Assembly (NCBI RefSeq): GCF_007992215.1
Contig: NZ_BJZV01000007.1
Span: forward strand, 124,001-188,000
DNA length: 64,000 nucleotides
Origin: Methylobacterium gnaphalii
GTDB taxonomy: Bacteria; Pseudomonadota; Alphaproteobacteria; Rhizobiales; Beijerinckiaceae
Direction of reading: 5' to 3'
The notes under the pieces were generated by a model. The model was given only the letters and a program-made list of their open reading frames with translations, did no database searches and had not been told where the DNA came from. This document shows positions 1 to 64,000 of this stretch, piece after piece. A program made the translations under genes and the position numbers. The number at the start of each line of letters is the position of its first letter. The stretch's first letter is position 1.

Positions 1-280
1 AAGCGATCTCCGGATGCGAGGCGAGGCTGAGATAGTCCTGCGAGGAAAAGTTGATGCCTTCGAGCGGGTTGCCGCGATCGTCGCGTGCCTTGCAGGCGGT
101 GCCGGGGCGGGTCTCCGTCGAGCGCGAGTACGGCCAATAGCCGTTCTGCCGCCGGCCTTCCTGCCAAGCGAAGAAGCCGTCACCGCGCGCCAGCAGGTCA
201 GGGCCCGACGGAACGCGGAAATCGCGCGCGCTGCCGGTGAGGCCCGATCCCGTCACGTAGGTCTTGCCGCTGATGCTCAT
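1..280 (-). CDS. alpha-oxoamine synthase family protein (N-terminal fragment)
   Basis: This open frame starts at an ATG at 280, reads leftward and leaves the window without a stop, so about 93 N-terminal residues are present. Residues 70-93 contain INFSSQDYLSLASHPEI, the N-terminal signature of PLP enzymes of the KBL/BioF/ALAS/serine palmitoyltransferase family (usually NFxSxNYLGLxxHP). These enzymes condense an amino acid with an acyl-CoA. About 65 residues precede the motif, more than in BioF. Which substrate is used cannot be decided from this fragment; serine palmitoyltransferase or a related sphingoid-type synthase is one option. The 250 bp upstream (281-531) are comparatively AT-rich, contain no gene, and probably hold its promoter. 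Confidence 0.75.
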   Translation of the reverse strand, partial: MSISGKTYVTGSGLTGSARDFRVPSGPDLLARGDGFFAWQEGRRQNGYWPYSRSTETRPGTACKARDDRGNPLEGINFSSQDYLSLASHPEIA

Positions 281-531
281 GTCGTGCCCGCCTGTCGCGC
301 TTGTTCTTGCGCGTGATGGAAAGAATTTTGCGGGAGCAGATTGATTTTGGCTTAATTCTCAAAGTGGTAGCCGCGGCGAGGTCGAACGCGATTAATGGAT
401 GACTTCGGGAAATGGTTTCGACTTACGCAAATCGCCGAGGAAATATTCAGGGTTATCAGATCGTTTTAATCGCGTTGTTAGGTTGAATCTGGCCCAACCC
501 TCTCCCTCTGTGGGAGAGAATTCTTCCCTCT

Positions 532-3500
532 TCACATCCCGACAGGTTCAACGGCCAACCAGGCCTTGCGCGTCGTGACCCTGAGCGGCGCCCTCACGCG
601 GAACCAAAGCGCGTAGAGCGCCGGCAGGAACAACAGCGTCAGCACGGTGCCGACACCCACGCCGCCGATCAGCACGTAGGCCAGCGCCCCCCAGAACACG
701 GAGTGGGTGAGGGGGATGAAGGCGAGCATCGCGGCAAGCGCCGTGAGGATCACGGGGCGGGCACGCCGCACCGTGGATTCCACGATGGCGTCGTAATCCG
801 AGAGACCGGCGGCCTTCTCCCGGTCGATCTGGTCGACGAGGATCAGGGTGTTGCGCATCAGGATGCCGGAGAGCCCGATGAGGCCGAGGATCGCGTTGAA
901 GCCGAAGGGCTGACCGAAGGCGAGGAGCGTGGGGACCGCGCCGCACAGGCCCAGCGGAGCGGTGGCGAGCACCATGAACATGGTCGAGAACGAGCGCACC
1001 TGGAACATGATCACGGCGAGCGTCACCACCAGCATCAGCGGAAATACCGCCGCCAATGCCTCCTGCGCCTTGGCGCTGTCCTCGACCGAGCCGCCGGTAT
1101 CGATGCGATATCCCGGCGGCAGGCCGGCTTTGATCGGGGCGAGCTTGGGCAGGATCGCTGCGGTGACGTCCGGCGGCTGGCGGCCGTCGCGGACATCGCC
1201 CTCGACGGCGATGCAGGGCTCGCGGTCGTAGCGTTTGAGGACTGCGTCCTCAGTGCTGCTGACGAGTCGGGCGACCTGGGAGAGTGGCACGGCCTTCCCG
1301 TCGCTCGTCACCAGGGTCATGCTGCCGATCGCGCCAAGCGTGCGGCGCTCGGCGGCGGGGCTGCGCACCACCACGTCGACGGGGCGCAGGTTCTCGCGGA
1401 CCTGCGTGGCGGGGGCGCCGTTCAGCATGGTCTGAAGCTGCGTGGCGGCGTCGCGCGGTGTCAGGCCGATCAGGCGCAGGCGCTCCTGGTCGAAGGCGAG
1501 GCGCAGAGTCGGCGTCTTGTCGCCCCAGTCGAGATGGGTGAGGCGCATATCGGGATTGGCGGCGACCACGTCGCGCACCTGCGCCGCGATCTTGCGCAGC
1601 TCGTCGAGATCGGGGCCGATCACGCGGAAGAGAACCGGGTAGCGCACCGGCGGCCCGAACACGAACTGCGTCACCCGCACCCGCGCCTCGGGGAACATCC
1701 CGTTCTCGACCATGCGCCGCGCCTTGAGCTTGAGCGCGTCGCGGGCGTGACTGTTCTCGGTGAGCACCACGATCTGCGCGAAGGCCGGATCGGGCAATTC
1801 GGGATCGAGCGGCAGGATGAAGCGCGGCAGGCCCTGGCCGACATAGGCCGTGACGATCTTCGCCTCCGGCTCAGCCCGGAGCGCGTCCTCGATCCGCTTC
1901 ACCGAGGCGTCGGTGACGTCGAAGGCCGTGCCCGGCGGCAGGTTGACCTCGACGATCAGCTCCGACCGATCCGAGTTCGGAAAGAACTGCTGCTCGACGA
2001 GGCCGGCGCCCGCGGCCGCGAGCAGGAACAGGCCGAGCGTCGCACCGGCAACGAGCCGCTTGCGGTCGACGCAGAGGCGCACCAGCCGGCGCAGGCGTTC
2101 GTAGTGCCGCGTCGCGTAGATCGCGTCGTGGCCGCCCTCGACCATCTTGATGTGCGGCAGCAGCTTCACGCCGAGATAGGGAGTGAAGGTCACGGCCACG
2201 ACCCAGCTGACGACGAGCGAAAACGCCACCACCCAGAAGATGTTACCGGCATATTCTCCTGCAGTGGATCGGCCGAAGCCGACGGGCAGGAAGCCTGCGA
2301 TGGTGATGATGGTGCCTGACAGCATCGGCAGCGCGGTGGTGCCCCAGACATGGGTGGCGGCGCTGATCCGGTCGGCGCCTTCCTCCATGCGCACCACCAT
2401 CATTTCGATGGCGATGATGGCGTCGTCGACGAGGAGCCCCAGCGACAGGATGAGCGCGCCGAGCGTGATCCGGTCGAAGTCGCGGCCGGTGGCCAGCATC
2501 ACCACGAAGACGGCCGAAAGCGTCAGCGGCACCGCGAGCGCCACGACGATGCCCACGCGCAGGCCGAGCGTCATCAGGCTGACGATGACGACGACGGCGA
2601 GTGCGGTGAAAAACTTCACCATGAACTCGTCAATCGACTCGTCGATCACCTTGGCCTGATCCGAGATCTTTTCGAACGTCAGGCCGGCCGGGAGCCCCGA
2701 GCGGATCGCCGCCTCTTCCTTCGAGAGGGCCGCACCGAGGGTGAGGCCGTTGGTCTGAGGCTTCATGACGAGGCCGAGCAGCAGGGCCGGCTCGCCGTCG
2801 TTGCGAATCAGAGCGCTCTTCGGATCCTCGTAGCCGCGGGTGACCTCGGCGACGTCGCCGAGCTTCACGCTGCGTCCGCCGGCAGCGAGGGGAACGGCCT
2901 TCACCGCCTCGATCCCCTCCAGCGCCCCGTCGAGGCGCAGATAGGTGCGCGGCCCCGCCGTCTCGACGAAACCGGCAGGCGTCAGGTCGTTCTGCGCGGC
3001 GATGGCTGCGAACAGCGCCTGCCCGCTGATGCCGAGCGTGGCGAGGCGCTGATAGGAGATCTCGACATAGATCCGCTGTGCCTGCTCGCCGAGGATGTTG
3101 ATCTTGCCGACGCCCGGCACCCGCAGCAGACGCTGGCGCAGCTCTTCCGCCTGCACCACGAGATGCCGGTGCGGCATGTCCCTGGCCTGGAGCGCGTAGA
3201 GCGCGAAGTAGACGTCGGAAAACTCGTCATTGACGAAGGGGCCGACCACGCCGCGGGGCAGGGCGCTGGCCTGGTCGCCCAGCTTCTTGCGGGCCTGGTA
3301 GAACTGGTCGGGCACCTCATGGGCCGGCGTGCCGTCCTTGAGGTTGAGCTTCATCATCACGATGCCGGGACGCGAGGTGGTCTCGACACGGTCGTACCAG
3401 GTCAGCTCCTGCAGCCGCTTCTCGAGCGGATCGGCGACCTGGCGCTGCATCTCCTCGGCCGTGGCACCAGGCCAGGCGGCGGAGACGACGATCGTCTTTA

Positions 3501-3633
3501 CGGTGAAGGAGGGATCCTCGGCGCGCCCGAGCTTCACGAAGGCAAAGAGCCCCGCGCCGATCGTGGCGATGATCAGGAACAGCGTGATCGCCCGCTCGCG
3601 GACGGCCAGCGCCGAGAGATTGAAGCCGCTCAT
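532..3633 (-). CDS. RND efflux transporter permease (HAE1/AcrB-like family)
   Basis: At 1033 residues this has the usual length of an inner-membrane RND pump that uses the proton gradient to extrude drugs or metabolites. The first membrane helix is at about residues 14-34, followed by the porter-domain motif EDPSFTVKT (39-47). The central helix bundle begins near residue 340 and includes LGLLVDDAIIAIEMM near residue 402, the paired aspartates of the proton relay. A second periplasmic loop and helix bundle complete the duplicated fold. It lies 70 bp downstream of the adaptor gene in the same direction, so the pair is one operon; no outer-membrane factor gene is present. The start is the ATG at 3633. 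Substrate unknown. Confidence 0.93.
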   Translation of the reverse strand: MSGFNLSALAVRERAITLFLIIATIGAGLFAFVKLGRAEDPSFTVKTIVVSAAWPGATAEEMQRQVADPLEKRLQELTWYDRVETTSRPGIVMMKLNLKDGTPAHEVPDQFYQARKKLGDQASALPRGVVGPFVNDEFSDVYFALYALQARDMPHRHLVVQAEELRQRLLRVPGVGKINILGEQAQRIYVEISYQRLATLGISGQALFAAIAAQNDLTPAGFVETAGPRTYLRLDGALEGIEAVKAVPLAAGGRSVKLGDVAEVTRGYEDPKSALIRNDGEPALLLGLVMKPQTNGLTLGAALSKEEAAIRSGLPAGLTFEKISDQAKVIDESIDEFMVKFFTALAVVVIVSLMTLGLRVGIVVALAVPLTLSAVFVVMLATGRDFDRITLGALILSLGLLVDDAIIAIEMMVVRMEEGADRISAATHVWGTTALPMLSGTIITIAGFLPVGFGRSTAGEYAGNIFWVVAFSLVVSWVVAVTFTPYLGVKLLPHIKMVEGGHDAIYATRHYERLRRLVRLCVDRKRLVAGATLGLFLLAAAGAGLVEQQFFPNSDRSELIVEVNLPPGTAFDVTDASVKRIEDALRAEPEAKIVTAYVGQGLPRFILPLDPELPDPAFAQIVVLTENSHARDALKLKARRMVENGMFPEARVRVTQFVFGPPVRYPVLFRVIGPDLDELRKIAAQVRDVVAANPDMRLTHLDWGDKTPTLRLAFDQERLRLIGLTPRDAATQLQTMLNGAPATQVRENLRPVDVVVRSPAAERRTLGAIGSMTLVTSDGKAVPLSQVARLVSSTEDAVLKRYDREPCIAVEGDVRDGRQPPDVTAAILPKLAPIKAGLPPGYRIDTGGSVEDSAKAQEALAAVFPLMLVVTLAVIMFQVRSFSTMFMVLATAPLGLCGAVPTLLAFGQPFGFNAILGLIGLSGILMRNTLILVDQIDREKAAGLSDYDAIVESTVRRARPVILTALAAMLAFIPLTHSVFWGALAYVLIGGVGVGTVLTLLFLPALYALWFRVRAPLRVTTRKAWLAVEPVGM

Positions 3634-3703
3634 GGCAACGCTGACGGATCTCGTGTGGACGGGCCCAGCCTCGCCCTCCCGTCGAGGGCAGTCGAGAACG
3701 CCC

Positions 3704-4804
3704 TCACTCCGCCATCTCCGCCACGCGGTCGGCCGCGACGCGCACCAGTTGTCCGCCCTTCAGTAGATGTGCGCCGAGTGCGACGATGCGGTCGCCTTCA
3801 CTGAGGCCGAAGGCGATGTCGGCGCTCTCCTCGCGCATGCGCGTCACGAGCACCGGCTGGGCCGAGACGGTGTGCCGGTCGGGATCGATCTTCCAGACGG
3901 AAGGCCCCCCGCCGCTATCGAAGATCGCGGCGAGCGGCACGGCGAAGCTCGCATCGTTGCCGCGCAGGCTCGGCTTGAGGGCGATGGTGACAGTGGCACC
4001 GAGCGGGGCGGATTCGCCGGCGCCTTCCAGCACGTAGCGGGCGCGGTAAGTGCGGGTGACCGGATCGGCCACGGCCGAGAGTTCGCGCAGATGCGCGGGG
4101 AACGCTGCATCGCGCCCAGCATAGAGCGTGGCCGTGGCCTCGGCCTGTGCCATGCGCTCTGCCCCTTCGGGCAGGAAGACCTCCGCCTCGCGGGCTCCGT
4201 CGCGGGCGAGCCGCACCACGATCTGCCCGGCGCCGACGACCTGCCCCGGCTCGGCCGGCACCTCCATGACGACGCCGTCGGCATCGGCCTGGAGTTCGGC
4301 ATAGGCGGCCTGGTTGCCGATCTGGCTGGCCTGGGCCTCGGCGGCCGAGAACTGCGCCGCGGCAGCATCGGCCGAGGCCTTGATCTGGTCGTAGGCCTGG
4401 ATCGAGACCCAGCCCTCGGTGGCGAGCTTGCGACTGCGCTTCTCGTCCGCCGCCGTCTTAACCATCTGCGCGCGGGCTGCGTCGACCGTGGCCTTGGCCG
4501 ATTGCAATGCCAGGGTGAAGTCGGCGTGGTCGAGCCGCATCAAGGGCTGTCCACGCCGCACACGCTCGCCCGGATCGACCAAGCGCTCGGAGATCTTGCC
4601 GGCAACGCGAAAGCCCAAAGCGGTCTCGATCCGCGCGTGCACCACGCCGGTGAAGCGTTGCGCGCCGGTGCCGGCCGTCGCCACGACGAAGCTGCGCACC
4701 AGCGGCGGCGGCGGCCCGCTGGAATCCGGCCCGCACGAAGCGAGCGTGAGCGCCGCCAGAGCCGAGACGGGGGCCAGCCGCGCGAGACGCGGAAATCGTA
4801 CCAA
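3704..4804 (-). CDS. RND efflux periplasmic adaptor (HlyD/MFP family lipoprotein)
   Basis: This is a membrane-fusion protein that would link the RND permease encoded just downstream to an outer-membrane channel. I place the start at the TTG at 4804 because a GAGGAGG ribosome-binding sequence lies just upstream and the resulting N-terminus (RFPRLARLAPVSALAALTL, then ASC) is a lipoprotein signal with the lipidated cysteine about 24 residues in. The longer frame starts with another TTG at 4861 and has no good ribosome-binding site. The lipoyl-like half motif GFRVAGKISERLVDPGERV, an alanine-rich coiled coil and the returning half follow in family order. Total about 366 residues, normal for the family. 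Confidence 0.9.
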   Translation of the reverse strand: MVRFPRLARLAPVSALAALTLASCGPDSSGPPPPLVRSFVVATAGTGAQRFTGVVHARIETALGFRVAGKISERLVDPGERVRRGQPLMRLDHADFTLALQSAKATVDAARAQMVKTAADEKRSRKLATEGWVSIQAYDQIKASADAAAAQFSAAEAQASQIGNQAAYAELQADADGVVMEVPAEPGQVVGAGQIVVRLARDGAREAEVFLPEGAERMAQAEATATLYAGRDAAFPAHLRELSAVADPVTRTYRARYVLEGAGESAPLGATVTIALKPSLRGNDASFAVPLAAIFDSGGGPSVWKIDPDRHTVSAQPVLVTRMREESADIAFGLSEGDRIVALGAHLLKGGQLVRVAADRVAEMAE

Positions 4805-4994
4805 CGAACTGGCCTCCTCGGCCGATCGCCAGACAGGCGCGACCGAGGGGGATCTTTCCAAATTCGTGTTTACGCCGGGCTAACGCCAAGGTTGAGCGCA
4901 GTCTTGTCCCGGGCCGTTTCGCCAGGTTCGCGCCGGCGAGCGCAAGCGGCATTCGACACGGCCTCGAAGGAAACCATCGGTGGCGGCCTCGTCG

Positions 4995-6212
4995 TCACGC
5001 TGCCGGCAGTTCCACGTGCTCAGGCTGGAAGCCCAGGCCGAAGATCCGTGCGGGCAGACGCTGCAGCAGGGGGATCCGGTTGATCAGCCGCAGCGCCAGC
5101 GGCGGTTCGAGCGGCTCTGCCGACTTGTCGAGCACACGGGCGATGAAACGATCCTGCATGAACCGCTGAACGGCCTGAGTGCGTTTGGCTGCCGGCAGGC
5201 GCCGGGCCTGAACGCGTGCGAGATCGTGTTCCGTGACGCGCCCCTCGCGCAGCGGGACCGCGAGAAGGTTCGCTGCGGCCACCGCGTCCTGGATCGCGAT
5301 GTTGATGCCGACGCCGCCGATCGGCGACATGGCGTGGGCGGCATCGCCGATGCAGAGCAGCCCCGGGCGGTGCCAGCGCTTGAGACGGTCGACGACGACG
5401 GTCAAAAGCTTCACCGTGTCGAAGTCCTGTATCTCATCGACGCGATCGGCGAGGAACGGTGCCAGGGCTGCGACCCCCTTCCGAAAGGCAGCGAGACCCT
5501 CTGCGCGGATCGCCGCGTCACTCCCCTTGGGCACGACGAAGGCGCATTGCCAGTAGTCGCCTCGATCGATCGTCACGAGCAGGTGCCCGCGACCGAACCA
5601 CCCGCCACCGCCCTCGCCATCGCTGTCGCGGCGCGACAGCCTGAACCAGAGCACGTCCATCGGTGCGCCGAAGGCCTCGCCTTCCAGCCCAGAACGGTCG
5701 CGCATCAGCGAATGGCGCCCATCAGCCGCGATCACGAGATCCGCATTGATCGCGGTCTCACCCTCCGGCGTCCTTGCGCGGACCCCGACAATGCGGCCGT
5801 CCGACTCGATGAGATCGACGGCCTCGGCCTGCATCAGCAGACGAAACCGCGCGTAACGCCGCCCTGCCTTGGCCAGAAAATCAAGGAAGTCCCATTGCGG
5901 GATGAGCGCGATGAAGCGGTGCTTCGTCGGAAGATGCCGAAGATCCGCGATGCGAAAGCTGTTGCCGGCGATCACCCCCGTGAGCGTCTCGATCTTTCGG
6001 TGGGGCAGGGTCAGGAAGGCATCACCGAGACCCAACTCGTCCAACACCGCAAGTGTCGACGGGTGGATCGTATCCCCCCGAAAATCGCGCAGAAAGTCCT
6101 GATGCTTTTCCAGGACGGCGACGGAAACCCCGGCACGCGCGAGCAGCAGACCGGCCATCATCCCAGCCGGGCCGCCCCCGACGATGCAGGCTTGCACTGA
6201 GAGGGTGCGCAT
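4995..6212 (-). CDS. FAD-dependent monooxygenase (UbiH/PHBH-like)
   Basis: This 405-residue flavoprotein hydroxylase starts with the dinucleotide-binding motif VGGGPAGMMAGLLLARAG (residues 11-28). The second FAD motif GDAAHAMSPIGGVGINIAIQ is near residue 290, where family A monooxygenases carry GDAAH and the ribityl/phosphate contacts. An ADGRHS motif, the usual inner FAD contact, lies between them. Family members hydroxylate aromatic rings or polyprenylated quinone precursors using NAD(P)H and oxygen; the substrate here cannot be named. It stands alone, with 190 bp separating its 3' end from the adaptor start and 217 bp upstream to ccdA. The start is the ATG at 6212. Confidence 0.88.
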   Translation of the reverse strand: MRTLSVQACIVGGGPAGMMAGLLLARAGVSVAVLEKHQDFLRDFRGDTIHPSTLAVLDELGLGDAFLTLPHRKIETLTGVIAGNSFRIADLRHLPTKHRFIALIPQWDFLDFLAKAGRRYARFRLLMQAEAVDLIESDGRIVGVRARTPEGETAINADLVIAADGRHSLMRDRSGLEGEAFGAPMDVLWFRLSRRDSDGEGGGGWFGRGHLLVTIDRGDYWQCAFVVPKGSDAAIRAEGLAAFRKGVAALAPFLADRVDEIQDFDTVKLLTVVVDRLKRWHRPGLLCIGDAAHAMSPIGGVGINIAIQDAVAAANLLAVPLREGRVTEHDLARVQARRLPAAKRTQAVQRFMQDRFIARVLDKSAEPLEPPLALRLINRIPLLQRLPARIFGLGFQPEHVELPAA

Positions 6213-6429
6213 GGTGCTGGCCTCTCCTCAGATACCGATCGGACAGAGCGGCGAGTCGGCCGCGGGATCACAAACATGATGATGTGCGAACACGAGACTA
6301 CACCGCCGAACGGCAAACCACATCCTGTCGTGCGGGGGCCATAGCCAGCGGCGCAGTTCGGGACCGGGGTCCGAACCAATCGCACACATCATCGGAATCG
6401 AACGGCACCGCGCGTCGGGTTCTTGGCCC

Positions 6430-7149
6430 TCAGAACCGCGTGGACAGCCGGGTCAGCCAGTCGGGCGAGGCATCGACCAGGGCAGCCTCGATCGCCTTGT
6501 CGGTGCCCGACACGATGGTCAGCCCAATCACCACCAGGACGACGCCGAGCCCCACCTTCAACCCCTTGCCGAGTCGCATCATTCCGTCCCGTCGGCGCAT
6601 CAGTACCTCACGAGAAAGGGTGCCGGCAACGAGGAGCGGCAACGCGGAGCCGAGGCCGAAGACGAGCATGGTCGCGGCGACGCCGCCGAGATCGCGGCTC
6701 TGCGACGCGAGAAGCGAAGCCGCGCCGAGCGTCGGCCCAACGCAGGGGCTCCAGACCGCGCCGAGCAGCAGTCCGAGGCCGAACTGGCCGAGAAGGCCGG
6801 CCTTGGAGAAGCCGCCGAAGCGCCGCTCCGTCCAGTCGCTCAGCGGTCCCAAGGCACTGGTGAGACGAGTCTGCAGTGCCGGCAGGATGAGCACGAGCCC
6901 GACGAGCATCATCAGGACGGCCGCGGCGAAGCGGAACACGTCGGTGTCGAGCCCGAGCGAGAAGCCGATCGTGGCAACGAAGAGCCCGATCGCCACGAAG
7001 GAGATCGCCAGCCCCGCCGCCAGCACCGCCGGTCCATAGCGATGCTCGCCTGCGGCCGCGCCCAGCACCAGGGGCAACAACGGGAGCACGCAGGGCGACA
7101 GGACCGAGAGGATGCCGGCGAGAAAGGCGAGCCCGAGGGTGGTCAGCAT
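6430..7149 (-). CDS. cytochrome c biogenesis / thiol-disulfide transporter CcdA-like
   Basis: A six-helix inner-membrane protein of the CcdA/DsbD-beta family, which moves electrons from cytoplasmic thioredoxin to periplasmic thiol acceptors. The paired redox cysteines are visible in SVLSPCVLPLLPLV (first helix) and in AVWSPCVGPTLG (fourth helix), both with the flanking prolines typical of the family. I start it at the ATG at 7149, giving 239 residues beginning MLTTLGLAFLAG. The longer open frame adds 21 non-hydrophobic residues with no family support. No thioredoxin-like partner or cytochrome gene is adjacent. Confidence 0.88.
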   Translation of the reverse strand: MLTTLGLAFLAGILSVLSPCVLPLLPLVLGAAAGEHRYGPAVLAAGLAISFVAIGLFVATIGFSLGLDTDVFRFAAAVLMMLVGLVLILPALQTRLTSALGPLSDWTERRFGGFSKAGLLGQFGLGLLLGAVWSPCVGPTLGAASLLASQSRDLGGVAATMLVFGLGSALPLLVAGTLSREVLMRRRDGMMRLGKGLKVGLGVVLVVIGLTIVSGTDKAIEAALVDASPDWLTRLSTRF

Positions 7150-7282
7150 GGCTCCGTCATCGCTGCGCGCAGGGGTTCGACGCGCTTCGGCGCATCCGGA
7201 CAAGTACAGCACTGAGCGGTTCGCTGCATGGAACTGCGCGTTCCGGCTTGGTTCGGGAGCGCTGCCGTGTCATGGAACTGGC

Positions 7283-7480
7283 ATGAGCGACAACGAGACC
7301 TACCCCTACACCCTCGAGATCATCCCGCCGAAGGCCGAGGGAGGCTCCTATCAGTGGGCGATCCGCAAGCACGGCAAGATGGCGCAGCGTTCCGACCGCA
7401 ACCACCATTCCGAGGCCAAGGCCCGCGAGAACGGCATGGCGCAGATCGAGAAGCTGCTGGCCGGCGTCGGCGACCGCTGA
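7283..7480 (+). CDS. small hypothetical protein, 65 aa
   Basis: A compact soluble frame starting at the ATG at 7283. The sequence is well mixed (YTLEIIPPKAEGGSYQWAI, then HGKMAQRSDRNHHSEAKA), with a charged C-terminal helix ending IEKLLAGVGDR, and reads like a real protein rather than a shadow frame. The alternation of strand-forming and polar residues around QWAIRKHGKMAQRSD suggests a small beta-plus-helix fold. It is divergent from ccdA, with 133 bp between starts. I do not recognise a family and assign no function. Confidence 0.6.
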   Translation: MSDNETYPYTLEIIPPKAEGGSYQWAIRKHGKMAQRSDRNHHSEAKARENGMAQIEKLLAGVGDR

Positions 7481-7560
7481 AGCCCCATGAAGACGCGGCG
7501 GCCCGACCGGCTGCCGCGCTTCGACCTACGCGTGATCGAAGCTGAGGATCAGAGCCGGGC

Positions 7561-7779
7561 TCAGCCGGGCTCCTCGGCTCGGCTCGGCGCGGCGACCACG
7601 ACATTCGCCGAAGGCGCGGTCGCCTGCGCAGGCGTGTCCTGCATCGCGACATGGAAGCCGATCACCGGTGCGAAGACGAGCGTCAGCATCAGGATGACGA
7701 GGATCAGCACGGAATGGTCTCGCGCCGGCTCGACCGCGCCGTCACCTGTCCCGCGTAGCAGGATGTTGGAAGCGTTCAT
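7561..7779 (-). CDS. small single-pass membrane protein, 72 aa
   Basis: The start at 7779 (ATG) is preceded by CGAGGTGAGCC, a good ribosome-binding site. The protein has a short charged N-terminus, one strong hydrophobic helix at about residues 23-44 (SVLILVILMLTLVFAPVIGF) and an Ala/Pro-rich tail of about 25 residues ending in SRAEEPG. It converges on the 65-aa gene to its left. No family recognised; the layout fits a small inner-membrane accessory protein with a periplasmic or cytoplasmic tail. Confidence 0.55.
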   Translation of the reverse strand: MNASNILLRGTGDGAVEPARDHSVLILVILMLTLVFAPVIGFHVAMQDTPAQATAPSANVVVAAPSRAEEPG

Positions 7780-8212
7780 GGCTCACCTCGTTTTCGACCA
7801 GCCGCCAGGGCCGGTCGCGGGCGAGCCGGACCAGAGGATCAGGCGCGCTTGACGCGGACGGCCACGGGCGGCGTGGTCGATCGACTACTGTCGTCTGGCA
7901 TCGGGTTTGATGGTCCTGTTGAGCCCACGCGCGGCGTTAGCTGACGCGGACATGAGGGCAACGTTCGATTGCGGGAGAAGTTCGCGCAGGTCAAGCCATG
8001 CGCCGGACGGAGCGGCCTCGCGGCGCGGGCCGTCCCGGCACAGTGGCGATTTCGTCACCGGCGCAGAACTCTCAAGCCCGGCTCCGAGTTGTGGTCGGTC
8101 ATGCCGGCGCCCCATCCCGGCCCGCCGGAGTGTCCGATGACGCTGGACGACAGCCGAAGTCCACCCCCGTTCAGGACCGGTGCTCCTGGCGCGCCGCTGG
8201 TGCCGCTCGTCG
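7780..8212. other. 433-bp stretch with no supported gene
   Basis: Several overlapping open frames of 60-120 codons cross this stretch on both strands, but they are arginine/alanine-rich, mutually overlapping and lack ribosome-binding sites, so I do not call any of them. The left end holds the promoter region for the small membrane protein gene and the right end the leader of the phosphoesterase gene. It could be a decayed gene; I cannot identify what. Confidence 0.4.
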
Positions 8213-8722
8213 ATGGCTGAGCGCGGCGCCCTCCGCTACCGCGTGCAGAAGCACGCCGCGCGCCGGCTGCACTACGATTTCCGGCTGGAGCTCGGCGGGG
8301 TCCTGAAGAGCTGGGCCGTGACGCGCGGGCCGAGTCTCGTCGCGGGCGAGCGCCGCCTCGCCGTCGAGGTTGAGGATCACGGGTTGGACTACGCCGATTT
8401 CGAGGGCGTGATCGCCCCTGGCCATTACGGGGCCGGGGTTGTCCTGCTGTGGGACCGCGGCAGTTGGGAGCCCGAGGGGGACCCCGTCGCTGCGCTCGCC
8501 TCGGGCTCGCTCTCCTTCACGCTGCACGGGCAGCCACTGACCGGCCGCTGGCGGCTGATGCGGATGAAGCTGCGCCCGCGCGAGCGCCAGGTGTCCTGGC
8601 TCCTGGTCAAGGCGCAGGACGGCGCGGCTCGGCCGCCCGACGCGCCCGACATCCTGGACGAGCAGCTACGATCGATCGCCACCGACCGCACGGTCGAAGA
8701 GATTGCCGCGGAAGCGCCTTGA
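8213..8722 (+). CDS. stand-alone LigD-type DNA 3'-phosphoesterase domain protein
   Basis: This 169-residue protein is the PE domain normally found at the N-terminus of the bacterial NHEJ ligase LigD, which trims 3' ribonucleotides and 3' phosphates at DNA ends. The hallmark VQKHAARRLHYDFRLELGG places His14, His20, Asp22 and Arg24 with the spacing of the essential residues of the Pseudomonas LigD PE domain, and VEDHGLDYADFEG supplies His55 and Tyr59. WDRGSWEP follows. The domain therefore looks catalytically intact. The start is the ATG at 8213; an upstream GTG at 8180 would add 11 residues. There is no Ku, ligase or polymerase gene nearby. It sits 14 bp before the dehydrogenase-like gene, so they may be co-transcribed. 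Confidence 0.85.
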   Translation: MAERGALRYRVQKHAARRLHYDFRLELGGVLKSWAVTRGPSLVAGERRLAVEVEDHGLDYADFEGVIAPGHYGAGVVLLWDRGSWEPEGDPVAALASGSLSFTLHGQPLTGRWRLMRMKLRPRERQVSWLLVKAQDGAARPPDAPDILDEQLRSIATDRTVEEIAAEAP

Positions 8723-8736
8723 GAACAGCAGACGCC

Positions 8737-9888
8737 ATGGACCAGAGAACTCCGCTCAACCTGGCCTACGACGCCGTCGCCGCCGCGCGGCAGGTCGCGG
8801 CGACCGCGGCCCGGCGCGCAGCAGAGCAGGATCGCGACGACGGCTTCCCGGCCGAGGATGTCGCCGACCTCGTTCGCCTCGGGCTGCTTGGAGCGCCGAT
8901 CCCGTCCGAGCACGGGGGCGCCGGCCTCGGTGAAGAAGCGGGGGCAGGGCACCTCGCCGAGGTGCTGCGCCTCGTCGGCTCCGGCAGCCTCGCCCTCGGC
9001 CGGGTCTACGAGGGCCACGTCAACGCGCTCCAACTCATCGCCCAGTACGCCGATGGCGGACAGCGCCGTCGTCTGTATGCGGATGCGCGCGACGGACATC
9101 TCTTCGGCGTCTGGAACACCGAGCCCCCGGAGGGTGGCCTGACGATCGAGGATGGCCCGGGCGGCCTCGCCCTGGGCGGCGTGAAGACCTTCGCCTCCGG
9201 TGCCGGCTTCGTCACGCGCGCGCTGGTCACGGGCCGGCGGCGCGGCGAGGCTGAGCCCCTGATGCTGGTCGTCCCGCTGGAGGCCGGCGCCCGTGCCGAC
9301 CTCTCGCAGTGGCGCGCGCATGGCATGCGCGCCTCGGCCACCGGCACGGTCCGTTTCGACGGCCTGATCGTGGCGGCGAATGCGGTGATCGGCGGCGCGG
9401 GCGACTACCATCGCCAGCCGGTCTTCTCCGGCGGGGCGTGGCGGTTCGCGGCGGTTCAGCTCGGCGGGATCGAGGCGGTGTTCGACGCCTGGCGCGCGCA
9501 TCTCGTGCGGCTGGGGCGGGGCGCCGACCCGCATCAGCTCGCGCGGCTTGGCGAGGGCGCGCTCGCGGCCGAGGGCGCACGGCTCTGGGTGACGCGCGCC
9601 GCCGCGATCGCCTCGGACGCCGCGCTCTCCCCGGAGCGCGGCGTCGCCTACGTCAACCTCGCTCGCCTCGCAGTCGAGAAGGCCGGTCTCGACGTGCTGC
9701 AGCTCGCTCAGCGCTCTGTGGGCCTCCAGGGTTTCCTGCGCGGGCATCCGCTGGAGCGGCTGTCGCGCGACCTCGCCACCTATCTCCGCCAGCCGGCGCC
9801 CGACCGCGCGCTCACCACGGCGGCGGCGGAGCTGCTCGCCGATGCCGCGCCGGCGGGCGAACTCTTTGCCCGTACTAGCCTGCCCTGA
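8737..9888 (+). CDS. acyl-CoA dehydrogenase-like flavoprotein
   Basis: A 383-residue protein with the three-part acyl-CoA dehydrogenase fold: an N-terminal helical domain containing LGLLGAPIPSEHGGAGLG (about residues 47-64), a central beta domain with GVWNTEPPEGGL and GGVKTFASGAGFVTRAL, and a C-terminal helical domain ending RDLATYLRQPAPDRALTTAA. The C-terminal motif resembles that of ACAD-like flavin monooxygenases and specialised-metabolism members rather than beta-oxidation enzymes; I do not see an unambiguous catalytic glutamate of the classical dehydrogenases. Its stop overlaps the start of the next gene (TGATG), so the two products are translationally coupled and probably act on one substrate. 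Confidence 0.8.
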   Translation: MDQRTPLNLAYDAVAAARQVAATAARRAAEQDRDDGFPAEDVADLVRLGLLGAPIPSEHGGAGLGEEAGAGHLAEVLRLVGSGSLALGRVYEGHVNALQLIAQYADGGQRRRLYADARDGHLFGVWNTEPPEGGLTIEDGPGGLALGGVKTFASGAGFVTRALVTGRRRGEAEPLMLVVPLEAGARADLSQWRAHGMRASATGTVRFDGLIVAANAVIGGAGDYHRQPVFSGGAWRFAAVQLGGIEAVFDAWRAHLVRLGRGADPHQLARLGEGALAAEGARLWVTRAAAIASDAALSPERGVAYVNLARLAVEKAGLDVLQLAQRSVGLQGFLRGHPLERLSRDLATYLRQPAPDRALTTAAAELLADAAPAGELFARTSLP

Positions 9889-10625
9889 TGCGCGCCGACG
9901 CGTTCCTCGCGGCCGCCGAGGCCCTGCCCTTCGCCGATCTCGACACGCTGACCGGGGGACGTGGCCTGGTCGTGGTCGCGCCGCATCCGGACGACGAGAG
10001 CCTGGGCTGCGGCGGCCTGATCGCACAGGCCTGCGCGCGGGGCCTTCCGGTCCGGCTCGTGGTGGTCAGCGACGGCGTCGGCTCGCACCCCAATTCCCCG
10101 AGCTACCCGCCGGCCCGGCTGCGGGCCCTGCGCGAGGCAGAAACCCTCGCAGCCGCAGCTGTTCTCGGGCTCTCAGCGGAGCATGTCCACTTCCTGGGCC
10201 TGCCCGACCGCCACGTGCCGGCAGCGGGTCAGGCCGCCGAGGACGCGGCCGAGGCCATTGCCGCAACGGCCCGGGCCTGCGGGGCGGGCAGCCTTTTCGT
10301 GACCTGGGGCCATGATCCCCACTGCGATCATGCGGCCTCGGCCGCTCTCGCGGCGATGGCGGTGCGGCGCCTCGGGTCGGTGCGCCTGTTCACCTATCCC
10401 GTCTGGGGCTGGACCCTGCCGGCCGAGACGGAAGTGGGGCCACCACCGCGCGGCATACGCCTCGATGTCGGCCGACAGCTCCTCACGAAGACCACTGCCA
10501 TCGCCGCGCACCGCTCGCAGACGACGAGCCTCATTGATGACGACCCGCAGGGCTTTCGGCTCGACGAGACGATGCTCGCCCGCTTCGCGCGGCCTTTCGA
10601 GATCTTTCTAGAAGCGGAAACCTGA
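9888..10625 (+). CDS. PIG-L family (LmbE-like) deacetylase
   Basis: This is a zinc-dependent N-acetyl-sugar deacetylase of 245 residues. VVVAPHPDDESLGCGG (residues 28-43) carries the metal and catalytic residues (His33, Asp35, Asp36), and TWGHDPHCDHAA in the second half supplies the further zinc histidine. Family members remove acetyl groups from GlcNAc-inositol, GlcNAc-PI, bacillithiol and mycothiol precursors, or antibiotic precursors. The ATG shares its A with the stop of the preceding dehydrogenase-like gene. It is the first of two PIG-L proteins in this window; the other lies in the inositol cluster at 54.7-55.5 kb and uses the variant PHLDD motif. Confidence 0.88.
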   Translation: MRADAFLAAAEALPFADLDTLTGGRGLVVVAPHPDDESLGCGGLIAQACARGLPVRLVVVSDGVGSHPNSPSYPPARLRALREAETLAAAAVLGLSAEHVHFLGLPDRHVPAAGQAAEDAAEAIAATARACGAGSLFVTWGHDPHCDHAASAALAAMAVRRLGSVRLFTYPVWGWTLPAETEVGPPPRGIRLDVGRQLLTKTTAIAAHRSQTTSLIDDDPQGFRLDETMLARFARPFEIFLEAET

Positions 10626-10699
10626 GCCGGTAGAGAAGAAGCGCCCTTCAGAGCAAGGCGTCCTAAGTCTTTGTCTAAGGGCGCCTGCAACAGCACCGT

Positions 10700-11023
10700 T
10701 CAAGCCGCTCGCAGCAGCTTGAACGGTGATAGAAGCCGATCGAGGAGTTTGGGCTCCTGCATCGAATGGGATGAGCCAGCGACCGGTGCCGGCTGCGCGA
10801 CCGTATGCTCCTGTGCCTGGAGGCGAGCGATAACGTCCTCGGCGAAGCACGGCAGCGCGATCCGATACTCCTCCAGGAGCAGCACGCCCCGGCAGAACGC
10901 CATCACCTCCTGCTCTGTCGGGCGAGAGCCGACGACATAGGCCGTCATCATCCGCTCCCCGAGGGTAGCGACCAGCGCGGCGACGTCCGTGACTCCCCAC
11001 CGTTGCGCCTGCTGTCCGGACAT
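10700..11023 (-). CDS. hypothetical protein, 107 aa
   Basis: Starts at the ATG at 11023, which has the purine-rich sequence GGAGCAGGAGC just upstream. The product is mostly helical: TDVAALVATLGERMMTAYVV, then EEYRIALPCFAEDVIARLQA, with a polar linker and a C-terminal amphipathic helix LLDRLLSPFKLLRAA that could lie along a membrane. Convergent with the PIG-L gene. I do not recognise a family. Confidence 0.55.
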   Translation of the reverse strand: MSGQQAQRWGVTDVAALVATLGERMMTAYVVGSRPTEQEVMAFCRGVLLLEEYRIALPCFAEDVIARLQAQEHTVAQPAPVAGSSHSMQEPKLLDRLLSPFKLLRAA

Positions 11024-11148
11024 CGCTCCTGCTCCCGATCCGCCGTTCCTCACAGGAGTATCGAGGACGAAACCTGAACGGCCGGACAGGCGCCGGGACC
11101 CGCACCGCCCCTTTCCGCGTAATCCACAGGCTCAACCACGATCACGAG

Positions 11149-11400
11149 ATGACCATGCCCGAGACCTTCGACGAGCTGGCACGGCAAGTCGCCCAAAACC
11201 CCTCCGTCGAGGGATCAGCTGCAATCCTGGTCCGGGGCATCGCCGCACGCATCGCGCAGGCGCGCGCCGGGGGCACCGACCGGCCGCTCGACGACCTGAT
11301 CGGCGGGCTCGAGGCCGCTGCCGATGCGCTGTCCTACGCGGTGGCGCAGAACACTGCGGCCGCCGCCTCGACGGATGCGGGCGGCGACAGCGAGGCCTGA
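11149..11400 (+). CDS. small hypothetical protein, 83 aa
   Basis: An acidic, alanine-rich helical protein (FDELARQVAQNPSVEGSAAI, then LIGGLEAAADALSYAVAQN). ATG codons occur at 11149 and 11155. The sequence is well balanced and ends in an acidic Gly/Asp tail. It is divergent from the 107-aa gene. No family recognised and no function assigned. Confidence 0.5.
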   Translation: MTMPETFDELARQVAQNPSVEGSAAILVRGIAARIAQARAGGTDRPLDDLIGGLEAAADALSYAVAQNTAAAASTDAGGDSEA

Positions 11401-11445
11401 TCGGGCCCGGCTGTCGGACCGCTCGCGGAGTGGGAGCAGCCTAGG

Positions 11446-11688
11446 CTAGGCGGTCTCGAGCGACTCGAAGTCGAGGGACAGGTGCGCGCGAAGCAGGATG
11501 CGGTCGGCTTCGTCGCGGACGATCACGAACAGGTCTTGCCGATCCTCGTCGGCGCTCATGTCCCTGGCATAGCGGGACACGACGCCGAGCAGGCGTGCAC
11601 GAACGGCGTCGGCGTCTGGCACGTCGAACCCGACGCGGTCCTTCACGAAGTTCGCGCCGTCGTGCAGATCGATGAAGTAGCGCGGCAT
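11446..11688 (-). CDS. DUF6894 family small protein
   Basis: This 80-residue protein begins MPRYFIDLHDGANFVKDRVG, the pattern of DUF6894 (MxRYFFxLxDG followed by DxxGxExxDLxAA), a family common in Hyphomicrobiales and often present in many copies per genome. A conserved helix follows (VPDADAVRARLLGVVSRYA), then a C-terminal beta hairpin. The start is the ATG at 11688; a longer open frame upstream lacks family support. Function unknown. Confidence 0.75.
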   Translation of the reverse strand: MPRYFIDLHDGANFVKDRVGFDVPDADAVRARLLGVVSRYARDMSADEDRQDLFVIVRDEADRILLRAHLSLDFESLETA

Positions 11689-12076
11689 CTGGCTTGAGCG
11701 GGGCAGGTGATGCCGCGTCAGATGAGAACAACCCAGCCAGATTACGATGGGCGTCGAGGTCGCAGGGGCGCCTGACTGCACGACGCCGAAGACTCAGCGC
11801 AAGCCGTGGCCGTCGCGTTCCGATCAACCTTGCTGCGGTTCCGTCACAGGTTGAGGGCCACAAAGGTCGCTGCGATGCAGAGGGCCATCACGGCCGCACA
11901 GCCCGCGCAGAGCAGCACCATTTCGCCGATCTCCCCCTACAGCGCACCACGCGCATTGCATGATGAATTCAAGGTAGCAGAACCTGGAATACGGACAATC
12001 TGAAACTGTCAGGTTTCGTACAGAAGTTGTCCCTGTCCTGGCTTGGCTGTCGACGCCATGATGGGCGGCAAGTGTC
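11689..12076. other. 388-bp stretch, only a short candidate ORF
   Basis: Apart from the 25-codon candidate at 11844-11921 I see no gene. The stretch around 11960-12030 is locally AT-rich compared with its surroundings and could hold a promoter for that small ORF. No hairpin followed by a T-tract is visible. Confidence 0.4.
11844..11921 (-). CDS. candidate 25-residue hydrophobic small protein
   Basis: ATG at 11921 preceded by a GGGGGAG ribosome-binding sequence about ten bases upstream; the frame encodes MVLLCAGCAAVMALCIAATF plus five more residues and stops at TGA. The whole peptide is a single hydrophobic, cysteine-containing helix, typical of membrane small proteins. It lies in an otherwise gene-poor interval. 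Such short frames arise by chance, so this rests on the ribosome-binding site and composition only. Confidence 0.3.
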   Translation of the reverse strand: MVLLCAGCAAVMALCIAATFVALNL

Positions 12077-13087
12077 TCACGCCAGACCCACCGCGCCGGC
12101 ACGCTCCACCCCAGTAGAGAGGGTGATCTCGATGTCGACGGTGCGCGCTTGCGCTGGTCCGGCCTCGTCGAGGTTGACGGAGCGCCAGGTCACGCGCTTG
12201 CCCTCACAGCCGAGACGGATCGCGCCGGAGACGACCTCGCCCCAGGCAGAGTTCAGCTCGACCTCGATGAGGCCGCGGCGGGCGAAGAGGCGGGAGACGA
12301 CACGCAGGGTCGAGGCGATGGCAGGGTCGGGCAGGATCGGGCGGCGCGAGCGTTGGACATCCAAGAGCAGGAAGCGCTCGACGGCGTCCCGGATGGCGTC
12401 GGGACCGGTGATCCGTTCGACGCACGAGACGGTCTCACGGCTTGCCAGCGTCACGAACTGACCCTCTGGGATCGAGGCCGGCGCCCGGCACGTCTCGATC
12501 CGAAATCGCGGGTCGGCGCGAAGCGCCGCGACGAGACCGCCAGAGGCCTTGAGGCCCGTGAGCCTCAGGCCGGTCCTCGAGCGGGTCCGGGCGAGATGGC
12601 CGAGCACCGCCTCGACCGCGTCGGGGACGCCTTCATCGTCGAAGACCGGCTCGACGAGGCGAGGCGAGAGCGGAGCATGCCACAGCGAGAGGGTCGTGCC
12701 GCCGCGGACTGGCCCCGGCAGGGTAAGCGGGATCACGCCGCGAAGCCGCTCGATGCCGTTCTCGCTGGTAGCGTAGGCCATGGCGAAGGCGACACCACCG
12801 GTATTGCCGCGCGGCACGTGCAGGGCCGCCGTCGCAAGGAAATCGGGGTCAGAGAAGGGGTCGAGGCCCGTTCGGCGCGCAGCCAGCGCCCGCCATTCCT
12901 CGATCTCCGCATCATGCAGCTCCGAGGGCCGGCGCAGTATCACCCGCCAGCCGCCGGGGGCCTGGGCCTCGGTCACCGGCGCATCGCTCACCAGGGCCAA
13001 CCAGGGGCGTCCCTCGCCCTCGGCAGCGCTCGCGCGCGGCGCCGTCTCGGGCAATCCGCCCTGGATGATGGTGAAGCGTGGTGGCAT
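12077..13087 (-). CDS. GNAT-fold (CelD/BioF2-like) acyltransferase-like protein
   Basis: A 336-residue protein. The segment EEWRALAARRTGLDPFSDPD followed by FLATAALHV resembles the N-lobe of CelD/BioF2-type GNAT proteins (W..L......PF..P.ff.a), and RLRGVIPLTLPG with LWHAPLSPRLVEPV fits the following strands. The C-terminal half contains strand/helix pairs that could form the second GNAT lobe, but the usual acyl-CoA loop is not obvious to me. The N-terminal 45 residues are low-complexity. It is 113 bp upstream of the 3' end of the CobW gene's neighbourhood in opposite expression context and stands alone. Treat the family call as tentative. Confidence 0.5.
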   Translation of the reverse strand: MPPRFTIIQGGLPETAPRASAAEGEGRPWLALVSDAPVTEAQAPGGWRVILRRPSELHDAEIEEWRALAARRTGLDPFSDPDFLATAALHVPRGNTGGVAFAMAYATSENGIERLRGVIPLTLPGPVRGGTTLSLWHAPLSPRLVEPVFDDEGVPDAVEAVLGHLARTRSRTGLRLTGLKASGGLVAALRADPRFRIETCRAPASIPEGQFVTLASRETVSCVERITGPDAIRDAVERFLLLDVQRSRRPILPDPAIASTLRVVSRLFARRGLIEVELNSAWGEVVSGAIRLGCEGKRVTWRSVNLDEAGPAQARTVDIEITLSTGVERAGAVGLA

Positions 13088-13200
13088 CGATCCGTCCCGA
13101 TCCGCAGCACCGGCTGTCCCGTTGCGGGACGGAGGGCCGGTGTGCCCGTGAGCACGGAGTTAAGGTTTCAAGAACGGTGCCGATTCAATTCGTCCTGAAA

Positions 13201-14325
13201 TCAGTCGTTGGGAATCGCGAGCGGGTTGTCCGTGAGCGCCGCCGCATCGGGCGCGTCAATGCGCGGGCGGCCGAGGAACGCGTCCCAGATTTTCTCGACG
13301 AATGAGGGACTTAGATCGCGCACGATCAGGACGAGCCGGGAGCGGTGGTCGGCGTCGGGCCAAGCATCCAGCGTCACCGGCGCGTGGACGACGTGCTGGA
13401 CGCCGTGCACCACCACCGGCCGCTCCGGATCGTCGGCCATGGCCACCAAACCCTTGAGCCGCAACAGCTTCGGCCCGTGCGCCGAGCGGATCAGGTCGAG
13501 AAACATCTCGAAGGCCGGGCGCGGCACGGGCGTGTCGCTGACGAGGTGGAAGGCCCGGATCGCGGCATCGTGCCGGTTCACGTCGTGCTCATGGTGATGA
13601 TGATGCCCATGATGTTTGTGGGGATCATGGTGATGCCCATGGCCCGTCCCAGCTTCGTCCTCCTCACCGAGCCAGGCCCGCACGTCCGCGCTTTTCCCGT
13701 CGAGCCCGAAGAACCCGCCGAGCAGGGTCTCGGCGGCGACGTCCGGCCCCGCGAGCGTGGCGTTGGGGTTGAGCGCGCGCAGCCGTGCCGCGAGCGCGTC
13801 GGGCGCCGCACCCGGCAGGTCGGCCTTGGTCATCACCAGGGTATCAGCGACGGCGGCCTGGCGGAGGGCTTCGGGGTGCGCGTCGAGGGTCGAGGCGCCG
13901 TTGACCGCGTCCACCACGGTGACGACGCCCTGCAGCCGGAAGCGCAGCGACAGATACGGGTGCGCGATCAGCGCGTGCAGGATCGGCGCCGGGTCGGCGA
14001 GGCCGGTGGTCTCGATCACGACCCGGCGGAACGGCTTGATGCGGCCATTGTCGCGCTTCCGCAGCAGGTCTTCGAGCGCCGAGATCAGGTCGCCGCGCAC
14101 CGTGCAGCACAGGCAGCCGGCGCCGAGCAGGATCATGTCCTCGTCGATCGTCTCGACGAGCAGGTGATCGAGCCCGATCTCACCGAACTCGTTGACGATC
14201 ACGACGGTGTCGGCGAGCGCCGGGTCCTGCAGCAGGCGGTTCAGCAAAGTGGTCTTGCCCGCTCCGAGGAAGCCCGTGAGCACGGTCAGCGGAATCGGCG
14301 TCGGGCGGCCGGCGGGTTCGGACAT
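13201..14325 (-). CDS. CobW/COG0523 family metal-chaperone GTPase
   Basis: This 374-residue G3E GTPase has a P-loop GFLGAGKTTLLN (18-29), the metal site GCLCC (70-74, the CxCC signature of COG0523), the G4 motif MTKAD (165-169) and a histidine-rich loop at 227-248 (GHGHHHDPHKHHG and onwards) typical of zinc- or cobalt-handling members. Such proteins load metal into client enzymes or act in low-zinc survival. The gene follows a TonB-dependent receptor by 86 bp on the same strand, so the two are probably co-expressed and the GTPase may serve the metal that the receptor brings in. The specific metal cannot be told from sequence; no Zur-like box was recognised. Confidence 0.9.
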   Translation of the reverse strand: MSEPAGRPTPIPLTVLTGFLGAGKTTLLNRLLQDPALADTVVIVNEFGEIGLDHLLVETIDEDMILLGAGCLCCTVRGDLISALEDLLRKRDNGRIKPFRRVVIETTGLADPAPILHALIAHPYLSLRFRLQGVVTVVDAVNGASTLDAHPEALRQAAVADTLVMTKADLPGAAPDALAARLRALNPNATLAGPDVAAETLLGGFFGLDGKSADVRAWLGEEDEAGTGHGHHHDPHKHHGHHHHHEHDVNRHDAAIRAFHLVSDTPVPRPAFEMFLDLIRSAHGPKLLRLKGLVAMADDPERPVVVHGVQHVVHAPVTLDAWPDADHRSRLVLIVRDLSPSFVEKIWDAFLGRPRIDAPDAAALTDNPLAIPND

Positions 14326-14411
14326 GGAGGGCGTGGTCCCGGTGGAAGCGTCAGCGGGAGATAGGCGGCGCGCGCGCGCACCGCCACTCCAGCCTCGAAA
14401 CCGGTCGGGCC

Positions 14412-16733
14412 TCAGAAGGACAGCTTCATCCCGCCGATGAAGTTGCGCGGCGCGCCGGCGAAGACCGAGCCCGTGGTGTTGGCGAGCACGTTCGCGCCGT
14501 TCTGCAGGCCCGTCGCGCCGCTGATCGTGTCGGCGAGGTTCTGGGCCGAGGCGATATAGGTCTTGTCGAAGATGTTTCGGACTTCGAAGAACATGTTCAG
14601 CCGCTTGGCGTAGCCGGTCAGCGCGGTCGTGTAGTGCAGGTTGAGGTTGACGATGGCGTAGCCCGGCGCCCGCAGCAGATTGGCATTATCGAGGGCGAAG
14701 CCGTCCTGGAACACCGTCTCGACATAGCCGCCGAGACCGGCCAGCGGGCCCGTCGGCTGGTCGTAGCCGATCCGCGCGAGGAGCTGGTTGGCAGGCACGC
14801 CGGGAATGTGGTTGCCGGCCCGATCGAAGCGGCGGGTCAGGCCACCGGCGCTGAGCTGCTCGGTGTAATTCGTGTAGATCTGGTCGTCGAAGGTGTAGGC
14901 CGCGGTCGCCCGCCAGCCCGGCGCGAAGGCCCAGTCGGCGCCGAACTCGATGCCGCGATGCTCGGAGGCCGGCGCGTTGAAGGTGTAGCTGAGCAGCCCC
15001 GCCCCCGGTGACTGCGTGACCAGCTCGTTGCGGAAGAACTCGTAGAAGCCGGTGAGGCTGAACCGGACGCCTGGCAGCGGCGTCCAGTCCGTGCCGAGGT
15101 CGAAGCCGAGATTCTCCTGCGTCTGCAGGCCCGTATTGTTGCCGGGCACGCCGGCCGAGGTCACCACGAGGTTCGAGGCCGAGGGCGTGGCGTAGCCGGC
15201 CGCGACACGGCCGCGGAACTGCCAGGCCTCGTCGGGCCGGTAGAGAAGCGACAGCTCCGGCGCCACGTTCAGGAAGCTGCGATCGATATTGGCGAGCGTC
15301 GAGGTGATACCGCCGCCCGTCGGGTAGCCGTAGGTGATGTTGCGTCCCGTGATGGTGGTGTTCTCGGCGCTGATGCCGGCCACCGCGGTCCACTGGTCCG
15401 AGAGCTGCAGCTCGACCCGGGCGCGGCCGCCGAGATTGCTCTGGGTCGCGTCGAGATCGGCGGTGAGCGCGCCGAGGCGCGGCCCGAGATAGGGCAGCCG
15501 GTTGTAGGTCAGCTGGTGGCTGTCCAGCGTGTTGTAGGCCAGCGCGATGTAGCCGGTCGCCGGCAGGCCGAAGAGGTCGCCGTGCCGGGTCACGTCGGTC
15601 AGGAAGTTCAGGCCCGGAAAGTCGCCGCGCGACGAGGTCGTGTAGAAGGGCTGGTTGATGTTGCGGTCGTCGAAGACGAGCTGCGTGCGCCAGGTCGTGA
15701 AGGCGTCGAAATCATGCTCCCAGCGGCCGCCGACGATGGTGCGGCGGTCTCCACGCAGGAAGGCACCTTCGGTGGCGGTCACCGGCACCGTGGCGCCGTT
15801 TCGGCCGTTCAGGAGCAGGTTGAAGGTGGTGCAGCCGGGCGCGGCCGTCGCCGCCGAGAGGCAGCCGCGCTGGAAGGGATTGATCGCGAACTGGTTCAGC
15901 GAGGAGCGCGCCGGCAGCAGGGTGAAGACCTCGTTGTTGATGATCTTCAGCGTGAAGCGGTCCTCGGGCTCCGGCGTGTAGGTGCCGAGGAAGTTGATCG
16001 TCTGCGTGTTGAAGGAATTGTGCTCGATGAAGCCGCTGCCGCGGGTGTCGCTGGTGAACAGGCTGTACTCGATCGGTCCGCTGACGCCGCCGAAGGCCGC
16101 GTAGTTGTTGAGATAGCCGCTGCTGCCGGCATCGGAGCCGATCTCGACGCCGTCGATCTCGCGGCCCCTGCGCGTGACGAAGTTCAGGGCGCCGCCGGTG
16201 GCGAAGTTGCCGAAATAGGCCGATTGCGGCCCGCGAAACACGTCGATGCGCGAATAGGCGCGCGGATCGACGAGATCGAAGCGCGAGGAGCCGTCGGCCT
16301 GGGTGACGGGGAAACCGTCCTCCAGCACGACCATGTTGCGCGAGACGCCGGTGGCGCGGGCGTTGTTGCCGCGGATCGAGACCACGACGTCGCGCGGGCC
16401 GTTGCCCTGGCGCACGGTGACGCCCGGGCTGTTCCTCAGGATGTCCGCGACGGTGGCGGCCGCGCGGTTCTCGATGACGCCCTCGCGGCCGACGCTGGTG
16501 ACGACCTCGCCGACGGGCCGGTCGAGGGGCGTGGGCGCCGCGACTGTCCTGTCGGCGGCCGCCCGCGGTGCCGCGAAAGCCGCGCCAGCCCCAGCACCGC
16601 CGCCCTCGCCGACGACGGAGATCTCTTCGAGGGTGGCGTTCTCGGCCTGCGCCGCCGTGGCGGCGAGCGGGCCGATCGCGAGCAGGAGGGCGAGGGAGCG
16701 GCCGTTCGGTCTGCGGCGTGGACGGGAGGGCAT
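14412..16733 (-). CDS. TonB-dependent outer-membrane receptor
   Basis: A 773-residue outer-membrane transporter. It starts with a Sec signal (residues about 1-30, basic start then LALLLAIGPLAATAAQA). The plug domain includes NSPGVTVRQGNGPRDVVVSI and FRGPQSAYFGNFATGGALNF, the conserved plug core. The 22-strand barrel ends in phenylalanine (GGMKLSF), as expected for recognition by the BAM machinery. TonB family receptors import ferric siderophores, cobalamin, or other metal chelates. Upstream in the same direction are two DUF2946 proteins and a PepSY membrane protein, downstream a CobW GTPase, so the locus looks like uptake and handling of a metal or metal-siderophore. No TonB-ExbBD genes are in the window. 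Confidence 0.92.
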   Translation of the reverse strand: MPSRPRRRPNGRSLALLLAIGPLAATAAQAENATLEEISVVGEGGGAGAGAAFAAPRAAADRTVAAPTPLDRPVGEVVTSVGREGVIENRAAATVADILRNSPGVTVRQGNGPRDVVVSIRGNNARATGVSRNMVVLEDGFPVTQADGSSRFDLVDPRAYSRIDVFRGPQSAYFGNFATGGALNFVTRRGREIDGVEIGSDAGSSGYLNNYAAFGGVSGPIEYSLFTSDTRGSGFIEHNSFNTQTINFLGTYTPEPEDRFTLKIINNEVFTLLPARSSLNQFAINPFQRGCLSAATAAPGCTTFNLLLNGRNGATVPVTATEGAFLRGDRRTIVGGRWEHDFDAFTTWRTQLVFDDRNINQPFYTTSSRGDFPGLNFLTDVTRHGDLFGLPATGYIALAYNTLDSHQLTYNRLPYLGPRLGALTADLDATQSNLGGRARVELQLSDQWTAVAGISAENTTITGRNITYGYPTGGGITSTLANIDRSFLNVAPELSLLYRPDEAWQFRGRVAAGYATPSASNLVVTSAGVPGNNTGLQTQENLGFDLGTDWTPLPGVRFSLTGFYEFFRNELVTQSPGAGLLSYTFNAPASEHRGIEFGADWAFAPGWRATAAYTFDDQIYTNYTEQLSAGGLTRRFDRAGNHIPGVPANQLLARIGYDQPTGPLAGLGGYVETVFQDGFALDNANLLRAPGYAIVNLNLHYTTALTGYAKRLNMFFEVRNIFDKTYIASAQNLADTISGATGLQNGANVLANTTGSVFAGAPRNFIGGMKLSF

Positions 16734-16802
16734 CGGAGGACTCGTCTGATCGGGGGATGCTGCCGGGCGGTGCCTCGGCGGCGAAGGGGGATGGCGTCGC
16801 GA

Positions 16803-17315
16803 TCAGGCGGGTTCGGGTGGTCCTCGTGCCTGCGGCAGGTGGATCGGGACGATGCGCTGGCGTGCCGGGGGCGGCATCGGCCAGGCGACCACATGCCAGC
16901 GCAGGGCCCGCGCGATCCGGGGAATGACGGGCATGGCCGGCGTCGCGACGCCGGCCGAGCACAATCCGCAATGGCTGCACCCCGGCATGGCCGGCTGCGG
17001 CAGCTCCGCCGCCGCCTGCGCGTCACCCGTCCCGAGGGGATGCCCGCAGATCGTCAGGTCGAGCATCGGGCCGGTCGAGGCGAGATCCCAATGCAGCGCG
17101 AGGGCCGGCGCCAGCGTCTGGACCCAGAGCGCGAGCAGCAGCAGGGCCGCGCCGAACGCCTTCCTTCCCCTTGCGGAGGGGAGCCGGAGGTGAGGGCGGT
17201 TCAGCCAGCCTCGACCGCGGCAGGCAGAGCGACCCCTGCCGCCCCCCAATGGGGGTAGGAGCGCATGGGAGAGCCGGCGCCATCGGCCGGGCAGGATCTG
17301 CAGAGGGTTCGGCAC
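16803..17315 (-). CDS. DUF2946-like small secreted/membrane protein
   Basis: The frame runs from a GTG at 17315 and encodes up to 170 residues, but the first ~45 residues are arginine/glycine-rich and come from DNA that looks like a repeated intergenic element (near 17155-17215, with complementary CCCCTCCGCAAGGGG-like halves). The credible part starts near GRKAFGAALLLLALWVQ, a hydrophobic signal or anchor. It is followed by a Cys/His cluster (CGHPLG and CSHCGLC), as in DUF2946 proteins found beside PepSY and TonB-receptor genes. The true start is therefore uncertain. Role unknown; the cysteines suggest metal binding, which is an inference. Confidence 0.6.
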   Translation of the reverse strand: MPNPLQILPGRWRRLSHALLPPLGGGRGRSACRGRGWLNRPHLRLPSARGRKAFGAALLLLALWVQTLAPALALHWDLASTGPMLDLTICGHPLGTGDAQAAAELPQPAMPGCSHCGLCSAGVATPAMPVIPRIARALRWHVVAWPMPPPARQRIVPIHLPQARGPPEPA

Positions 17316-17340
17316 GGGATCGCTGCCCGTTCGCCCTGGA

Positions 17341-18717
17341 TCAGGCCGCCATCCGCGTTCGGGCGAGCTGAAAGCCCATATCGATCAGCAGCATGGTGAG
17401 AATGACGAGTCCGGTCAGCGGAAACAGCGCGCCGAGCACGATCATGATCAGGCTCACGCCCGCCACCACGCGCTGATCGCGCGGCCAGGGCGGCGTGCCG
17501 AGGCGCCCGGCGGGGCGGCGCTTCCACCACATCACGCCCGCCGTGACGGCGAGCAGGATCGTGGCGAGGCAGAAGGCCAGCATGGCGAGCTGGTTGGCGA
17601 GCCCGAAATGCTCACCCTTGTGAATGCCGATCCCGTATTGGACGGCCTTGGCGACGCCGCCGAGGTCGCTGAAATGCACGTCGACCAGTGGCTTGCCCGT
17701 GTACTGGTCGAGGGAGATCATGCGCTGCCGGCCGACATCCTTCGGATAGGCGGCGGCCGCGAAGACGCCCGTCGGGCCGGAGGGCAGGGAGAGTTCGTGG
17801 CCGCGCGGCATGCCGAGCTCGGACAGGATCGCCGCCGCCCGGTCGGTGCCGATGCCGTTGGCCGAGACCGGGGCCGATCTCGGCACCGGCGCGTCCTGCA
17901 TCGCCCAGCCGGCCGTCTCCAGCACCTGCCCCATCGGCACGGCGGAGACTGGCTTGCCGGCCCAGAGGGCGCGGGGCTGCCCCAGCCCGGCCTCGTTCGA
18001 CCAGGCTCGAAATTGCTGGCCCCACCAGATCGACCAGGGCAGGCCGGTCGAGGCCAGGAACAGGATGCCGAGGCCGGCGACGAGGCCGGTCACGGCGTGA
18101 AAGTCGCGCCACCAGACCCGCTTACGCGGGTTCTCGCGGATCGAGATCACGCCTCCGGTCTGGCCGCGCGGCCACCAGAGATAGAGGCCGGTGACGACGA
18201 GGATGATGGTGAAGCCCGCCACCACCTCGATCACGCCGTTCGCGACCGGCCCGAAATAGCTGAGGCTGTGCAGGTGCCGCACCACCGTCATGAACTCGCC
18301 GCTGCGCTCGACCCGGTCGAGCACGTCACCGTTGTAAGGGTTCAGGTAGACTAGGATCTTGTGGCTGCCTTCCTGCATCGTGACGATGGCGGAGGCGTCC
18401 GGCGACGCCGGATCGAGATAGGAGACCGGTCGCCCAGCCGGCACCGCCTCGGAGGCGTTGAAGATCAGGCGGTCGGGGCCGAGCGGCGCCCTGGCCTGCA
18501 CCGCCACGATGTTCCGGTAGGCGAAGACGCTGCCGTTGATCTCGTCCTTGAACAGATAGATCGAGCCGGTGACCGAGAGGCCGATCAGGAACGGCAGGCA
18601 GAGCAACCCGGCATAGAAGTGCCAGCGCCAGACGGCGCGATAGGCCGCCTCGTGCCACGAGGCGCGGGGGCGCGGGACGGCTGCGAGGGCAGCGTCACCG
18701 GTGACGATACGGGACAT
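17341..18717 (-). CDS. PepSY-associated membrane protein (siderophore-reductase-like)
   Basis: A 458-residue integral membrane protein of the PepSY_TM family. It has an N-terminal helix after HWHFYAGLLCLPFLIGLSVT-like sequence (about residues 29-50), a first periplasmic PepSY-like segment, paired helices around VIEVVAGFTIILVVTGLYLW (about 160-180), another helix near 200 and two or three C-terminal helices. Members near TonB receptors are thought to reduce or process ferric siderophores; that role here is inferred from position only. The gene lies between two DUF2946 genes with short gaps (25 and 42 bp), so all belong to one operon. The start is the ATG at 18717. Confidence 0.85.
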   Translation of the reverse strand: MSRIVTGDAALAAVPRPRASWHEAAYRAVWRWHFYAGLLCLPFLIGLSVTGSIYLFKDEINGSVFAYRNIVAVQARAPLGPDRLIFNASEAVPAGRPVSYLDPASPDASAIVTMQEGSHKILVYLNPYNGDVLDRVERSGEFMTVVRHLHSLSYFGPVANGVIEVVAGFTIILVVTGLYLWWPRGQTGGVISIRENPRKRVWWRDFHAVTGLVAGLGILFLASTGLPWSIWWGQQFRAWSNEAGLGQPRALWAGKPVSAVPMGQVLETAGWAMQDAPVPRSAPVSANGIGTDRAAAILSELGMPRGHELSLPSGPTGVFAAAAYPKDVGRQRMISLDQYTGKPLVDVHFSDLGGVAKAVQYGIGIHKGEHFGLANQLAMLAFCLATILLAVTAGVMWWKRRPAGRLGTPPWPRDQRVVAGVSLIMIVLGALFPLTGLVILTMLLIDMGFQLARTRMAA

Positions 18718-18759
18718 GGAACGGGTCCGGGGCCTTGAGCGATCGGAGGGTGTGATCGG

Positions 18760-19137
18760 TCAGGCGGCAGGCGGACCCCTTGGGCCGACGGCAGGGTCGG
18801 GCGGTGCGCGCGGCGCGCTTGCGTCGGAGGGATGCCAGGCGACGCGGACGGCCTCGCGGGACGGCCACGCCTCCGGAGGGGCCGGGGCATGCAGGGCTGC
18901 GAACGGATGATGCGTCGCCGCCATGGGCAGGCAGCAGGCATGCTGGTGGCAGGGCAGCGAGTGGTCGCCGGGCTGCCCGCTCGCCGTGTCGTGCTCGGCG
19001 CAGATGATTCCGGTCGGGTCCGCGAGCGGGGCGAGCGGCTGCAGCGTGGTGAGGAAAGCCTGCAGGAACAGCGCGTAGAGCGCGGCCACGGCAATGACCG
19101 CGCGGCCTGGAGCCGATCGGTGCGATGGCCTGCGCAT
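18760..19137 (-). CDS. DUF2946-like small protein
   Basis: First gene of the uptake locus. From the ATG at 19137 it encodes 125 residues with a basic N-terminus, one hydrophobic helix (AVIAVAALYALFLQAFLTTL) and then a Cys/His-rich segment (IICAEHD, CHQHACCLPMAA), the DUF2946 pattern. The C-terminus is Pro/Ala-rich. A GTG at 19155 would add six residues. The segment between this gene and the dacA-like gene (19138-19220, 83 bp) must contain the operon promoter. I could not recognise a Fur or Zur box in it. Confidence 0.65.
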   Translation of the reverse strand: MRRPSHRSAPGRAVIAVAALYALFLQAFLTTLQPLAPLADPTGIICAEHDTASGQPGDHSLPCHQHACCLPMAATHHPFAALHAPAPPEAWPSREAVRVAWHPSDASAPRAPPDPAVGPRGPPAA

Positions 19138-19220
19138 GGCTCGACTAAGCCGCACCGGGAGACACCGTCAATGCGGAAGATGCGGCGGACGGTGTCCGGC
19201 GCGAATCCGTTGCCCGGGCG

Positions 19221-20684
19221 CTACTCCGCCGCCGCGGCGCTCTTCTTCTTGGCCGCGGGCTTGGCCGCAGCCTTGGGGTCCGGCTTGGCCGCTGGCTTGT
19301 CTGGCTTCGCCGCTGCCTTGGCAGCCGGCTTTGCGGCGGCCTTGGCCGGAGCCTTCTTCTCTTTGGCATCGGCGGCCGTGTAGGCGCTGGCCGAGGCTGG
19401 CAGTGCGCCCTTGTGAGGGTGCGGGGCGGTGACGGCGGCGGCGCGCTGCTTGGCGGCCTTCTCCGCTTTAGCCTGGTTGGCAGCCTCACGCGCCGCCTCG
19501 CGCTTCTGCTTGGCGGCAGCGATCTTGGCAGCCCTGGTGTTCTTGGCCGCCTCCTCGTCCGCCGCGAGCTGCGCAGCGCCCTCGGCCGGGTTGCTGCCGG
19601 TCCAGACCGCGATCGGTTGGAGGGGCGCGCGCGGCGGCAGGGACCGGCCGCGCAGGTTGGCGCTGTTCAGCGTGGCGAGCGCCAGCGGCGCCTGGCCATG
19701 CGTGGTGCTGCCGAGGAGTTGCGAGAAGGCGTTGTCCGACCCCGGAGGGCCGCCAGCGGTGATCGCGCCCTGGCCCTCATCCACCGGCATCGGCTTCTTG
19801 CGGTCACAGATGAAGGGACGCATGTCCGGCGGCTCGCTGGTGCTCGACGCGGGCAGGGCCTCGAGCGTCGGCGCCGTCCAGCCGGCGGATTGGCTGAAGC
19901 CGTAATCGAACAGATCGGCGGTCTTGAGGTCGCGCTCGCGGGCGCTCGGCTGGCCCATCACCACGGCGACGATGCGCCGGCCGCTCCGGGTGGCGCTCGC
20001 CACCACGTTGAAGCCGCCCGAACAGATGAAGCCGGTCTTCATGCCGTCGGCACCGGCATAGCGTCCGAGCAGGCCGTTATGGTTGGCCATCACGTACTTG
20101 CCGTACTGGATCGCCGAGATGTTGAAGAGGTCGTGCGCCTCGGGAAAGTCGCGCATCAGGGCGCGGGCGAGGATCGCCATGTCGCGGGCCGAGGTCCATT
20201 GCCGCGGCTCGGGCAGGCCGTTGGGGTTGTACCAGCGGCTCTCGCGCATGCCGATCCGGCGCGCGGTCTCGTTCATCATGTCGGCGAAGCCCTCGATCGA
20301 TCCGCCGAGATTCTCGCCGACCGCCCAGGCCACGTCGTTGGCCGATTTGACCATGATGATCTTGAGGGCGTTGTCGAGGGTGAGCTGCGTGCCGGGCTTG
20401 AAGCCCATCTTGGAGGGCGGCTCCGCGGCGGCGGCCGGCGAGATCGTCAGCAGGCTGTCGCGCGAGATCTTGCCCTGGCGCACCAGGTCGAGCGCCACGT
20501 AGGTGGTCATCAGCTTGGTGATCGAGGCCGGGTACCACGGATCGGTGGCCGCCTGGCTGTAGATCACCTTGCCGGAATCGACCTCGACCACGACGATCGG
20601 CGCCGTGATCGCGGCGGCACTGCCCGCCAGCGCCGCCAGCGCCGCGAAAGCGCCGATCACCCGTCCAAGAACCCGGTTCAGCAT
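19221..20684 (-). CDS. D-alanyl-D-alanine carboxypeptidase (peptidase S11, DacA-like)
   Basis: A penicillin-binding carboxypeptidase that trims the terminal D-Ala of peptidoglycan stem peptides in the periplasm. From the ATG at 20684 (487 residues) it has a signal peptide ending around residue 25, the active-site SITK (Ser54-Lys57), SAN (114-116) and KTG (216-218), all intact. The enzyme core ends near residue 300. The last ~190 residues are low-complexity, rich in Ala, Lys and Pro (PAKAAAKPAAKAAAKPDKPA pattern). This resembles a wall- or DNA-binding basic tail; it replaces the usual DacA C-terminal membrane-anchoring helix, which I do not see. Confidence 0.9.
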   Translation of the reverse strand: MLNRVLGRVIGAFAALAALAGSAAAITAPIVVVEVDSGKVIYSQAATDPWYPASITKLMTTYVALDLVRQGKISRDSLLTISPAAAAEPPSKMGFKPGTQLTLDNALKIIMVKSANDVAWAVGENLGGSIEGFADMMNETARRIGMRESRWYNPNGLPEPRQWTSARDMAILARALMRDFPEAHDLFNISAIQYGKYVMANHNGLLGRYAGADGMKTGFICSGGFNVVASATRSGRRIVAVVMGQPSARERDLKTADLFDYGFSQSAGWTAPTLEALPASSTSEPPDMRPFICDRKKPMPVDEGQGAITAGGPPGSDNAFSQLLGSTTHGQAPLALATLNSANLRGRSLPPRAPLQPIAVWTGSNPAEGAAQLAADEEAAKNTRAAKIAAAKQKREAAREAANQAKAEKAAKQRAAAVTAPHPHKGALPASASAYTAADAKEKKAPAKAAAKPAAKAAAKPDKPAAKPDPKAAAKPAAKKKSAAAAE

Positions 20685-20925
20685 CGGAGAAGGTCTCAGT
20701 CGCGAGAAGAGTGAGGGCAGGCGCCCGGCGTGCCGAGTGTCGGGCACACAACGCCGGACTTCAACGCGGGCTCTTTGGCGAGAGCAAGGCGAAGCGGCAG
20801 AACTCGGCGCCGGGCCATGCAGGACGGGCAGGAGCGCGGTACGGCCGGTGGCGATCCGCGGTCGGCGGGGTTATCTGCGAGGCTGACGGGGCGAGAGGCA
20901 GGCCGGTACTCCGGCAGGACGAGCG

Positions 20926-21558
20926 ATGGCCTACGCGGTCAAGGAAGTGTTTCACACGCTGCAGGGCGAGGGCGCGCAGGCGGGTCGCGCCGCCGTGTTC
21001 TGCCGCTTTGCCGGCTGCAATCTCTGGTCCGGCCGCGAGGAGGACCGGGCCGAGGCTGCCTGCCGGTTCTGCGACACGGATTTCGTCGGCCTGAACGGCG
21101 AGGGGGGTGGGCGTTTCGCCACCGCCGCCGATCTCGCCGCGGCAATCGCCCAGACCTGGGAAGGCGGAAAGACCGATCGCTTCGTGGTCTTCACCGGCGG
21201 CGAGCCGCTGCTGCAGCTCGACGCCGCGCTGATCGACGCCGTGCACGCGCGGGGCTTCGAGATCGCAGTGGAGACCAACGGCACCCTCGCGGCGCCGGAG
21301 GGGATCGACTGGATCTGCGTCAGCCCCAAGGCCGGTAACCCGCTGGTGCAGACGAGCGGACACGAGCTCAAGCTGGTCTTTCCGCAGGAGGGTGCCGAAC
21401 CCGAACGCTTCGCCGACCTCGCCTTCACACGCCGTTTCCTGCAGCCGATGGACGGACCCGACCGCCTCGCCTACACGCAGGCCGCCATCGCCTATTGCCG
21501 GGCCGACGCGCGCTGGCGCCTGTCGCTGCAGACGCACAAAATCCTGGGCATTCCGTAG
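20926..21558 (+). CDS. queE: 7-carboxy-7-deazaguanine synthase QueE (radical SAM)
   Basis: This 210-residue enzyme converts 6-carboxytetrahydropterin to 7-carboxy-7-deazaguanine, the third step toward queuosine. The substrate-binding start VKEVFHTLQGEGAQAGRAAV is typical, and the cluster-binding cysteines are Cys31, Cys46 and Cys49 (CX14CX2C), the variant spacing found in many proteobacterial QueE proteins instead of CX3CX2C. FTGGEPLLQLD follows as the SAM-binding GGE motif. ATG at 20926. The partner genes queC and queD are not in this window. Confidence 0.93.
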   Translation: MAYAVKEVFHTLQGEGAQAGRAAVFCRFAGCNLWSGREEDRAEAACRFCDTDFVGLNGEGGGRFATAADLAAAIAQTWEGGKTDRFVVFTGGEPLLQLDAALIDAVHARGFEIAVETNGTLAAPEGIDWICVSPKAGNPLVQTSGHELKLVFPQEGAEPERFADLAFTRRFLQPMDGPDRLAYTQAAIAYCRADARWRLSLQTHKILGIP

Positions 21559-21655
21559 ACGTGAGCCCTGTCGTGACGTCCGGGCTTGTCCCGGGCTAGG
21601 CTGTCGCGCGCAGAGTCGAGACTGCGCCGCGAAACCCCCGGGGGAGATCCGGACC

Positions 21656-21976
21656 ATGCTCCGTCACACGATCCTTCTCGCAGCCGGCCTCGCTCTCCTC
21701 GGCACGGGCGCAATCGCTCAGGAGGGGAAGCCCGGCGTCATCGTCGGAGGTGCGACGGGCGTGACGATCAACGGAAGGCCGGCCGCACGCCAGGGCGATG
21801 CCACCAGCGGCGGCACGATCCGCACCGGCTCCTCGAACGTGTTCATCAATGGCAAGCCCGTGGCGACGGTGGGCGACGACGCCGGTTGCGGCATGATCGT
21901 CAGCGGCTCCCGCGGCGTCTTCGTCAATGGCCGTCCGATCGCCGCCTCCGGCGATGTCACGAGCTGCGGTCACTGA
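21656..21976 (+). CDS. PAAR-like protein with a Sec signal peptide
   Basis: The 106-residue product starts with a signal peptide (residues 1-21, LLAAGLALLGTGAIAQ) and continues with three PAAR-type turns: GVTINGRPAARQGDAT, NVFINGKPVATVGDDAGCG and GVFVNGRPIAASGDVTSCGH. PAAR proteins normally form the tip of type VI secretion spikes and lack a Sec signal. No other secretion genes are close. The mature protein has two cysteines at equivalent positions of the last two repeats. Its 3' end overlaps the 3' end of the convergent pseudogene by seven bases. The fold call is sound; its role outside a T6SS is not known to me. Confidence 0.75.
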   Translation: MLRHTILLAAGLALLGTGAIAQEGKPGVIVGGATGVTINGRPAARQGDATSGGTIRTGSSNVFINGKPVATVGDDAGCGMIVSGSRGVFVNGRPIAASGDVTSCGH

Positions 21977-23123
21977 TCGAGGGCCGACCCCTTCAGCGCG
22001 AGGACCATCGCCACCAGCTCGGCCTGCCGAGAGATGCCGAGCTTGGCGAAGACACGCTTGAGGTGCCAGCGCGCCGTCTCGTACGAGATCCCGAGGGCGG
22101 CCGCCACGTCGGACAGCGCGAGCCTGCCGTCCATGGCGAGAACCAGCCGGACTTCAGCCGGCGAGAGCCGGTAGCGCTGCGACAGGATCCGTCCGGCATC
22201 CGCCGGCCCGCCCGGGCCGCAGCGCTTCATCACGACGAGCGCAACCTCGCCCGCGGCCAGCCATGGAGTCAGTCCGCGGTTCCGCCTCAGGTCGGGGCGA
22301 AGGCTGATGATGGTCAGCGCAAAGTCGCCAGCCACCGTCGAGAGCCGCAATCCGTTCGCCGGCTCGGGCGCCCGAGGCAGGCCGCGCGCAGGGCCGCCTG
22401 GAAGCGCGCCGCCATGCGAGCATCCTTCCAGCGGATCCTGTCGGCCGCACCCAGGCCGAAGGCGCCACCGGATTCGATGAGATCGGATGCCGGCATGTTC
22501 GCCTCCAGCAAACGCCCGTCCCAGCTCACGATGAGAGCCGAATCGGCGATCGCGTGAACTAGGGCGGAGCTTTCGGCTCGCCATGAAGCGCCGACGCCGA
22601 GGCGGCTGATGTTGAGCGAGCGTTCGATCCGCGGTGCGAGCGCCTGGAGCATATGCGCGATGTCGGGACAGTTCCCGTCAGCCCGCCTGACATCGTAGCT
22701 GAAGGTCAAGGCGCCGAACCGGCCTCCGCTGTCCAACAGCTTGATGCCGCTCGAGCCGTCGGCCTCTCCGATCGGACGGAGCCAGTCCTGGTAGAACTCG
22801 CTCTTGAGCAGTTCGGCATACGGCAGTTCGTGCTCGGCGCAAATCGTCGTCATCGTCGACGAGCGGAGCAGGAGCGGCACCCACGGATTGATCGCTCCGA
22901 AGTGACGCGCATAGGCGTCGATCTCCGAGGCCTGCTAGCCGGAGCTGACCATCGGGGCGGCGCGACCCAGGGTCGGATCGACCACCTGCAGATTGGCGCG
23001 CGTGCCCGGCAGGCTCCGCGTCAGGCCGTCCAAGACATCCTGCCAGCGGCCGACATCGAAAGCCGCCTCATCGATCAGCAGTCCAACATCTTCGACAGCA
23101 TCGCGAAGCGCGCGATGGGGCAT
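21970..23123 (-). pseudogene. LuxR-type HTH transcriptional regulator, disrupted
   Basis: Three pieces in order make one regulator of about 380 codons. Piece 1 (23123-22938) ends at an in-frame TAG at 22937-22935; the same frame continues after it without another interruption (QASEIDAYARHFGAINPWVP) to about 22385. There the coding signal moves to another frame: after RAACLG the sense continues as APEPANGLRLSTVAGDFALT, implying loss of one base near 22380-22390. The last piece holds a LuxR-type HTH (YRLSPAEVRLVLAMDGRLAL, then ISYETARWHLKRVFAKLGIS). The N-terminal part is a PAS-like sensor. Two independent lesions argue for a genuine pseudogene, although one could be a sequencing error or the TAG a readthrough site. 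Confidence 0.8.
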
Positions 23124-23439
23124 GGCAATCGTCGCGCTCCCTCGCCGTCAGCAGAAGCCTCGTTGATCCGCCCGAAGCCCGAGCTGAGGGTCGCGAGACC
23201 AGCCCCTCGCAACCATGGGACACCTTGGAAACGCCCTGGGGGCACCGACCTGATCTCACCCGTAACGGACAAACGAATCGACGAGATCGTGGCAGCGGCC
23301 GATTTCATCCATACTCCCACCCATTTGGGTGGAGCCCAAATCAAACGTCAAGTGCATTCTTTTGTGCGTCGAATTGACGTATGGTGAATTCCCAAGGAAT
23401 CAGACGAATGTCAGAATTTGTACATATCAAGGCAATTGA
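23124..23439. other. intergenic regulatory region between the LuxR pseudogene and mucR
   Basis: This 316-bp divergent spacer holds no gene. It becomes clearly AT-richer toward the mucR start (23340-23440), where promoter and regulator sites are expected, and contains a dyad at 23317-23332. Confidence 0.5.
23317..23332. promoter_or_regulatory. dyad symmetry, candidate operator
   Basis: CCACCCA and TGGGTGG form a perfect 7-bp inverted repeat separated by two bases. It lies about 110 bp upstream of mucR in a non-coding region, so a regulator-binding site for mucR or for the now-broken LuxR-type gene is plausible. No T-tract follows, so it is not a terminator. Confidence 0.35.
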
Positions 23440-23874
23440 ATGAGCGAGCCCGACAAACCAGTCACGGATACGATACTTGGCACCTCGCGACCGATACGGT
23501 TGGCGGCCGACATCGTCGCAAACTACGTCGCAAGCAACTCGCTACCCTGCGATGAGCTGCCGAACCTGATTTTGAAGGTGCATGACGCGCTCTTGAACCT
23601 TTCTCCACCCGTGGACAGCTCGAACAAGTCGGAGGACTTGCCGACACCGAGCCAGATCAAGCGCTCGATCACGCCCGATGCACTGATCTCGTTCATCGAC
23701 GGAAAGCCGTACAAGACCCTCAAGCGCCACCTCTCCACGCAAGGGCTCGATTTCGAGAGCTACCGGGCGCGGTACCGCCTTCCGTCCAACTACCCGATGA
23801 TCGCAGCGAATTATTCGGCCAGGCGATCGGAAATGGCCAAGGATCGCGGCTTCGGCCTACGCCCGAAGGGTTGA
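23440..23874 (+). CDS. MucR/Ros family transcriptional regulator variant
   Basis: A 144-residue MucR-type DNA-binding protein. The C-terminal domain PYKTLKRHLSTQGLDFESYR then RYRLPSNYPMIAANYSARRS matches the MucR fold (KSLKRHL...YR..WGLP.DYPMVAPNYA). In canonical Ros/MucR the zinc is held by CxxCx9HxxxH. Here the sequence before the helix is LISFIDGKPYKTLKRHL, with no cysteines, and the downstream histidine positions read STQG, so the zinc site appears lost, as in the zinc-free Ml-type homologues of Mesorhizobium. MucR proteins bind AT-rich DNA and control exopolysaccharide, motility and cell-cycle genes. The gene and its upstream DNA are noticeably lower in GC than their neighbours. Confidence 0.85.
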   Translation: MSEPDKPVTDTILGTSRPIRLAADIVANYVASNSLPCDELPNLILKVHDALLNLSPPVDSSNKSEDLPTPSQIKRSITPDALISFIDGKPYKTLKRHLSTQGLDFESYRARYRLPSNYPMIAANYSARRSEMAKDRGFGLRPKG

Positions 23875-23967
23875 GAGGAACGGCCCCGGCCGAGCCCGCA
23901 TCGGCCGGGATGGGGACGACGGTTCGCCTGGGCTGCCGGATCGAGGAGGTCTCCCGGGATCGTGTGC

Positions 23968-25125
23968 TCATGCCGCCGTCGCCGGCGAAGGCAGGCGCAG
24001 CGGGGCCTTCCGGATGTCCATGGGGTTGCCGCGCCAGACGATGGCGCTGCGGAACCAGGCGCCGGCCCAGATCGCGGGCAGCATTGCGTCGCGCACCAGC
24101 ATCGCGGTCAACAGCCGGGCCGGGCGGTACCAGCCGGCATGGCGGGCCAGTGCGAACTCGCTGCTGTACCAGAGCGCGGCCATGAAGCCCAAGCCGGCTG
24201 CGGCCGCCGGCGTCCCGGCAAGTGAGGCCGCCAGCACGAAGGGGAGCAGCGCGCCGATGCCGATCTCGGGCGCAAAGAACAGCGGGAAGGTGATCCGACG
24301 CAGCCGCGCCCAGCGCAGCTGGCGCGACCACACCTCGGACAGCGCACGGCATCCGAGCGGCTGGCTGAACGGCGCGGAGACGAGGTGGACCTTGCGACCA
24401 GCCGCGCGCACCAGCTTCGTCGCCGCCGCATCCTCGGCGATCTCGGCGCCGAGCGCCCGGATGCCGCCGTGCTCCTCGAGGAACGGCTTGTTCCAGAGCA
24501 TGCTCTTGCCCTGCGCGAAGCCGAAGCCGAGGGCCGCGCCCGAATACTGCCAGCGCGCCTGCAGAGTGTTGAGGAAGGCGCACTCGACCTCGGCGAAGAA
24601 GCCGTCCGGCCGCGCCCCGATGGGGGTCGAGCAGACGAGACCGGTATCGGCGCGCCAGGCGGCCTGGAGCTGCTGCAGGTAGTCCCGCGGCATCAGCACG
24701 TTGGAATCGGCGAGCACCACCCAGTCGTGCCGCGCCTCGTCCCAGCCGCGCACGCAGTTGTTGAGCTTCGGATTGTCGCTGACCCGCACGTCGCCGATGA
24801 TCAGCTGCGACGGCACGGCGGGATAGGCAGCCATCAGTCGGCGCACCAGCGGCAAGACCGGATCGTTGCCATCCGCCACGCAGAAGATGATCTCGTAGCT
24901 CGCGTAGTCGAGGGCGAAGCCACGGGCGAGCGTCTCCTCGCTGAAGGTCTCGAGCCCGCAGACCGGGCGCACCAGTGAGATCGCCGCACCTGCCGGAAAG
25001 GTTGAACTGCCGCGGCTGCGGCCGAGACGGCTCGCGGCCAGCGCGATGCTGGCCAAGTGGATCAGGGTCAGAACACCGCAGACCGACAGGGCAATCCAGG
25101 TTGCGCTCTCGATGCTGTTGAACAT
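23968..25125 (-). CDS. ceramide glucosyltransferase-type GT21 glycosyltransferase (HpnI-like)
   Basis: A 385-residue membrane glycosyltransferase. An N-terminal helix (about residues 8-30) anchors the protein; the catalytic domain shows VADGNDPV (D1), VLADSNVLMPRDYL (D2), AEIAEDAAATKLV (D3) and RQLRWARLRR (the Q..RW motif), the order of GT21 ceramide glucosyltransferases and the hopanoid enzyme HpnI. Two or three hydrophobic segments end the protein. The acceptor may be ceramide or a hopanoid; with an alpha-oxoamine synthase gene at the left edge of the window the sphingolipid route is worth considering, but the two are 23 kb apart. The start is the ATG at 25125. No HpnJ/HpnK genes adjoin it. 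Confidence 0.85.
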   Translation of the reverse strand: MFNSIESATWIALSVCGVLTLIHLASIALAASRLGRSRGSSTFPAGAAISLVRPVCGLETFSEETLARGFALDYASYEIIFCVADGNDPVLPLVRRLMAAYPAVPSQLIIGDVRVSDNPKLNNCVRGWDEARHDWVVLADSNVLMPRDYLQQLQAAWRADTGLVCSTPIGARPDGFFAEVECAFLNTLQARWQYSGAALGFGFAQGKSMLWNKPFLEEHGGIRALGAEIAEDAAATKLVRAAGRKVHLVSAPFSQPLGCRALSEVWSRQLRWARLRRITFPLFFAPEIGIGALLPFVLAASLAGTPAAAAGLGFMAALWYSSEFALARHAGWYRPARLLTAMLVRDAMLPAIWAGAWFRSAIVWRGNPMDIRKAPLRLPSPATAA

Positions 25126-25315
25126 GCGCGCTCACTCCGCAACGCCATCGCCATGGCATCGGGTGCCCTTAGCTGGCAGCCGATTTCAGCCGTGTGACAG
25201 AGCCTTTGCAGCTTGGCCGCAGCGCCACCCCGATCCTGTCTCGGGTCGCCTTCCGGGACGAGGGCAGGGCAGTTGGACCTGAGCACGCGCCGATCGCGCA
25301 CCATCTAAGCGGGGC

Positions 25316-26212
25316 ATGGTGCCGATTCTGTTTCATCCCGCCTACGAGGCGAGCCTGCCCGAAGGCCACCGCTTCCCGATGCATAAATTCGGACGGCTCG
25401 CCGAGATCCTCGTCGAGCGCGGCCTTGTGCCGGAGGGTTTTGAGCGGCCTGAGCCGGCCAGTGCCGAGTTGCTCTCGCTCGCCCATGACCGATCCTACGT
25501 CGATGCCGTCCTCGGCCAGACGCTCTCGCCAGACGTGGAGCGCACCATCGGCTTCCGCTGCGATGAAGGCGTGGTGGCACGCTCGCGCGCCTCGTCCGGC
25601 GGCACGCTCGCCGCGGCGCGGCTCGCCCTCGCGCACGGCCTCGCGGGGAGCGCGGCGGGCGGCAGCCATCATGCGCGGCGCGATGGCGGGCGCGGCTTCT
25701 GCGTCTTCAACGACGTGGCAATCGCCGCGCTCGCCCTGAAGAGGGAGGGCGCGGTGCAGCGGGCGCTCGTCGTCGACCTCGACGTGCACCAGGGCGACGG
25801 CACTGCCGAATGCCTGTCGGGGGAGACCGACCTGTTCACGCTCTCGATCCACGCCGAGCAGAACTACCCGAACCCGAAGGTACCGGGCGATCTCGACATC
25901 GGCCTGCCGGACGATCTCGGCGATGCCGGCTACCTCGCGGTGTTGGAGGCGCAATTGCCGCCGCTGATCGAGGCCTTCGCGCCCGACCTCGTCTTCTACA
26001 ATGCCGGCGTCGACCCGCATCGCGACGACAGGCTCGGACGCCTCTGCCTCAGCGACGAGGGCCTGATGGCGCGCGACCGCTTCGTGATCGAGCAGGCGAG
26101 GCGCCGCGGCATCCCGCTCGTCACGGTGATTGGCGGCGGCTACGACACCGACGTCGCTGCCCTCGCGGCGCGGCATGCGCTTGTGTTCGAGGCGATGGCG
26201 GCATTCGCGTAA
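25316..26212 (+). CDS. histone deacetylase family hydrolase
   Basis: This 298-residue zinc amidohydrolase is a bacterial class of the HDAC/AcuC/APAH fold, which deacetylates acetylated lysines, polyamines or other small amides. The active-site landmarks are all present: GGSHHARRDGGRGFC (the catalytic His-His pair, about residues 119-120), VVDLDVHQGDGTAE (zinc-binding Asp and His), NAGVDPHRDDRLG (the second zinc aspartate) and VIGGGYD (the C-terminal glycine loop). The start is the ATG at 25316. It is divergent from the glucosyltransferase and convergent with the TetR gene; the physiological substrate is unknown. Confidence 0.9.
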   Translation: MVPILFHPAYEASLPEGHRFPMHKFGRLAEILVERGLVPEGFERPEPASAELLSLAHDRSYVDAVLGQTLSPDVERTIGFRCDEGVVARSRASSGGTLAAARLALAHGLAGSAAGGSHHARRDGGRGFCVFNDVAIAALALKREGAVQRALVVDLDVHQGDGTAECLSGETDLFTLSIHAEQNYPNPKVPGDLDIGLPDDLGDAGYLAVLEAQLPPLIEAFAPDLVFYNAGVDPHRDDRLGRLCLSDEGLMARDRFVIEQARRRGIPLVTVIGGGYDTDVAALAARHALVFEAMAAFA

Positions 26213-26251
26213 CGACATCACCCCGTCATCCCGGGGCTGGGAACGGATCGG

Positions 26252-26821
26252 TCAGCCCTTTGCGCCCAACTCCCCCGCCAGCACCTCGAGGGCGTCGAAC
26301 ACCCGGTCGGCCTGCTCGCCGGTGAGGTCATGGAAGCCGAGCGTGCGCCCGACCAACAGCCCGATGATCGCGAAGGTCAGCACCGCCCCGGCGCCCGGCC
26401 TTCCCTCGATCCGGGCCATCTGGTCCAAGCGCTCGGCAACGAAGGTCCGAAAATCCGCGAGAGCGTTTGGCGTCTCGGCCGAGGCGACGAGGAGCGCGCG
26501 CGGAAAGCCGCCCTCCTCGCAATAGGTGTCGCGGGCATTCGCGATCATCGCCAGGGCCGGTGAGGCCGAGGGCGGATGCTGGCTGGCCTCGTGCGCGGCG
26601 ATCCCCTCCCGGAGCCGCTGCAGCTTGCGCTTGGCCAGCGCGCAGATCAGCGCATCCTTGGAGGCGTAGTGATGCAGGACGCCGCCCTTGCTCAGGGCAG
26701 CCTCGGCCGCGACGGCATCGATCGTCAGGGCGCGCGCGCCTTGACGGCGCATCACGCTCTCGGCCGCGTCGAGAATGACCTCGGGGCGATCCTCGCGCCG
26801 GCTACGTGTCCTCGGTTCCAT
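26252..26821 (-). CDS. TetR/AcrR family repressor
   Basis: From the ATG at 26821 this gives 189 residues. The N-terminal HTH is DRPEVILDAAESVMRRQGAR followed by LTIDAVAAEAALSKGGVLHH and YASKDALICAL, the standard TetR pattern. The C-terminal ligand domain resembles the TetR_C family found with RND pumps. It is transcribed away from the adaptor-adaptor-permease operon with an operator-like dyad in the 64-bp gap, so it most likely represses both itself and the pump until an inducer binds. The frame extends further upstream through the operator and beyond, so the ATG at 26821 is the sensible start. Confidence 0.9.
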   Translation of the reverse strand: MEPRTRSRREDRPEVILDAAESVMRRQGARALTIDAVAAEAALSKGGVLHHYASKDALICALAKRKLQRLREGIAAHEASQHPPSASPALAMIANARDTYCEEGGFPRALLVASAETPNALADFRTFVAERLDQMARIEGRPGAGAVLTFAIIGLLVGRTLGFHDLTGEQADRVFDALEVLAGELGAKG

Positions 26822-26837
26822 ACCCGCCTCGTTAAAA

Positions 26838-26856
26838 ACCGTCTGGACGGTCGGTA
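26838..26856. promoter_or_regulatory. TetR-type operator between tetR and the RND operon
   Basis: ACCGTC and GACGGT form an inverted repeat around TG (26838-26851), followed by CGGTA, giving the extended ACCGTCTGGACGGTCGGTA. This ACCGnC/GnCGGT layout is typical of AcrR/TetR operators beside RND pumps. It sits between the two divergent starts, 17 bp from the tetR ATG. Confidence 0.65.
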
Positions 26857-26885
26857 AAGTAGCGGATAAGCCTCTGCCGCGATAG

Positions 26886-28049
26886 ATGCCTGGAATCGAA
26901 AGCCGCGGACCCCGTCCCATGCCTTCGTCCCGTCCGACTCGCGGCTCCGGTAACCGCGCCGCTGCGCTGGCGGTTGCGTTGCTCTGCTCGTCCGTCGCGC
27001 GGGCGGCCTCACCCGATGCGGGTCACGATCCCAACGACACCTCGATCGTGCTCGTGCGCGTCGTGGAGGCCCAGCGTACCGCCGTAGCCGCCGACGTCGT
27101 CTTCACGGGCGACATCCAGGCCCAGGCCCAAACCAGTGTGGCCTTCCGCATCAATGGCAAGATTGCCCGGCGCCTCGTCGAAGTCGGCGACCACGTCGCG
27201 GCGGACCAGGTCCTCGCGACGCTCGATCCGCAGGAACAGCAGGCCAATCTCGACAACGCCAAGGCGGCGCTCGTTTCGGCGGAGGCCCTGCTGACGCAGG
27301 CCAAAGTCGGCTTCAGGCGCCAGGAGCAGTTGCTCTCCAGCGGCTACACCACACGGCCGGCCTACGATCAGGCCGAGCAACAACTGCGCACCACGCAGGC
27401 CGCGGTGGAATCGGCGAAGGCCCAGCTCGGCACGACGCAGGAGCAGTTCTCCTACACCGAACTGCGCTCGGGCGTGGCGGGCGTCGTGCTGAGCCGCAGC
27501 TTCGAGACGGGGCAGGTCGTTCAGGCCGGTCAGACCGTGCTCGTTCTCGCCCAGGACGGAGCACGCGACGCCGTGTTCAACGTCTACGAGGCGCTCCCCG
27601 CCAACCCGCCTGCCGACAAGACGGTGACGGTGGTGCTGCAGGCCGACCCGCGGGTCACCGCCACGGGCACTGTGCGCGAGATCTCGCCCTCGGTGGATCA
27701 GGCCTCGGGCACGGTCCGGATCAAGATCGGGCTCGCCGACACGCCGCCGCAGATGGCACTCGGCTCCGTCGTCATCGGCAAGGGACGCTTCAAGGCCGGC
27801 GAGGCCGTGATCCTGCCCTGGTCGGCGCTCTACCGCTGGGAGAACAAGCCGGCGGTGTGGATCTACGATCGCCAGAGCGGCACGGTCTCGCCGCGCATCG
27901 TAACCATCGACCGCTACACCTTCGACACCATTGCGCTCGCCTCGGGCGTCGAGCCTGGCGAGTCCGTGGTGACCGCCGGCATCCAGTTCCTGCGGCCCGG
28001 CCAGAGCGTCGCGGTAGCGGATGCCAAGGCCGAGGGCATCGCGAAATGA
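26886..28049 (+). CDS. RND efflux periplasmic adaptor (first of two)
   Basis: A 387-residue HlyD/MFP adaptor. The frame begins with ATG at 26886; another ATG at 26919 gives a cleaner signal peptide (RAAALAVALLCSSVARA) and may be the real start. The mature part shows VAFRINGKIARRLVEVGDHV (lipoyl half), a coiled-coil hairpin rich in Ala and Gln (residues about 115-180), the second lipoyl half GVAGVVLSRSFETGQVVQAG and the membrane-proximal domain. No lipobox is present, unlike the following adaptor. Its stop overlaps the next start (ATGA), so the two adaptors are translationally coupled. Confidence 0.9.
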   Translation: MPGIESRGPRPMPSSRPTRGSGNRAAALAVALLCSSVARAASPDAGHDPNDTSIVLVRVVEAQRTAVAADVVFTGDIQAQAQTSVAFRINGKIARRLVEVGDHVAADQVLATLDPQEQQANLDNAKAALVSAEALLTQAKVGFRRQEQLLSSGYTTRPAYDQAEQQLRTTQAAVESAKAQLGTTQEQFSYTELRSGVAGVVLSRSFETGQVVQAGQTVLVLAQDGARDAVFNVYEALPANPPADKTVTVVLQADPRVTATGTVREISPSVDQASGTVRIKIGLADTPPQMALGSVVIGKGRFKAGEAVILPWSALYRWENKPAVWIYDRQSGTVSPRIVTIDRYTFDTIALASGVEPGESVVTAGIQFLRPGQSVAVADAKAEGIAK

Positions 28050-29134
28050 GGCGGCTCGTCACCCTGTCCCTCGCGGCCCTGTGGCTCGCCGCCTGCACGC
28101 CGTCGGCCGAGGAAGGCCATGTGCCGGCGCCGATCCGGCCGGTTCTGGTGACGGTCGCCAAGCGGGTCGATACTGACCTGTTCGGGCCCTTCGCCGGAAC
28201 CGTGGAGCCGCGCTATCAGTCGCAGCTCGGCTTCCAGATCGGCGGGCGCGTCGCGGCGCGCGACGTCACCGTCGGTGACATCGTGAAGAAGGGCCAGCGC
28301 CTCGCCGCCCTCGACCCCACGGTGAACCGTTTCGCGCTGACACGCGCCGAGGCCGACGTCGCCGACGCCAAGGCCCAGGCCGAGAACGCCGCCGCCACCG
28401 AGGCCCGCTCGCGCAAGCTGATGGAGGGCGGCAACGTCACCCAGGCCCAGCTCGACTCGGCGGTGGCGAACCGCGACACCACCCAGGCCCGCCTCGCTCA
28501 GGCCCAGTCGAGCCTGCAGCGGGCCCGCGACCAGATGGGCTACACCGAGCTAAACGCGGATTTCGACGGCGTCGTCACGCAGCGCCTCGCCGAGGTCGGT
28601 CAGGTGCTCAGCGCCGGCCAGGCGGTGGTGGCGGTGGCCCGGCCCGAGGTGCGCGAGGCCGTCGTCGACATCCCCGAGGATTTCGTCGGCACCATGCCGC
28701 GCGAGGGCCGCTTCACGATTTCGCTCCAGAGTGCGCCTCAAATCACCGCCCTCGGAACCGTGCGCGAGATCGCGCCCTTCGCCGACCAGAGCACCCGAAC
28801 CCGCCGAATCAAGCTGACGCTGATCGACCCGCCCTCGGCTTTCCGCCTCGGCGCCACGATCACCGTCGGGCTGACCCGCAGGGTCGAGCCCTACGTCCCG
28901 TTGCCGGCCACCGCCCTGGTCGAGGCAGAGGGCAAGACCTCCGTCTGGATCGCACCGCCGGTCGACAAGGACGGCTCGACCCGTGTCGAACGCCGGGACG
29001 TCACCGTGGCCAAGAAGGACGCCGACCGCGTCAGCCTGCGCGACGGCGTCAGGGACGGCGAGCGCGTCGTCCTCGCCGGAGTCCATTCGCTGACAGACGG
29101 CCAGACCGTCCGCATCGAAGACATCACGCCGTGA
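28046..29134 (+). CDS. RND efflux periplasmic adaptor, lipoprotein (second of two)
   Basis: The 362-residue product is a second MFP adaptor with a lipoprotein signal (RRLVTLSLAALWLAAC, cysteine at residue 17). It has the lipoyl halves GFQIGGRVAARDVTVGDIV and DFDGVVTQRLAEVGQVLSAG, with a helical hairpin between them. The start ATG at 28046 overlaps the previous stop and its own stop overlaps the permease start (GTGA). Two different adaptors feeding one permease occur in some RND systems (for example TriAB-TriC in Pseudomonas), where both are needed. The divergence between the two here suggests distinct roles, one anchored and one soluble or peptide-anchored. Confidence 0.92.
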   Translation: MRRLVTLSLAALWLAACTPSAEEGHVPAPIRPVLVTVAKRVDTDLFGPFAGTVEPRYQSQLGFQIGGRVAARDVTVGDIVKKGQRLAALDPTVNRFALTRAEADVADAKAQAENAAATEARSRKLMEGGNVTQAQLDSAVANRDTTQARLAQAQSSLQRARDQMGYTELNADFDGVVTQRLAEVGQVLSAGQAVVAVARPEVREAVVDIPEDFVGTMPREGRFTISLQSAPQITALGTVREIAPFADQSTRTRRIKLTLIDPPSAFRLGATITVGLTRRVEPYVPLPATALVEAEGKTSVWIAPPVDKDGSTRVERRDVTVAKKDADRVSLRDGVRDGERVVLAGVHSLTDGQTVRIEDITP

Positions 29135-32100
29135 CCGATCAGAAGCCCGACACGCCGGAGCAGCGCTCCGACACCTCGTTCAACCTGTCCGACTGGGCTT
29201 TGCGGCACCGCTCGCTCGTCTGGTTCTTGATGATCGCCTGCCTGCTCGGCGGGGTGATGTCCTACTCGCGCCTCGGCCGTGAGGAGGACCCGCCCTTCGC
29301 GATCAAGACCATGGTCGTGCAGGCGAAATGGCCGGGCGCGACGATCAAGGACACCCTCGATCAGATCACCGACCGGATCGAGAAGGAGCTGCAGCAGATC
29401 AGCGTGCTCGACTACGTCCGCAGCTACACGACGCCGGGCCAGGCCACGGTGTTCGTGCAGTTCAAGGACACCACGAAGAAGGAGGAGATCCAGCCGGCCT
29501 TCTACCAGGTCCGCAAGCGGCTCGGAGACATTCAGTACACCTTCCCGGAGGGCGTGCAGGGACCGTCCTTCAACGACGAGTTCGGTGACGTCTACGGCAA
29601 CGTCTACGCCTTCACCGCCGACGGCCTGACCCACCGGCAACTCCGCGACTACGTCGAGGGAGTTCGCACCGAGATCCTGAAGGTGCCCGATATCGGCAAG
29701 ACCCTCCTGATGGGGATACAGGGAGAGACCGTCTATCTCGACTTCTCGACCCGCAAGCTTGCCGGCTTCGGCATCGATATCCAGGCGCTGATCAAGCAGC
29801 TGCAATCGCAGAATGCGGTGGTGGCCTCGGGCGTGGTTCAGGCGGGCCCGGAGCGCGTCTCATTGCGCGTGACCGGCCAGTTCGCCTCGGAAGAGTCGGT
29901 CAAGAACGTCAACTTGCGCTTCAACGACCGTTTCTTCCGCCTCGCCGACGTGGCCGAGATCCATCGCGGCTACGAGGACCCGCCGGCCGCGATGTTCCGC
30001 GTCAACGGCAAGCCGGCCATCGGGCTTGCCATCGCCATGCGGCCCAACGCTAACCTCCTGAAGTTCGGCGAGAACCTGAAGGAGCGCATGCGCAGGATCG
30101 AGGCGAAGCTGCCGATCGGCGTTGGCGTGCATCTCGTCTCGGACCAGCCGAAGATCGTCGAGGAGGCGGTGGGCGGCTTCACCCAGGCTCTCGTCGAGGC
30201 CGTGGTGATCGTGCTGCTCGTGAGCTTCGTCAGCCTCGGCCTGCGCGCCGGATTCGTCGTCGCGGTGTCGATCCCGCTCGTCCTCGCCATCGTCTTCGTG
30301 GTGATGCAGGTGATGGGCGTGACGCTGCAGCGTATCTCGCTCGGCGCGCTCATCATCGCCCTCGGCCTGCTGGTCGACGACGCCATGATCACCGTCGAGA
30401 TGATGGTGGCGCGGCTCGAGCTCGGCGACTCGCTCAAGAAGGCCGCGACCTTCGCCTATACCTCCACCGCCTTCCCGATGCTCACCGGCACGCTGGTGAC
30501 AGTGGCCGGCTTCCTGCCCATCGGCTTCAACGGCTCGTCGGCGGGTGAGTACACCTACTCGCTCTTCGTGGTGATTGCGGCCTCGCTCGCGGTGTCGTGG
30601 GTGGTCGCGGTGTTGTTCGCGCCGCTCCTCGGGGTGACGCTGCTGCCGAAGACGATGAAGCACCACGATGAGAAGCGCGGGCTGTTCACCCGCATGTTCC
30701 TCGCGGTGCTCAAGGTGGCCATGCGCCTGCGCTGGATCACGGTGATCATCTGCGTCGCGCTGATGGGCGCCGCCGTCTACGGCATGACCCATGTCCAGCA
30801 ACAGTTCTTCCCGTCCTCGGACCGAGCCGAGGTGCTCGTCGACCTGACGCTGCCGCAGAACGCCACCATCGCCGAAACCAAGGCGCAGATGGACCGGTTC
30901 GAGGCCGAGCTGAAGAAGGACCCCGACATCGAGCGCTGGAGCTCGTATGTCGGCCAGGGCGCGGTGCGCTTCTACCTGCCCCTGGATCAGCAGCTCGCCA
31001 ACGCCTTCTACGGACAGGCCGTCATCGTGACGAAGTCGCTCGAAGTCCGCGACAAGGTGATCGCGCGGCTTCAGCAGATCGGCCGGCGCGACTTCGTCGG
31101 CATCGACGTGCTGGTGCAACCCCTCAACCTCGGCCCGCCCGTGGGACGCCCGATTCAGTACCGGCTGAGCGGACCCGACGTTCAGGAGGTGCGCCGCCTC
31201 GCCCTTGGGCTCGCCGACGTGGTGGCCACCGACAAGCGCGTCGCCTACCCGACCCTCGATTGGAACGAGCCCGGCAAGGTGCTGCGCGTCGAGATCCTGC
31301 AGGACAAGGCGCGCCAGCTCGGCGTGACCAGCCAGGACATCGCCGGCATTCTCAACGGCGTCGTCGGCGGCCAGGCCATCACGCAGGTGCGCGACTCGAT
31401 CTACCTCGTGAACGTGGTCGGCCGCGCGCAGACCATCGAGCGCACCTCTCTGGAGACCCTGCAGAGCCTGCAGGTGGCGCTCTCGAACGGGTCCGTCGTG
31501 CCGGTGCTGGCCTTCGCCAAGATCGATTACGACCTGGAGCAGCCCATCGTCTGGCGCCGTGACCGGGTGCCGACGATCACCGTGCGCGCCACGATCAAGG
31601 ACGATACCCAGCCGCCCACTATCGTCGCGGCCCTGCAGCCGGGGATCGACGCCTTCGTGAAGGCTCTACCCGAGGGCTACACCTTGGCCATCGGCGGCGC
31701 CGTCGAGGAGGCCGGCAAGGGCCAGGGCCCGATCGCCGCCGTGGTGCCTGTGATGCTGCTCGCCATGGCGACGCTGCTGATGATCCAGCTCCAGAGCTTC
31801 CAGAAGCTCTTCCTGGTGTTCTCCGTCGCGCCGCTCGGGCTGATCGGCGTGGTGCCGGCCTTGCTGATCTTCAACAAGCCGATGGGATTCGTCGCCATCC
31901 TCGGCATCCTGGCCCTGATCGGCATCATCATCCGCAACGCGCTGATCCTGGTCAGTCAGATCGAGGAATCAGAGGCCGAGGGGCACGAGCCCTGGGACGC
32001 CGTGATCGAGGCCACGCGCCACCGCATGCGCCCAATCCTGCTCACGGCCGCCGCGGCAAGCCTCGGCCTGATCCCCATCGCCCGTGAGGTCTTCTGGGGG

Positions 32101-32223
32101 CCGATGGCCTACGCAATGATCGGCGGCATCCTCGCCGCCACTCTGCTGACGCTGCTGTTCCTACCCGCCCTCTATGTTGGCTGGTACCGCATCAGGCCGC
32201 CGCAACGCAGCTCTGCCGCCTGA
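29131..32223 (+). CDS. RND efflux transporter permease
   Basis: A 1030-residue RND pump beginning with GTG at 29131, which overlaps the preceding stop. The first helix is about residues 28-47, the porter motif REEDPPFAIKTMVVQAKWPG follows, and the proton-relay aspartates lie in LGLLVDDAMITVEMM near residue 412. The architecture is that of the TriC/MexK-like branch of HAE1 pumps rather than AcrB proper, consistent with the paired adaptors. No outer-membrane channel gene follows; a TolC-like protein elsewhere must be used. It is the last gene of the tetR-controlled operon and converges on trmO with only eight bases between stops. Confidence 0.94.
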   Translation: MTDQKPDTPEQRSDTSFNLSDWALRHRSLVWFLMIACLLGGVMSYSRLGREEDPPFAIKTMVVQAKWPGATIKDTLDQITDRIEKELQQISVLDYVRSYTTPGQATVFVQFKDTTKKEEIQPAFYQVRKRLGDIQYTFPEGVQGPSFNDEFGDVYGNVYAFTADGLTHRQLRDYVEGVRTEILKVPDIGKTLLMGIQGETVYLDFSTRKLAGFGIDIQALIKQLQSQNAVVASGVVQAGPERVSLRVTGQFASEESVKNVNLRFNDRFFRLADVAEIHRGYEDPPAAMFRVNGKPAIGLAIAMRPNANLLKFGENLKERMRRIEAKLPIGVGVHLVSDQPKIVEEAVGGFTQALVEAVVIVLLVSFVSLGLRAGFVVAVSIPLVLAIVFVVMQVMGVTLQRISLGALIIALGLLVDDAMITVEMMVARLELGDSLKKAATFAYTSTAFPMLTGTLVTVAGFLPIGFNGSSAGEYTYSLFVVIAASLAVSWVVAVLFAPLLGVTLLPKTMKHHDEKRGLFTRMFLAVLKVAMRLRWITVIICVALMGAAVYGMTHVQQQFFPSSDRAEVLVDLTLPQNATIAETKAQMDRFEAELKKDPDIERWSSYVGQGAVRFYLPLDQQLANAFYGQAVIVTKSLEVRDKVIARLQQIGRRDFVGIDVLVQPLNLGPPVGRPIQYRLSGPDVQEVRRLALGLADVVATDKRVAYPTLDWNEPGKVLRVEILQDKARQLGVTSQDIAGILNGVVGGQAITQVRDSIYLVNVVGRAQTIERTSLETLQSLQVALSNGSVVPVLAFAKIDYDLEQPIVWRRDRVPTITVRATIKDDTQPPTIVAALQPGIDAFVKALPEGYTLAIGGAVEEAGKGQGPIAAVVPVMLLAMATLLMIQLQSFQKLFLVFSVAPLGLIGVVPALLIFNKPMGFVAILGILALIGIIIRNALILVSQIEESEAEGHEPWDAVIEATRHRMRPILLTAAAASLGLIPIAREVFWGPMAYAMIGGILAATLLTLLFLPALYVGWYRIRPPQRSSAA

Positions 32224-32231
32224 TCACAGGG

Positions 32232-32741
32232 TCATGCCCGGGCCGTTGTGCCATCGCGCCCGGACCGGAACACCGTTGCCTCCGGCCGCGAATCCGTGGT
32301 CGCGTAGTACGGCTTGATGTCGAGCAGCGGCGTGCCGTCGAGGCAGTCGAGACCGCGCACGGAGACATTCCCTCCCTCGATACCGAGACGCTGGACCACT
32401 GCGACCGCGATCGGGTTGGGCCGGGCGGGAGAGCGGAGTGAGAAGGTGCCGCGGCCGCCATCGGCATGGCGCGGCTGCTGGCGCACGAGATCGCGCACTG
32501 CCCGGTCCATCCAGTAGAGCACGATGAGGTGGCTCGCCCCATCGACGTTCTGCAGGGCGGGCGCGTAGAGCGGATCGACCTCCAGCGTGCAGACCGCATC
32601 CGTCTGCGTGCCGTTCTTCGGGCACTCGCTGCGCTTCGCCCAAGGCGTGCGAATGCGGCCGATGAAGTGGAGGCCGGCATCGTACTCCCGCGGTAGGACG
32701 ATGCTCTCCTCGCCCTCGCGCCGCCCGAACTCGTCACTCAT
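32232..32741 (-). CDS. trmO: tRNA (t6A37)-methyltransferase TrmO
   Basis: A 169-residue member of the TsaA/YaeB/TrmO family, which uses S-adenosylmethionine to methylate N6-threonylcarbamoyladenosine at position 37 of certain tRNAs. The family landmarks are FIGRIRTPWAKRSECPKNG near the N-terminus, LIVLYWMDRA in the middle, and FSLRSPARPNPIAVAVVQRL, the most conserved stretch. The C-terminal LDIKPYY motif is present. The small C-terminal domain of the E. coli enzyme is missing, as in many shorter homologues. The ATG at 32741 is the start. Confidence 0.9.
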   Translation of the reverse strand: MSDEFGRREGEESIVLPREYDAGLHFIGRIRTPWAKRSECPKNGTQTDAVCTLEVDPLYAPALQNVDGASHLIVLYWMDRAVRDLVRQQPRHADGGRGTFSLRSPARPNPIAVAVVQRLGIEGGNVSVRGLDCLDGTPLLDIKPYYATTDSRPEATVFRSGRDGTTARA

Positions 32742-32871
32742 CCGCGGCTGCCTTCTGCCTCACGCCTCACGCCTCGATCTGCGCCGAGCGAGCGCCCGCG
32801 GGCAAGGGCCGCGTGGTCGCCTTCCTCGCGCCTGGGGTGTACAGCCCGGACGGAAGGTAGCGGGAGGCGGC

Positions 32872-34365
32872 ATGGACAGCGAAGAGCTTCGCCCGATGGA
32901 GGTGGTCGCCGATCCGGAGACCGCTGTCGACCGGCTCACGGCGCTCTACGAAGGGGCCACCCAGGCGCTGCGCTCGGCGCTCACGCGCTTCCTCGACGAG
33001 GGCATCCCGCCCGACGCCACCGAGCGCCTGCAGTTCCGCTATCCCGAACTGCGCGCGACCTACCATCCGAGCGGCCCGATGCCCCGGATCAGCCGGGCGA
33101 CGGCGAAGTTCCAGGCACCGGGCACCTACGGCACGACGCTGACCCATCCGGGCCATTTCCGTCCCTACCTGCTGGAGCAGCTTCAACACCTCGTGCGCGA
33201 TTACGGCGCCACCCTCGAAGTGGGCCTGAGCGGGCAGGAGATCCCGTATTCCTACATCGTCGAGCCCGGTGCCGACCTCACCCGAAACGGCGTGACTTCG
33301 AGCCAGCTCGCCACCTATTTCCCGACGCCACTGCTCTCGGTTGTGGGCGACGAGATCGCCGACGGGCTCTGGCAGGAGCATCCCGACGAGCCGCGCCCGC
33401 TCTCGCTGTTCGACGGCGTGCGCACCGACTACTCGCTGCGCCGCCTCGTCCACTACACCGGCTCGGACTGGCGCGAGATCCAGCCCTGGATCCTGCTCAC
33501 CAACTATCACCGCTACGTCGACCGCTTCGTGCAGCACGGCCTGGAGCAGCTTGCGGCACCGGACAGCCCGTTCGAGCGCCTGGTCTTGCCGGGCGGCGTG
33601 AGTGTCAGCCGAGCGGAGGCTGCAACGGCGAGTGCCGAGGCCCTGGTCGCGGCCTCACCCTGGCACCGCTTCCAGATGCCGGCCTACCATCTGGTCGCGC
33701 GGGGCGAGGACGGCAGCGCGCAGGGTACGACGCTGGTCAATATCGGCGTCGGTCCCTCCAACGCGAAGACGATCACCGACCATCTCGCGGTGCTGCGCCC
33801 GAATTGCTGGCTGATGGTCGGCCATTGCGGGGGCCTGCGCCAGTCGCAGACCATCGGCGACTACGTTCTTGCCCACGGCTACCTGCGGCTCGACCGCATC
33901 CTCGACGAACTCGTCCCGCCGGAGGTGCCGGTGCCCGCGCTGGCCGAGGTGCAGATCGCCCTCCAAAACGCCGCGGCCTCCGTCACGGGCGAGCGCGACG
34001 AGGCCCTGAAGCGACGCCTGCGCACCGGCACCGTCGTCACCTACGACGACCGCAACTGGGAGCTGCGCTTCACGCAGGAACGCCGCCGAATCAATCTCGG
34101 CCGCTGCATTGCCGTCGACATGGAAAGCGGCACCATCGCCGCTCAGGGGTACCGCCTGCGTGTTCCCTACGGCACGCTGCTCTGCGTCTCCGACAAGCCG
34201 CTGCACGGCGAGATCAAGCTGCCCGGCGCCGCCAACGCCTTCTACGAGCGCGCCGTGAACGAGCACCTGCTCATCGGCCTCGCCACTCTCGACGCGCTGC
34301 GCGCCGATCGGCACGGGCTGCATTCGAGGAAGCTCAGGAGCTTTGACGAGCCGCCGTTCCGCTAG
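32872..34365 (+). CDS. amn: AMP nucleosidase
   Basis: A 497-residue enzyme that hydrolyses AMP to adenine and ribose 5-phosphate. The N-terminal regulatory domain (about residues 1-170) includes YPELRATYHPSGPMPRISRA, and the C-terminal phosphorylase-like domain carries NIGVGPSNAKTITDHLAVLR, MVGHCGGLRQSQTIGDYVLA and IAVDMESGTIAAQGYRLRVP, the nucleosidase core with the catalytic acidic residue toward the end (SDKPLHGE). The start is the ATG at 32872, preceded by GGGAGGCGGC as ribosome-binding site. The length is normal. No regulatory site was recognised. Confidence 0.93.
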   Translation: MDSEELRPMEVVADPETAVDRLTALYEGATQALRSALTRFLDEGIPPDATERLQFRYPELRATYHPSGPMPRISRATAKFQAPGTYGTTLTHPGHFRPYLLEQLQHLVRDYGATLEVGLSGQEIPYSYIVEPGADLTRNGVTSSQLATYFPTPLLSVVGDEIADGLWQEHPDEPRPLSLFDGVRTDYSLRRLVHYTGSDWREIQPWILLTNYHRYVDRFVQHGLEQLAAPDSPFERLVLPGGVSVSRAEAATASAEALVAASPWHRFQMPAYHLVARGEDGSAQGTTLVNIGVGPSNAKTITDHLAVLRPNCWLMVGHCGGLRQSQTIGDYVLAHGYLRLDRILDELVPPEVPVPALAEVQIALQNAAASVTGERDEALKRRLRTGTVVTYDDRNWELRFTQERRRINLGRCIAVDMESGTIAAQGYRLRVPYGTLLCVSDKPLHGEIKLPGAANAFYERAVNEHLLIGLATLDALRADRHGLHSRKLRSFDEPPFR

Positions 34366-34526
34366 CGATGTTGCGCCGGTCGTGACGCTGCGGTGGATTC
34401 CCCGCGCTCGTCTCACGAACGTGTCTCAACTTCACCGACCCGCTCGGGCTAGAAGCCGCGCGGGACGGAGCGAGCCGGCCCGGACGCATGGTTCGACGCG
34501 CGACGCGTCCCGAGGAGATGTTCACG

Positions 34527-34817
34527 ATGGCCAAAGCTTACTGGGTCGCCACCTATCGCGCGATCAGCAATCCCGATGCGCTCGCTGCCTATGCTCAGCT
34601 CAGCGGGCCGGCGATCGCGGCCGCTGGCGGCCGCATCCTGGCGCGCGGGGTTCCGGCACAGACCTACGAGTCGGGCCTTCCGATGCGCACGGTGCTCATC
34701 GAGTTTGACAGCGTGGAGCAGGCCCGCGCTGCCCATGACAGCTCGGACTACCAGAAGGCGCTGGAGGTTCTGGCGGACGGCGCCGAGCGCGACATCCGCA
34801 TCGTCGAAGGGGTTTGA
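34527..34817 (+). CDS. DUF1330 family protein
   Basis: A 96-residue dimeric alpha-beta barrel-type protein: KAYWVATYRAISNPDALAAY, then GGRILARGVPAQTYES, and EFDSVEQARAAHDSSDYQKA, all typical of DUF1330. The start is the ATG at 34527, with GAGGAG about ten bases upstream; an ATG at 34518 would add three residues. Function unknown. It lies just upstream of an AhpD-like gene on the same strand with 74 bp between them. Confidence 0.85.
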   Translation: MAKAYWVATYRAISNPDALAAYAQLSGPAIAAAGGRILARGVPAQTYESGLPMRTVLIEFDSVEQARAAHDSSDYQKALEVLADGAERDIRIVEGV

Positions 34818-34891
34818 AACGCCTGGCTACCTGGAGCGAATTGGGATCGCCAGGCGGCCTCGACAACAAAGGATGATCCGGGAGCGCGGAG

Positions 34892-35296
34892 ATGACCACC
34901 GTCAAGCTGTGGAGTGACGCCGAAGCCGAGAGCGAGCCGCGGGTGAAGGCCGTCTTCGACGACATACGGGCGACGCGGCGCTCCGACTTCATCAACAATT
35001 TCTGGCGTGGCCTGGCCAACCAGCCCGCCGCGCTCGAACGAACCTGGGCGAGCCTCAAGGAGATCATGGCCGCCGACGGCGCCCTGGACCCGCTGACCAA
35101 GGAACTGATCTACATCGCCGTCTCGGTCGCCAACGGCTGCAGCTACTGCATCCACTCCCATACCGCGGCCGCGCGGGGCAAAGGCATGACGGAGGCCCAG
35201 CATGGCGAGCTGCTGGCAGTGATCGGCATGGCCAACGAGACGAACGCCCTCGTCACCACGCTTCAGATTCCGGTCGATCCCGAATTTCAAGTCTGA
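34892..35296 (+). CDS. carboxymuconolactone decarboxylase / AhpD-like protein
   Basis: This 134-residue protein contains ANGCSYCIHSHTAAARGKGM, the CxxC-x2-H-x2 redox signature of AhpD-like members of the CMD family. These work as thiol-disulfide or peroxidase-reducing proteins; a decarboxylase role would need different residues. The preceding helix KELIYIAVSVANG is also typical. The start is the ATG at 34892 and the gene is probably co-transcribed with the DUF1330 gene. It converges on the PBP gene. Confidence 0.87.
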   Translation: MTTVKLWSDAEAESEPRVKAVFDDIRATRRSDFINNFWRGLANQPAALERTWASLKEIMAADGALDPLTKELIYIAVSVANGCSYCIHSHTAAARGKGMTEAQHGELLAVIGMANETNALVTTLQIPVDPEFQV

Positions 35297-35320
35297 GGAA
35301 CCGCACGGGCGCGGCGGCGG

Positions 35321-37831
35321 TCAGTAGCGCTCGCGTGCCCACAAACCCGCCCGCTCCGACCGGGCTTGGTCCTCCGCCTCCAGCAGATCCTGCGGCGCAT
35401 CCTCCGTTGCCCTGGCGCCGCCTGCGGTGAGGATCAGCGAGGCGAGGTCGTCGCCGTCGAGCCGGCAGCGCATCGCTGAACCCCCGCCCTCCGGCTCGCA
35501 GGCGACCTCGCGGCGGCGCAGGTAGCGCGCGAGTTGGCGGGCCAGCGCGCCTCCCTCGCCGGTGACGCCTGCGAGCTTCACGGTGCGCCCCCGGACAGCG
35601 AGCGTGCCGGTATCGATCACCTCCGGCACGCCGCGGATGTCGGACGCGACCGGCCCCGTCGAGATCTCGCCGGCCGGTGCTCGCTCCGCCCTCGCAGCCG
35701 ACGGGGCAGGGCGCTTCCTGCCCTTCAGGATCACCTGCGCGCGCTGCACGAAGTCGTGGAACACCCGCGCCGGGATGTCGCCGCCGGTCACGCCCTTCAT
35801 CGGCGCATTGTCGTCATTGCCGACCCAGACCCCGACGATCATGTCGGAGGTCATCCCGACGAACCAGGCATCGCGATAATCCTGGCTGGTGCCGGTCTTG
35901 CCGCCGATCGGCGTGCCGGGGAGGCGGGCCGCCTTGCCGGTGCCGCTCTCGACCACCGCTTCCATCGAGTCGAGCATCATCGACTGCACGCTCCGCGACA
36001 GGGCAGCGCCGGCCGGCCTTGCCTCGTGCAGGTAGAGCGGCTTCGGTGCGGAGCCCTTGATGGTGTGGATCGCGAAGGCCTCCACGGGCGGCGCGCCGGT
36101 GAGCACGCCGGCATAGGCGCGCGTCATCTCCAGCAGGGTCACGTCGGCGGAGCCCAGCGCGAGGCTCGGCACGTTCGGCAGGTCGGATTGCACCCCGAGC
36201 CCCCGGGCCGCCTCGATCACACTCGGAATGCCGATCTCGTCGCCGAGCTGCGCTGCGATGGTGTTCACTGACAGCGCGAAGGCCGAGCGCAGGGGGAGGG
36301 CGCCGCGAAAGCGGTTGTTGGAGTTCTGCGGCTCCCACTCGCCGATCTGGGTCGGGCGGTCGACGAGGACGTTTTCGGGCGTGTAGCCGCGCTGATAGGC
36401 CGCGAGATAGACGAAGAGCTTGAACAGCGAGCCGGCCTGGCGCCTGGCCTGGGTCGCGCGGTTGAACTGGCTGTCCTCGTAATCGCGCCCGCCCACCATG
36501 GCGAGGATCGCGCCGTCCTTGGACATCGCGACGAGCGCGCCCTGGCCGACCTTCTTCTTGTCGCCCTCCGCGTCGAGCTTGCGCGCGAGTGCCGCCTGGG
36601 CCGCGCTCTGCAGCTCGATGTTGAGGGTCGTGCGCAGGGTGACATCGCCGGCATCGCCCGCGAGCTTCTTTGCATCGCCCGCCACCATGTCGATGAAGTA
36701 GTTGGCGCCGGGCGGCGTCTCGGGCGGCGTGCGCAGCACGAGCTTTTCCGCGCGAGCCCTGTCCGATTGCGCCTGAGTGATCGCACCGGTCTCGACCATG
36801 GCCTGGAGCACGAGGTCCGCCCGCGCCTTGGCGCCGCCGAAGTTGCGGGTGGGCGCGAGCTGCGAGGGCGCGCGCACGAGGCCGGCCAGCATCGCGGACT
36901 CGCTCAGGGTCAGCGCCTTCGCGCCGTGCCCGAAATAGCGCCGCGCCGCCGCGTCGACCCCGTAGGCGCCGGCCCCGAAATAGGCGGTGTTGAGATAGCC
37001 GAGCAGGATCTCCTGCTTCGTCATCGTGCTCTCGAGCCGCAGCGCCAGCAGCGCCTCCTGGATCTTGCGGCGGAGCGTCTTCTCCTGGGTCAGCGAGGTT
37101 AGCCGGGCATATTGCTGAGTGATGGTCGAGCCGCCCTCGCGGACGCCGCCGCCAGTAATGTTGCGGTAGACGGCGCGGGCGAGGCCGCGCAGGTCGATGC
37201 CCCAATGGCTGTAGAAGCGCCGATCCTCGATCGCGGTAATCGCCTGTGCGAGATGTGGCGGCATGTCGGCGGCGGTGAGCCGTTCGCCGCGATAGGCGCC
37301 GCGGGTTGCGAAGGGCCGGCCATCATCGGCCTCGACCGTGATCGCCCGCTGCCCGCCCTCGGGGACCACGCCGCCGAGCGGTGGCAACGTCGCGAAGGCC
37401 TGCAGCACCGTGACGGCGAGAACAAGCGCCGGCAACGCCAACGCCGCGAGGCCGAGTGCCAGGAGCGGCCGCCGCCGCAGCCGCGCAAGCCGCGAGCCGC
37501 CTTGAACCGGGCGCGGGACGGATGCGGCCGAGGGCCGGTCGTCGGCCGGCCGGCGCGAGCGTGCGAGCCAGGGGCCGACGGCTCGCGCCGCGCCGAGCCC
37601 CCTCCGCCCAGCGCCGCGCAGGCCCACGCCGGCGAGCAGAACGAGTTGCCGCGCCAGCACGCGGGCGGCGCCCGCCGCCTCGCGCGCGGCCACTCGGGGA
37701 TCGACGTCTCGGGACGGCACCGATCTGGCCCCTGCGGCAGGCGGAGGGGCTTGGCCGGATACGTCGCGGGGCTCTCGCGCAGTCATCGTGGCGGTAACGT
37801 CACCCTTCAGCCTCGGTCGGCCCGCCGGCAT
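35321..37831 (-). CDS. class A penicillin-binding protein with a degenerate nuclease-like C-terminal domain
   Basis: Bifunctional peptidoglycan synthase of 836 residues. A basic Pro/Ala-rich cytoplasmic tail (1-120) precedes one membrane helix (about 122-146). The GT51 transglycosylase has EDRRFYSHWGID (catalytic Glu202) and GGSTITQQ (233-240). The transpeptidase has SLFK (468-471), SVN (521-523) and KTGT (645-648), all intact. After a linker, residues 737-836 resemble staphylococcal-nuclease (SNc) folds: VIDTGTLAVRGRTVKLAGV lines up with VxDGDTLxVxGxxVRLxGI, and EAEDQARSERAGLWARERY with the SNc ending. The catalytic acids (DGDT, then APE) are not kept, so a binding role is more likely. An internal ATG at 37786 is an alternative start. 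Confidence 0.93.
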   Translation of the reverse strand: MPAGRPRLKGDVTATMTAREPRDVSGQAPPPAAGARSVPSRDVDPRVAAREAAGAARVLARQLVLLAGVGLRGAGRRGLGAARAVGPWLARSRRPADDRPSAASVPRPVQGGSRLARLRRRPLLALGLAALALPALVLAVTVLQAFATLPPLGGVVPEGGQRAITVEADDGRPFATRGAYRGERLTAADMPPHLAQAITAIEDRRFYSHWGIDLRGLARAVYRNITGGGVREGGSTITQQYARLTSLTQEKTLRRKIQEALLALRLESTMTKQEILLGYLNTAYFGAGAYGVDAAARRYFGHGAKALTLSESAMLAGLVRAPSQLAPTRNFGGAKARADLVLQAMVETGAITQAQSDRARAEKLVLRTPPETPPGANYFIDMVAGDAKKLAGDAGDVTLRTTLNIELQSAAQAALARKLDAEGDKKKVGQGALVAMSKDGAILAMVGGRDYEDSQFNRATQARRQAGSLFKLFVYLAAYQRGYTPENVLVDRPTQIGEWEPQNSNNRFRGALPLRSAFALSVNTIAAQLGDEIGIPSVIEAARGLGVQSDLPNVPSLALGSADVTLLEMTRAYAGVLTGAPPVEAFAIHTIKGSAPKPLYLHEARPAGAALSRSVQSMMLDSMEAVVESGTGKAARLPGTPIGGKTGTSQDYRDAWFVGMTSDMIVGVWVGNDDNAPMKGVTGGDIPARVFHDFVQRAQVILKGRKRPAPSAARAERAPAGEISTGPVASDIRGVPEVIDTGTLAVRGRTVKLAGVTGEGGALARQLARYLRRREVACEPEGGGSAMRCRLDGDDLASLILTAGGARATEDAPQDLLEAEDQARSERAGLWARERY

Positions 37832-37927
37832 GAACGCCGATCCGTGCGCAATCGATGCTCATGGTAGGTCGGAGGCGCTATCATGGCTACGCTTGGCCGT
37901 CGCGCGGGATCGCGGCGCGCATTTCGC

Positions 37928-37956
37928 TTGAAATCCAGGGCATCCGGCGTTACGTC
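37928..37956 (+). promoter_or_regulatory. candidate promoter for the rimP-nusA-infB operon
   Basis: TTGAAA at 37928-37933 and TACGTC at 37951-37956 are separated by 17 bases. The upstream element is good, the downstream element weak, as often in alphaproteobacteria. If used, transcription would begin about 35 bases before the leader hairpin at 37997. Confidence 0.35.
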
Positions 37957-37996
37957 TCGACTCAACATTCTGGTTGCAGTCTAGGCTGCGGTACGG

Positions 37997-38027
37997 GAGT
38001 GGGTCCCAACGGACCCGCTCTTTTTTT
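37997..38027 (+). terminator. intrinsic terminator in the rimP leader (candidate attenuator)
   Basis: GAGTGGGTCC (37997-38006) pairs with GGACCCGCTC (38011-38020) around a CAAC loop, a 10-bp stem with one G-U pair, followed directly by seven T residues. It stands 74 bases before the rimP start and no gene precedes it on the plus strand, because the upstream gene is divergent. It either ends a short leader RNA (attenuation of the operon) or ends an unrecognised small RNA. Confidence 0.8.
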
Positions 38028-38100
38028 ATTCCGTAACGCACTCGCCTGCCGCGCAACCGGGATCGATCCTCTCAACGAGTTCGGGTCTTTCGGACAGAGC

Positions 38101-38835
38101 ATGGCGGACGCTTCCGAGAAGCGGTTGGTGGTCGAGCACGGCGTTGCCGCGAAGGTGGCGCGCGTGATCGAGGCCTCGATCGAAGGGTTGGGTTTCCGGC
38201 TCGTGCGGGTGAAGGTCACCCCCACGAATGGCTGCACCGTGCAGATCATGGCCGAGCGGCCCGACGGTACAATGAGCGTCGACGATTGCGAGACGGTGAG
38301 CCGCGCAATCTCGCCGCTCCTCGACCTCGACGATCCCGTGGGCGGTGCCTACTACCTCGAACTATCCTCGCCGGGCATCGACCGCCCGCTGGTGCGCGTC
38401 TCGGATTTTGAGCGCTGGGCCGGCTACGAGGCGAAGGTCGAGCTCGCGGTTCCGCTCGACGGCCGCAAGCGTTTCCGCGGCATCATCGGCGTGCCGAGCG
38501 CCAACGGCGCCACCGTGCCGATCCACCTTGTCGACGTGAAGGCCGGCCTGCCGAGCGAGATCGCCCTGCCGCTGTGCGACCTCGCCGAGGCGCATCTCGT
38601 GCTCACCGATGAGCTGATCCGCGAGTCCCTGCGCCGCGGCTCCGCGCCGCCGCAGGAGGGCGACGAGGATGAGTTCGAGGAGGATGAGGCCGAGGAGCCG
38701 GTCCGCGTCGTCCCGCACAAGCCCGTGCGCCAGAAGAAGACCAAACCCGTAAAGGCTCCCAAGCCGAAGCCCGACGGCACGAAGCCCGTGATGACCAAGG
38801 CCGTCCGGCTCAAGAACCGCGACAGCCTCCACTGA
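38101..38835 (+). CDS. rimP: ribosome maturation factor RimP
   Basis: This factor assists assembly of the 30S subunit. The 244-residue product contains [20 protein letters not shown] in the N-terminal domain, [17 protein letters not shown] and [20 protein letters not shown], the most conserved RimP motif. The family core ends near residue 180; a further ~60 residues form a tail that is first acidic ([14 protein letters not shown]) and then rich in Lys and Pro ([18 protein letters not shown]). The start is the ATG at 38101; an upstream in-frame extension would run through the terminator and is rejected. First gene of the rimP-nusA-ylxR-infB operon. Confidence 0.93.
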
Positions 38836-38894
38836 CCCTTCGACGCCGCGCCAGCGCGGCGAAGACGAGACCGACCGAGAGAAGGACCGCCACC

Positions 38895-40517
38895 ATGTCC
38901 GTCGTTAGCGCCAACCGGCTCGAACTCCTCCAGATCGCCGAGGCCGTCGCTCGCGAGAAGGTGATCGACCGCGTCATCGTCATCGAGGCGATGGAGGAGG
39001 CGATCGCTAAGGCCGCACGCTCGCGCTACGGCGCCGAGACGGATGTCCATGCCGAGATCGACCCCAAGACCGGCGCGTTGCGCCTGTCGCGCCACCTGCT
39101 CGTCGTCGAGGAGGTCGAGAACGACGCCCGCGAGCTGACCGTCGAACAGGCCAAGCGCTACAACCCGGCCGCCCAGGTCGGCGACGTCATCTCCGACACG
39201 CTGCCGCCGTTCGATTTCGGCCGCGTCGCCGCGCAGTCGGCCAAGCAGGTCATCGTGCAGAAGGTGCGCGACGCCGAGCGGGCGCGCCAGTACGAGGAGT
39301 ACAAGGACCGCATCGGTGAGATCCTCAACGGCACCGTCAAGCGCGTCGAGTACGGCAACGTCATCGTCGATCTCGGCCGTGGCGAGGGCATCGTCCGCCG
39401 CGACGAGATGATTCCGCGCGAGACCTTCCGTCCCGGCGACCGCATCCGCTCCTACCTGTTCGACGTCCGCTCGGAAGTGCGCGGTCCCCAGATCTTCCTG
39501 TCGCGCTCGCATCCGCAATTCATGGCGAAGCTCTTCGGCCAGGAAGTGCCCGAGATCTATGACGGCATCGTCGAGGTGAAGGCGGTGGCCCGCGATCCGG
39601 GCTCGCGCGCCAAGATTGCGGTGATCTCGAACGACGGCTCGATCGATCCGGTCGGCGCCTGCGTCGGTATGCGCGGCTCGCGTGTGCAGGCAGTGGTCGG
39701 CGAGCTCCAGGGTGAGAAGATCGACATCATCCCGTGGTCGGTCGACCAGGCGACCTTCATCGTCAACGCGCTGCAGCCGGCCGAGGTCGTGAAGGTGGTG
39801 CTCGACGAGGAAGCCGACCGCATCGAGGTGGTGGTTCCGGACGACCAGCTTTCGCTGGCCATCGGCCGCCGCGGCCAGAACGTGCGCCTCGCCTCCCAGC
39901 TCACGGGCTGGGACATCGACATCATGACCGAGGCCGAGGAATCGGAGCGCCGTCAGAAGGAATTCGCCGAGCGCACGCAGGTCTTCATGGAGGCGCTCGA
40001 CGTCGACGAGACCGTCGGACAGCTCCTCGCGGCGGAAGGCTTCCGCAACGTCGAGGAAGTCGCCTATGTCGAGCCGTCCGAACTGGCCAACATCCAGGGC
40101 CTCGACGAGGAGACCGGCAACGAGATCCAGGCCCGCGCCCAGGATTACCTCGCTCGCATCGAGGCGGAGCACGATGCCCGCCGCATCGAACTCGGCGTCG
40201 AGGACGAGCTGCGCGAGATCGACGGCATCACCACCCCGATGCTGGTGGCGCTCGGCGAGAACGACGTGAAGAACGTCGAGGATCTCGCCGGCTGCGCCAC
40301 CGACGACCTCGTCGGCTACACGGAGGGCCGTGGCCCCGAGGCCGTGCGCCATGCCGGCTTCCTCGACGGGTTCGAGCTGTCGCGCACCGAGGCCGAGGCC
40401 CTGATCATGGCCGCCCGTCTCAAGGCCGGCTGGATCGAGGCGCTGCCGGAGCCCGAGGGCGAAGAGGGCGAGGGCGAGGAGGCGGAGAACGCCGCCGAGC
40501 CGCAGCCGGCCGCCTGA
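38895..40517 (+). CDS. nusA: transcription termination/antitermination factor NusA
   Basis: NusA (540 residues) binds RNA polymerase and modulates pausing, termination and antitermination. The N-terminal polymerase-binding domain covers about residues 1-130 ([20 protein letters not shown]). The S1 domain is near 135-200 ([20 protein letters not shown]), and two KH domains lie at about 235-350 ([20 protein letters not shown], then [20 protein letters not shown]). Two helix-hairpin-helix type C-terminal repeats follow, with an acidic Glu-rich tail. The start is the ATG at 38895. In other bacteria NusA autoregulates this operon; the terminator in front of rimP makes that plausible here. Confidence 0.96.
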
Positions 40518-40652
40518 GGGCATACAGGTCGATCCGGCGGCTCGTCGCTCCTGCGCGACGGGGCTGCCGGCGAACACGAACTCGCGCCGCCCGTGCGGCG
40601 GCGGACGGTTCATGAGGCGATCGCCCCGTGAGCCACCCACACAAGGATCGAG

Positions 40653-41396
40653 ATGGTCGAGGCGATCGACAGCGACGTGGATGATGAGCTCGACCTCGGC
40701 CCCAACCGGGGCCGGCAGGGTGCCGAGCGCACCTGCATCGTCACGCGCGAGGCGAAGCCACCGGGCCAGATGATCCGCTTCGTGCTGTCGCCCGACGGCA
40801 CCGTCATTCCCGACCTGCGCGCCCGGCTTCCCGGCCGCGGCGCCTGGGTCAGCGGCACCCGCGAGGCCGTCGAGACTGCGCTGAAGCGTCGTCTCTTCCG
40901 TCGCGCCTTCAAGAATGAGCGGGCCGACGCGGCCCCCGACACCGCCGACCGGATCGCCGAAGGCCTGCGCACGGATCTGCGTCAGGCCATCGCCATGGCG
41001 AACAAGTCCGGTTGCGTCGTCACGGGCTTCGGCAAGGTCGAGGCCGAGATCGGCGGCCGCACGGGTGTCGCGGCCGTGATTCATGCCTCGGACGCGGCCG
41101 CCGACGGCCGCCGCAAGATCGGCCAAGCCTTGCGCCGACGCCAGGGCGACTCCACCTATGTAGTCCCGATCATCGACGACCTGTCCGAAGACGAATTGGA
41201 CATGGCTTTAGGTCGGGATCATGTGATACACGCTGCGCTCATCGCGGGGGCTGGCACGACCGGCTGTCTCGCGCGTTGGCGTCGGCTCCGTGCTTTTGAG
41301 GGCACGGCGTCGGTGTTTGCGGAGGCCCAGCCGGCTCAGGCCGGCGCACCCGCCTCCGATCCGCACGACGATGAGACGATGGACCGGCCCGTCTAG
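40653..41396 (+). CDS. YlxR-type RNA-binding protein with C-terminal L7Ae-like domain
   Basis: The 247-residue product begins with an acidic stretch, then the YlxR domain (about residues 20-100): RTCIVTREAKPPGQMIRFVL, ARLPGRGAWVSG and ALKRRLFRRAFK. The region from about 110 to 205 (DLRQAIAMANKSGCVVTGFG, then GVAAVIHASDAAADGRRKI) looks like the L7Ae-type RNA-binding domain found fused to YlxR in alphaproteobacteria. Its place between nusA and infB is the conserved position. The tail after residue 205 is low-complexity. Named YlxR/RnpM in Gram-positives, where it affects RNase P; that role is not shown here. Confidence 0.9.
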   Translation: MVEAIDSDVDDELDLGPNRGRQGAERTCIVTREAKPPGQMIRFVLSPDGTVIPDLRARLPGRGAWVSGTREAVETALKRRLFRRAFKNERADAAPDTADRIAEGLRTDLRQAIAMANKSGCVVTGFGKVEAEIGGRTGVAAVIHASDAAADGRRKIGQALRRRQGDSTYVVPIIDDLSEDELDMALGRDHVIHAALIAGAGTTGCLARWRRLRAFEGTASVFAEAQPAQAGAPASDPHDDETMDRPV

Positions 41397-41446
41397 GCGG
41401 GGCTGCCGGTCGACGGGACGATGCAAACCCCCAGGGTTGGGACTGA

Positions 41447-44314
41447 ATGAGCGATACGAAGACACCGGGCGACAAGACGCAGAACAGGGCGCCGGCAAAG
41501 CCCCTGACGCTGAAGCGCCCGATCGAGCAGGGAACGGTCCGCCAGAGCTTCTCCCATGGCCGCTCCAAGTCGGTCCTGGTCGAGACGGTCAAGCGCCGCA
41601 CGATCGGCGCTGCGCCGGCTCCCGCCGCCCCGACGCGCGAGGCTCCCGCCGCGCCGCCCGCACGTCCGGCTACGCCGGCGCCGGCCGCACCCGCCGCACG
41701 GCCCCCGGCCGCGCGATCCGGGTCCGGCTCCGGTATGGTGCTGCGCACGCTGAGCGACGCCGAGCGCGAGGCACGCGACCGCGCCCTCGCCGAATCGCAG
41801 AAGCGCGAGCAGGAGATGCGTGCGTTGGCCGATGCCGAGAGGCAGGCCCGCCGCGAGCGCGAGGAAGCCGCCCAGCGCGAGCGTGAGGCCGCCGAGGCCC
41901 GCCGCCGCGAGGAGGAGGATCGTCGCAAGCAGGACGACGAGCTGCGCCGCCGGGCTTCCGACGAGCTGCGCCGCCGGTCCGAGGAAGAGGCCGCCCGCGG
42001 CGCGCCTGCCGAGGCTCCCCAGGAGGCTCCGGCACGTGCTGCTCAGCCGACTGCCGCAGCTCCGCGTCCGGCTGCCCCAGCGGCTCGCCCCGCTGCGACG
42101 GCTCCGCGCCCCGTTCCCCCTCGGCCTCCCGTGATGCCGGCGGCTCCTGCTGAGCCGCGCCGCACGATCACGGCCGAGGCGCGCAAGCCGCGCGACCTGA
42201 ACTTCATGGCCCGTCCGGCCCCGGCTCCCGAGCCGGAGCGCTCGCCGAGCCCGACCACCGCGCGCCAGGCGGACGGCGTCACCGTCACCCGTCCGGCCCG
42301 CCCCAGCGCTGCAGCGGCCGACGACGAGCCCGAGACCAAGCGGGTGATCCGCCGTCCCGGCATGCCGCTCAAGATCATCACGCCACCCAAGACGCCGAAA
42401 TCGCCGGGCGGTGACCGCAACCGCGGTCGTCTGACCATCGCCAACGCGACCTCGGGCGAGGAAGAGCGCACGCGCTCGGTCGCCTCGTTCCGTCGCCGCC
42501 AGCAACGCATGAGCGGCCACCGGCACGACGAGCCCAAGGAGAAGATCGCCCGCGAGGTGACGATCCCCGAGACGATCACCATCCAGGAACTCGCCAACCG
42601 CATGTCGGAGCGGGCCGTGGACGTGATCCGCCTGCTGATGAAGCAGGGCGAGATCCACAAGATCACCGACGTGATCGACTCGGATTCTGCGCAGCTCATC
42701 GCCGAGGAAATGGGCCACACGGTCAAGCGCGTGGCCGAATCCGACGTCGAAGAGGGCCTGAGCTCGGAGGAGCCGGATCTCGAGGAGGATCTGGAGCCGC
42801 GCCCGCCGGTCGTGACCATCATGGGCCACGTCGACCACGGCAAGACCTCACTGCTCGACGCGATCCGCAAGGCGAACGTCGTGGAAGGCGAGGCTGGCGG
42901 CATCACCCAGCATATCGGCGCCTATCAGGTTGCCGCTCCGTCGGGCGATCTCCTGACCTTCATCGACACCCCCGGCCACGCCGCCTTCACCTCCATGCGC
43001 GCCCGCGGCGCCAAGGTGACGGACATCGTCGTGCTCGTGGTGGCCGCCGATGACGGCGTCATGCCGCAGACGATCGAGGCGATTGCCCATGCCAAGGCGG
43101 CAGGCGTTCCGTTGATCATTGCGATCAACAAGATCGACAAGGCCGACGCGAACCCGCAGCGGGTCCGCACCGAGCTGCTGCAGCACGACATCCAGGTCGA
43201 GTCGATGGGCGGCGAGACGCTGGAATTCGAGGTCTCGGCCAAGACCGGCGAAGGTCTTCCCGAGCTTCTCGAAGGCCTACAGCTCCAGGCCGAGATCATG
43301 AACCTGCGCGCCAACGAGCAGCGTGACGGCGAAGGCACCGTGATCGAGGCTCAGCTCGACCGCGGCCGCGGCCCGGTCGCGACCGTGCTCGTGCAGCGCG
43401 GCACGCTGTTTACCGGCGACATCGTCGTGGCCGGCGCCGAGTGGGGCCGCGTGCGCGCCCTGATCGACGACAAGGGCGCGCATATCCCCTATGCGGGACC
43501 GTCGGTTCCCGTCGAGGTGCTCGGTTTCAACGGTACGCCGGACGCCGGCGAGCGTGTCGTCGTGGTTCCGAACGAGGCCCGCGCCCGTGAGGTCGCGGAG
43601 TACCGCGCCCGGATCAAGCGCGACCGCATGACCGCCCGCACCGGCGGTGCCAACCGCTCGCTCGTCGACATGATGCGCGAGGCCAAGGAGGGCATCGGCC
43701 GACGCGAGCTGCCCGTCATCATCAAGGGTGACGTGCAGGGCTCGGTCGAGGCGATCGTCGGCGCGCTCGGCAAGATCGGCAACGACGAGGTTTCCGCGCG
43801 CATCCTGCATGCGGGCGTCGGCGGCATCACCGAGTCGGACATCACCCTAGCCACCGCCTCGAAGGCCGTGGTGATCGGCTTCAACGTGCGCGCCCACAAG
43901 GAAGCGCGCGAGGCTGCCGAGCGCTCGGATGCCGAGATCCGCTACTACAGCATCATCTACGACCTCGTGGACGACATCAAAGACACGCTCTCGGGCATGC
44001 TCCCGCCGACGCTCCGCGAGGAGAAGCTCGGCGAGGCGCAGATCCTGCAGATCTTCGACGTGTCGAAGGTCGGCAAGATCGCGGGTTGCCGCGTCACGGA
44101 CGGCATGGTCCAGCGCGGCGCCCATATCCGCCTGATCCGCGACAGCGTCGTCATCTACGACGGCAAGCTCTCGCAGCTGAAGCGCCTCAAGGACGACGCC
44201 AAGGAAGTTGGCTCCGGCTACGAGTGCGGTATGTCCTTCGAGAACTTCCAGGACATGCGCGCCGGCGACCAGATCGAGTGTTACCGGGTCGAGGAAATCC
44301 GCCGGACCCTCTGA
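41447..44314 (+). CDS. infB: translation initiation factor IF-2
   Basis: IF-2 (955 residues) places the initiator tRNA on the 30S subunit with GTP. A long N-terminal region (about 1-370) is rich in Ala, Pro, Arg and Glu and includes a charged helix of EREAREE-like repeats (about 105-180). A conserved IF2_N segment ([20 protein letters not shown]) follows, then the G domain with G1 [12 protein letters not shown] near residue 460, G3 DTPGH, G4 NKID and domains II-IV. The start is the ATG at 41447, 50 bp after the ylxR stop. A strong hairpin terminator follows the gene, so the operon may end here. Confidence 0.97.
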
Positions 44315-44352
44315 TACGCTGGCGCCGCGCTTAACCATCGATTGTGAAACAG

Positions 44353-44382
44353 AGAGGCCGCTGCGGATGCAGCGGCCTCTTT
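44353..44382 (+). terminator. intrinsic terminator after infB
   Basis: AGAGGCCGCTGC (44353-44364) and GCAGCGGCCTCT (44369-44380) form a perfect 12-bp stem with a GGAT loop. The right arm ends in CTCTTT, a short and imperfect T-run. The gene order continues in the same direction, so it separates infB from the methyltransferase-like gene and from rbfA. Confidence 0.75.
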
Positions 44383-44481
44383 ACGTTGTGTTTACCAAAG
44401 CGTTGAGGCTACCTCTGCGTGTAAGCTGCAGATGGCTCGAACACCCTCGTCTTCCGTTCGGCCGACCGGGACGTCTCCACG

Positions 44482-45405
44482 ATGCTGAACGCCTACGTTC
44501 TCGGCCGCGCCTTCAGTGACGGGAAGTATCGCAAGATCTTCCGCGAGCGCCTGAGCGAGCCGCTGCATCTCAACCTGCTGTCGCTCGGCGTGGCTCTGTT
44601 CGGCTCCTACCGCACCAAGGTCGAGTTCGACCTGATGGTGCGCCAGCAATACGCCTTCCCGGTGCTGTTCGCCGCCGATGCAGCGAAGAAGCTCGGCCTG
44701 TCCAAGATCGTCGTGCTCGAATTCGGCGTGGCCACGGGCGCAGGCCTGATGAACCTGTGCCAGCTCGCCGAGCGCACCGAGCGGGAGACCGGCGTCACCA
44801 TCGAGGTGGTGGGCTTCGACACCGGCACCGGAATGCCGCCGGCGCTCGACTACCGCGACCTGCCGGAATATTTCCAGGAAGGCGACTTTCCGATGGATTT
44901 CGAGGCCCTGCGCCAGGCTCTGCCGCCGCGCGCACGCCTCGTCATCGGCCCCGTCGAAGAGACGATTCCCGACTTCCTCGCGACGGTCATGGAGGACGCA
45001 CCGATCGGCTTCATCTCGATCGATGTCGACTACTATTCCTCGGCCGTCCATACGCTGCCGATCCTGACGGGCCGACCCGAGCAGTATCTGCCGATCACCC
45101 CGGTCTATCTCGACGACGTCGCGATGGACGGCGCCAATCCCTGGAATGGCGAGCTTCTGGCGGTGGCGGAGTTCAACGTGGCGCAGCCGCTGCGCAAGGT
45201 CGCGCCTTTCACGCTGCTGCGCTCGAAGCGCATCTTCAAGAATGCCGGGTGGATCGACCGGATGTACGCCGCGCATATCCACAACCATCCCACGCGCACG
45301 CCGGCCACCGCGAAACGCGCGGAGAAGGCTCTTATCCGCAACGAATATCTGCGCTACAAGGCGCCGATTCAGCCGCAACCCGGCTCGAACCGCGCCGGGG
45401 CCTGA
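44482..45405 (+). CDS. SAM-dependent methyltransferase-like protein, unknown substrate
   Basis: The 307-residue product contains IVVLEFGVATGAGLMNLCQL (about residues 77-96), a Rossmann motif I with the GxxxGxG-like pattern, then VEVVGFDTGTGMPPAL, the acidic end of the second strand, and GFISIDVDYYSSAVHTL, like motif IV of class I methyltransferases. The C-terminal third is basic. A TylF-like or related O-methyltransferase fold is plausible, but I cannot name a substrate. It is inserted between infB and rbfA, which are usually adjacent. The start is the ATG at 44482; an internal start is not favoured. Confidence 0.65.
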   Translation: MLNAYVLGRAFSDGKYRKIFRERLSEPLHLNLLSLGVALFGSYRTKVEFDLMVRQQYAFPVLFAADAAKKLGLSKIVVLEFGVATGAGLMNLCQLAERTERETGVTIEVVGFDTGTGMPPALDYRDLPEYFQEGDFPMDFEALRQALPPRARLVIGPVEETIPDFLATVMEDAPIGFISIDVDYYSSAVHTLPILTGRPEQYLPITPVYLDDVAMDGANPWNGELLAVAEFNVAQPLRKVAPFTLLRSKRIFKNAGWIDRMYAAHIHNHPTRTPATAKRAEKALIRNEYLRYKAPIQPQPGSNRAGA

Positions 45406-45540
45406 AGGCCCGAGAGGCCGGAAGAGCGCGTTAGCGGCCACGTTCCGCTCGTCCATCGCAGCGTTGTCCGGGGGCGTTACGCTCATCCGGTCCGCGCCGT
45501 TTTGGCGTTGCGGATATCCGTACGACACCGACCGAGACAG

Positions 45541-45975
45541 ATGCCTCAGAAGCCAGCCCAGTCCGGCCCCACGCAGCGGCAGCAGCGCGTCGCGGAACTG
45601 GTGCGCCACGCCATAGCCGAGGTGCTCCAGCGCGGCGACATCCAGGATCCGGTGCTTGGCTCGCACGTCATCACCGTGCCTGAGGTGCGGATGTCGCCGG
45701 ACCTCAAGATCGCCACCGCCTACATCATGCCGCTCGGCGGCCAGGACGAGACGCCAGTGATCCAGGCACTGGAGCGGAACAAGAAGGCGCTTCGCCAGGA
45801 GGTGGCGCGCCGTGTGAACCTGAAATTCGCGCCCGACCTGCGCTTCCGTCGGGACGAGACCTTCGACGAGGCCTCCCGCATCGACGCGCTCCTGCGCAGC
45901 GACAAGGTTCAGCGCGACCTCGACTCCGCCCGGGATTCCGGGCCGGCCGAACCCGAGCCCGAATCCGGACATTGA
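45541..45975 (+). CDS. rbfA: ribosome-binding factor A RbfA
   Basis: RbfA binds the 30S subunit and is needed for late 16S processing, especially in the cold. The 144-residue product from the ATG at 45541 shows [35 protein letters not shown], the KH-like core, and [19 protein letters not shown] at the C-terminus, the family ending. A short acidic tail follows. It begins 135 bp after the methyltransferase-like gene, enough room for its own promoter. Confidence 0.93.
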
Positions 45976-46091
45976 TTCAGGGCCGACCCGCCCCGAGACC
46001 GCCACCACAGCTCATGTCGACATGCCCGGACGAGACCCGCCGCGAGGCTGCGGGCGTCCGGCACGTCGCACCGTCACCGATCGAGGACACT

Positions 46092-47141
46092 ATGCAGGAC
46101 GAAACCCTCGGGCCATCGACGCCCCCCCGCGCGATCCCTGCGGCCGAGGCGCGCGGCGCGGAGCGAGGCTTCGACGAGGCACGCCGGGGCGGACGCCGAC
46201 CGCAGCGCGGCGCCCCGCGCCACGATCGTCCGAAAAAGAAGGACGTCAGCGGCTGGGTCATCCTCGACAAGGGTGTCGGCATGACCTCCACCCACGCGGT
46301 CGCCGTGGTGAAGCGCGTCTTCAACGCCAAGAAGGCCGGCCATGCCGGCACCCTCGACCCACTGGCCTCGGGCATCCTGCCGATCGCCCTCGGCGAAGCG
46401 ACCAAGACGGTTCCCTTCGTGATGGACGGCCGCAAGGCCTACCGCTTCACCGTGCAGTGGGGCGTCGAGACCGACACGGACGACGCCGAGGGCCGCCCCG
46501 TCGCGACGAGCGAGCTGCGCCCGACCCGCGCGCAGGTCGAGGCGGCGCTGCCGTCCTTCGTCGGCACCATCCAGCAGGTGCCGCCGCGCTACTCGGCCAT
46601 CAAAATCCAGGGCGAGCGTGCCTACGACCTTGCCCGCGACGGCGAGGTGGTCGAGCTGGTCGCCCGCGAGGTGCAGATCGACCATCTCTCGGTGATCGAG
46701 CATGACGGCGAGCGCACGGTGATCGCCGCCGAATGCGGCAAGGGCACCTATGTGCGGGCCCTCGCGCGCGACCTCGGCCGCATGCTCGGCTGCCACGGCC
46801 ATATCGCCGCCCTGCGGCGCACCCGCGTCGGCCCCTTCGTCGAGGACGCCGCCTGCGCCATCCCAGGCCTCGAAGAGGCAGGCCCCGAGGGCGTCACCGC
46901 CCATCTCCAGTCGGTCGAGACGGCGCTTGACCAGATCCCCGAGGTTCCAGTCTCGCGCGATCTGGCGCTCCGCCTGATGCGCGGCCAGCCCGTGATCCTG
47001 CGCGGGCGCGACGCTCCCGTGGAGGGCAAGGCCTTCGCAACCTGCGGCGGCACCCTCGTGGCGGTGGGCGATGTCGAGCGCGGCGAACTGGTGCCGCACC
47101 GGGTGTTCCATCTGGGCGGAACGGCACCGCAGCGGGATTGA
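46092..47141 (+). CDS. truB: tRNA pseudouridine(55) synthase TruB
   Basis: TruB makes pseudouridine 55 in the T-loop of tRNAs. From the ATG at 46092, which has GAGGA a few bases upstream, the protein has 349 residues. Residues 1-50 are a basic, disordered extension (EARRGGRRPQRGAPRHDRPK). The catalytic motif KAGHAGTLDPLASGILPIAL has the aspartate at position 89; KAYRFTVQWGVETDTDDAEG and PRYSAIKIQGERAYDLAR follow as usual. The C-terminal PUA-like region is present. The longer open frame starting at 45972 overlaps the rbfA stop region and is less likely. Confidence 0.94.
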   Translation: MQDETLGPSTPPRAIPAAEARGAERGFDEARRGGRRPQRGAPRHDRPKKKDVSGWVILDKGVGMTSTHAVAVVKRVFNAKKAGHAGTLDPLASGILPIALGEATKTVPFVMDGRKAYRFTVQWGVETDTDDAEGRPVATSELRPTRAQVEAALPSFVGTIQQVPPRYSAIKIQGERAYDLARDGEVVELVAREVQIDHLSVIEHDGERTVIAAECGKGTYVRALARDLGRMLGCHGHIAALRRTRVGPFVEDAACAIPGLEEAGPEGVTAHLQSVETALDQIPEVPVSRDLALRLMRGQPVILRGRDAPVEGKAFATCGGTLVAVGDVERGELVPHRVFHLGGTAPQRD

Positions 47142-47145
47142 TGTC

Positions 47146-47165
47146 GAGCCCGCCTGGTCGGGCTC
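47146..47165. terminator. weak hairpin after truB
   Basis: GAGCCCG (47146-47152) pairs with CGGGCTC (47159-47165) around a CCTGGT loop between two convergent genes. There is no T-tract, so it could act in both directions or be only an RNA 3' end stabiliser. Confidence 0.3.
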
Positions 47166-47256
47166 ACCGCTGCTCTTCCAGCACGATCGCCGGCTCTGGC
47201 CTGCGTGGTGTGATGAGCGCGCGATCGTGCGGTTACATCCTCCGTTGGGTCGGCTG

Positions 47257-48426
47257 TCACCGCATCGGCAGCGCCGTCTCGATCAACCGTCCCCACAAGG
47301 ATGCCCCGTAAGGCGCTGCCTCGTCACAGAAATCGTATTCCGGGTGGTGCAGGCCGGCGGAGGGACCGTTGCCGAGGAAGATGTAGGCGCCGGGCCGGCG
47401 CTGCAGCATGTAGGCGAAATCCTCCGCCGCCATTAACGGTGCAGCGTCGCGCGCGACCGACGCCGCGCCGACGATCTGGGCGGCGACGTCTGCAATGAAA
47501 TCGGTCTCGGCCGGGTGGTTATCGGTGACCGGATAGCCGCCGTCGAACACGACCGTCGCCTCGGCGCCGAACGCTCCGGCCACGCCCGTCGCGATCGTCT
47601 CGATCTGCTCCCGCATGGAGGCGCGGCATTCCGGCGTCAGTGCGCGGATGGTGCCGCGCAGGACAGCCTCGGCAGGCAGCACGTTGAAGGTCTCGCCGGC
47701 CGTGACGTGGCAGACGGAGACCACCGCTGAATCGAGCGGCGACACTGTCCGCGACACGATCGATTGCAGCGCGACCACGGTGTGCGCGGCGACCAGCACG
47801 CTGTCGACGGCCTTGTGCGGCAGGGCCGCATGACCGCCTTTCCCCTTGATCGTGATGGTGAAACGGTCGGTGGAAGCCATGATCGGGCCGGGCCGGATCG
47901 CGAAGCTGCCGAGCGGCTGGTTCGGGATGTTGTGCAGGCCGTAGACGGCCTCGACGCCGAAGCGCTCCATCACCCCATCATCGACCATCGCCGCGCCACC
48001 GCCGCCGCCCTCCTCGGCGGGTTGGAAGATCAGAACGGCGCTGCCGTCGAAGTCGCGGGTCTCCGCGAGGTACCTGGCGGCGCCGAGCAGAATCGCGGTG
48101 TGCCCGTCATGGCCGCAGGCATGCATCTTTCCCGGCACCGTCGAGCGGTAGGGAAGGTCGCGCACCTCCTGAATCGGCAGGGCGTCCATGTCGGCGCGCA
48201 GGCCGATGGCACGGTTCGAACCGTGGGCGCGGCCACGGATCACGCCGACCACGCCGGTGCGGCCGATGCCGGTCACGACCTCGTCGCAGCCGAAAGCCCG
48301 CAGCTTCTCGGCCACGAAGCCGGCGGTGCGGTGTACGTCGTAGTTCAGTTCCGGATGCGCATGGAGATCGCGCCGCCAGGCGGTGATCTCATGCGCGAAG
48401 CCGGCAATCCGGTCGATGATGGGCAT
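47257..48426 (-). CDS. M20 family amidohydrolase (hippurate hydrolase-like)
   Basis: A 389-residue zinc-dependent peptidase/amidohydrolase of the M20D subfamily (HipO, N-acyl-amino-acid or IAA-amino-acid hydrolases). Metal and catalytic residues are visible in GLRADMDALPIQE, HACGHDGHTAILLGAA, IFQPAEEGGGGGAAM and GLHNIPNQPLGS, and the C-terminal MAAEDFAYMLQRRPGAYIFL carries the last zinc histidine region. WRRDLHAHPELNYDVHRTA is the usual N-terminal motif. The start is the ATG at 48426. It stands alone beside the copper genes. The specific acyl-amino-acid substrate is unknown. Confidence 0.92.
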   Translation of the reverse strand: MPIIDRIAGFAHEITAWRRDLHAHPELNYDVHRTAGFVAEKLRAFGCDEVVTGIGRTGVVGVIRGRAHGSNRAIGLRADMDALPIQEVRDLPYRSTVPGKMHACGHDGHTAILLGAARYLAETRDFDGSAVLIFQPAEEGGGGGAAMVDDGVMERFGVEAVYGLHNIPNQPLGSFAIRPGPIMASTDRFTITIKGKGGHAALPHKAVDSVLVAAHTVVALQSIVSRTVSPLDSAVVSVCHVTAGETFNVLPAEAVLRGTIRALTPECRASMREQIETIATGVAGAFGAEATVVFDGGYPVTDNHPAETDFIADVAAQIVGAASVARDAAPLMAAEDFAYMLQRRPGAYIFLGNGPSAGLHHPEYDFCDEAAPYGASLWGRLIETALPMR

Positions 48427-48506
48427 CAGGTCTCAACGGTGTCGCGAGGCCTGCGTGAGGCCCGCCCTGCCACCAGCAAACAGGAGGCCACCCGGCAGGT
48501 CAATGC

Positions 48507-48976
48507 TCAAGCTTGCGCGGAGGAGGGGCGGCGAGGGCGCTTTGCGGGCTTCGATAGTTCGCGCAACTCCTCCGCCGGGCCGGCTGCGAGATCGTCGAGA
48601 ATCGGGCAATCCGGCCGCTCGTCCCCGCAGCAGCTCTCGGCGAGGCTCGAGAGGGTGCGCGCCATGCTCTCCAATTCCGCGATGCGCCGGCGAAGGTCAG
48701 CAACATGGGCGAGCGCCACCGCCTTCACGCTCGCGCTGGCCCGCGCGCGGTCCTGCCAGAGCGCCAGCAACTCGGCGATCTCGGGCATCGAGAAGCCGAG
48801 ATCGCGGGCGCGGCGCACGAAGCGCAGGGCGTGAAGATCGGCCTCGCCGTAGAGCCGGTAGCCGGAGGCAGTGCGCTCGGCGGCGCCGAGCAGGCCGGTC
48901 TCCTCGTAGTAGCGGATCATCTTCGCTGAGACACCGGTCGCTCGCGCCGCCTCGCCGATGGTGACTGAATGCGCGC

Positions 48977-48980
<4 letters not shown>
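48507..48980 (-). CDS. cueR: copper-responsive MerR family regulator CueR
   Basis: The 157-residue regulator has the N-terminal MerR HTH (TIGEAARATGVSAKMIRYYE, then TASGYRLYGEADLHALRFVR), a long dimer helix (RARDLGFSMPEIAELLALWQ onwards) and the C-terminal metal loop CCGDERPDCPIL, matching the CueR/HmrR CxGxxxxxCPI loop for Cu(I), Ag(I) or Au(I). It should activate copA through the dyad at 51507-51523. The ATG at 48980 overlaps the copA stop (ATGA), so regulator and pump are translationally coupled. The tail (KRPRRPSSAQA) is basic. Confidence 0.93.
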
Positions 48981-51490
<2,510 letters not shown>

Positions 51491-51506
51491 GTCCTTCGAG
51501 GTGGGG

Positions 51507-51528
51507 CTTCCCATCATGGGAAGGTCAA
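51507..51528 (-). promoter_or_regulatory. CueR-type copper operator/promoter for copA
   Basis: On the coding strand TTGACC (-35-like, 51528-51523) runs directly into CTTCCCATGATGGGAAG, a perfect 17-bp dyad (51523-51507). TTGACCTTCC...GGAAG is the layout of CueR/HmrR promoters. It overlaps the last codons and stop of the upstream kinase gene. The matching -10 is poor by eye. Confidence 0.75.
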
Positions 51529-52821
51529 GGGCGGGTGCGCTGGGTTCAAGGATTGCAGATCTGCCGTGCCGCCGGGGCGGTGCTCGGGCAGGACGACGCG
51601 CATGGTTGTGCCCCGCCCGGGTTCGCTCTCGATGACGAGGCGGCCACGATGCCGGTTGAGGACGTGCTTGACGATCGCAAGTCCGAGTCCCGTGCCGCCC
51701 TGCCGGCGGCTCGATGCTGTGTCGACACGATAGAAGCGCTCGGTCAGCCGCGGGATGTGCTCGGGCGCGATGCCCGGCCCCTCGTCGCGCACGGCGAGGA
51801 CGATCTGCGCAGGCCGCGTATCCAAGCCCTCCTCGCGCGCGAGGCTTACCTGGACGAGGCCACCGCCTCCGCCGTATTTCAGCGCGTTCTCGACGAGGTT
51901 CTCGACGACCCGCATCAGCTCGTCGCGATCTCCAAGCACCGGGAGCGGCTGGTCAGGGACCTGGAGCGTCAGGGCGATGCCCCGCTCTGCTGCGAGCGGC
52001 ACCCTCTCGTCCACCAGCTGGCGGGCGATGCGTCTCAGATCGACGAGCTGCGTCGGCGGCACATGCTCGCGCTGCTCGATGCGCGACAGCGAGAGCAGAT
52101 CCTCGATGAGCCGGGTCATGCGCTGCGCCTGGGCGCGCATGATGTCGAGGAACTGTTCGCGGGCACGCTCGTCGTCGCGTGCCGGCCCCTGCAGGGTCTC
52201 GATGAAACCGGAGAGAGAGGCCAGCGGCGTGCGCAGCTCGTGGCTGGCATTGGCGACGAAATCGGCCCTCATGGTCTCGAGGCGGCGCGACTCGGTGAGG
52301 TCGCGCAGGAAGAGCACGACGTTCGGCCGGTCGCCGCCGGCCGTATCCGGCATCGGCAACGCACCGATCTGCACTTCGAAGACGCGCTCGGTCGGCACCC
52401 GAGTGACGTAGTTCGTCTTCAGCGGCGCACCGGTCTGCAGCACCTGCTCGATCCCATCGAGCACATCCGGGGAGCGCAGGGCGAAGGAGAGTGGGTGGCG
52501 CAGCTTCAGGCCGGGCAGCAGCGCGCGCGCCGCCGCATTTGCCTCCAGTACGACGATGCGGCGGTCGACCAGGATGACCGGGTCGGGGATGTTGGCGAGC
52601 AGCGATTCCGCCACCGAATGGCGCTCGCGCCGCTCGGTCTCCTGCCGGATCGCAACGACCGGCGCGCCAGATCGGCTCAGCACCGCGCCGGCGACGAGGG
52701 CAAGGCAGGCGGCGAGCATGACGGCGATGCCGAACGTGCCGTCGAGAAGGGCGGATCCCACGAAGATCAGCGTGGCGATGACGGCGCCCGAGAGGGCAGA
52801 GCGGCGGATCGAACCGGGCAT
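51514..52821 (-). CDS. PhoR-type sensor histidine kinase
   Basis: A 435-residue sensor kinase with two N-terminal membrane helices (about residues 10-48), a PAS-like domain (LLANIPDPVILVDRRIVVLE, about 75-180), the dimerisation/phospho-acceptor box FVANASHELRTPLASLSGFI with His194, and a catalytic ATPase domain (NLVENALKYGGGGG as N box, DEGPGIAPEHIPRLTERFYR and GGTGLGLAIVKHVLNRHRG). This architecture matches PhoR of the phosphate two-component system. There is no response regulator or pst gene next to it, so the partner is elsewhere. Its final codons form the CueR operator of the downstream copA gene. The start is the ATG at 52821. Confidence 0.88.
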   Translation of the reverse strand: MPGSIRRSALSGAVIATLIFVGSALLDGTFGIAVMLAACLALVAGAVLSRSGAPVVAIRQETERRERHSVAESLLANIPDPVILVDRRIVVLEANAAARALLPGLKLRHPLSFALRSPDVLDGIEQVLQTGAPLKTNYVTRVPTERVFEVQIGALPMPDTAGGDRPNVVLFLRDLTESRRLETMRADFVANASHELRTPLASLSGFIETLQGPARDDERAREQFLDIMRAQAQRMTRLIEDLLSLSRIEQREHVPPTQLVDLRRIARQLVDERVPLAAERGIALTLQVPDQPLPVLGDRDELMRVVENLVENALKYGGGGGLVQVSLAREEGLDTRPAQIVLAVRDEGPGIAPEHIPRLTERFYRVDTASSRRQGGTGLGLAIVKHVLNRHRGRLVIESEPGRGTTMRVVLPEHRPGGTADLQSLNPAHPPLTFP

Positions 52822-52909
52822 CGTCAGCTCATCCGCGCTGGGATCGATCGTTCAGAGCAGGCCCACGCGACGAGCCGTTGCCACGCTTTCGCAGCCTGCT
52901 CCGGCGCCG

Positions 52910-53956
52910 TCACGGATCGTTGGCGGCGCGCCGGCGGCGCAGGCGCTTGGCGACCTCGTAGATGCCGAGCATGGCGAGCGCCACCAGGAACGGCACGAGG
53001 TAGTAGCAGACCCGGAATAGCAGCAGCGAGCCGAGCACCTCGTCGCGCGGCAGGCTCGACATGGCGAGCATGATCGTCGCCTCGAACACCCCCGCGCCCC
53101 CCGGCACGTTGGAGGCGATGCCGAGCATGGCGGCGAGCACGTAGATCGCGACGAAGGTCGAGAAGCCGAGCGTCAGCTCGGGCGGCATCAGCACGTAGAG
53201 CACGGCGGCCGCGGCACAGACGTCGCCGATGCCTACCAGCATCTGACTGAACGAGACCGTGGCGCCCGGCAGTTCCAGCCGCCAGTGCTTCACGGTGATG
53301 TAGCGCCGCTTGATCGAGACCCAGATCAGATATCCGACCACCGAGAACAGGGCCGCGACGCCGACGCCCTGGTTCACGCGGATCGAGGTGAAGGCAAGGC
53401 CGGCGAGCTGGCCGGCCTCGACGATGAGGCTCAGGCCAAGCACCACCCCCATGCCGAGCCAGAAGGTGAAGCCGGCGATCACGGTGAGCGCCGCGATCTT
53501 CGCGGCCGACAATCCCCGGCTCGAATAGACCCAGTAGCGGATCGTCCCCGCCGTGAAGAGCGGAAAGCCAAGGGTGAAGCTCACCGCGTAGCTCGTGAAC
53601 GAGGCGAGCGCGGTGATCCGGTAGGGCATCTTCAGCTTGAGCTGCTTCAGCGCCAGCGCGTCGTAGAAGGTCAGGAAGAAGTAGCTGATCGCGACGAAGC
53701 CGAAGGCGATGCCGAGCTGCATGCCGCCGACGCCCGTGAGCGCCGCGCCGAGCTTGGCCCAGGTGATCTCCTCCGACAGCTTCCAGAGCACCACGGCGGA
53801 GGCGGCGAGCAGCAGCACGCTCGCGCAGGTGCCGATCCAGGCATAATGACGCTTGACCCAGCCCCGCTTGGGCTCAGCCGGGCTGCCGGCCTCGGCGCGT
53901 GACACGCCGATGGCCTCGCTCTCGGCGAGATCCTTCCGCTTTTCGACGAAATTCAT
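52910..53956 (-). CDS. UPF0104 / LPG-synthase transmembrane-like flippase family protein
   Basis: From the ATG at 53956 the protein has 348 residues and about eight hydrophobic segments. The first is IGTCASVLLLAASAVVLW. SYAVSFTLGFPLFTAGTIRY with YWVYSSRGLS and then NVPGGAGVFEATIMLAMSS are the landmarks of the lysylphosphatidylglycerol-synthase N-terminal domain (LPG_synthase_TM, UPF0104), a lipid-flippase-like fold. The cytoplasmic synthetase domain of MprF is missing. Such stand-alone proteins are proposed to flip lipids or glycolipids. It lies just downstream of the inositol cluster in the same direction, with 137 bp between, so it may export a cluster product; that is inference. Confidence 0.82.
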   Translation of the reverse strand: MNFVEKRKDLAESEAIGVSRAEAGSPAEPKRGWVKRHYAWIGTCASVLLLAASAVVLWKLSEEITWAKLGAALTGVGGMQLGIAFGFVAISYFFLTFYDALALKQLKLKMPYRITALASFTSYAVSFTLGFPLFTAGTIRYWVYSSRGLSAAKIAALTVIAGFTFWLGMGVVLGLSLIVEAGQLAGLAFTSIRVNQGVGVAALFSVVGYLIWVSIKRRYITVKHWRLELPGATVSFSQMLVGIGDVCAAAAVLYVLMPPELTLGFSTFVAIYVLAAMLGIASNVPGGAGVFEATIMLAMSSLPRDEVLGSLLLFRVCYYLVPFLVALAMLGIYEVAKRLRRRRAANDP

Positions 53957-54093
53957 CTGGAACGGCGTCCGTCTCCCATAGTCGCTCGCCCTGTGCGGGA
54001 GCAGGGGTGGTCCCGCGCATGTAGGCTGATCGCCGGTCAAAGGCTAGGGACGGCCGTGTCCGAAAGGCAGCGCGCGTACAGGCCGTTGGTTCC

Positions 54094-54729
54094 CTAGGCG
54101 CGTGCATCGGCCACAAGCGCTCGCGCCTGCGCCAGTCCGGCCAGGATGCGTTCGGGAACGCTCGGAGAGGTGCAGACATAGGTCGGGCTCGGATGCGGTA
54201 CGGCGACGATCGGTAGGCCGGGGCGTAGCCGCTCCAGCGGGGCGCGGACGGCGCCGGCGAAGCGGCCCGCCAGGACGACGACCGCGAGATTGGGCAAGAG
54301 GTCGATCAGGGGCGCCAGGTAGGGCTCGGCCCATCGCTGCTCGGAGCGGCGTGGCGCGCGATTCAGCGCACCCTCGGCATGGATCACCCAGGGGACCGCG
54401 TTCCAGATCAACGTGTCGGCCCGCGCGATGCCGGCCTCGGCGAGGAAGCGGAACAGGTTGGCGGCGGTGCCGGTGGGGTTGTCGCGGGAGACGTAGCCGG
54501 TGCGGGCTATCGACGGGCCCGGCGTCTCGAGGAGCAGCAGCAGGCGCGCACCGATCCCGCCGTCGAGCGGGTCGGGGGAGGGCACCGGCGCGCCGCGCTC
54601 GGCAGCGATCCGGTCGGCCAGGTCGCGCAAGGGGCGGATATGGGCCGCGCCGGCGAGGGCATGCCGGGCGGCGACGGCGGCAGGATCGGCCAGGCTCTTG
54701 GGCGCACCCGGCTCGAGCGCCTCACGCAT
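54094..54729 (-). CDS. uracil-DNA-glycosylase superfamily-like protein
   Basis: The 211-residue product starts at the ATG at 54729, which overlaps the end of the PIG-L frame by eight bases. It has a UDG-like core: RLLLLLETPGPSIARTGYV (in place of the GEAPG motif of family 4), then TGTAANLFRFLAEAGI and the second active-site motif VPHPSPTYVCTS (HPSP, as in true UDGs). The typical Asp of the first motif is not seen, so a classical uracil excision activity is doubtful. It closes a cluster of sugar- and inositol-related enzymes, an odd location for a repair enzyme. It could have been recruited to cleave an N-glycosidic bond; that is speculation. Confidence 0.65.
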   Translation of the reverse strand: MREALEPGAPKSLADPAAVAARHALAGAAHIRPLRDLADRIAAERGAPVPSPDPLDGGIGARLLLLLETPGPSIARTGYVSRDNPTGTAANLFRFLAEAGIARADTLIWNAVPWVIHAEGALNRAPRRSEQRWAEPYLAPLIDLLPNLAVVVLAGRFAGAVRAPLERLRPGLPIVAVPHPSPTYVCTSPSVPERILAGLAQARALVADARA

Positions 54730-55474
54730 CGGGCGGCAGGGCGACGGCGAGGTGGCCGTCCAGCCGGAAGCGCTCCACCGCGCCTTCCTCGCGCAGCTTC
54801 TCCGCCAAGGCCGCGGCACCGCCGAACTGGAAGCCGATCTGCGTGGTGTAGGCGGCGCAGGCCGCGGCCTTGCGGGCCTCGCTCTGGGAGCCGAAGCGGA
54901 TCTCGAGTCCGGGGAGATGCGCGAAGGTGTGGCGCAGCGGCTCCTGCGGCTCGGCGTGACGGACTGTGTAGGGATAGTCGCGCCACCACAGCACCGGCGC
55001 CGAGGGCCGCGCGGCACGGATCGCGCGCACGACATGGACGTGGTCGACATGGCCGCCCACCGCCTGCGGCGCGAGGATCAGGTCGGGGCGCAGCACGCGG
55101 AGCAACGTCTCGAAGGCATCGGCGAGGTTCAGCTCGATGCGGTCATCGGGCCGAAGCGCGCCAAACAGCTCTGGCGGCGAGCCGTAGCCGCGATGCGGCG
55201 CCTCGCGGAACGGCAAGTGGACCGGCTCGTCGATGCCGAGATGGTGGGCGGCAGCCCGGTCCTCGTCCCGCCGCAGGGCCATGTAGTCCGCCTCGGCCGG
55301 CAGGCCCTTGTCGAGCTGGCAGGCCAGCGCGAAGTCCTTCGGATGCGCGACGGAGGCGGTGAACACCGTCGCCATCGTCACCCCCCAGCCGGACGCCGCG
55401 AGATGCGCGAGCGTGCCGCCCGCCGAGAAGACGGCGTCGTCGAGATGGGGTGAGAGGGCGAGCGCGCAGGGCAT
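54722..55474 (-). CDS. PIG-L family (LmbE-like) deacetylase of the inositol cluster
   Basis: This 250-residue enzyme begins with ALALSPHLDDAVFSAGGTLA (His10, Asp12, Asp13: the SPHLDD variant of the PHPDD zinc motif) and has HVDHVHVV (His142, His145) as the second metal motif. PIG-L enzymes deacetylate N-acetylglucosamine linked to inositol, phosphatidylinositol or other acceptors; in mycothiol synthesis MshB removes the acetyl group from GlcNAc-inositol. The GT4 gene ends 13 bases upstream, so the pair mimics the MshA-MshB step order. The ATG at 55474 is the start. The glycosyl acceptor is not known. Confidence 0.88.
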   Translation of the reverse strand: MPCALALSPHLDDAVFSAGGTLAHLAASGWGVTMATVFTASVAHPKDFALACQLDKGLPAEADYMALRRDEDRAAAHHLGIDEPVHLPFREAPHRGYGSPPELFGALRPDDRIELNLADAFETLLRVLRPDLILAPQAVGGHVDHVHVVRAIRAARPSAPVLWWRDYPYTVRHAEPQEPLRHTFAHLPGLEIRFGSQSEARKAAACAAYTTQIGFQFGGAAALAEKLREEGAVERFRLDGHLAVALPPDA

Positions 55475-55487
55475 CAGACGGCCGGCA

Positions 55488-56714
55488 TCAGAGCAGGTGC
55501 GGCTCGGCGCGGAAGCGGCACGCGGGGTCGTAGGGCAGCGCCGCGACGAAATCCGTATGCGGGCGCTCGCCGGCCACCCTGGCGTAGACGTCCATGATCT
55601 GCCGGCCGACGGCCGTCCAGGAATAGACCCGGCGGCATTCCTCCAGACCGGCCTGGGCGAACTGTGTGCGCAGATCCGCATCCTCGATCACGCGGCCGAG
55701 CGCCTGGGCGAGGGCCCGCACGTCACCGGGCTGCACCAGCAACCCGTTCTCGCCGTCGCGCAGGCAGTCCGAGACGCCGACCGAGTGGGTGGAGACCACG
55801 GCGAGCCCCGCCGCCATCGCCTCCAGGATCGTGTTCGAGAACCCCTCCGCATAGGTCGGCGACACGAAGACGTCGGCCTGCCGGTAAAGATCCGGCACGG
55901 TGTCGTAGTCGGCGTAGCCCGTGAAGGCGACGTGGGCCGAGGTGAAGCCGATCGCATCGGCCTTTTCGCGGGCGGCCTCCACGTCGGGACCGATCCCGGA
56001 AATCGTCGCCTCGAAAGGCAGTCCGGCCTCCCAGACGCGCTCCAGCGCGTCGAGGAAGTCGAGCACGCCTTTCCGGCGGTCGACGCGGCCATGATAGAGC
56101 AGCCGCACCGGGTCCTCGCCCTCGACCGGCTTGCCGGGCGTGAAGCGAGCGGTGTCGACGGCGCCGGGCACGATGGTGAAGCGGGCCGGATCCGAGCCGA
56201 GCCGGTCGCAGACCTCCTTCACGAAGGACTGGCCGCCGATCAGGAGCGCGTTGGCGTGGGCCAGTACCTCGCACATGGCGAGGCGATGCGTCTCGCAGCA
56301 GGAGCCGACCCAGTGGCCGTCGCCGCCCTGGATCGAGACCACGTTCGGTACGCCGAGCTTTCGCGAGGCCAAAAGCACGGCCCAGCCGGTGGGATAGCCG
56401 TATTGCGCATGCAGGATGTCGAAGGGCTTTCTCGCGTGCTCGGCACAGATGGTCTCGACCATCGTCTCGATGTCGCGCTCGAAATCGCCGCCCTCCTGCT
56501 CGCCGAGCTGTTCGAGGCCGATGACGTGGACGCCCGGCACGGGCGGCGGCGGGCCGCCGCCATAGACGCGGGTGCCGAATGCATCGCCACGATATTGCGA
56601 GATCATCGTGACGTCGTGACCGGCGCTGACGAGTTCGCGCAGCAGGTTCTGCGCGTAGACGCTCATGCCGGAGATCGCCGGGAAGTAGCGGCGGCTGACG
56701 AAACAGATCCTCAT
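55488..56714 (-). CDS. GT4 family glycosyltransferase
   Basis: A 408-residue retaining glycosyltransferase of the GT-B fold, the family that includes MshA and many sugar-nucleotide transferases. The N-terminal domain starts MRICFVSRRYFPAISGMSVY, with a glycine-rich acceptor loop. The donor domain has LLYHGRVDRRKGVLDFLDAL, FTGYADYDTVPDLYRQADVF and the EX7E motif (Glu290-Glu298) in EGFSNTILEAMAAGLAVVST. A donor such as UDP-GlcNAc is possible because a PIG-L deacetylase follows. The ATG shares its A with the TGA of the TIM-barrel gene. The longer upstream frame runs through that gene and is rejected. Confidence 0.92.
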   Translation of the reverse strand: MRICFVSRRYFPAISGMSVYAQNLLRELVSAGHDVTMISQYRGDAFGTRVYGGGPPPPVPGVHVIGLEQLGEQEGGDFERDIETMVETICAEHARKPFDILHAQYGYPTGWAVLLASRKLGVPNVVSIQGGDGHWVGSCCETHRLAMCEVLAHANALLIGGQSFVKEVCDRLGSDPARFTIVPGAVDTARFTPGKPVEGEDPVRLLYHGRVDRRKGVLDFLDALERVWEAGLPFEATISGIGPDVEAAREKADAIGFTSAHVAFTGYADYDTVPDLYRQADVFVSPTYAEGFSNTILEAMAAGLAVVSTHSVGVSDCLRDGENGLLVQPGDVRALAQALGRVIEDADLRTQFAQAGLEECRRVYSWTAVGRQIMDVYARVAGERPHTDFVAALPYDPACRFRAEPHLL

Positions 56715-57616
56715 CAGGTCGCGGCTCCCATCGACACCTGCGGGGCGGGCGTCTCGTGCAGGCGCTGGTCGGGGGGAGGGAGACCGGGCCCCGGCCTGCG
56801 GCAGGTCCGCAGGTATTCGAGCGAGCGTGGCACCATGAGGTCGGCGCGGTGGCTCTCGCGGGAGAGTTCGACGCAGACGAGCTTCCGGAAGTCGATCACC
56901 TCCAGCGCATCGAGCACGGAGGGCACGTCCATGTCGCCCTCGCCGAAGGGCAGATGGATATGCTCGCGCCGCTTCATGTCCTCGATCGCCACGGTGCCAA
57001 GGCGGCTGGCGAACTCCCTCACCGCAGCGGCCGGGTCGCGCTCCTCGGTGACGAGGCAATGGCCGGTATCGAGCGCCAGACGCAGGTTCGGCAGATCCAG
57101 CGCGGCATAGTCGTCGAGCGTCTCGATCAGCATGCCGGGCTCCGGTTCGAGCGCGGCGACGACGCCCTTCGCCTCGGCATAGGCCCCGACCTCGGTGAGC
57201 CCCTCGATCAGCCAGCCATGCGCGGCCTCGCGGTCGACCCCCTCCCGCGGCACGCCGGCCCAGAACGAGACGGCCTCCGAGTTCAGCACATGCGCGATGT
57301 CGATGGCGCGCTTGAGGAAGCCGACGCGCCGGGCGCGGCCCGAGGCATCGGCCGTCACCAGCGTCGGCTCGTGTTTCGCGGTCGGGTCGAGCAGGAAGCG
57401 GGCACCGGTTTCGATCACCGAGCCGAGTTCGAGCCGCTGCAGGAGCGTCGAGACGTGATCGGCCTCCACCAGCCAGTTCTCGGCGAAGGGGTCGAGATGG
57501 TGAATGTCGAGGGTCAGCGCGACGCCGTCATAGCCGGCATCCTTGATCAGCCGGATCGCGTCTTCGAGTCGGTGATGGGCCGTGCCGTTGGTGTTGTAGG
57601 CGAAGCGGAGTGTCAC
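56714..57616 (-). CDS. xylose-isomerase-like TIM-barrel sugar isomerase/epimerase
   Basis: A 300-residue TIM barrel of the AP-endonuclease-2/IolE-IolI type. The metal ligands are in order: Glu157/Glu159 (ALEPEPGM), Asp183 and His186 (LALDTGHC), His219/His221 (MKRREHIHLPFGE) and Glu250 (VCVELSRESH). Family members isomerise sugars or act on inosose intermediates, fitting the neighbouring inositol-3-phosphate synthase and Gfo/Idh genes. GTG start at 57616 overlapping the YcaO stop (GTGA). Its own stop overlaps the GT4 start. The exact reaction is unknown. Confidence 0.85.
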   Translation of the reverse strand: MTLRFAYNTNGTAHHRLEDAIRLIKDAGYDGVALTLDIHHLDPFAENWLVEADHVSTLLQRLELGSVIETGARFLLDPTAKHEPTLVTADASGRARRVGFLKRAIDIAHVLNSEAVSFWAGVPREGVDREAAHGWLIEGLTEVGAYAEAKGVVAALEPEPGMLIETLDDYAALDLPNLRLALDTGHCLVTEERDPAAAVREFASRLGTVAIEDMKRREHIHLPFGEGDMDVPSVLDALEVIDFRKLVCVELSRESHRADLMVPRSLEYLRTCRRPGPGLPPPDQRLHETPAPQVSMGAAT

Positions 57617-59220
57617 GCGCGCTTCCTCTCGGCTCGCCGGCCCTGCCGCTCGTAGCGGAAGGGCGCATGGTGGGATTCCGGCTCCCGATAGAGCGGATAA
57701 TGCGCGCCGACGATCTCCTCGGCCAGGGCCGTATCGAAGAGCGGCTGGCCGCCGAAGCGCTCGACCGCCTCGGGCGTCAGGCGCACCGGCAGCAGCGTCT
57801 CGGTCTCCTGCCCGAACTTGATCAGCGGGTGATCGCGCTCGATGAGCTTGCGCGTGTTGCGCTCGCCGATGCGGTAGTAGCTCATGGTCTCGACCTCGAG
57901 CCCAGGCACGATCGCCTTCACGATGCCGATCTCGCTGTCGCGCGGCGCGCAATCCACGTAGAGGATGTCGAAGCCGGCCTGCTCCAGCCGCTCGCGGGCG
58001 ATCTTTCCGCGCATATGGCCGTCGGCGGCGGGCGTCGTCGGCAGCTCCGAGAAACGCCTGGTCGAGCGCTCGGAATAGACGGTCTCGGCAAAGACCTGCT
58101 TCAGCTCCTCGCCGGACAGCTCGATCCAGGCGAGCATGGCCTGCAGCGCCCGGCTCTCTTCGAGGTCGAGGCTCGGCAGCGCCTTCTGGATGAAGGCTTC
58201 GACGTAGCCGGCCGGCGCGACGGTGTCGGCGAGTGCCAGCGGGCCGTGGCCAAAGGTCTTGCGCACGCGCGCCGCCTGGAACTCCAACAGCGCCTTGCGC
58301 AGCGCCCGCTCGCGGTCCGGATCGCAGGCCTCGCCGCAGGCGGAGAGGGCGACAGGGGCCGGCGCATCGGCACCGTTCTCGTCGTAGCCGACCACGTAGA
58401 GATTGGTGAGGCCGAACTGGTCGGTGGCGAATTTCGGCAGCGCCCGGATGCCGAGGCTCTTCAGGCGGTCGAGCATCCCGCGCGTCTCGGGCCCGATCCC
58501 ATCAAGGTCGAGCATCACACCCTGGTCGAGGGCACGGAAGAGCAGGCCATTGCCGTCGCGCTGGAGCAGTTCGAGCAGGCCGTGGCCGAGGGCGAAATTC
58601 GTGTCCGGGCCCGCGCCGAGGCCGTTGGTGATCAGGTTGGTGAAGGGCGTGTAGCCCGGCCGCAGCTCGAAATAGTCGGTCGCGGCGATGTCGAGCGGCA
58701 TCCAGACGCTCTCGCCGGTGCGGGGACGAACCACCGGCGTCCAGTCGAGCCTCGTCGCACGGCCGACGGGCGAGCCCGCAGGCAGGCAGAGCGTCAGCGG
58801 ATCGGCGACGCTGCCGGCGCCGAAGACGCGTACGAGATCGTCGTAGGAGACACCGGCCTGCTTCTCGCGGGGCATCACCGCGAGGGAAGGCATCAGGTTC
58901 TCGGCGATCTCGGCGACCGCTCCGATCAGAGCCTCGTCATCGGTGGCGCCGTAGCCGATGCCCGACGGCATCGCGCCGACGAAGAAGGGATCGTCGAGAA
59001 ACAGCGCCACGAACCAGACCGGGATGCCGGTGCGGTCGAGCGGCGCCAGGTTGAAGCCGACGACGCGGCCCTCGGGCAGGATGTCGAGATAGGCCTTCAC
59101 GGGATCGGGCAGGCGCTCGGGCAGCCCCTCGATCCGGCGTGGAGCCCCATAGCGGTAGCGGCGCGGCGCCTTGAGGCTGGCGTGGCGGGCGCGGTCGTCC
59201 TGGTCGATCTCGGTCGTCAC
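57613..59220 (-). CDS. YcaO domain protein
   Basis: A 535-residue YcaO protein, the family that uses ATP to phosphorylate amide backbones during formation of azolines, thioamides or amidines in peptides or proteins. The three ATP-binding stretches are visible: SGIGYGATDDEALIGAVAEI (86-105, Glu104/Glu107), NGLGAGPDTNFALGHGLLEL with LLQRDGNG (Glu217, Gln-Arg-Asp 220-222), and CGEACDPDRERALRKALLEF (295-314). The C-terminus lacks the Pro-rich PxPxP ending of TOMM cyclodehydratases. No TfuA, E1-like or ThiF partner and no precursor peptide is seen. The GTG at 59220 is the start. It is translationally coupled to the TIM-barrel gene. Its substrate is the key unknown of the cluster. Confidence 0.88.
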   Translation of the reverse strand: MTTEIDQDDRARHASLKAPRRYRYGAPRRIEGLPERLPDPVKAYLDILPEGRVVGFNLAPLDRTGIPVWFVALFLDDPFFVGAMPSGIGYGATDDEALIGAVAEIAENLMPSLAVMPREKQAGVSYDDLVRVFGAGSVADPLTLCLPAGSPVGRATRLDWTPVVRPRTGESVWMPLDIAATDYFELRPGYTPFTNLITNGLGAGPDTNFALGHGLLELLQRDGNGLLFRALDQGVMLDLDGIGPETRGMLDRLKSLGIRALPKFATDQFGLTNLYVVGYDENGADAPAPVALSACGEACDPDRERALRKALLEFQAARVRKTFGHGPLALADTVAPAGYVEAFIQKALPSLDLEESRALQAMLAWIELSGEELKQVFAETVYSERSTRRFSELPTTPAADGHMRGKIARERLEQAGFDILYVDCAPRDSEIGIVKAIVPGLEVETMSYYRIGERNTRKLIERDHPLIKFGQETETLLPVRLTPEAVERFGGQPLFDTALAEEIVGAHYPLYREPESHHAPFRYERQGRRAERKRA

Positions 59221-59250
59221 AGCTCACCCATCCGCTCGTTCCCATCCCAT

Positions 59251-59364
59251 CACCTCATCCTGAGGTGCCGGAGCGCAGCGGAGCCTCGAAGGAGGGCTCC
59301 AGCTTGGCGCGCGATCCCTGGAGCCCTCCTTCGAGGCTGCTCCGCAGCACCTCAGGATGAGGTG
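59251..59364. repeat. long inverted repeat (palindromic repeat element)
   Basis: The left arm (59251-59302) and right arm (59318-59364) are near-complementary over about 47-52 bases and enclose a 15-base loop. Each outer end itself contains the palindrome CCTCATCCTGAGG or its partner. The RNA would fold into a very stable hairpin. It occupies the 178-bp gap between the Gfo/Idh stop and the YcaO start, the only sizeable spacer inside the cluster. It has the look of a dispersed REP/RPE-type element, which should occur elsewhere in the genome. Confidence 0.85.
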
Positions 59365-59398
59365 GTCTGGTGGGATCGGCTCGCGTTTCCTCGTCCTC

Positions 59399-60472
59399 TC
59401 ACGCCGCCGGCGCCAGGGCCTCGCCGTAGGCCCGCGCCAGCAGGCGCATGGTGTGCAGGTCGCGCTCCGCGGAATAGGCCGCCCGCTCCTCCGGCCGGCG
59501 CAGGGCCGAGCCGAAGGCGCGCACCTGCTCCAGGAAGGGCGAGGCCTCCACATCGAAGGCGATGTTTTCGGAGCCGCCGCTTGTACCGTCGGTGAACGTC
59601 AACCGGCCGCCGGGCGTCTGGCCCATCGTGTCGACCGCCGTTAGCATCCCCGTGGTGCCCACCACCTCCAGGCGGCGGCGGGGGAGGACGTCCGGGCAAT
59701 TGTAGGCGACGTGGAGGTTGGCGAGCACGCCGGAACCGGTGCGGCCGATCAGCAATGCCCCGTCATCCACCGCGTAGTCCTGGGCGCGGGCCTGGGTGAG
59801 GGAGGCGATGTCCTCGATCGACTCATCGAGAAGGAAATCGCAGAGGTCGAGCCCGTGCGGCGCCAGATCGATCAGTGCGCCGCCACCCGCCTGTTGGGGG
59901 TCGATGCGCCAGTTGTCCTGGCCCTGGAACGAGGCCCAGCCCCGGTCGAGCCAGCAGGCATAGACGATGCGAACCGCCGTCACCGTGCCGAGCCGGCCCT
60001 CGCGAATGCAATCGCGCATGGCGCGATGCGCGGGGTGATGGCGCTGGTCGAAGGCGGTGCCGTAGAAGATGCCGGCGCGCGTCACGGACGCCGCCATCGC
60101 CTCCGCGTCGCGGAGCGAGGCCGCCATCGGCTTCTCGCAGAGGATCGCCTTGCCGCTGGCGGCAAGCGCCTCGACGGCAGCGCGGTGGAGATGGTTCGGG
60201 GTGGCGACGTAGACCGCCTCGACCTCCGGCTCGGCAATCAACCCGGCGATGTCGGCATGCGCCCGCGCACCCTCGGCCTCAGCCGCCGAGCGGGAGGCCT
60301 CGCCCGGATCGGCGACGGCAACGAGGCGATGGCCGGCGGCGCGGATGCCCGGCGCCATGTAGTCGCGCGCGACCCAGCCATAGCCGACGATGCCCCAACC
60401 GACCGAGTCCCCCTCCATCGCACTCTCGCGCGACGGACCGGCCTGCACTTCGTCCGACAGTGCCTCGGCCAT
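59399..60472 (-). CDS. Gfo/Idh/MocA family NAD(P)-dependent oxidoreductase
   Basis: A 357-residue dehydrogenase of the inositol-2-dehydrogenase/glucose-fructose oxidoreductase family. The cofactor motif is WGIVGYGWVARDYM (Gly30, Gly32), and ILCEKPMAAS (113-115) is the EKP motif whose lysine is catalytic. IDLAPHGLDLCDFLL in the C-terminal beta-sheet domain supplies the conserved His region. Inositol dehydrogenases and related inosose or sugar dehydrogenases share this form, which agrees with the inositol-3-phosphate synthase in the cluster. The ATG at 60472 overlaps the stop of the methyltransferase gene by one base; an ATG at 60418 (MEGDSVGWGIVG) is an alternative start. Confidence 0.9.
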   Translation of the reverse strand: MAEALSDEVQAGPSRESAMEGDSVGWGIVGYGWVARDYMAPGIRAAGHRLVAVADPGEASRSAAEAEGARAHADIAGLIAEPEVEAVYVATPNHLHRAAVEALAASGKAILCEKPMAASLRDAEAMAASVTRAGIFYGTAFDQRHHPAHRAMRDCIREGRLGTVTAVRIVYACWLDRGWASFQGQDNWRIDPQQAGGGALIDLAPHGLDLCDFLLDESIEDIASLTQARAQDYAVDDGALLIGRTGSGVLANLHVAYNCPDVLPRRRLEVVGTTGMLTAVDTMGQTPGGRLTFTDGTSGGSENIAFDVEASPFLEQVRAFGSALRRPEERAAYSAERDLHTMRLLARAYGEALAPAA

Positions 60473-61656
60473 CACCAGCGCTCCGGCAGGTCGACATATT
60501 CGCGCCGGCGCACCCGCTCGGCGAGCGGCGTCTGCAATGCGCCCTCCCATTCGAGCTGCTTCGGGCCTTCGGAATGCAGCGGGTAGGTCACCCGTCCGGC
60601 ATATTCGGCCGCGTAGCGCTCGGAGGGCCAGCGGATGGCGTAGGCCCCGCTGAGATCGACCTTGTAGAGCGGGTTCAGGCGCAGGGCGGTGCCAGCGGGC
60701 GGCAGCGTGATTCCGTCGACCACCGAGCGTGGGGCCGGGCGCATCCCCGGGCCGGCCACCAGCGAGAAGGCCTCGCAGGACTTGATCGCGTGCGGGTCGC
60801 GCGGCGTCGGTGCTCGGGCCTCGACCAGCGCCCGGGTAAGCTCGGCATCGTCGTAGACGAGGGCATCGGGAAACAGCTCTTCGATCTCGGAGGCCGTCAC
60901 GGCCTTCCCCGCTGAGAAGCCGGGGCAGTCGCTGTTGTGGATGTGGCTCATCGCCAGCCAACCATCCTCGCCGGCCGTCCGGCGCAGGTTCGCCAGGATC
61001 CCGGCCTTATCGTCGAGGAAATAGAAGGCGTCGTTGCACAAGACGAGATCGACCGGCGCCTCGGCGATCGGCCAATGCGGCGAGGAGGCGTCGAAGCAGA
61101 CGAGCTGCGCGCCTTTCTCGACCACCCAGTGACGCGCGACCCAGAGCTTGGCGAAGACGACGTCGGCGCCGGCAACCCTTACGCCGCGCGTCTGCATCTC
61201 GCGCAGGTAATGGCCGATGCCGCAGGCGAGCTCGAAAGCGCAGGCTGGCTCGTTCCAGTGCGCCTCGAGCAGGGTGAGCCCGGCGAGATAGGTCGGGTCG
61301 CTCCAGCGGTTGACGAAATAGTCGCCGACACGGCCCCAGCCGAGCGCGTCGACCGCCTCGCGCAGCGTGGCGGTGTCACGGTTCGCGATGAGATGGCGCA
61401 GGGCGTCCGGATCGGCGGGCGGGCCGTTCCACCAGTCGTCCTGGTCGGCGAGCAGGCCGGCGAGCGCCGCATCGGTCTCGCCCGCATCGAGATGGGCGAG
61501 GGTCGCCGCGACCAGCTCGGCCCGGTTGATGCGCAGATACGGGATGCCGTCGATGACCGGCCAACGCTGGCCGGTCTCGGCATCGCGCAGGGCATGCGCG
61601 CCGTCTGCCTGCAACGGGTTGCCGGTCTCGGGCGAGAGGAGTTCGAACGGGATCAT
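60472..61656 (-). CDS. class I SAM-dependent methyltransferase with a Trm112-like N-terminus
   Basis: A 394-residue protein. The first ~45 residues (LLSPETGNPL, then WPVIDGIPYLRI) resemble the Trm112/UPF0434 module (CPxxxGPL...YPIRDGIPxML) but lack its zinc cysteines. The Rossmann domain has motif I FELACGIGHYLREMQTRGVR near residue 143, then VAGADVVFAKLWVARHWVV and LVLCNDAFYFLDDKAGILAN (motif IV). A C-terminal domain of about 140 residues follows. It probably methylates a sugar, cyclitol or other small molecule made by the cluster. The start is the ATG at 61656; the gap to the HD-like gene upstream is 31 bp. Confidence 0.82.
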   Translation of the reverse strand: MIPFELLSPETGNPLQADGAHALRDAETGQRWPVIDGIPYLRINRAELVAATLAHLDAGETDAALAGLLADQDDWWNGPPADPDALRHLIANRDTATLREAVDALGWGRVGDYFVNRWSDPTYLAGLTLLEAHWNEPACAFELACGIGHYLREMQTRGVRVAGADVVFAKLWVARHWVVEKGAQLVCFDASSPHWPIAEAPVDLVLCNDAFYFLDDKAGILANLRRTAGEDGWLAMSHIHNSDCPGFSAGKAVTASEIEELFPDALVYDDAELTRALVEARAPTPRDPHAIKSCEAFSLVAGPGMRPAPRSVVDGITLPPAGTALRLNPLYKVDLSGAYAIRWPSERYAAEYAGRVTYPLHSEGPKQLEWEGALQTPLAERVRRREYVDLPERW

Positions 61657-61687
61657 GACCGGATGATAGGGCAGCGGCGGCCGGACT

Positions 61688-62608
61688 TCACGGGATCCGC
61701 ATGTCCCTGAGCACCCGATCCTGGAAATCCTTCACGGGGCCGGCATGGACCAGCTCCATCTCGCCGAGCACCGTGTCCATGGTGAGCGAGGCGGCGCGCA
61801 GGTGCTGGGCGATCTGCAGCACACGATCGATGGAATCGGCAGCGTGGAAGGCACGGCCCTCCGCCGTCGCATCATCGGGCAGGATGGCACGGGCCCGGCG
61901 CACGGTCTCGCGCAGGCCCGGCTCCAGCTCGTTGAGCGCACGCTCCGAGCAACGCTCGACGATCGGCCAGAGATGGTCGCCGAGCAGCATCTCGCCGGTG
62001 AAGCCGGCATCGGGCATCAGCGCATTGTGGAAATGGTGCGCCATGGAAGCGAGAAAGACCACCGCCGGGTCGGCCCGGTAGAACGGGCTCAGCACGACGC
62101 CGTAGACCGCCACGATCAGGCAATGCTCGGCATGGTTCTCCGGCGGCTCGAGCAGGATCCTCGGCTTGCCGGGGCAGGTCACCCCGGCCCGCGGCTGCCC
62201 CGCTTGTGCCGCGACGAAGTCCGGCACCATGCCAACCGGCAGCGCCGCGACCGGCGCCTCGAGATGACTGCGCAAGCGCTCACGCAGAACATGATCGACG
62301 TGTTCAGTAACGGCGTCGAAGCCGGCGACGAGCACGGCGGAGGCCTGCTCGTCGTCGAGGCCGGCCGCGTTGAGGAAGGCGCCGTCGATATCGCAGAGGC
62401 GCGTGGCCGCCACGGCGTTTGCCGTCACCTGGAATGCCACCGTCTCCGGCGAAGCCCCGCCGGTGAGAGCGCCCCATCCCTGCGCGAACAGCCGCTCGGC
62501 AATCGACCCAGTTCGCCCTGCGGAGCGGACGCGCTTGAGATCGCCGAGTTCGACGAGAAGCTCTCGCAGGTGCAGGGGCGCGGCGGGAGCCGTACCCTCG
62601 CTCGACAT
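61688..62608 (-). CDS. HD-superfamily-like protein of unknown function
   Basis: A 306-residue protein of helical composition. It contains ENHAEHCLIVAVYGVVLS (His159/His162), FLASMAHHFHNALMPD (His191, His192, His194), GDHLWPIVERCSERA (Asp211, His212) and FHAADSIDRVLQIAQH (His255, Asp258, Asp261). The order of spaced histidines and the terminal HxxDxxD-like helix fit the HD fold, but the central HD pair reads HH/HN. HD proteins include phosphohydrolases and also diiron oxygenases such as myo-inositol oxygenase, which is a natural partner of inositol. Neither function can be chosen from sequence alone. The ATG shares its A with the TGA of ino1. Confidence 0.55.
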   Translation of the reverse strand: MSSEGTAPAAPLHLRELLVELGDLKRVRSAGRTGSIAERLFAQGWGALTGGASPETVAFQVTANAVAATRLCDIDGAFLNAAGLDDEQASAVLVAGFDAVTEHVDHVLRERLRSHLEAPVAALPVGMVPDFVAAQAGQPRAGVTCPGKPRILLEPPENHAEHCLIVAVYGVVLSPFYRADPAVVFLASMAHHFHNALMPDAGFTGEMLLGDHLWPIVERCSERALNELEPGLRETVRRARAILPDDATAEGRAFHAADSIDRVLQIAQHLRAASLTMDTVLGEMELVHAGPVKDFQDRVLRDMRIP

Positions 62609-63798
62609 CAGTTCACGCCGAGCCAGTCGAGCAACATCTTCTGCTGCTTACCGAAATCGTGGACCGGTCCGGCGCCGTTCTTGACCATCGGCGCCTTGAA
62701 GAAGGTCGAGAGCTGCTCCTGCGCGCCGCTGTCGCCACGCTGCTTGGCGAGGTCGAGCACGCGAGCAATCTCGATGACGAGCGGCGCCGCCAGGATGGAA
62801 TCCTTGCAGAGGAAGTTCACCTTGATCTGCATGCGCTGGCCCATGAAGCCGGTGACGTCGATGTTGTCCCAGGCTTCCTTGTCGTCGCCGCGCGGGCGGT
62901 AATAGTGGATGTGCACGAGGTGGTCCTCGACCGGATAGCCGAGGATCGAGTCGAGCACCGTGCCCTTGGTATTGATCTTCGACTGCAGCGAGGACGGATC
63001 GTTCAGAGCGAGGCCGTCGCGGTTGCCGAGGATGTTGGTCGAGAACCAGCCATCGACATGGAGCGCGCGGGCTTTCAACGCGGGCGCCAGCACGGTCTTC
63101 ATCATGGTCTGGCCGGTCTTGCCATCCTTGCCGGCGACCGGGACGCCGAGTTCCTTGGCGAGGTTCAGCAGCGCCGGCACGTCGGCGGCGACACTTGGAG
63201 TGAAGTTCGCGTAGGGCACGCCGCTCTTGATCGCTGCATAGGCGTAGAGCATGGCCGGCGAGATTGACTCGTCGTCAGTATCGAGACCCTTCTCGAAGGC
63301 ATCCGTGGAGTTCAGCACCGCGGCCGTGAGGTCGGGCCAGCGCTCGGTCGAGGCGAGGTTGACCACGACGACCTCGTCGAGGTTGCTCTCTTCCCGGAAG
63401 CGCTTGAGATCTTTAGCGATGATGGAAACCGTCTCGCGGTGGTCCTTCGCGACGATGCGGTTGCCACCCTCGATGTTCTTACAGAACTTCGCGCTGCCGA
63501 CGGCCGGCCACGGGGTGATGCCCTTGAGCACCTGAGCGCCATTCTCGATGTCCTGCTTCGTCAGCACGCCGTGACCGGTTGCAGCCGATGCGAGGTCGTC
63601 GCCGTTGAGATCCCATCCGCCGAAGACGAGATCCTTGTAGTCGGTCATGCCCTGAACCGAGAGGCCTGCGAGCGGAAGTCCGTCGAGCCGGTTCGATCCG
63701 GATTTGATCATCTCGATGCCGGCGATGGCGGTGGTGGCGACAGCGCCGCCCATGCCAACGAACGCGACGCCAACGCGGCGACCGGTCTGCATACTCAT
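62608..63798 (-). CDS. ino1: inositol-3-phosphate synthase
   Basis: A 396-residue NAD-dependent isomerase that makes 1D-myo-inositol 3-phosphate from glucose 6-phosphate. Rossmann motif VAFVGMGGAVATTAIAG near residue 13 replaces the usual GGxxGxxG variants; GWDLNGDDL and KFCKNIEGGNRIV are seen. The catalytic region has GKDGKTGQTMMKTVLAPAL and WFSTNILGNRDGLALND, the signature of the MIPS C-terminal domain. The start is the ATG at 63798; earlier in-frame codons run into the promoter region. Inositol synthesis is uncommon in alphaproteobacteria outside special lipids or signalling compounds. It is the first gene of the cluster and its stop overlaps the HD-like gene start. Confidence 0.93.
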   Translation of the reverse strand: MSMQTGRRVGVAFVGMGGAVATTAIAGIEMIKSGSNRLDGLPLAGLSVQGMTDYKDLVFGGWDLNGDDLASAATGHGVLTKQDIENGAQVLKGITPWPAVGSAKFCKNIEGGNRIVAKDHRETVSIIAKDLKRFREESNLDEVVVVNLASTERWPDLTAAVLNSTDAFEKGLDTDDESISPAMLYAYAAIKSGVPYANFTPSVAADVPALLNLAKELGVPVAGKDGKTGQTMMKTVLAPALKARALHVDGWFSTNILGNRDGLALNDPSSLQSKINTKGTVLDSILGYPVEDHLVHIHYYRPRGDDKEAWDNIDVTGFMGQRMQIKVNFLCKDSILAAPLVIEIARVLDLAKQRGDSGAQEQLSTFFKAPMVKNGAGPVHDFGKQQKMLLDWLGVN

Positions 63799-64000
63799 CG
63801 GGGAAGAACTTTCTCTCTGATCGCGCAGCGGGCTCGATGGGTTGGCCCCTCGGCCCGTTACAACTGGGTCACCCGGGGACCGTTCCAAGGCAGAGGTGCC
63901 ATGTTTTGCGTGAACGGCACCTGACCGATCGCCGCATCAAACGTTAATAAACAGTAAAAACAGTGCGTTAACGCAGCATTAACGCCGCCACGTTCGGATC
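63799..64000 (-). promoter_or_regulatory. upstream region of the inositol cluster
   Basis: The 202 bp to the right edge contain no gene. From 63935 the sequence is AT-rich (runs of A and TTAA-type steps) and includes GCGTTAACGC, a perfect 10-bp palindrome, at 63965-63974. This is the expected position for the cluster promoter; I cannot define its boxes with certainty. Confidence 0.4.

Follow-up and report, generated by a model that had tools for sequence, protein, structure and literature searches.

A conserved Ino1-YcaO gene cluster of Methylobacterium and a possible route to a modified inositol-glucosamine metabolite

The systems closest to the locus described here are the mycothiol (Ino1, MshA, MshA2, MshB, MshC and MshD) and bacillithiol (BshA, BshB and BshC) pathways, inositol catabolism (IolG, IolE and IolI), the mycosporine-like amino acid (Mys) pathway, and YcaO enzymes such as M. 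jannaschii MJ1094, LynD, TruD, McbD and E. coli YcaO. The Mys pathway closes a ring, O-methylates it and condenses it with an amine at the expense of ATP, and YcaO enzymes are known mainly for altering peptides.

In a 64,000-nt window of Methylobacterium gnaphalii DNA, we analyzed nine co-directional ORFs on the minus strand (positions 54094-63798), all verified at the coordinates in Table 1. This nine-gene run is a conserved pathway. On balance, we judge it probable that the genes form a single stress-controlled route to a small inositol-glucosamine metabolite that is methylated and oxidised and is completed when YcaO, acting on no peptide, uses ATP to form a C=N (or C=S) bond; product and activities alike are putative. 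If this is correct, the YcaO family also works, outside peptide chemistry, on sugar-cyclitol substrates, and a conserved pathway has seemingly been missed by genome mining. The initial annotation knew of no characterised pathway with this set, and we likewise found no account of it in the literature.

Table 1. Features of the cluster and its flanks (window positions)
Feature	Position	Strand	Evidence or remark
Candidate ECF-sigma promoter, GGAAC-N16-AGTT	63862..63886	-	88 nt upstream of Ino1 start
Ino1, myo-inositol-phosphate synthase family	62608..63798	-	PF07994 1.4e-64, PF01658 9.8e-35
HD-fold protein, candidate phosphohydrolase	61688..62608	-	PF13023 0.0034 only, below its cut-off
SAM methyltransferase (MT)	60472..61656	-	PF08241 1.5e-10
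Gfo/Idh/MocA oxidoreductase	59399..60472	-	PF01408 1.1e-23
Gfo/YcaO gap, 178 nt	59221..59398	none	long palindrome, folds at -114 kcal/mol
YcaO ATP-dependent enzyme (predicted), 535 aa	57613..59220	-	PF02624 1e-43
Xylose-isomerase-like TIM barrel (isomerase, epimerase or inosose-dehydratase type)	56714..57616	-	PF01261 7e-34
GT4 glycosyltransferase	55488..56714	-	PF13692 1.6e-34
PIG-L/LmbE deacetylase	54722..55474	-	PF02585 1.3e-19
UDG-superfamily protein, accessory	54094..54729	-	PF03167 1e-9
LPG-synthase-TM/MprF-flippase-like membrane protein, downstream of cluster	52910..53956	-	NF033480 3.7e-60, 204 of 600 bits

Gene layout and likeness to described pathways

The initial annotation had described a one-direction run of nine genes with many TGATG or GTGA overlaps. 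All nine ORFs lie where it placed them, under gene labels that Pfam profiles bear out, and five of the eight junctions overlap: four are of the annotated kind (TGATG at Ino1/HD, MT/Gfo and TIM/GT4, and a 4-nt GTGA overlap at YcaO/TIM) and one, PIG-L/UDG, spans 8 nt. The other junctions leave 31 nt (HD/MT), 13 nt (GT4/PIG-L) and 178 nt (Gfo/YcaO). The 178-nt hairpin gap marks the spot at which many other lineages have an MBL-fold gene. This tenth pathway gene adjoins YcaO in 43 of the 48 loci other than Methylobacterium; it was present in 59/59 sampled Methylobacterium genomes outside the cluster, and lies on another contig in M. gnaphalii. Neither it nor the promoter figured in the initial annotation. 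The UDG-like gene, listed there as a cluster member, proved to be an accessory, located close to YcaO and co-directional with it in 31/32 Methylobacterium loci versus 15/48 others.

With mycothiol synthesis, the cluster shares an Ino1-type enzyme, a GT4 related to inositol-phosphate glycosyltransferases, a PIG-L protein and a candidate phosphatase. The GT4 profile matched D-inositol 3-phosphate glycosyltransferase (7qsg, 1.4e-26), BshA (7.9e-26) and PimA (1e-24), and both inositol-phosphate and malate glucosaminyl transferases were among its matches. The annotated resemblance of the front end to GlcNAc-inositol synthesis therefore stands, though the best match was Tll1590 (2.8e-32). By contrast, the MshB role proposed for PIG-L was not supported: the protein is nearest glycopeptide deacetylases (about 1e-28 to 1e-29; 1.7e-28) and reached 16 of 224.35 bits with the MshB model TIGR03445 and 33 of 182 bits with the BshB1 model. 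Scores were also far below the mycothiol INO1 model for Ino1 (44.7 of 638 bits) and below the MshA equivalog TIGR03449 (81.3 of 462.5 bits). The genome-wide search for MshC (TIGR03447), already reported missing, gave at best 273.7 bits against a cut-off of 485.1; this search produces matches in 14/14 control genomes and exceeds the cut-off in one only. MshD was not among the operon's families. Membership of the mycothiol pathway is ruled out on the MshC, MshA and MshB cut-offs, and the cluster differs further by its MT, Gfo/Idh, TIM, MBL and YcaO genes.

Bacillithiol synthesis has the same pairing of GT4 and PIG-L, whereas our cluster has a cyclitol synthase and no BshC among the operon's families. 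Gfo/Idh and TIM-barrel partners are common to the cluster and inositol catabolism; however, inositol would be made by the operon's enzymes, not broken down, and catabolism is ruled out by scores far under the cut-offs for IolG (98.6 of 355 bits) and IolE (22.9 of 290 bits).

Conservation across genomes and the upstream motif

Named genomes were scanned with two short YcaO peptide patterns, so the scan is not exhaustive; 253 relatives were confirmed, of which 80 were kept and 173 were not. All eight core families (Ino1, HD, MT, Gfo/Idh, YcaO, TIM, GT4 and PIG-L) stand on one strand near YcaO in 61 of the 80 kept loci. Full sets occur in Pseudomonadota, Myxococcota and Actinomycetota, whereas Planctomycetota and a Bacteroidota plasmid hold partial ones; gene order and direction recur across phyla more than by chance. 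When the HD protein served as bait, 11/250 genomes of one order matched, with YcaO and MBL close by at 11/11 sites and all nine families at 8/11; five of the seven stretches fetched were contigs already found with YcaO, and two were new. The initial annotation had taken the nine genes as one set, a view that would fall if they did not co-occur in other genomes; with both baits, they do.

Within the genus, YcaO was present in 58/59 sampled Methylobacterium genomes, and in phylum and class samples (E 1e-15) matches came only from this genus (6/398 and 2/289). Presence in 58/59 genomes of a genus would be unusual for an antibiotic, and we consider it unlikely that the product is a pseudodisaccharide antibiotic or signal built on kasugamycin-like lines, in which YcaO would make an amidine on an amino sugar. 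Oxidised, methylated cyclitol-aminosugar chemistry would suit such a compound, as would the similarity of PIG-L to antibiotic deacetylases, and some myxobacteria have two or three YcaO copies in tandem, a hint that the product varies; however, the flank genes scanned, a small hand-picked set, held no transporter recurring between lineages. Neighbouring genes also suggest an envelope glycolipid or periplasmic glucan head group moved by MdoH-like and flippase-like proteins. MdoH-like genes adjoin many Acetobacteraceae clusters, with MdoG in one (L072), and an MprF-flippase-like gene adjoins the cluster in Methylobacterium (50 loci, none non-Methylobacterium among those listed). Yet these neighbours are lineage-specific, were not seen in the Actinomycetota and Myxococcota stretches examined, and accompany a core without a lipid-transfer enzyme, which leaves this explanation improbable.

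Distances of Ino1, HD, MT, Gfo, GT4 and PIG-L correlate with one another (rho 0.67-0.87). YcaO distances track seven of the other families poorly (rho 0.29-0.43); the YcaO-MBL value is 0.71, computed on a set without Methylobacterium. The YcaO tree has two groups (deepest fork weak, 69/31), and three loci (L062, L064 and L069) have YcaO and no cluster, so YcaO may be swappable or a separate step. Its separate evolution and solo copies, together with the presumed thioamidation of McrA by the M. jannaschii relative, would fit an enzyme that acts on protein or RNA and is in the operon for regulation only. This we regard as very improbable, because in several phyla most loci have YcaO in the same slot, with Gfo/MBL on one side and TIM on the other. 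Of 12 genomes examined for Ino1, five (those of L053, L059, L061, L062 and L066) gave no match; TIM is kept in L059 and L061, and Ino1 and TIM are missing together in L066 and L071. In the planctomycete locus L071, a DHQS-family cyclase adjoins HD in place of Ino1; among 45 genomes of its order, only its own matched.

Upstream of Ino1, GGAAC-N16-NGTT occurs at -88 to -112 in 41 of 52 Methylobacterium regions, compared with 40 of 4300 random 300-nt windows. Among distinct upstream regions, the ECF-type motif was found in 38/48, a count anchored on GGAAC alone, versus 28/9600 shuffled copies. Near-100% conservation of the boxes is circular, since the sequences were picked for holding the motif, and we place weight on the frequencies instead. 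The EcfG (general stress) consensus given in an excerpt of PMC4814048, GAAC-N16,17-C/GGTT, fits in its -35 box and spacing; the -10 box is AGTT, not C/GGTT (the base before GTT is A in 37/38), and the complete consensus in that excerpt fits 1/48 distinct regions. Outside Methylobacterium, the motif was found at 0/34 loci, and a promoter shared with the displaced MBL gene is ruled out (0/30 MBL upstream regions). In Methylobacterium, this ECF-type candidate promoter, possibly of the general-stress class, would drive the operon, and the product is therefore probably protective, possibly against stress or sunlight.

The YcaO enzyme and its partners

Membership of the YcaO superfamily is clear from PF02624 (150.4 bits over a gathering score of 25.7) and from the predicted model (pLDDT 89.9), which gave VIA Z values of 30.2 to M. 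jannaschii MJ1094 (6peu, 365 residues), 24.4 to LynD, 22.8 to TruD, 20.8 to McbD and 17.5 to E. coli YcaO. E104, E107, E217, R221, E313 and R318, which we take to be ATP ligands, are invariant in 26 sequences and align with M. jannaschii YcaO; this acidic/Arg pattern, shared with known YcaO enzymes, is compatible with ATP hydrolysis or phosphotransfer. Unlike those enzymes, the cluster YcaO belongs to a cyclitol-glycoside operon and lacks a C-terminal PxPxP. The SagD-type model TIGR03604 (TOMM azoline RiPP) gave 81.4 of 219.25 bits. Within the operon, only the 178-nt gap, the sole one above 31 nt, has room for a precursor peptide. A TfuA-YcaO thioamidation system is ruled out: TfuA (PF07812) had 0 matches in the genome, and the control, Methanosarcina acetivorans, was positive.

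The nearest relative in both sequence and fold is the archaeal YcaO, whose role is presumably thioamide formation. This relationship, the Ino1/GT4/PIG-L front end and the core status in the genus (58/59) would suit a mycothiol-like low-molecular-weight thiol or thioamide cofactor, in which YcaO in place of MshC adds sulfur or a cysteine-like unit to a GlcN-Ins scaffold. We find this hard to credit: besides the sub-threshold MshC, the PIG-L unlike MshB and the genome without TfuA, the operon has no sulfur-delivery gene, and Gfo, TIM and MT would be left without an obvious role.

The HD protein model (pLDDT 91.6) had no Foldseek match under E 0.001; its nearest folds were HD phosphohydrolases (VIA Z 10.5 to HDDC2 and 9.8 to YfbR), although a Z of about 10 may reflect a common helical arrangement. 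A weak alignment with solved HD proteins (E 0.0041) shows conserved H162, H191-H192, D258 and D261. Phosphatase action is doubtful because HH replaces the HD dipeptide of the H...HD...D metal motif and Asn stands where the alignment puts Glu. Oxygenase chemistry was also considered (PhnZ, Foldseek probability 0.28). The nearest solved structure to Gfo/Idh is 1,5-anhydrofructose reductase (7.3e-57), and the TIM barrel matches UlaE (2.5e-10) and IolE (1.8e-6).

Candidate pathway and product

In the pathway we favor, Ino1 would convert glucose-6-phosphate to inositol phosphate, to which GT4 would add GlcNAc as MshA does; the HD protein may take off the phosphate, and deacetylation by PIG-L would leave a free amine. 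Gfo/Idh would oxidise one ring hydroxyl, the TIM barrel would isomerise or dehydrate the ketone, and the methyltransferase would methylate. YcaO, perhaps with the MBL-fold protein, would then transfer phosphate from ATP to the oxygen of a carbonyl (or vinylogous amide) group on a sugar-cyclitol rather than a peptide, and an amine or sulfur would replace that oxygen, giving C=N or C=S. The order of these steps is guesswork.

Methylobacterium is a leaf genus, and in a 2017 study the UVA-absorbing isolates were reportedly all Methylobacterium and the compound highly polar. From distribution and chemistry, we tentatively propose, as a possibility rather than an expectation, that the polar UVA absorber or absorbers of phyllosphere Methylobacterium, methylobamine (a name found in an excerpt of PMC9664959) or a relative, come from this cluster. 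Oxidation by Gfo and dehydration by the IolE-like TIM barrel would turn inositol into an enolic cyclohexenone, MT would O-methylate it, and YcaO would join an amine by phosphorylating the vinylogous oxygen, as the ATP-grasp enzyme MysC does. With the Mys pathway, the cluster would share the making of a ring, its O-methylation and an ATP-dependent condensation with an amine, and L071 has a DHQS-family cyclase for Ino1; however, most cluster loci have Ino1, and neither a DHQS-family cyclase (MysA) nor an ATP-grasp ligase (MysC) was among the Pfam/NCBIfam matches of the window's operon. If true, this would be a second, independently evolved mycosporine-like sunscreen route, started by Ino1, ended by a non-peptide YcaO and common to light-exposed bacteria of five phyla, probably by transfer. 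The UVA absorber reported from Methylobacterium is a direct candidate product to test, and the near-universal presence of the cluster in sampled Methylobacterium should put its product within reach. Close to the cluster, L041 and L086 have spore photoproduct lyase genes and L071 has a partial match; we do not count these three loci, which have no chance control, as proof of a UV role.

An excerpt of an Acetobacteraceae type-strain survey (PMC8776678) names Roseomonas mucosa as the sole species with a YcaO-encoding cluster. Dankookia rubra JCM 30602 (L063), Roseomonas vastitatis CPCC 101021 (L067) and Lichenicoccus roseus KEBCLARHB70R (L061, without Ino1), all named in the same excerpt, carry the cluster described here.

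Gene order and conservation of the cluster

Pfam matches bore out the gene labels that the initial annotation had given to Ino1, the HD-fold protein (HD), the SAM methyltransferase (MT), Gfo/Idh, YcaO, the xylose-isomerase-like TIM barrel (TIM), GT4, PIG-L and UDG. Its single direction with frequent overlaps also held: all nine genes lie on the minus strand, and five of the eight junctions overlap (TGATG at three, GTGA at one and 8 nt at one). The 178-nt gap between Gfo/Idh and YcaO contains a palindrome with a predicted fold of -114 kcal/mol, which looks like an inserted repeat element; in many other lineages this position is occupied by a tenth gene, encoding a metallo-beta-lactamase-fold (MBL) protein. 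Among the NCBIfam matches listed (for GT4, 25 of 43), none of the nine proteins reached a cut-off. Elsewhere in the window, a second ORF carries a PIG-L-like HPDDE motif.

A YcaO scan of named genomes confirmed 253 relatives, of which 80 were kept for locus analysis (L numbers below), and core families were counted on the same strand as YcaO and within 9 kb of its start. All eight (those of Ino1 through PIG-L) were present at 61 loci, seven at 7 and one to six at 12, several of the last being incomplete because the contig ends there. The expectation that the cluster members co-occur in other genomes was upheld, with complete sets at 30 of the 48 loci outside Methylobacterium and at 31 of the 32 within it. 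The commonest order was Ino1-HD-MT-Gfo-(MBL)-YcaO-TIM-GT4-PIGL; at L066 and L068, YcaO is placed after PIG-L. The Hymenobacter record has no MT, its Gfo is annotated as two pieces, and its GT4 is unannotated but was detected by tblastn. Gfo/Idh is split over two frames at L086 and L042, through either decay or sequencing error.

As a second bait, an HD alignment was run against the order to which Lichenicoccus roseus belongs and matched in 11 of 250 genomes, with YcaO and MBL nearby at all 11 sites and all nine families at eight. The seven sites extracted, five of them, judged by length, on contigs known from YcaO (L049, L041, L060, L068 and L050) and two new, each held nine families; at one, L185, YcaO and MBL are set apart, beyond Ino1. 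The remaining four were the known L091, with all nine, L059 and L061, without Ino1, and L066, without Ino1 and TIM. A GalE-like NAD-dependent sugar epimerase lies 3' of the cluster at three Acetobacteraceae loci, two of them without Ino1, and the sugar donor may differ there.

Coordinates of the cluster and of features at related loci
Feature	Location	Strand	Remarks
Nine-gene cluster	window 54094-63798	minus	all co-directional
Gap, Gfo/Idh to YcaO	window 59221-59398		178 nt; sole gap >31 nt in operon
Second PIG-L-like ORF	window 9888-10625		separate from cluster
MBL gene, window's genome	C6:24625-25488		other contig than cluster; E 3e-109
Split Gfo/Idh	L086:7994-9021		Rubrobacter marinus chromosome
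Split Gfo/Idh	L042:12102-13150		Hymenobacter plasmid copy
GalE-like epimerase	L061:12621-13631
GalE-like epimerase	L059:15023-16078
GalE-like epimerase	L068:9021-9998
Solo YcaO and MdoH-like gene	L064:9953-13224
Solo YcaO and MdoH-like gene	L069:3910-7886
Three tandem YcaO	L075:260-4848		myxobacterial cluster
Two tandem YcaO	L076:5193-8196		myxobacterial cluster
DHQS-family cyclase	L071:682-1809		Isosphaeraceae
Spore photoproduct lyase family pair	L041:19819-21940		Roseomonas plasmid

Distribution and the tenth gene

Of the 59 genomes sampled from the window's genus, 58 have a YcaO orthologue, at 76-100% identity. The exception, G012, still has the MBL gene, and its lack of a YcaO match may be a gap because the assembly comprises about 500 contigs. 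None was found in seven same-family genomes of other genera (G100, G140, G204, G292, G309, G341 and G693). Among 297 genomes sampled across the order, 11 gave a match at E 1e-10; six belong to this genus, and five are remote (29-33% identity). A plasmid search with YcaO gave five records at a coverage of at least 80%; the matches listed included two Methylobacterium replicons, Roseomonas haemaphysalidis and Hymenobacter volaticus, exactly the four records returned by the HD protein. Hosts in the scan of named genomes were Acetobacteraceae/Roseomonadaceae, Skermanella, Aerophototrophica, Methylobacterium, Myxococcaceae, Rubrobacter and another actinobacterium, Isosphaeraceae and Gemmataceae.

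The MBL gene was near YcaO at 43 of 48 non-Methylobacterium loci versus 0 of 32 Methylobacterium loci, and was present in all 59 sampled genomes of the genus, including the one without YcaO. The best PDB matches of its product were PqsE-type (8e-4), and C8, C11, C23 and C26 are invariant. Over 39 representative loci, pairwise distances correlated at rho 0.45-0.87 between families when YcaO is set aside; YcaO itself gave 0.29-0.43 with seven of the others and 0.71 with MBL, the last in pairs without Methylobacterium.

In the YcaO tree, the deepest fork is weak (69/31); it separates the proteins of Methylobacterium, Skermanella, Aerophototrophica, actinobacteria and Hymenobacter from those of Roseomonas type, of myxobacteria and of L071. 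In myxobacteria, a locus has between one and three copies in tandem. YcaO stands without the cluster at L062, L064 and L069, at the latter two as a solo Roseomonas-type gene close to an MdoH-like glucosyltransferase. L064 shares its isolate name with L091, as does L069 with L085; judged by these names, the MAGs seem to combine a solo YcaO with a full cluster that has the other YcaO type.

Enzymes and ring-forming variants

In a profile search YcaO matched MJ1094 at 1.6e-26, and its predicted model (pLDDT 89.9) aligned with 6peu over 365 residues (VIA Z 30.2, rmsd 3.3), with Z of 24.4 for LynD and 17.5 for E. coli YcaO. No TfuA was found in the window's genome. The HD model (pLDDT 91.6) gave Z of 10.5 with HDDC2, 9.8 with YfbR and 6.8 with OxsA, values that can be common in the fold class, and no Foldseek match below E 0.001; its motif contains HH. 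GT4, with a mean column identity of 72% across phyla, best matched the structural chain of Tll1590 (2.8e-32), followed at 1e-24 to 1e-27 by 3c4q, which we take to be MshA, the D-inositol 3-phosphate glycosyltransferase 7qsg, BshA and PimA. Nearest matches were glycopeptide deacetylases for PIG-L and 1,5-anhydrofructose reductase for Gfo; TIM matched UlaE best and IolE more weakly, which does not separate isomerase from dehydratase.

The L071 cluster is without Ino1 and TIM, and a DHQS-family cyclase stands in for Ino1. This protein, by eye presumably EboD-like, exceeded the NF004852 cut-off (463.6 versus 333 bits), and its gene adjoins HD with a 4-nt overlap, given the chosen HD start. No such gene was found at the other loci examined; the L071 genome has an Ino1-family gene outside the cluster. 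Ino1 was not found in five of 12 genomes examined (L053, L059, L061, L062 and L066), of which L053, L059 and L061 keep TIM; any tie between Ino1 and TIM is therefore no more than a hint.

Upstream motif and possible products

In Methylobacterium, 41 of 52 sequences have GGAAC-N16-NGTT ahead of Ino1, at -88 to -112; with N16 or N17 it occurs in 40 of 4300 random, mostly coding windows of the same loci. The window's own copy lies at 63862-63886. Among 48 distinct upstream regions, GGAAC was present in 45 and GTT followed at one spacing in 38 (next commonest spacing, four); shuffled copies held the motif in 28 of 9600. Six further regions have GGAAC-N16-CATT; of those left over, four vary from the motif by a single base with unchanged spacing. 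As the spacer is only 56% conserved, the motif does not reflect mere closeness of the sequences. EcfG promoters of M. extorquens are given as GAAC-N16,17-C/GGTT in the accessible part of PMC4814048. The base preceding GTT was A in 37 of 38 motif regions rather than the published C/G, so EcfG is a candidate sigma factor only.

The initial annotation knew of no characterised pathway with this gene set, and we likewise found no account of the cluster among the matches listed, nor any pairing of YcaO with inositol-3-phosphate synthase or mycosporine, in a literature search outside which lay most subscription papers and all preprints; the accessible parts of the work on YcaO and Methylobacterium concern other clusters. 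Methylobacteria make UV-absorbing compounds including methylobamine, according to the accessible parts of two papers (PMC9664959; PMC12573535), and among the literature matches listed, none gave genes for methylobamine. That the cluster makes UVA-absorbing compounds of Methylobacterium, methylobamine or a relative, is a tentative and rather doubtful proposal. It is favoured by the near-universal presence of YcaO in the genus and by several other host names that evoke air, crust, lichen or leaf (for example Skermanella aerolata, Roseomonas aerilata, Aerophototrophica crusticola and lichen MAGs), but the cluster is also carried by soil myxobacteria. Many of the host bacteria are pigmented. To build a mycosporine, a six-membered ring must be oxidised, dehydrated, methylated and given an amine in an ATP-driven transfer, and the predicted chemistry of the cluster would fit this need. 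Spore photoproduct lyase family genes above cut-off lie near the cluster at L041 and L086, neighbours that may be due to chance. At L041, two genes of this family are adjacent beside the cluster, one of them above the TIGR03886 cut-off.
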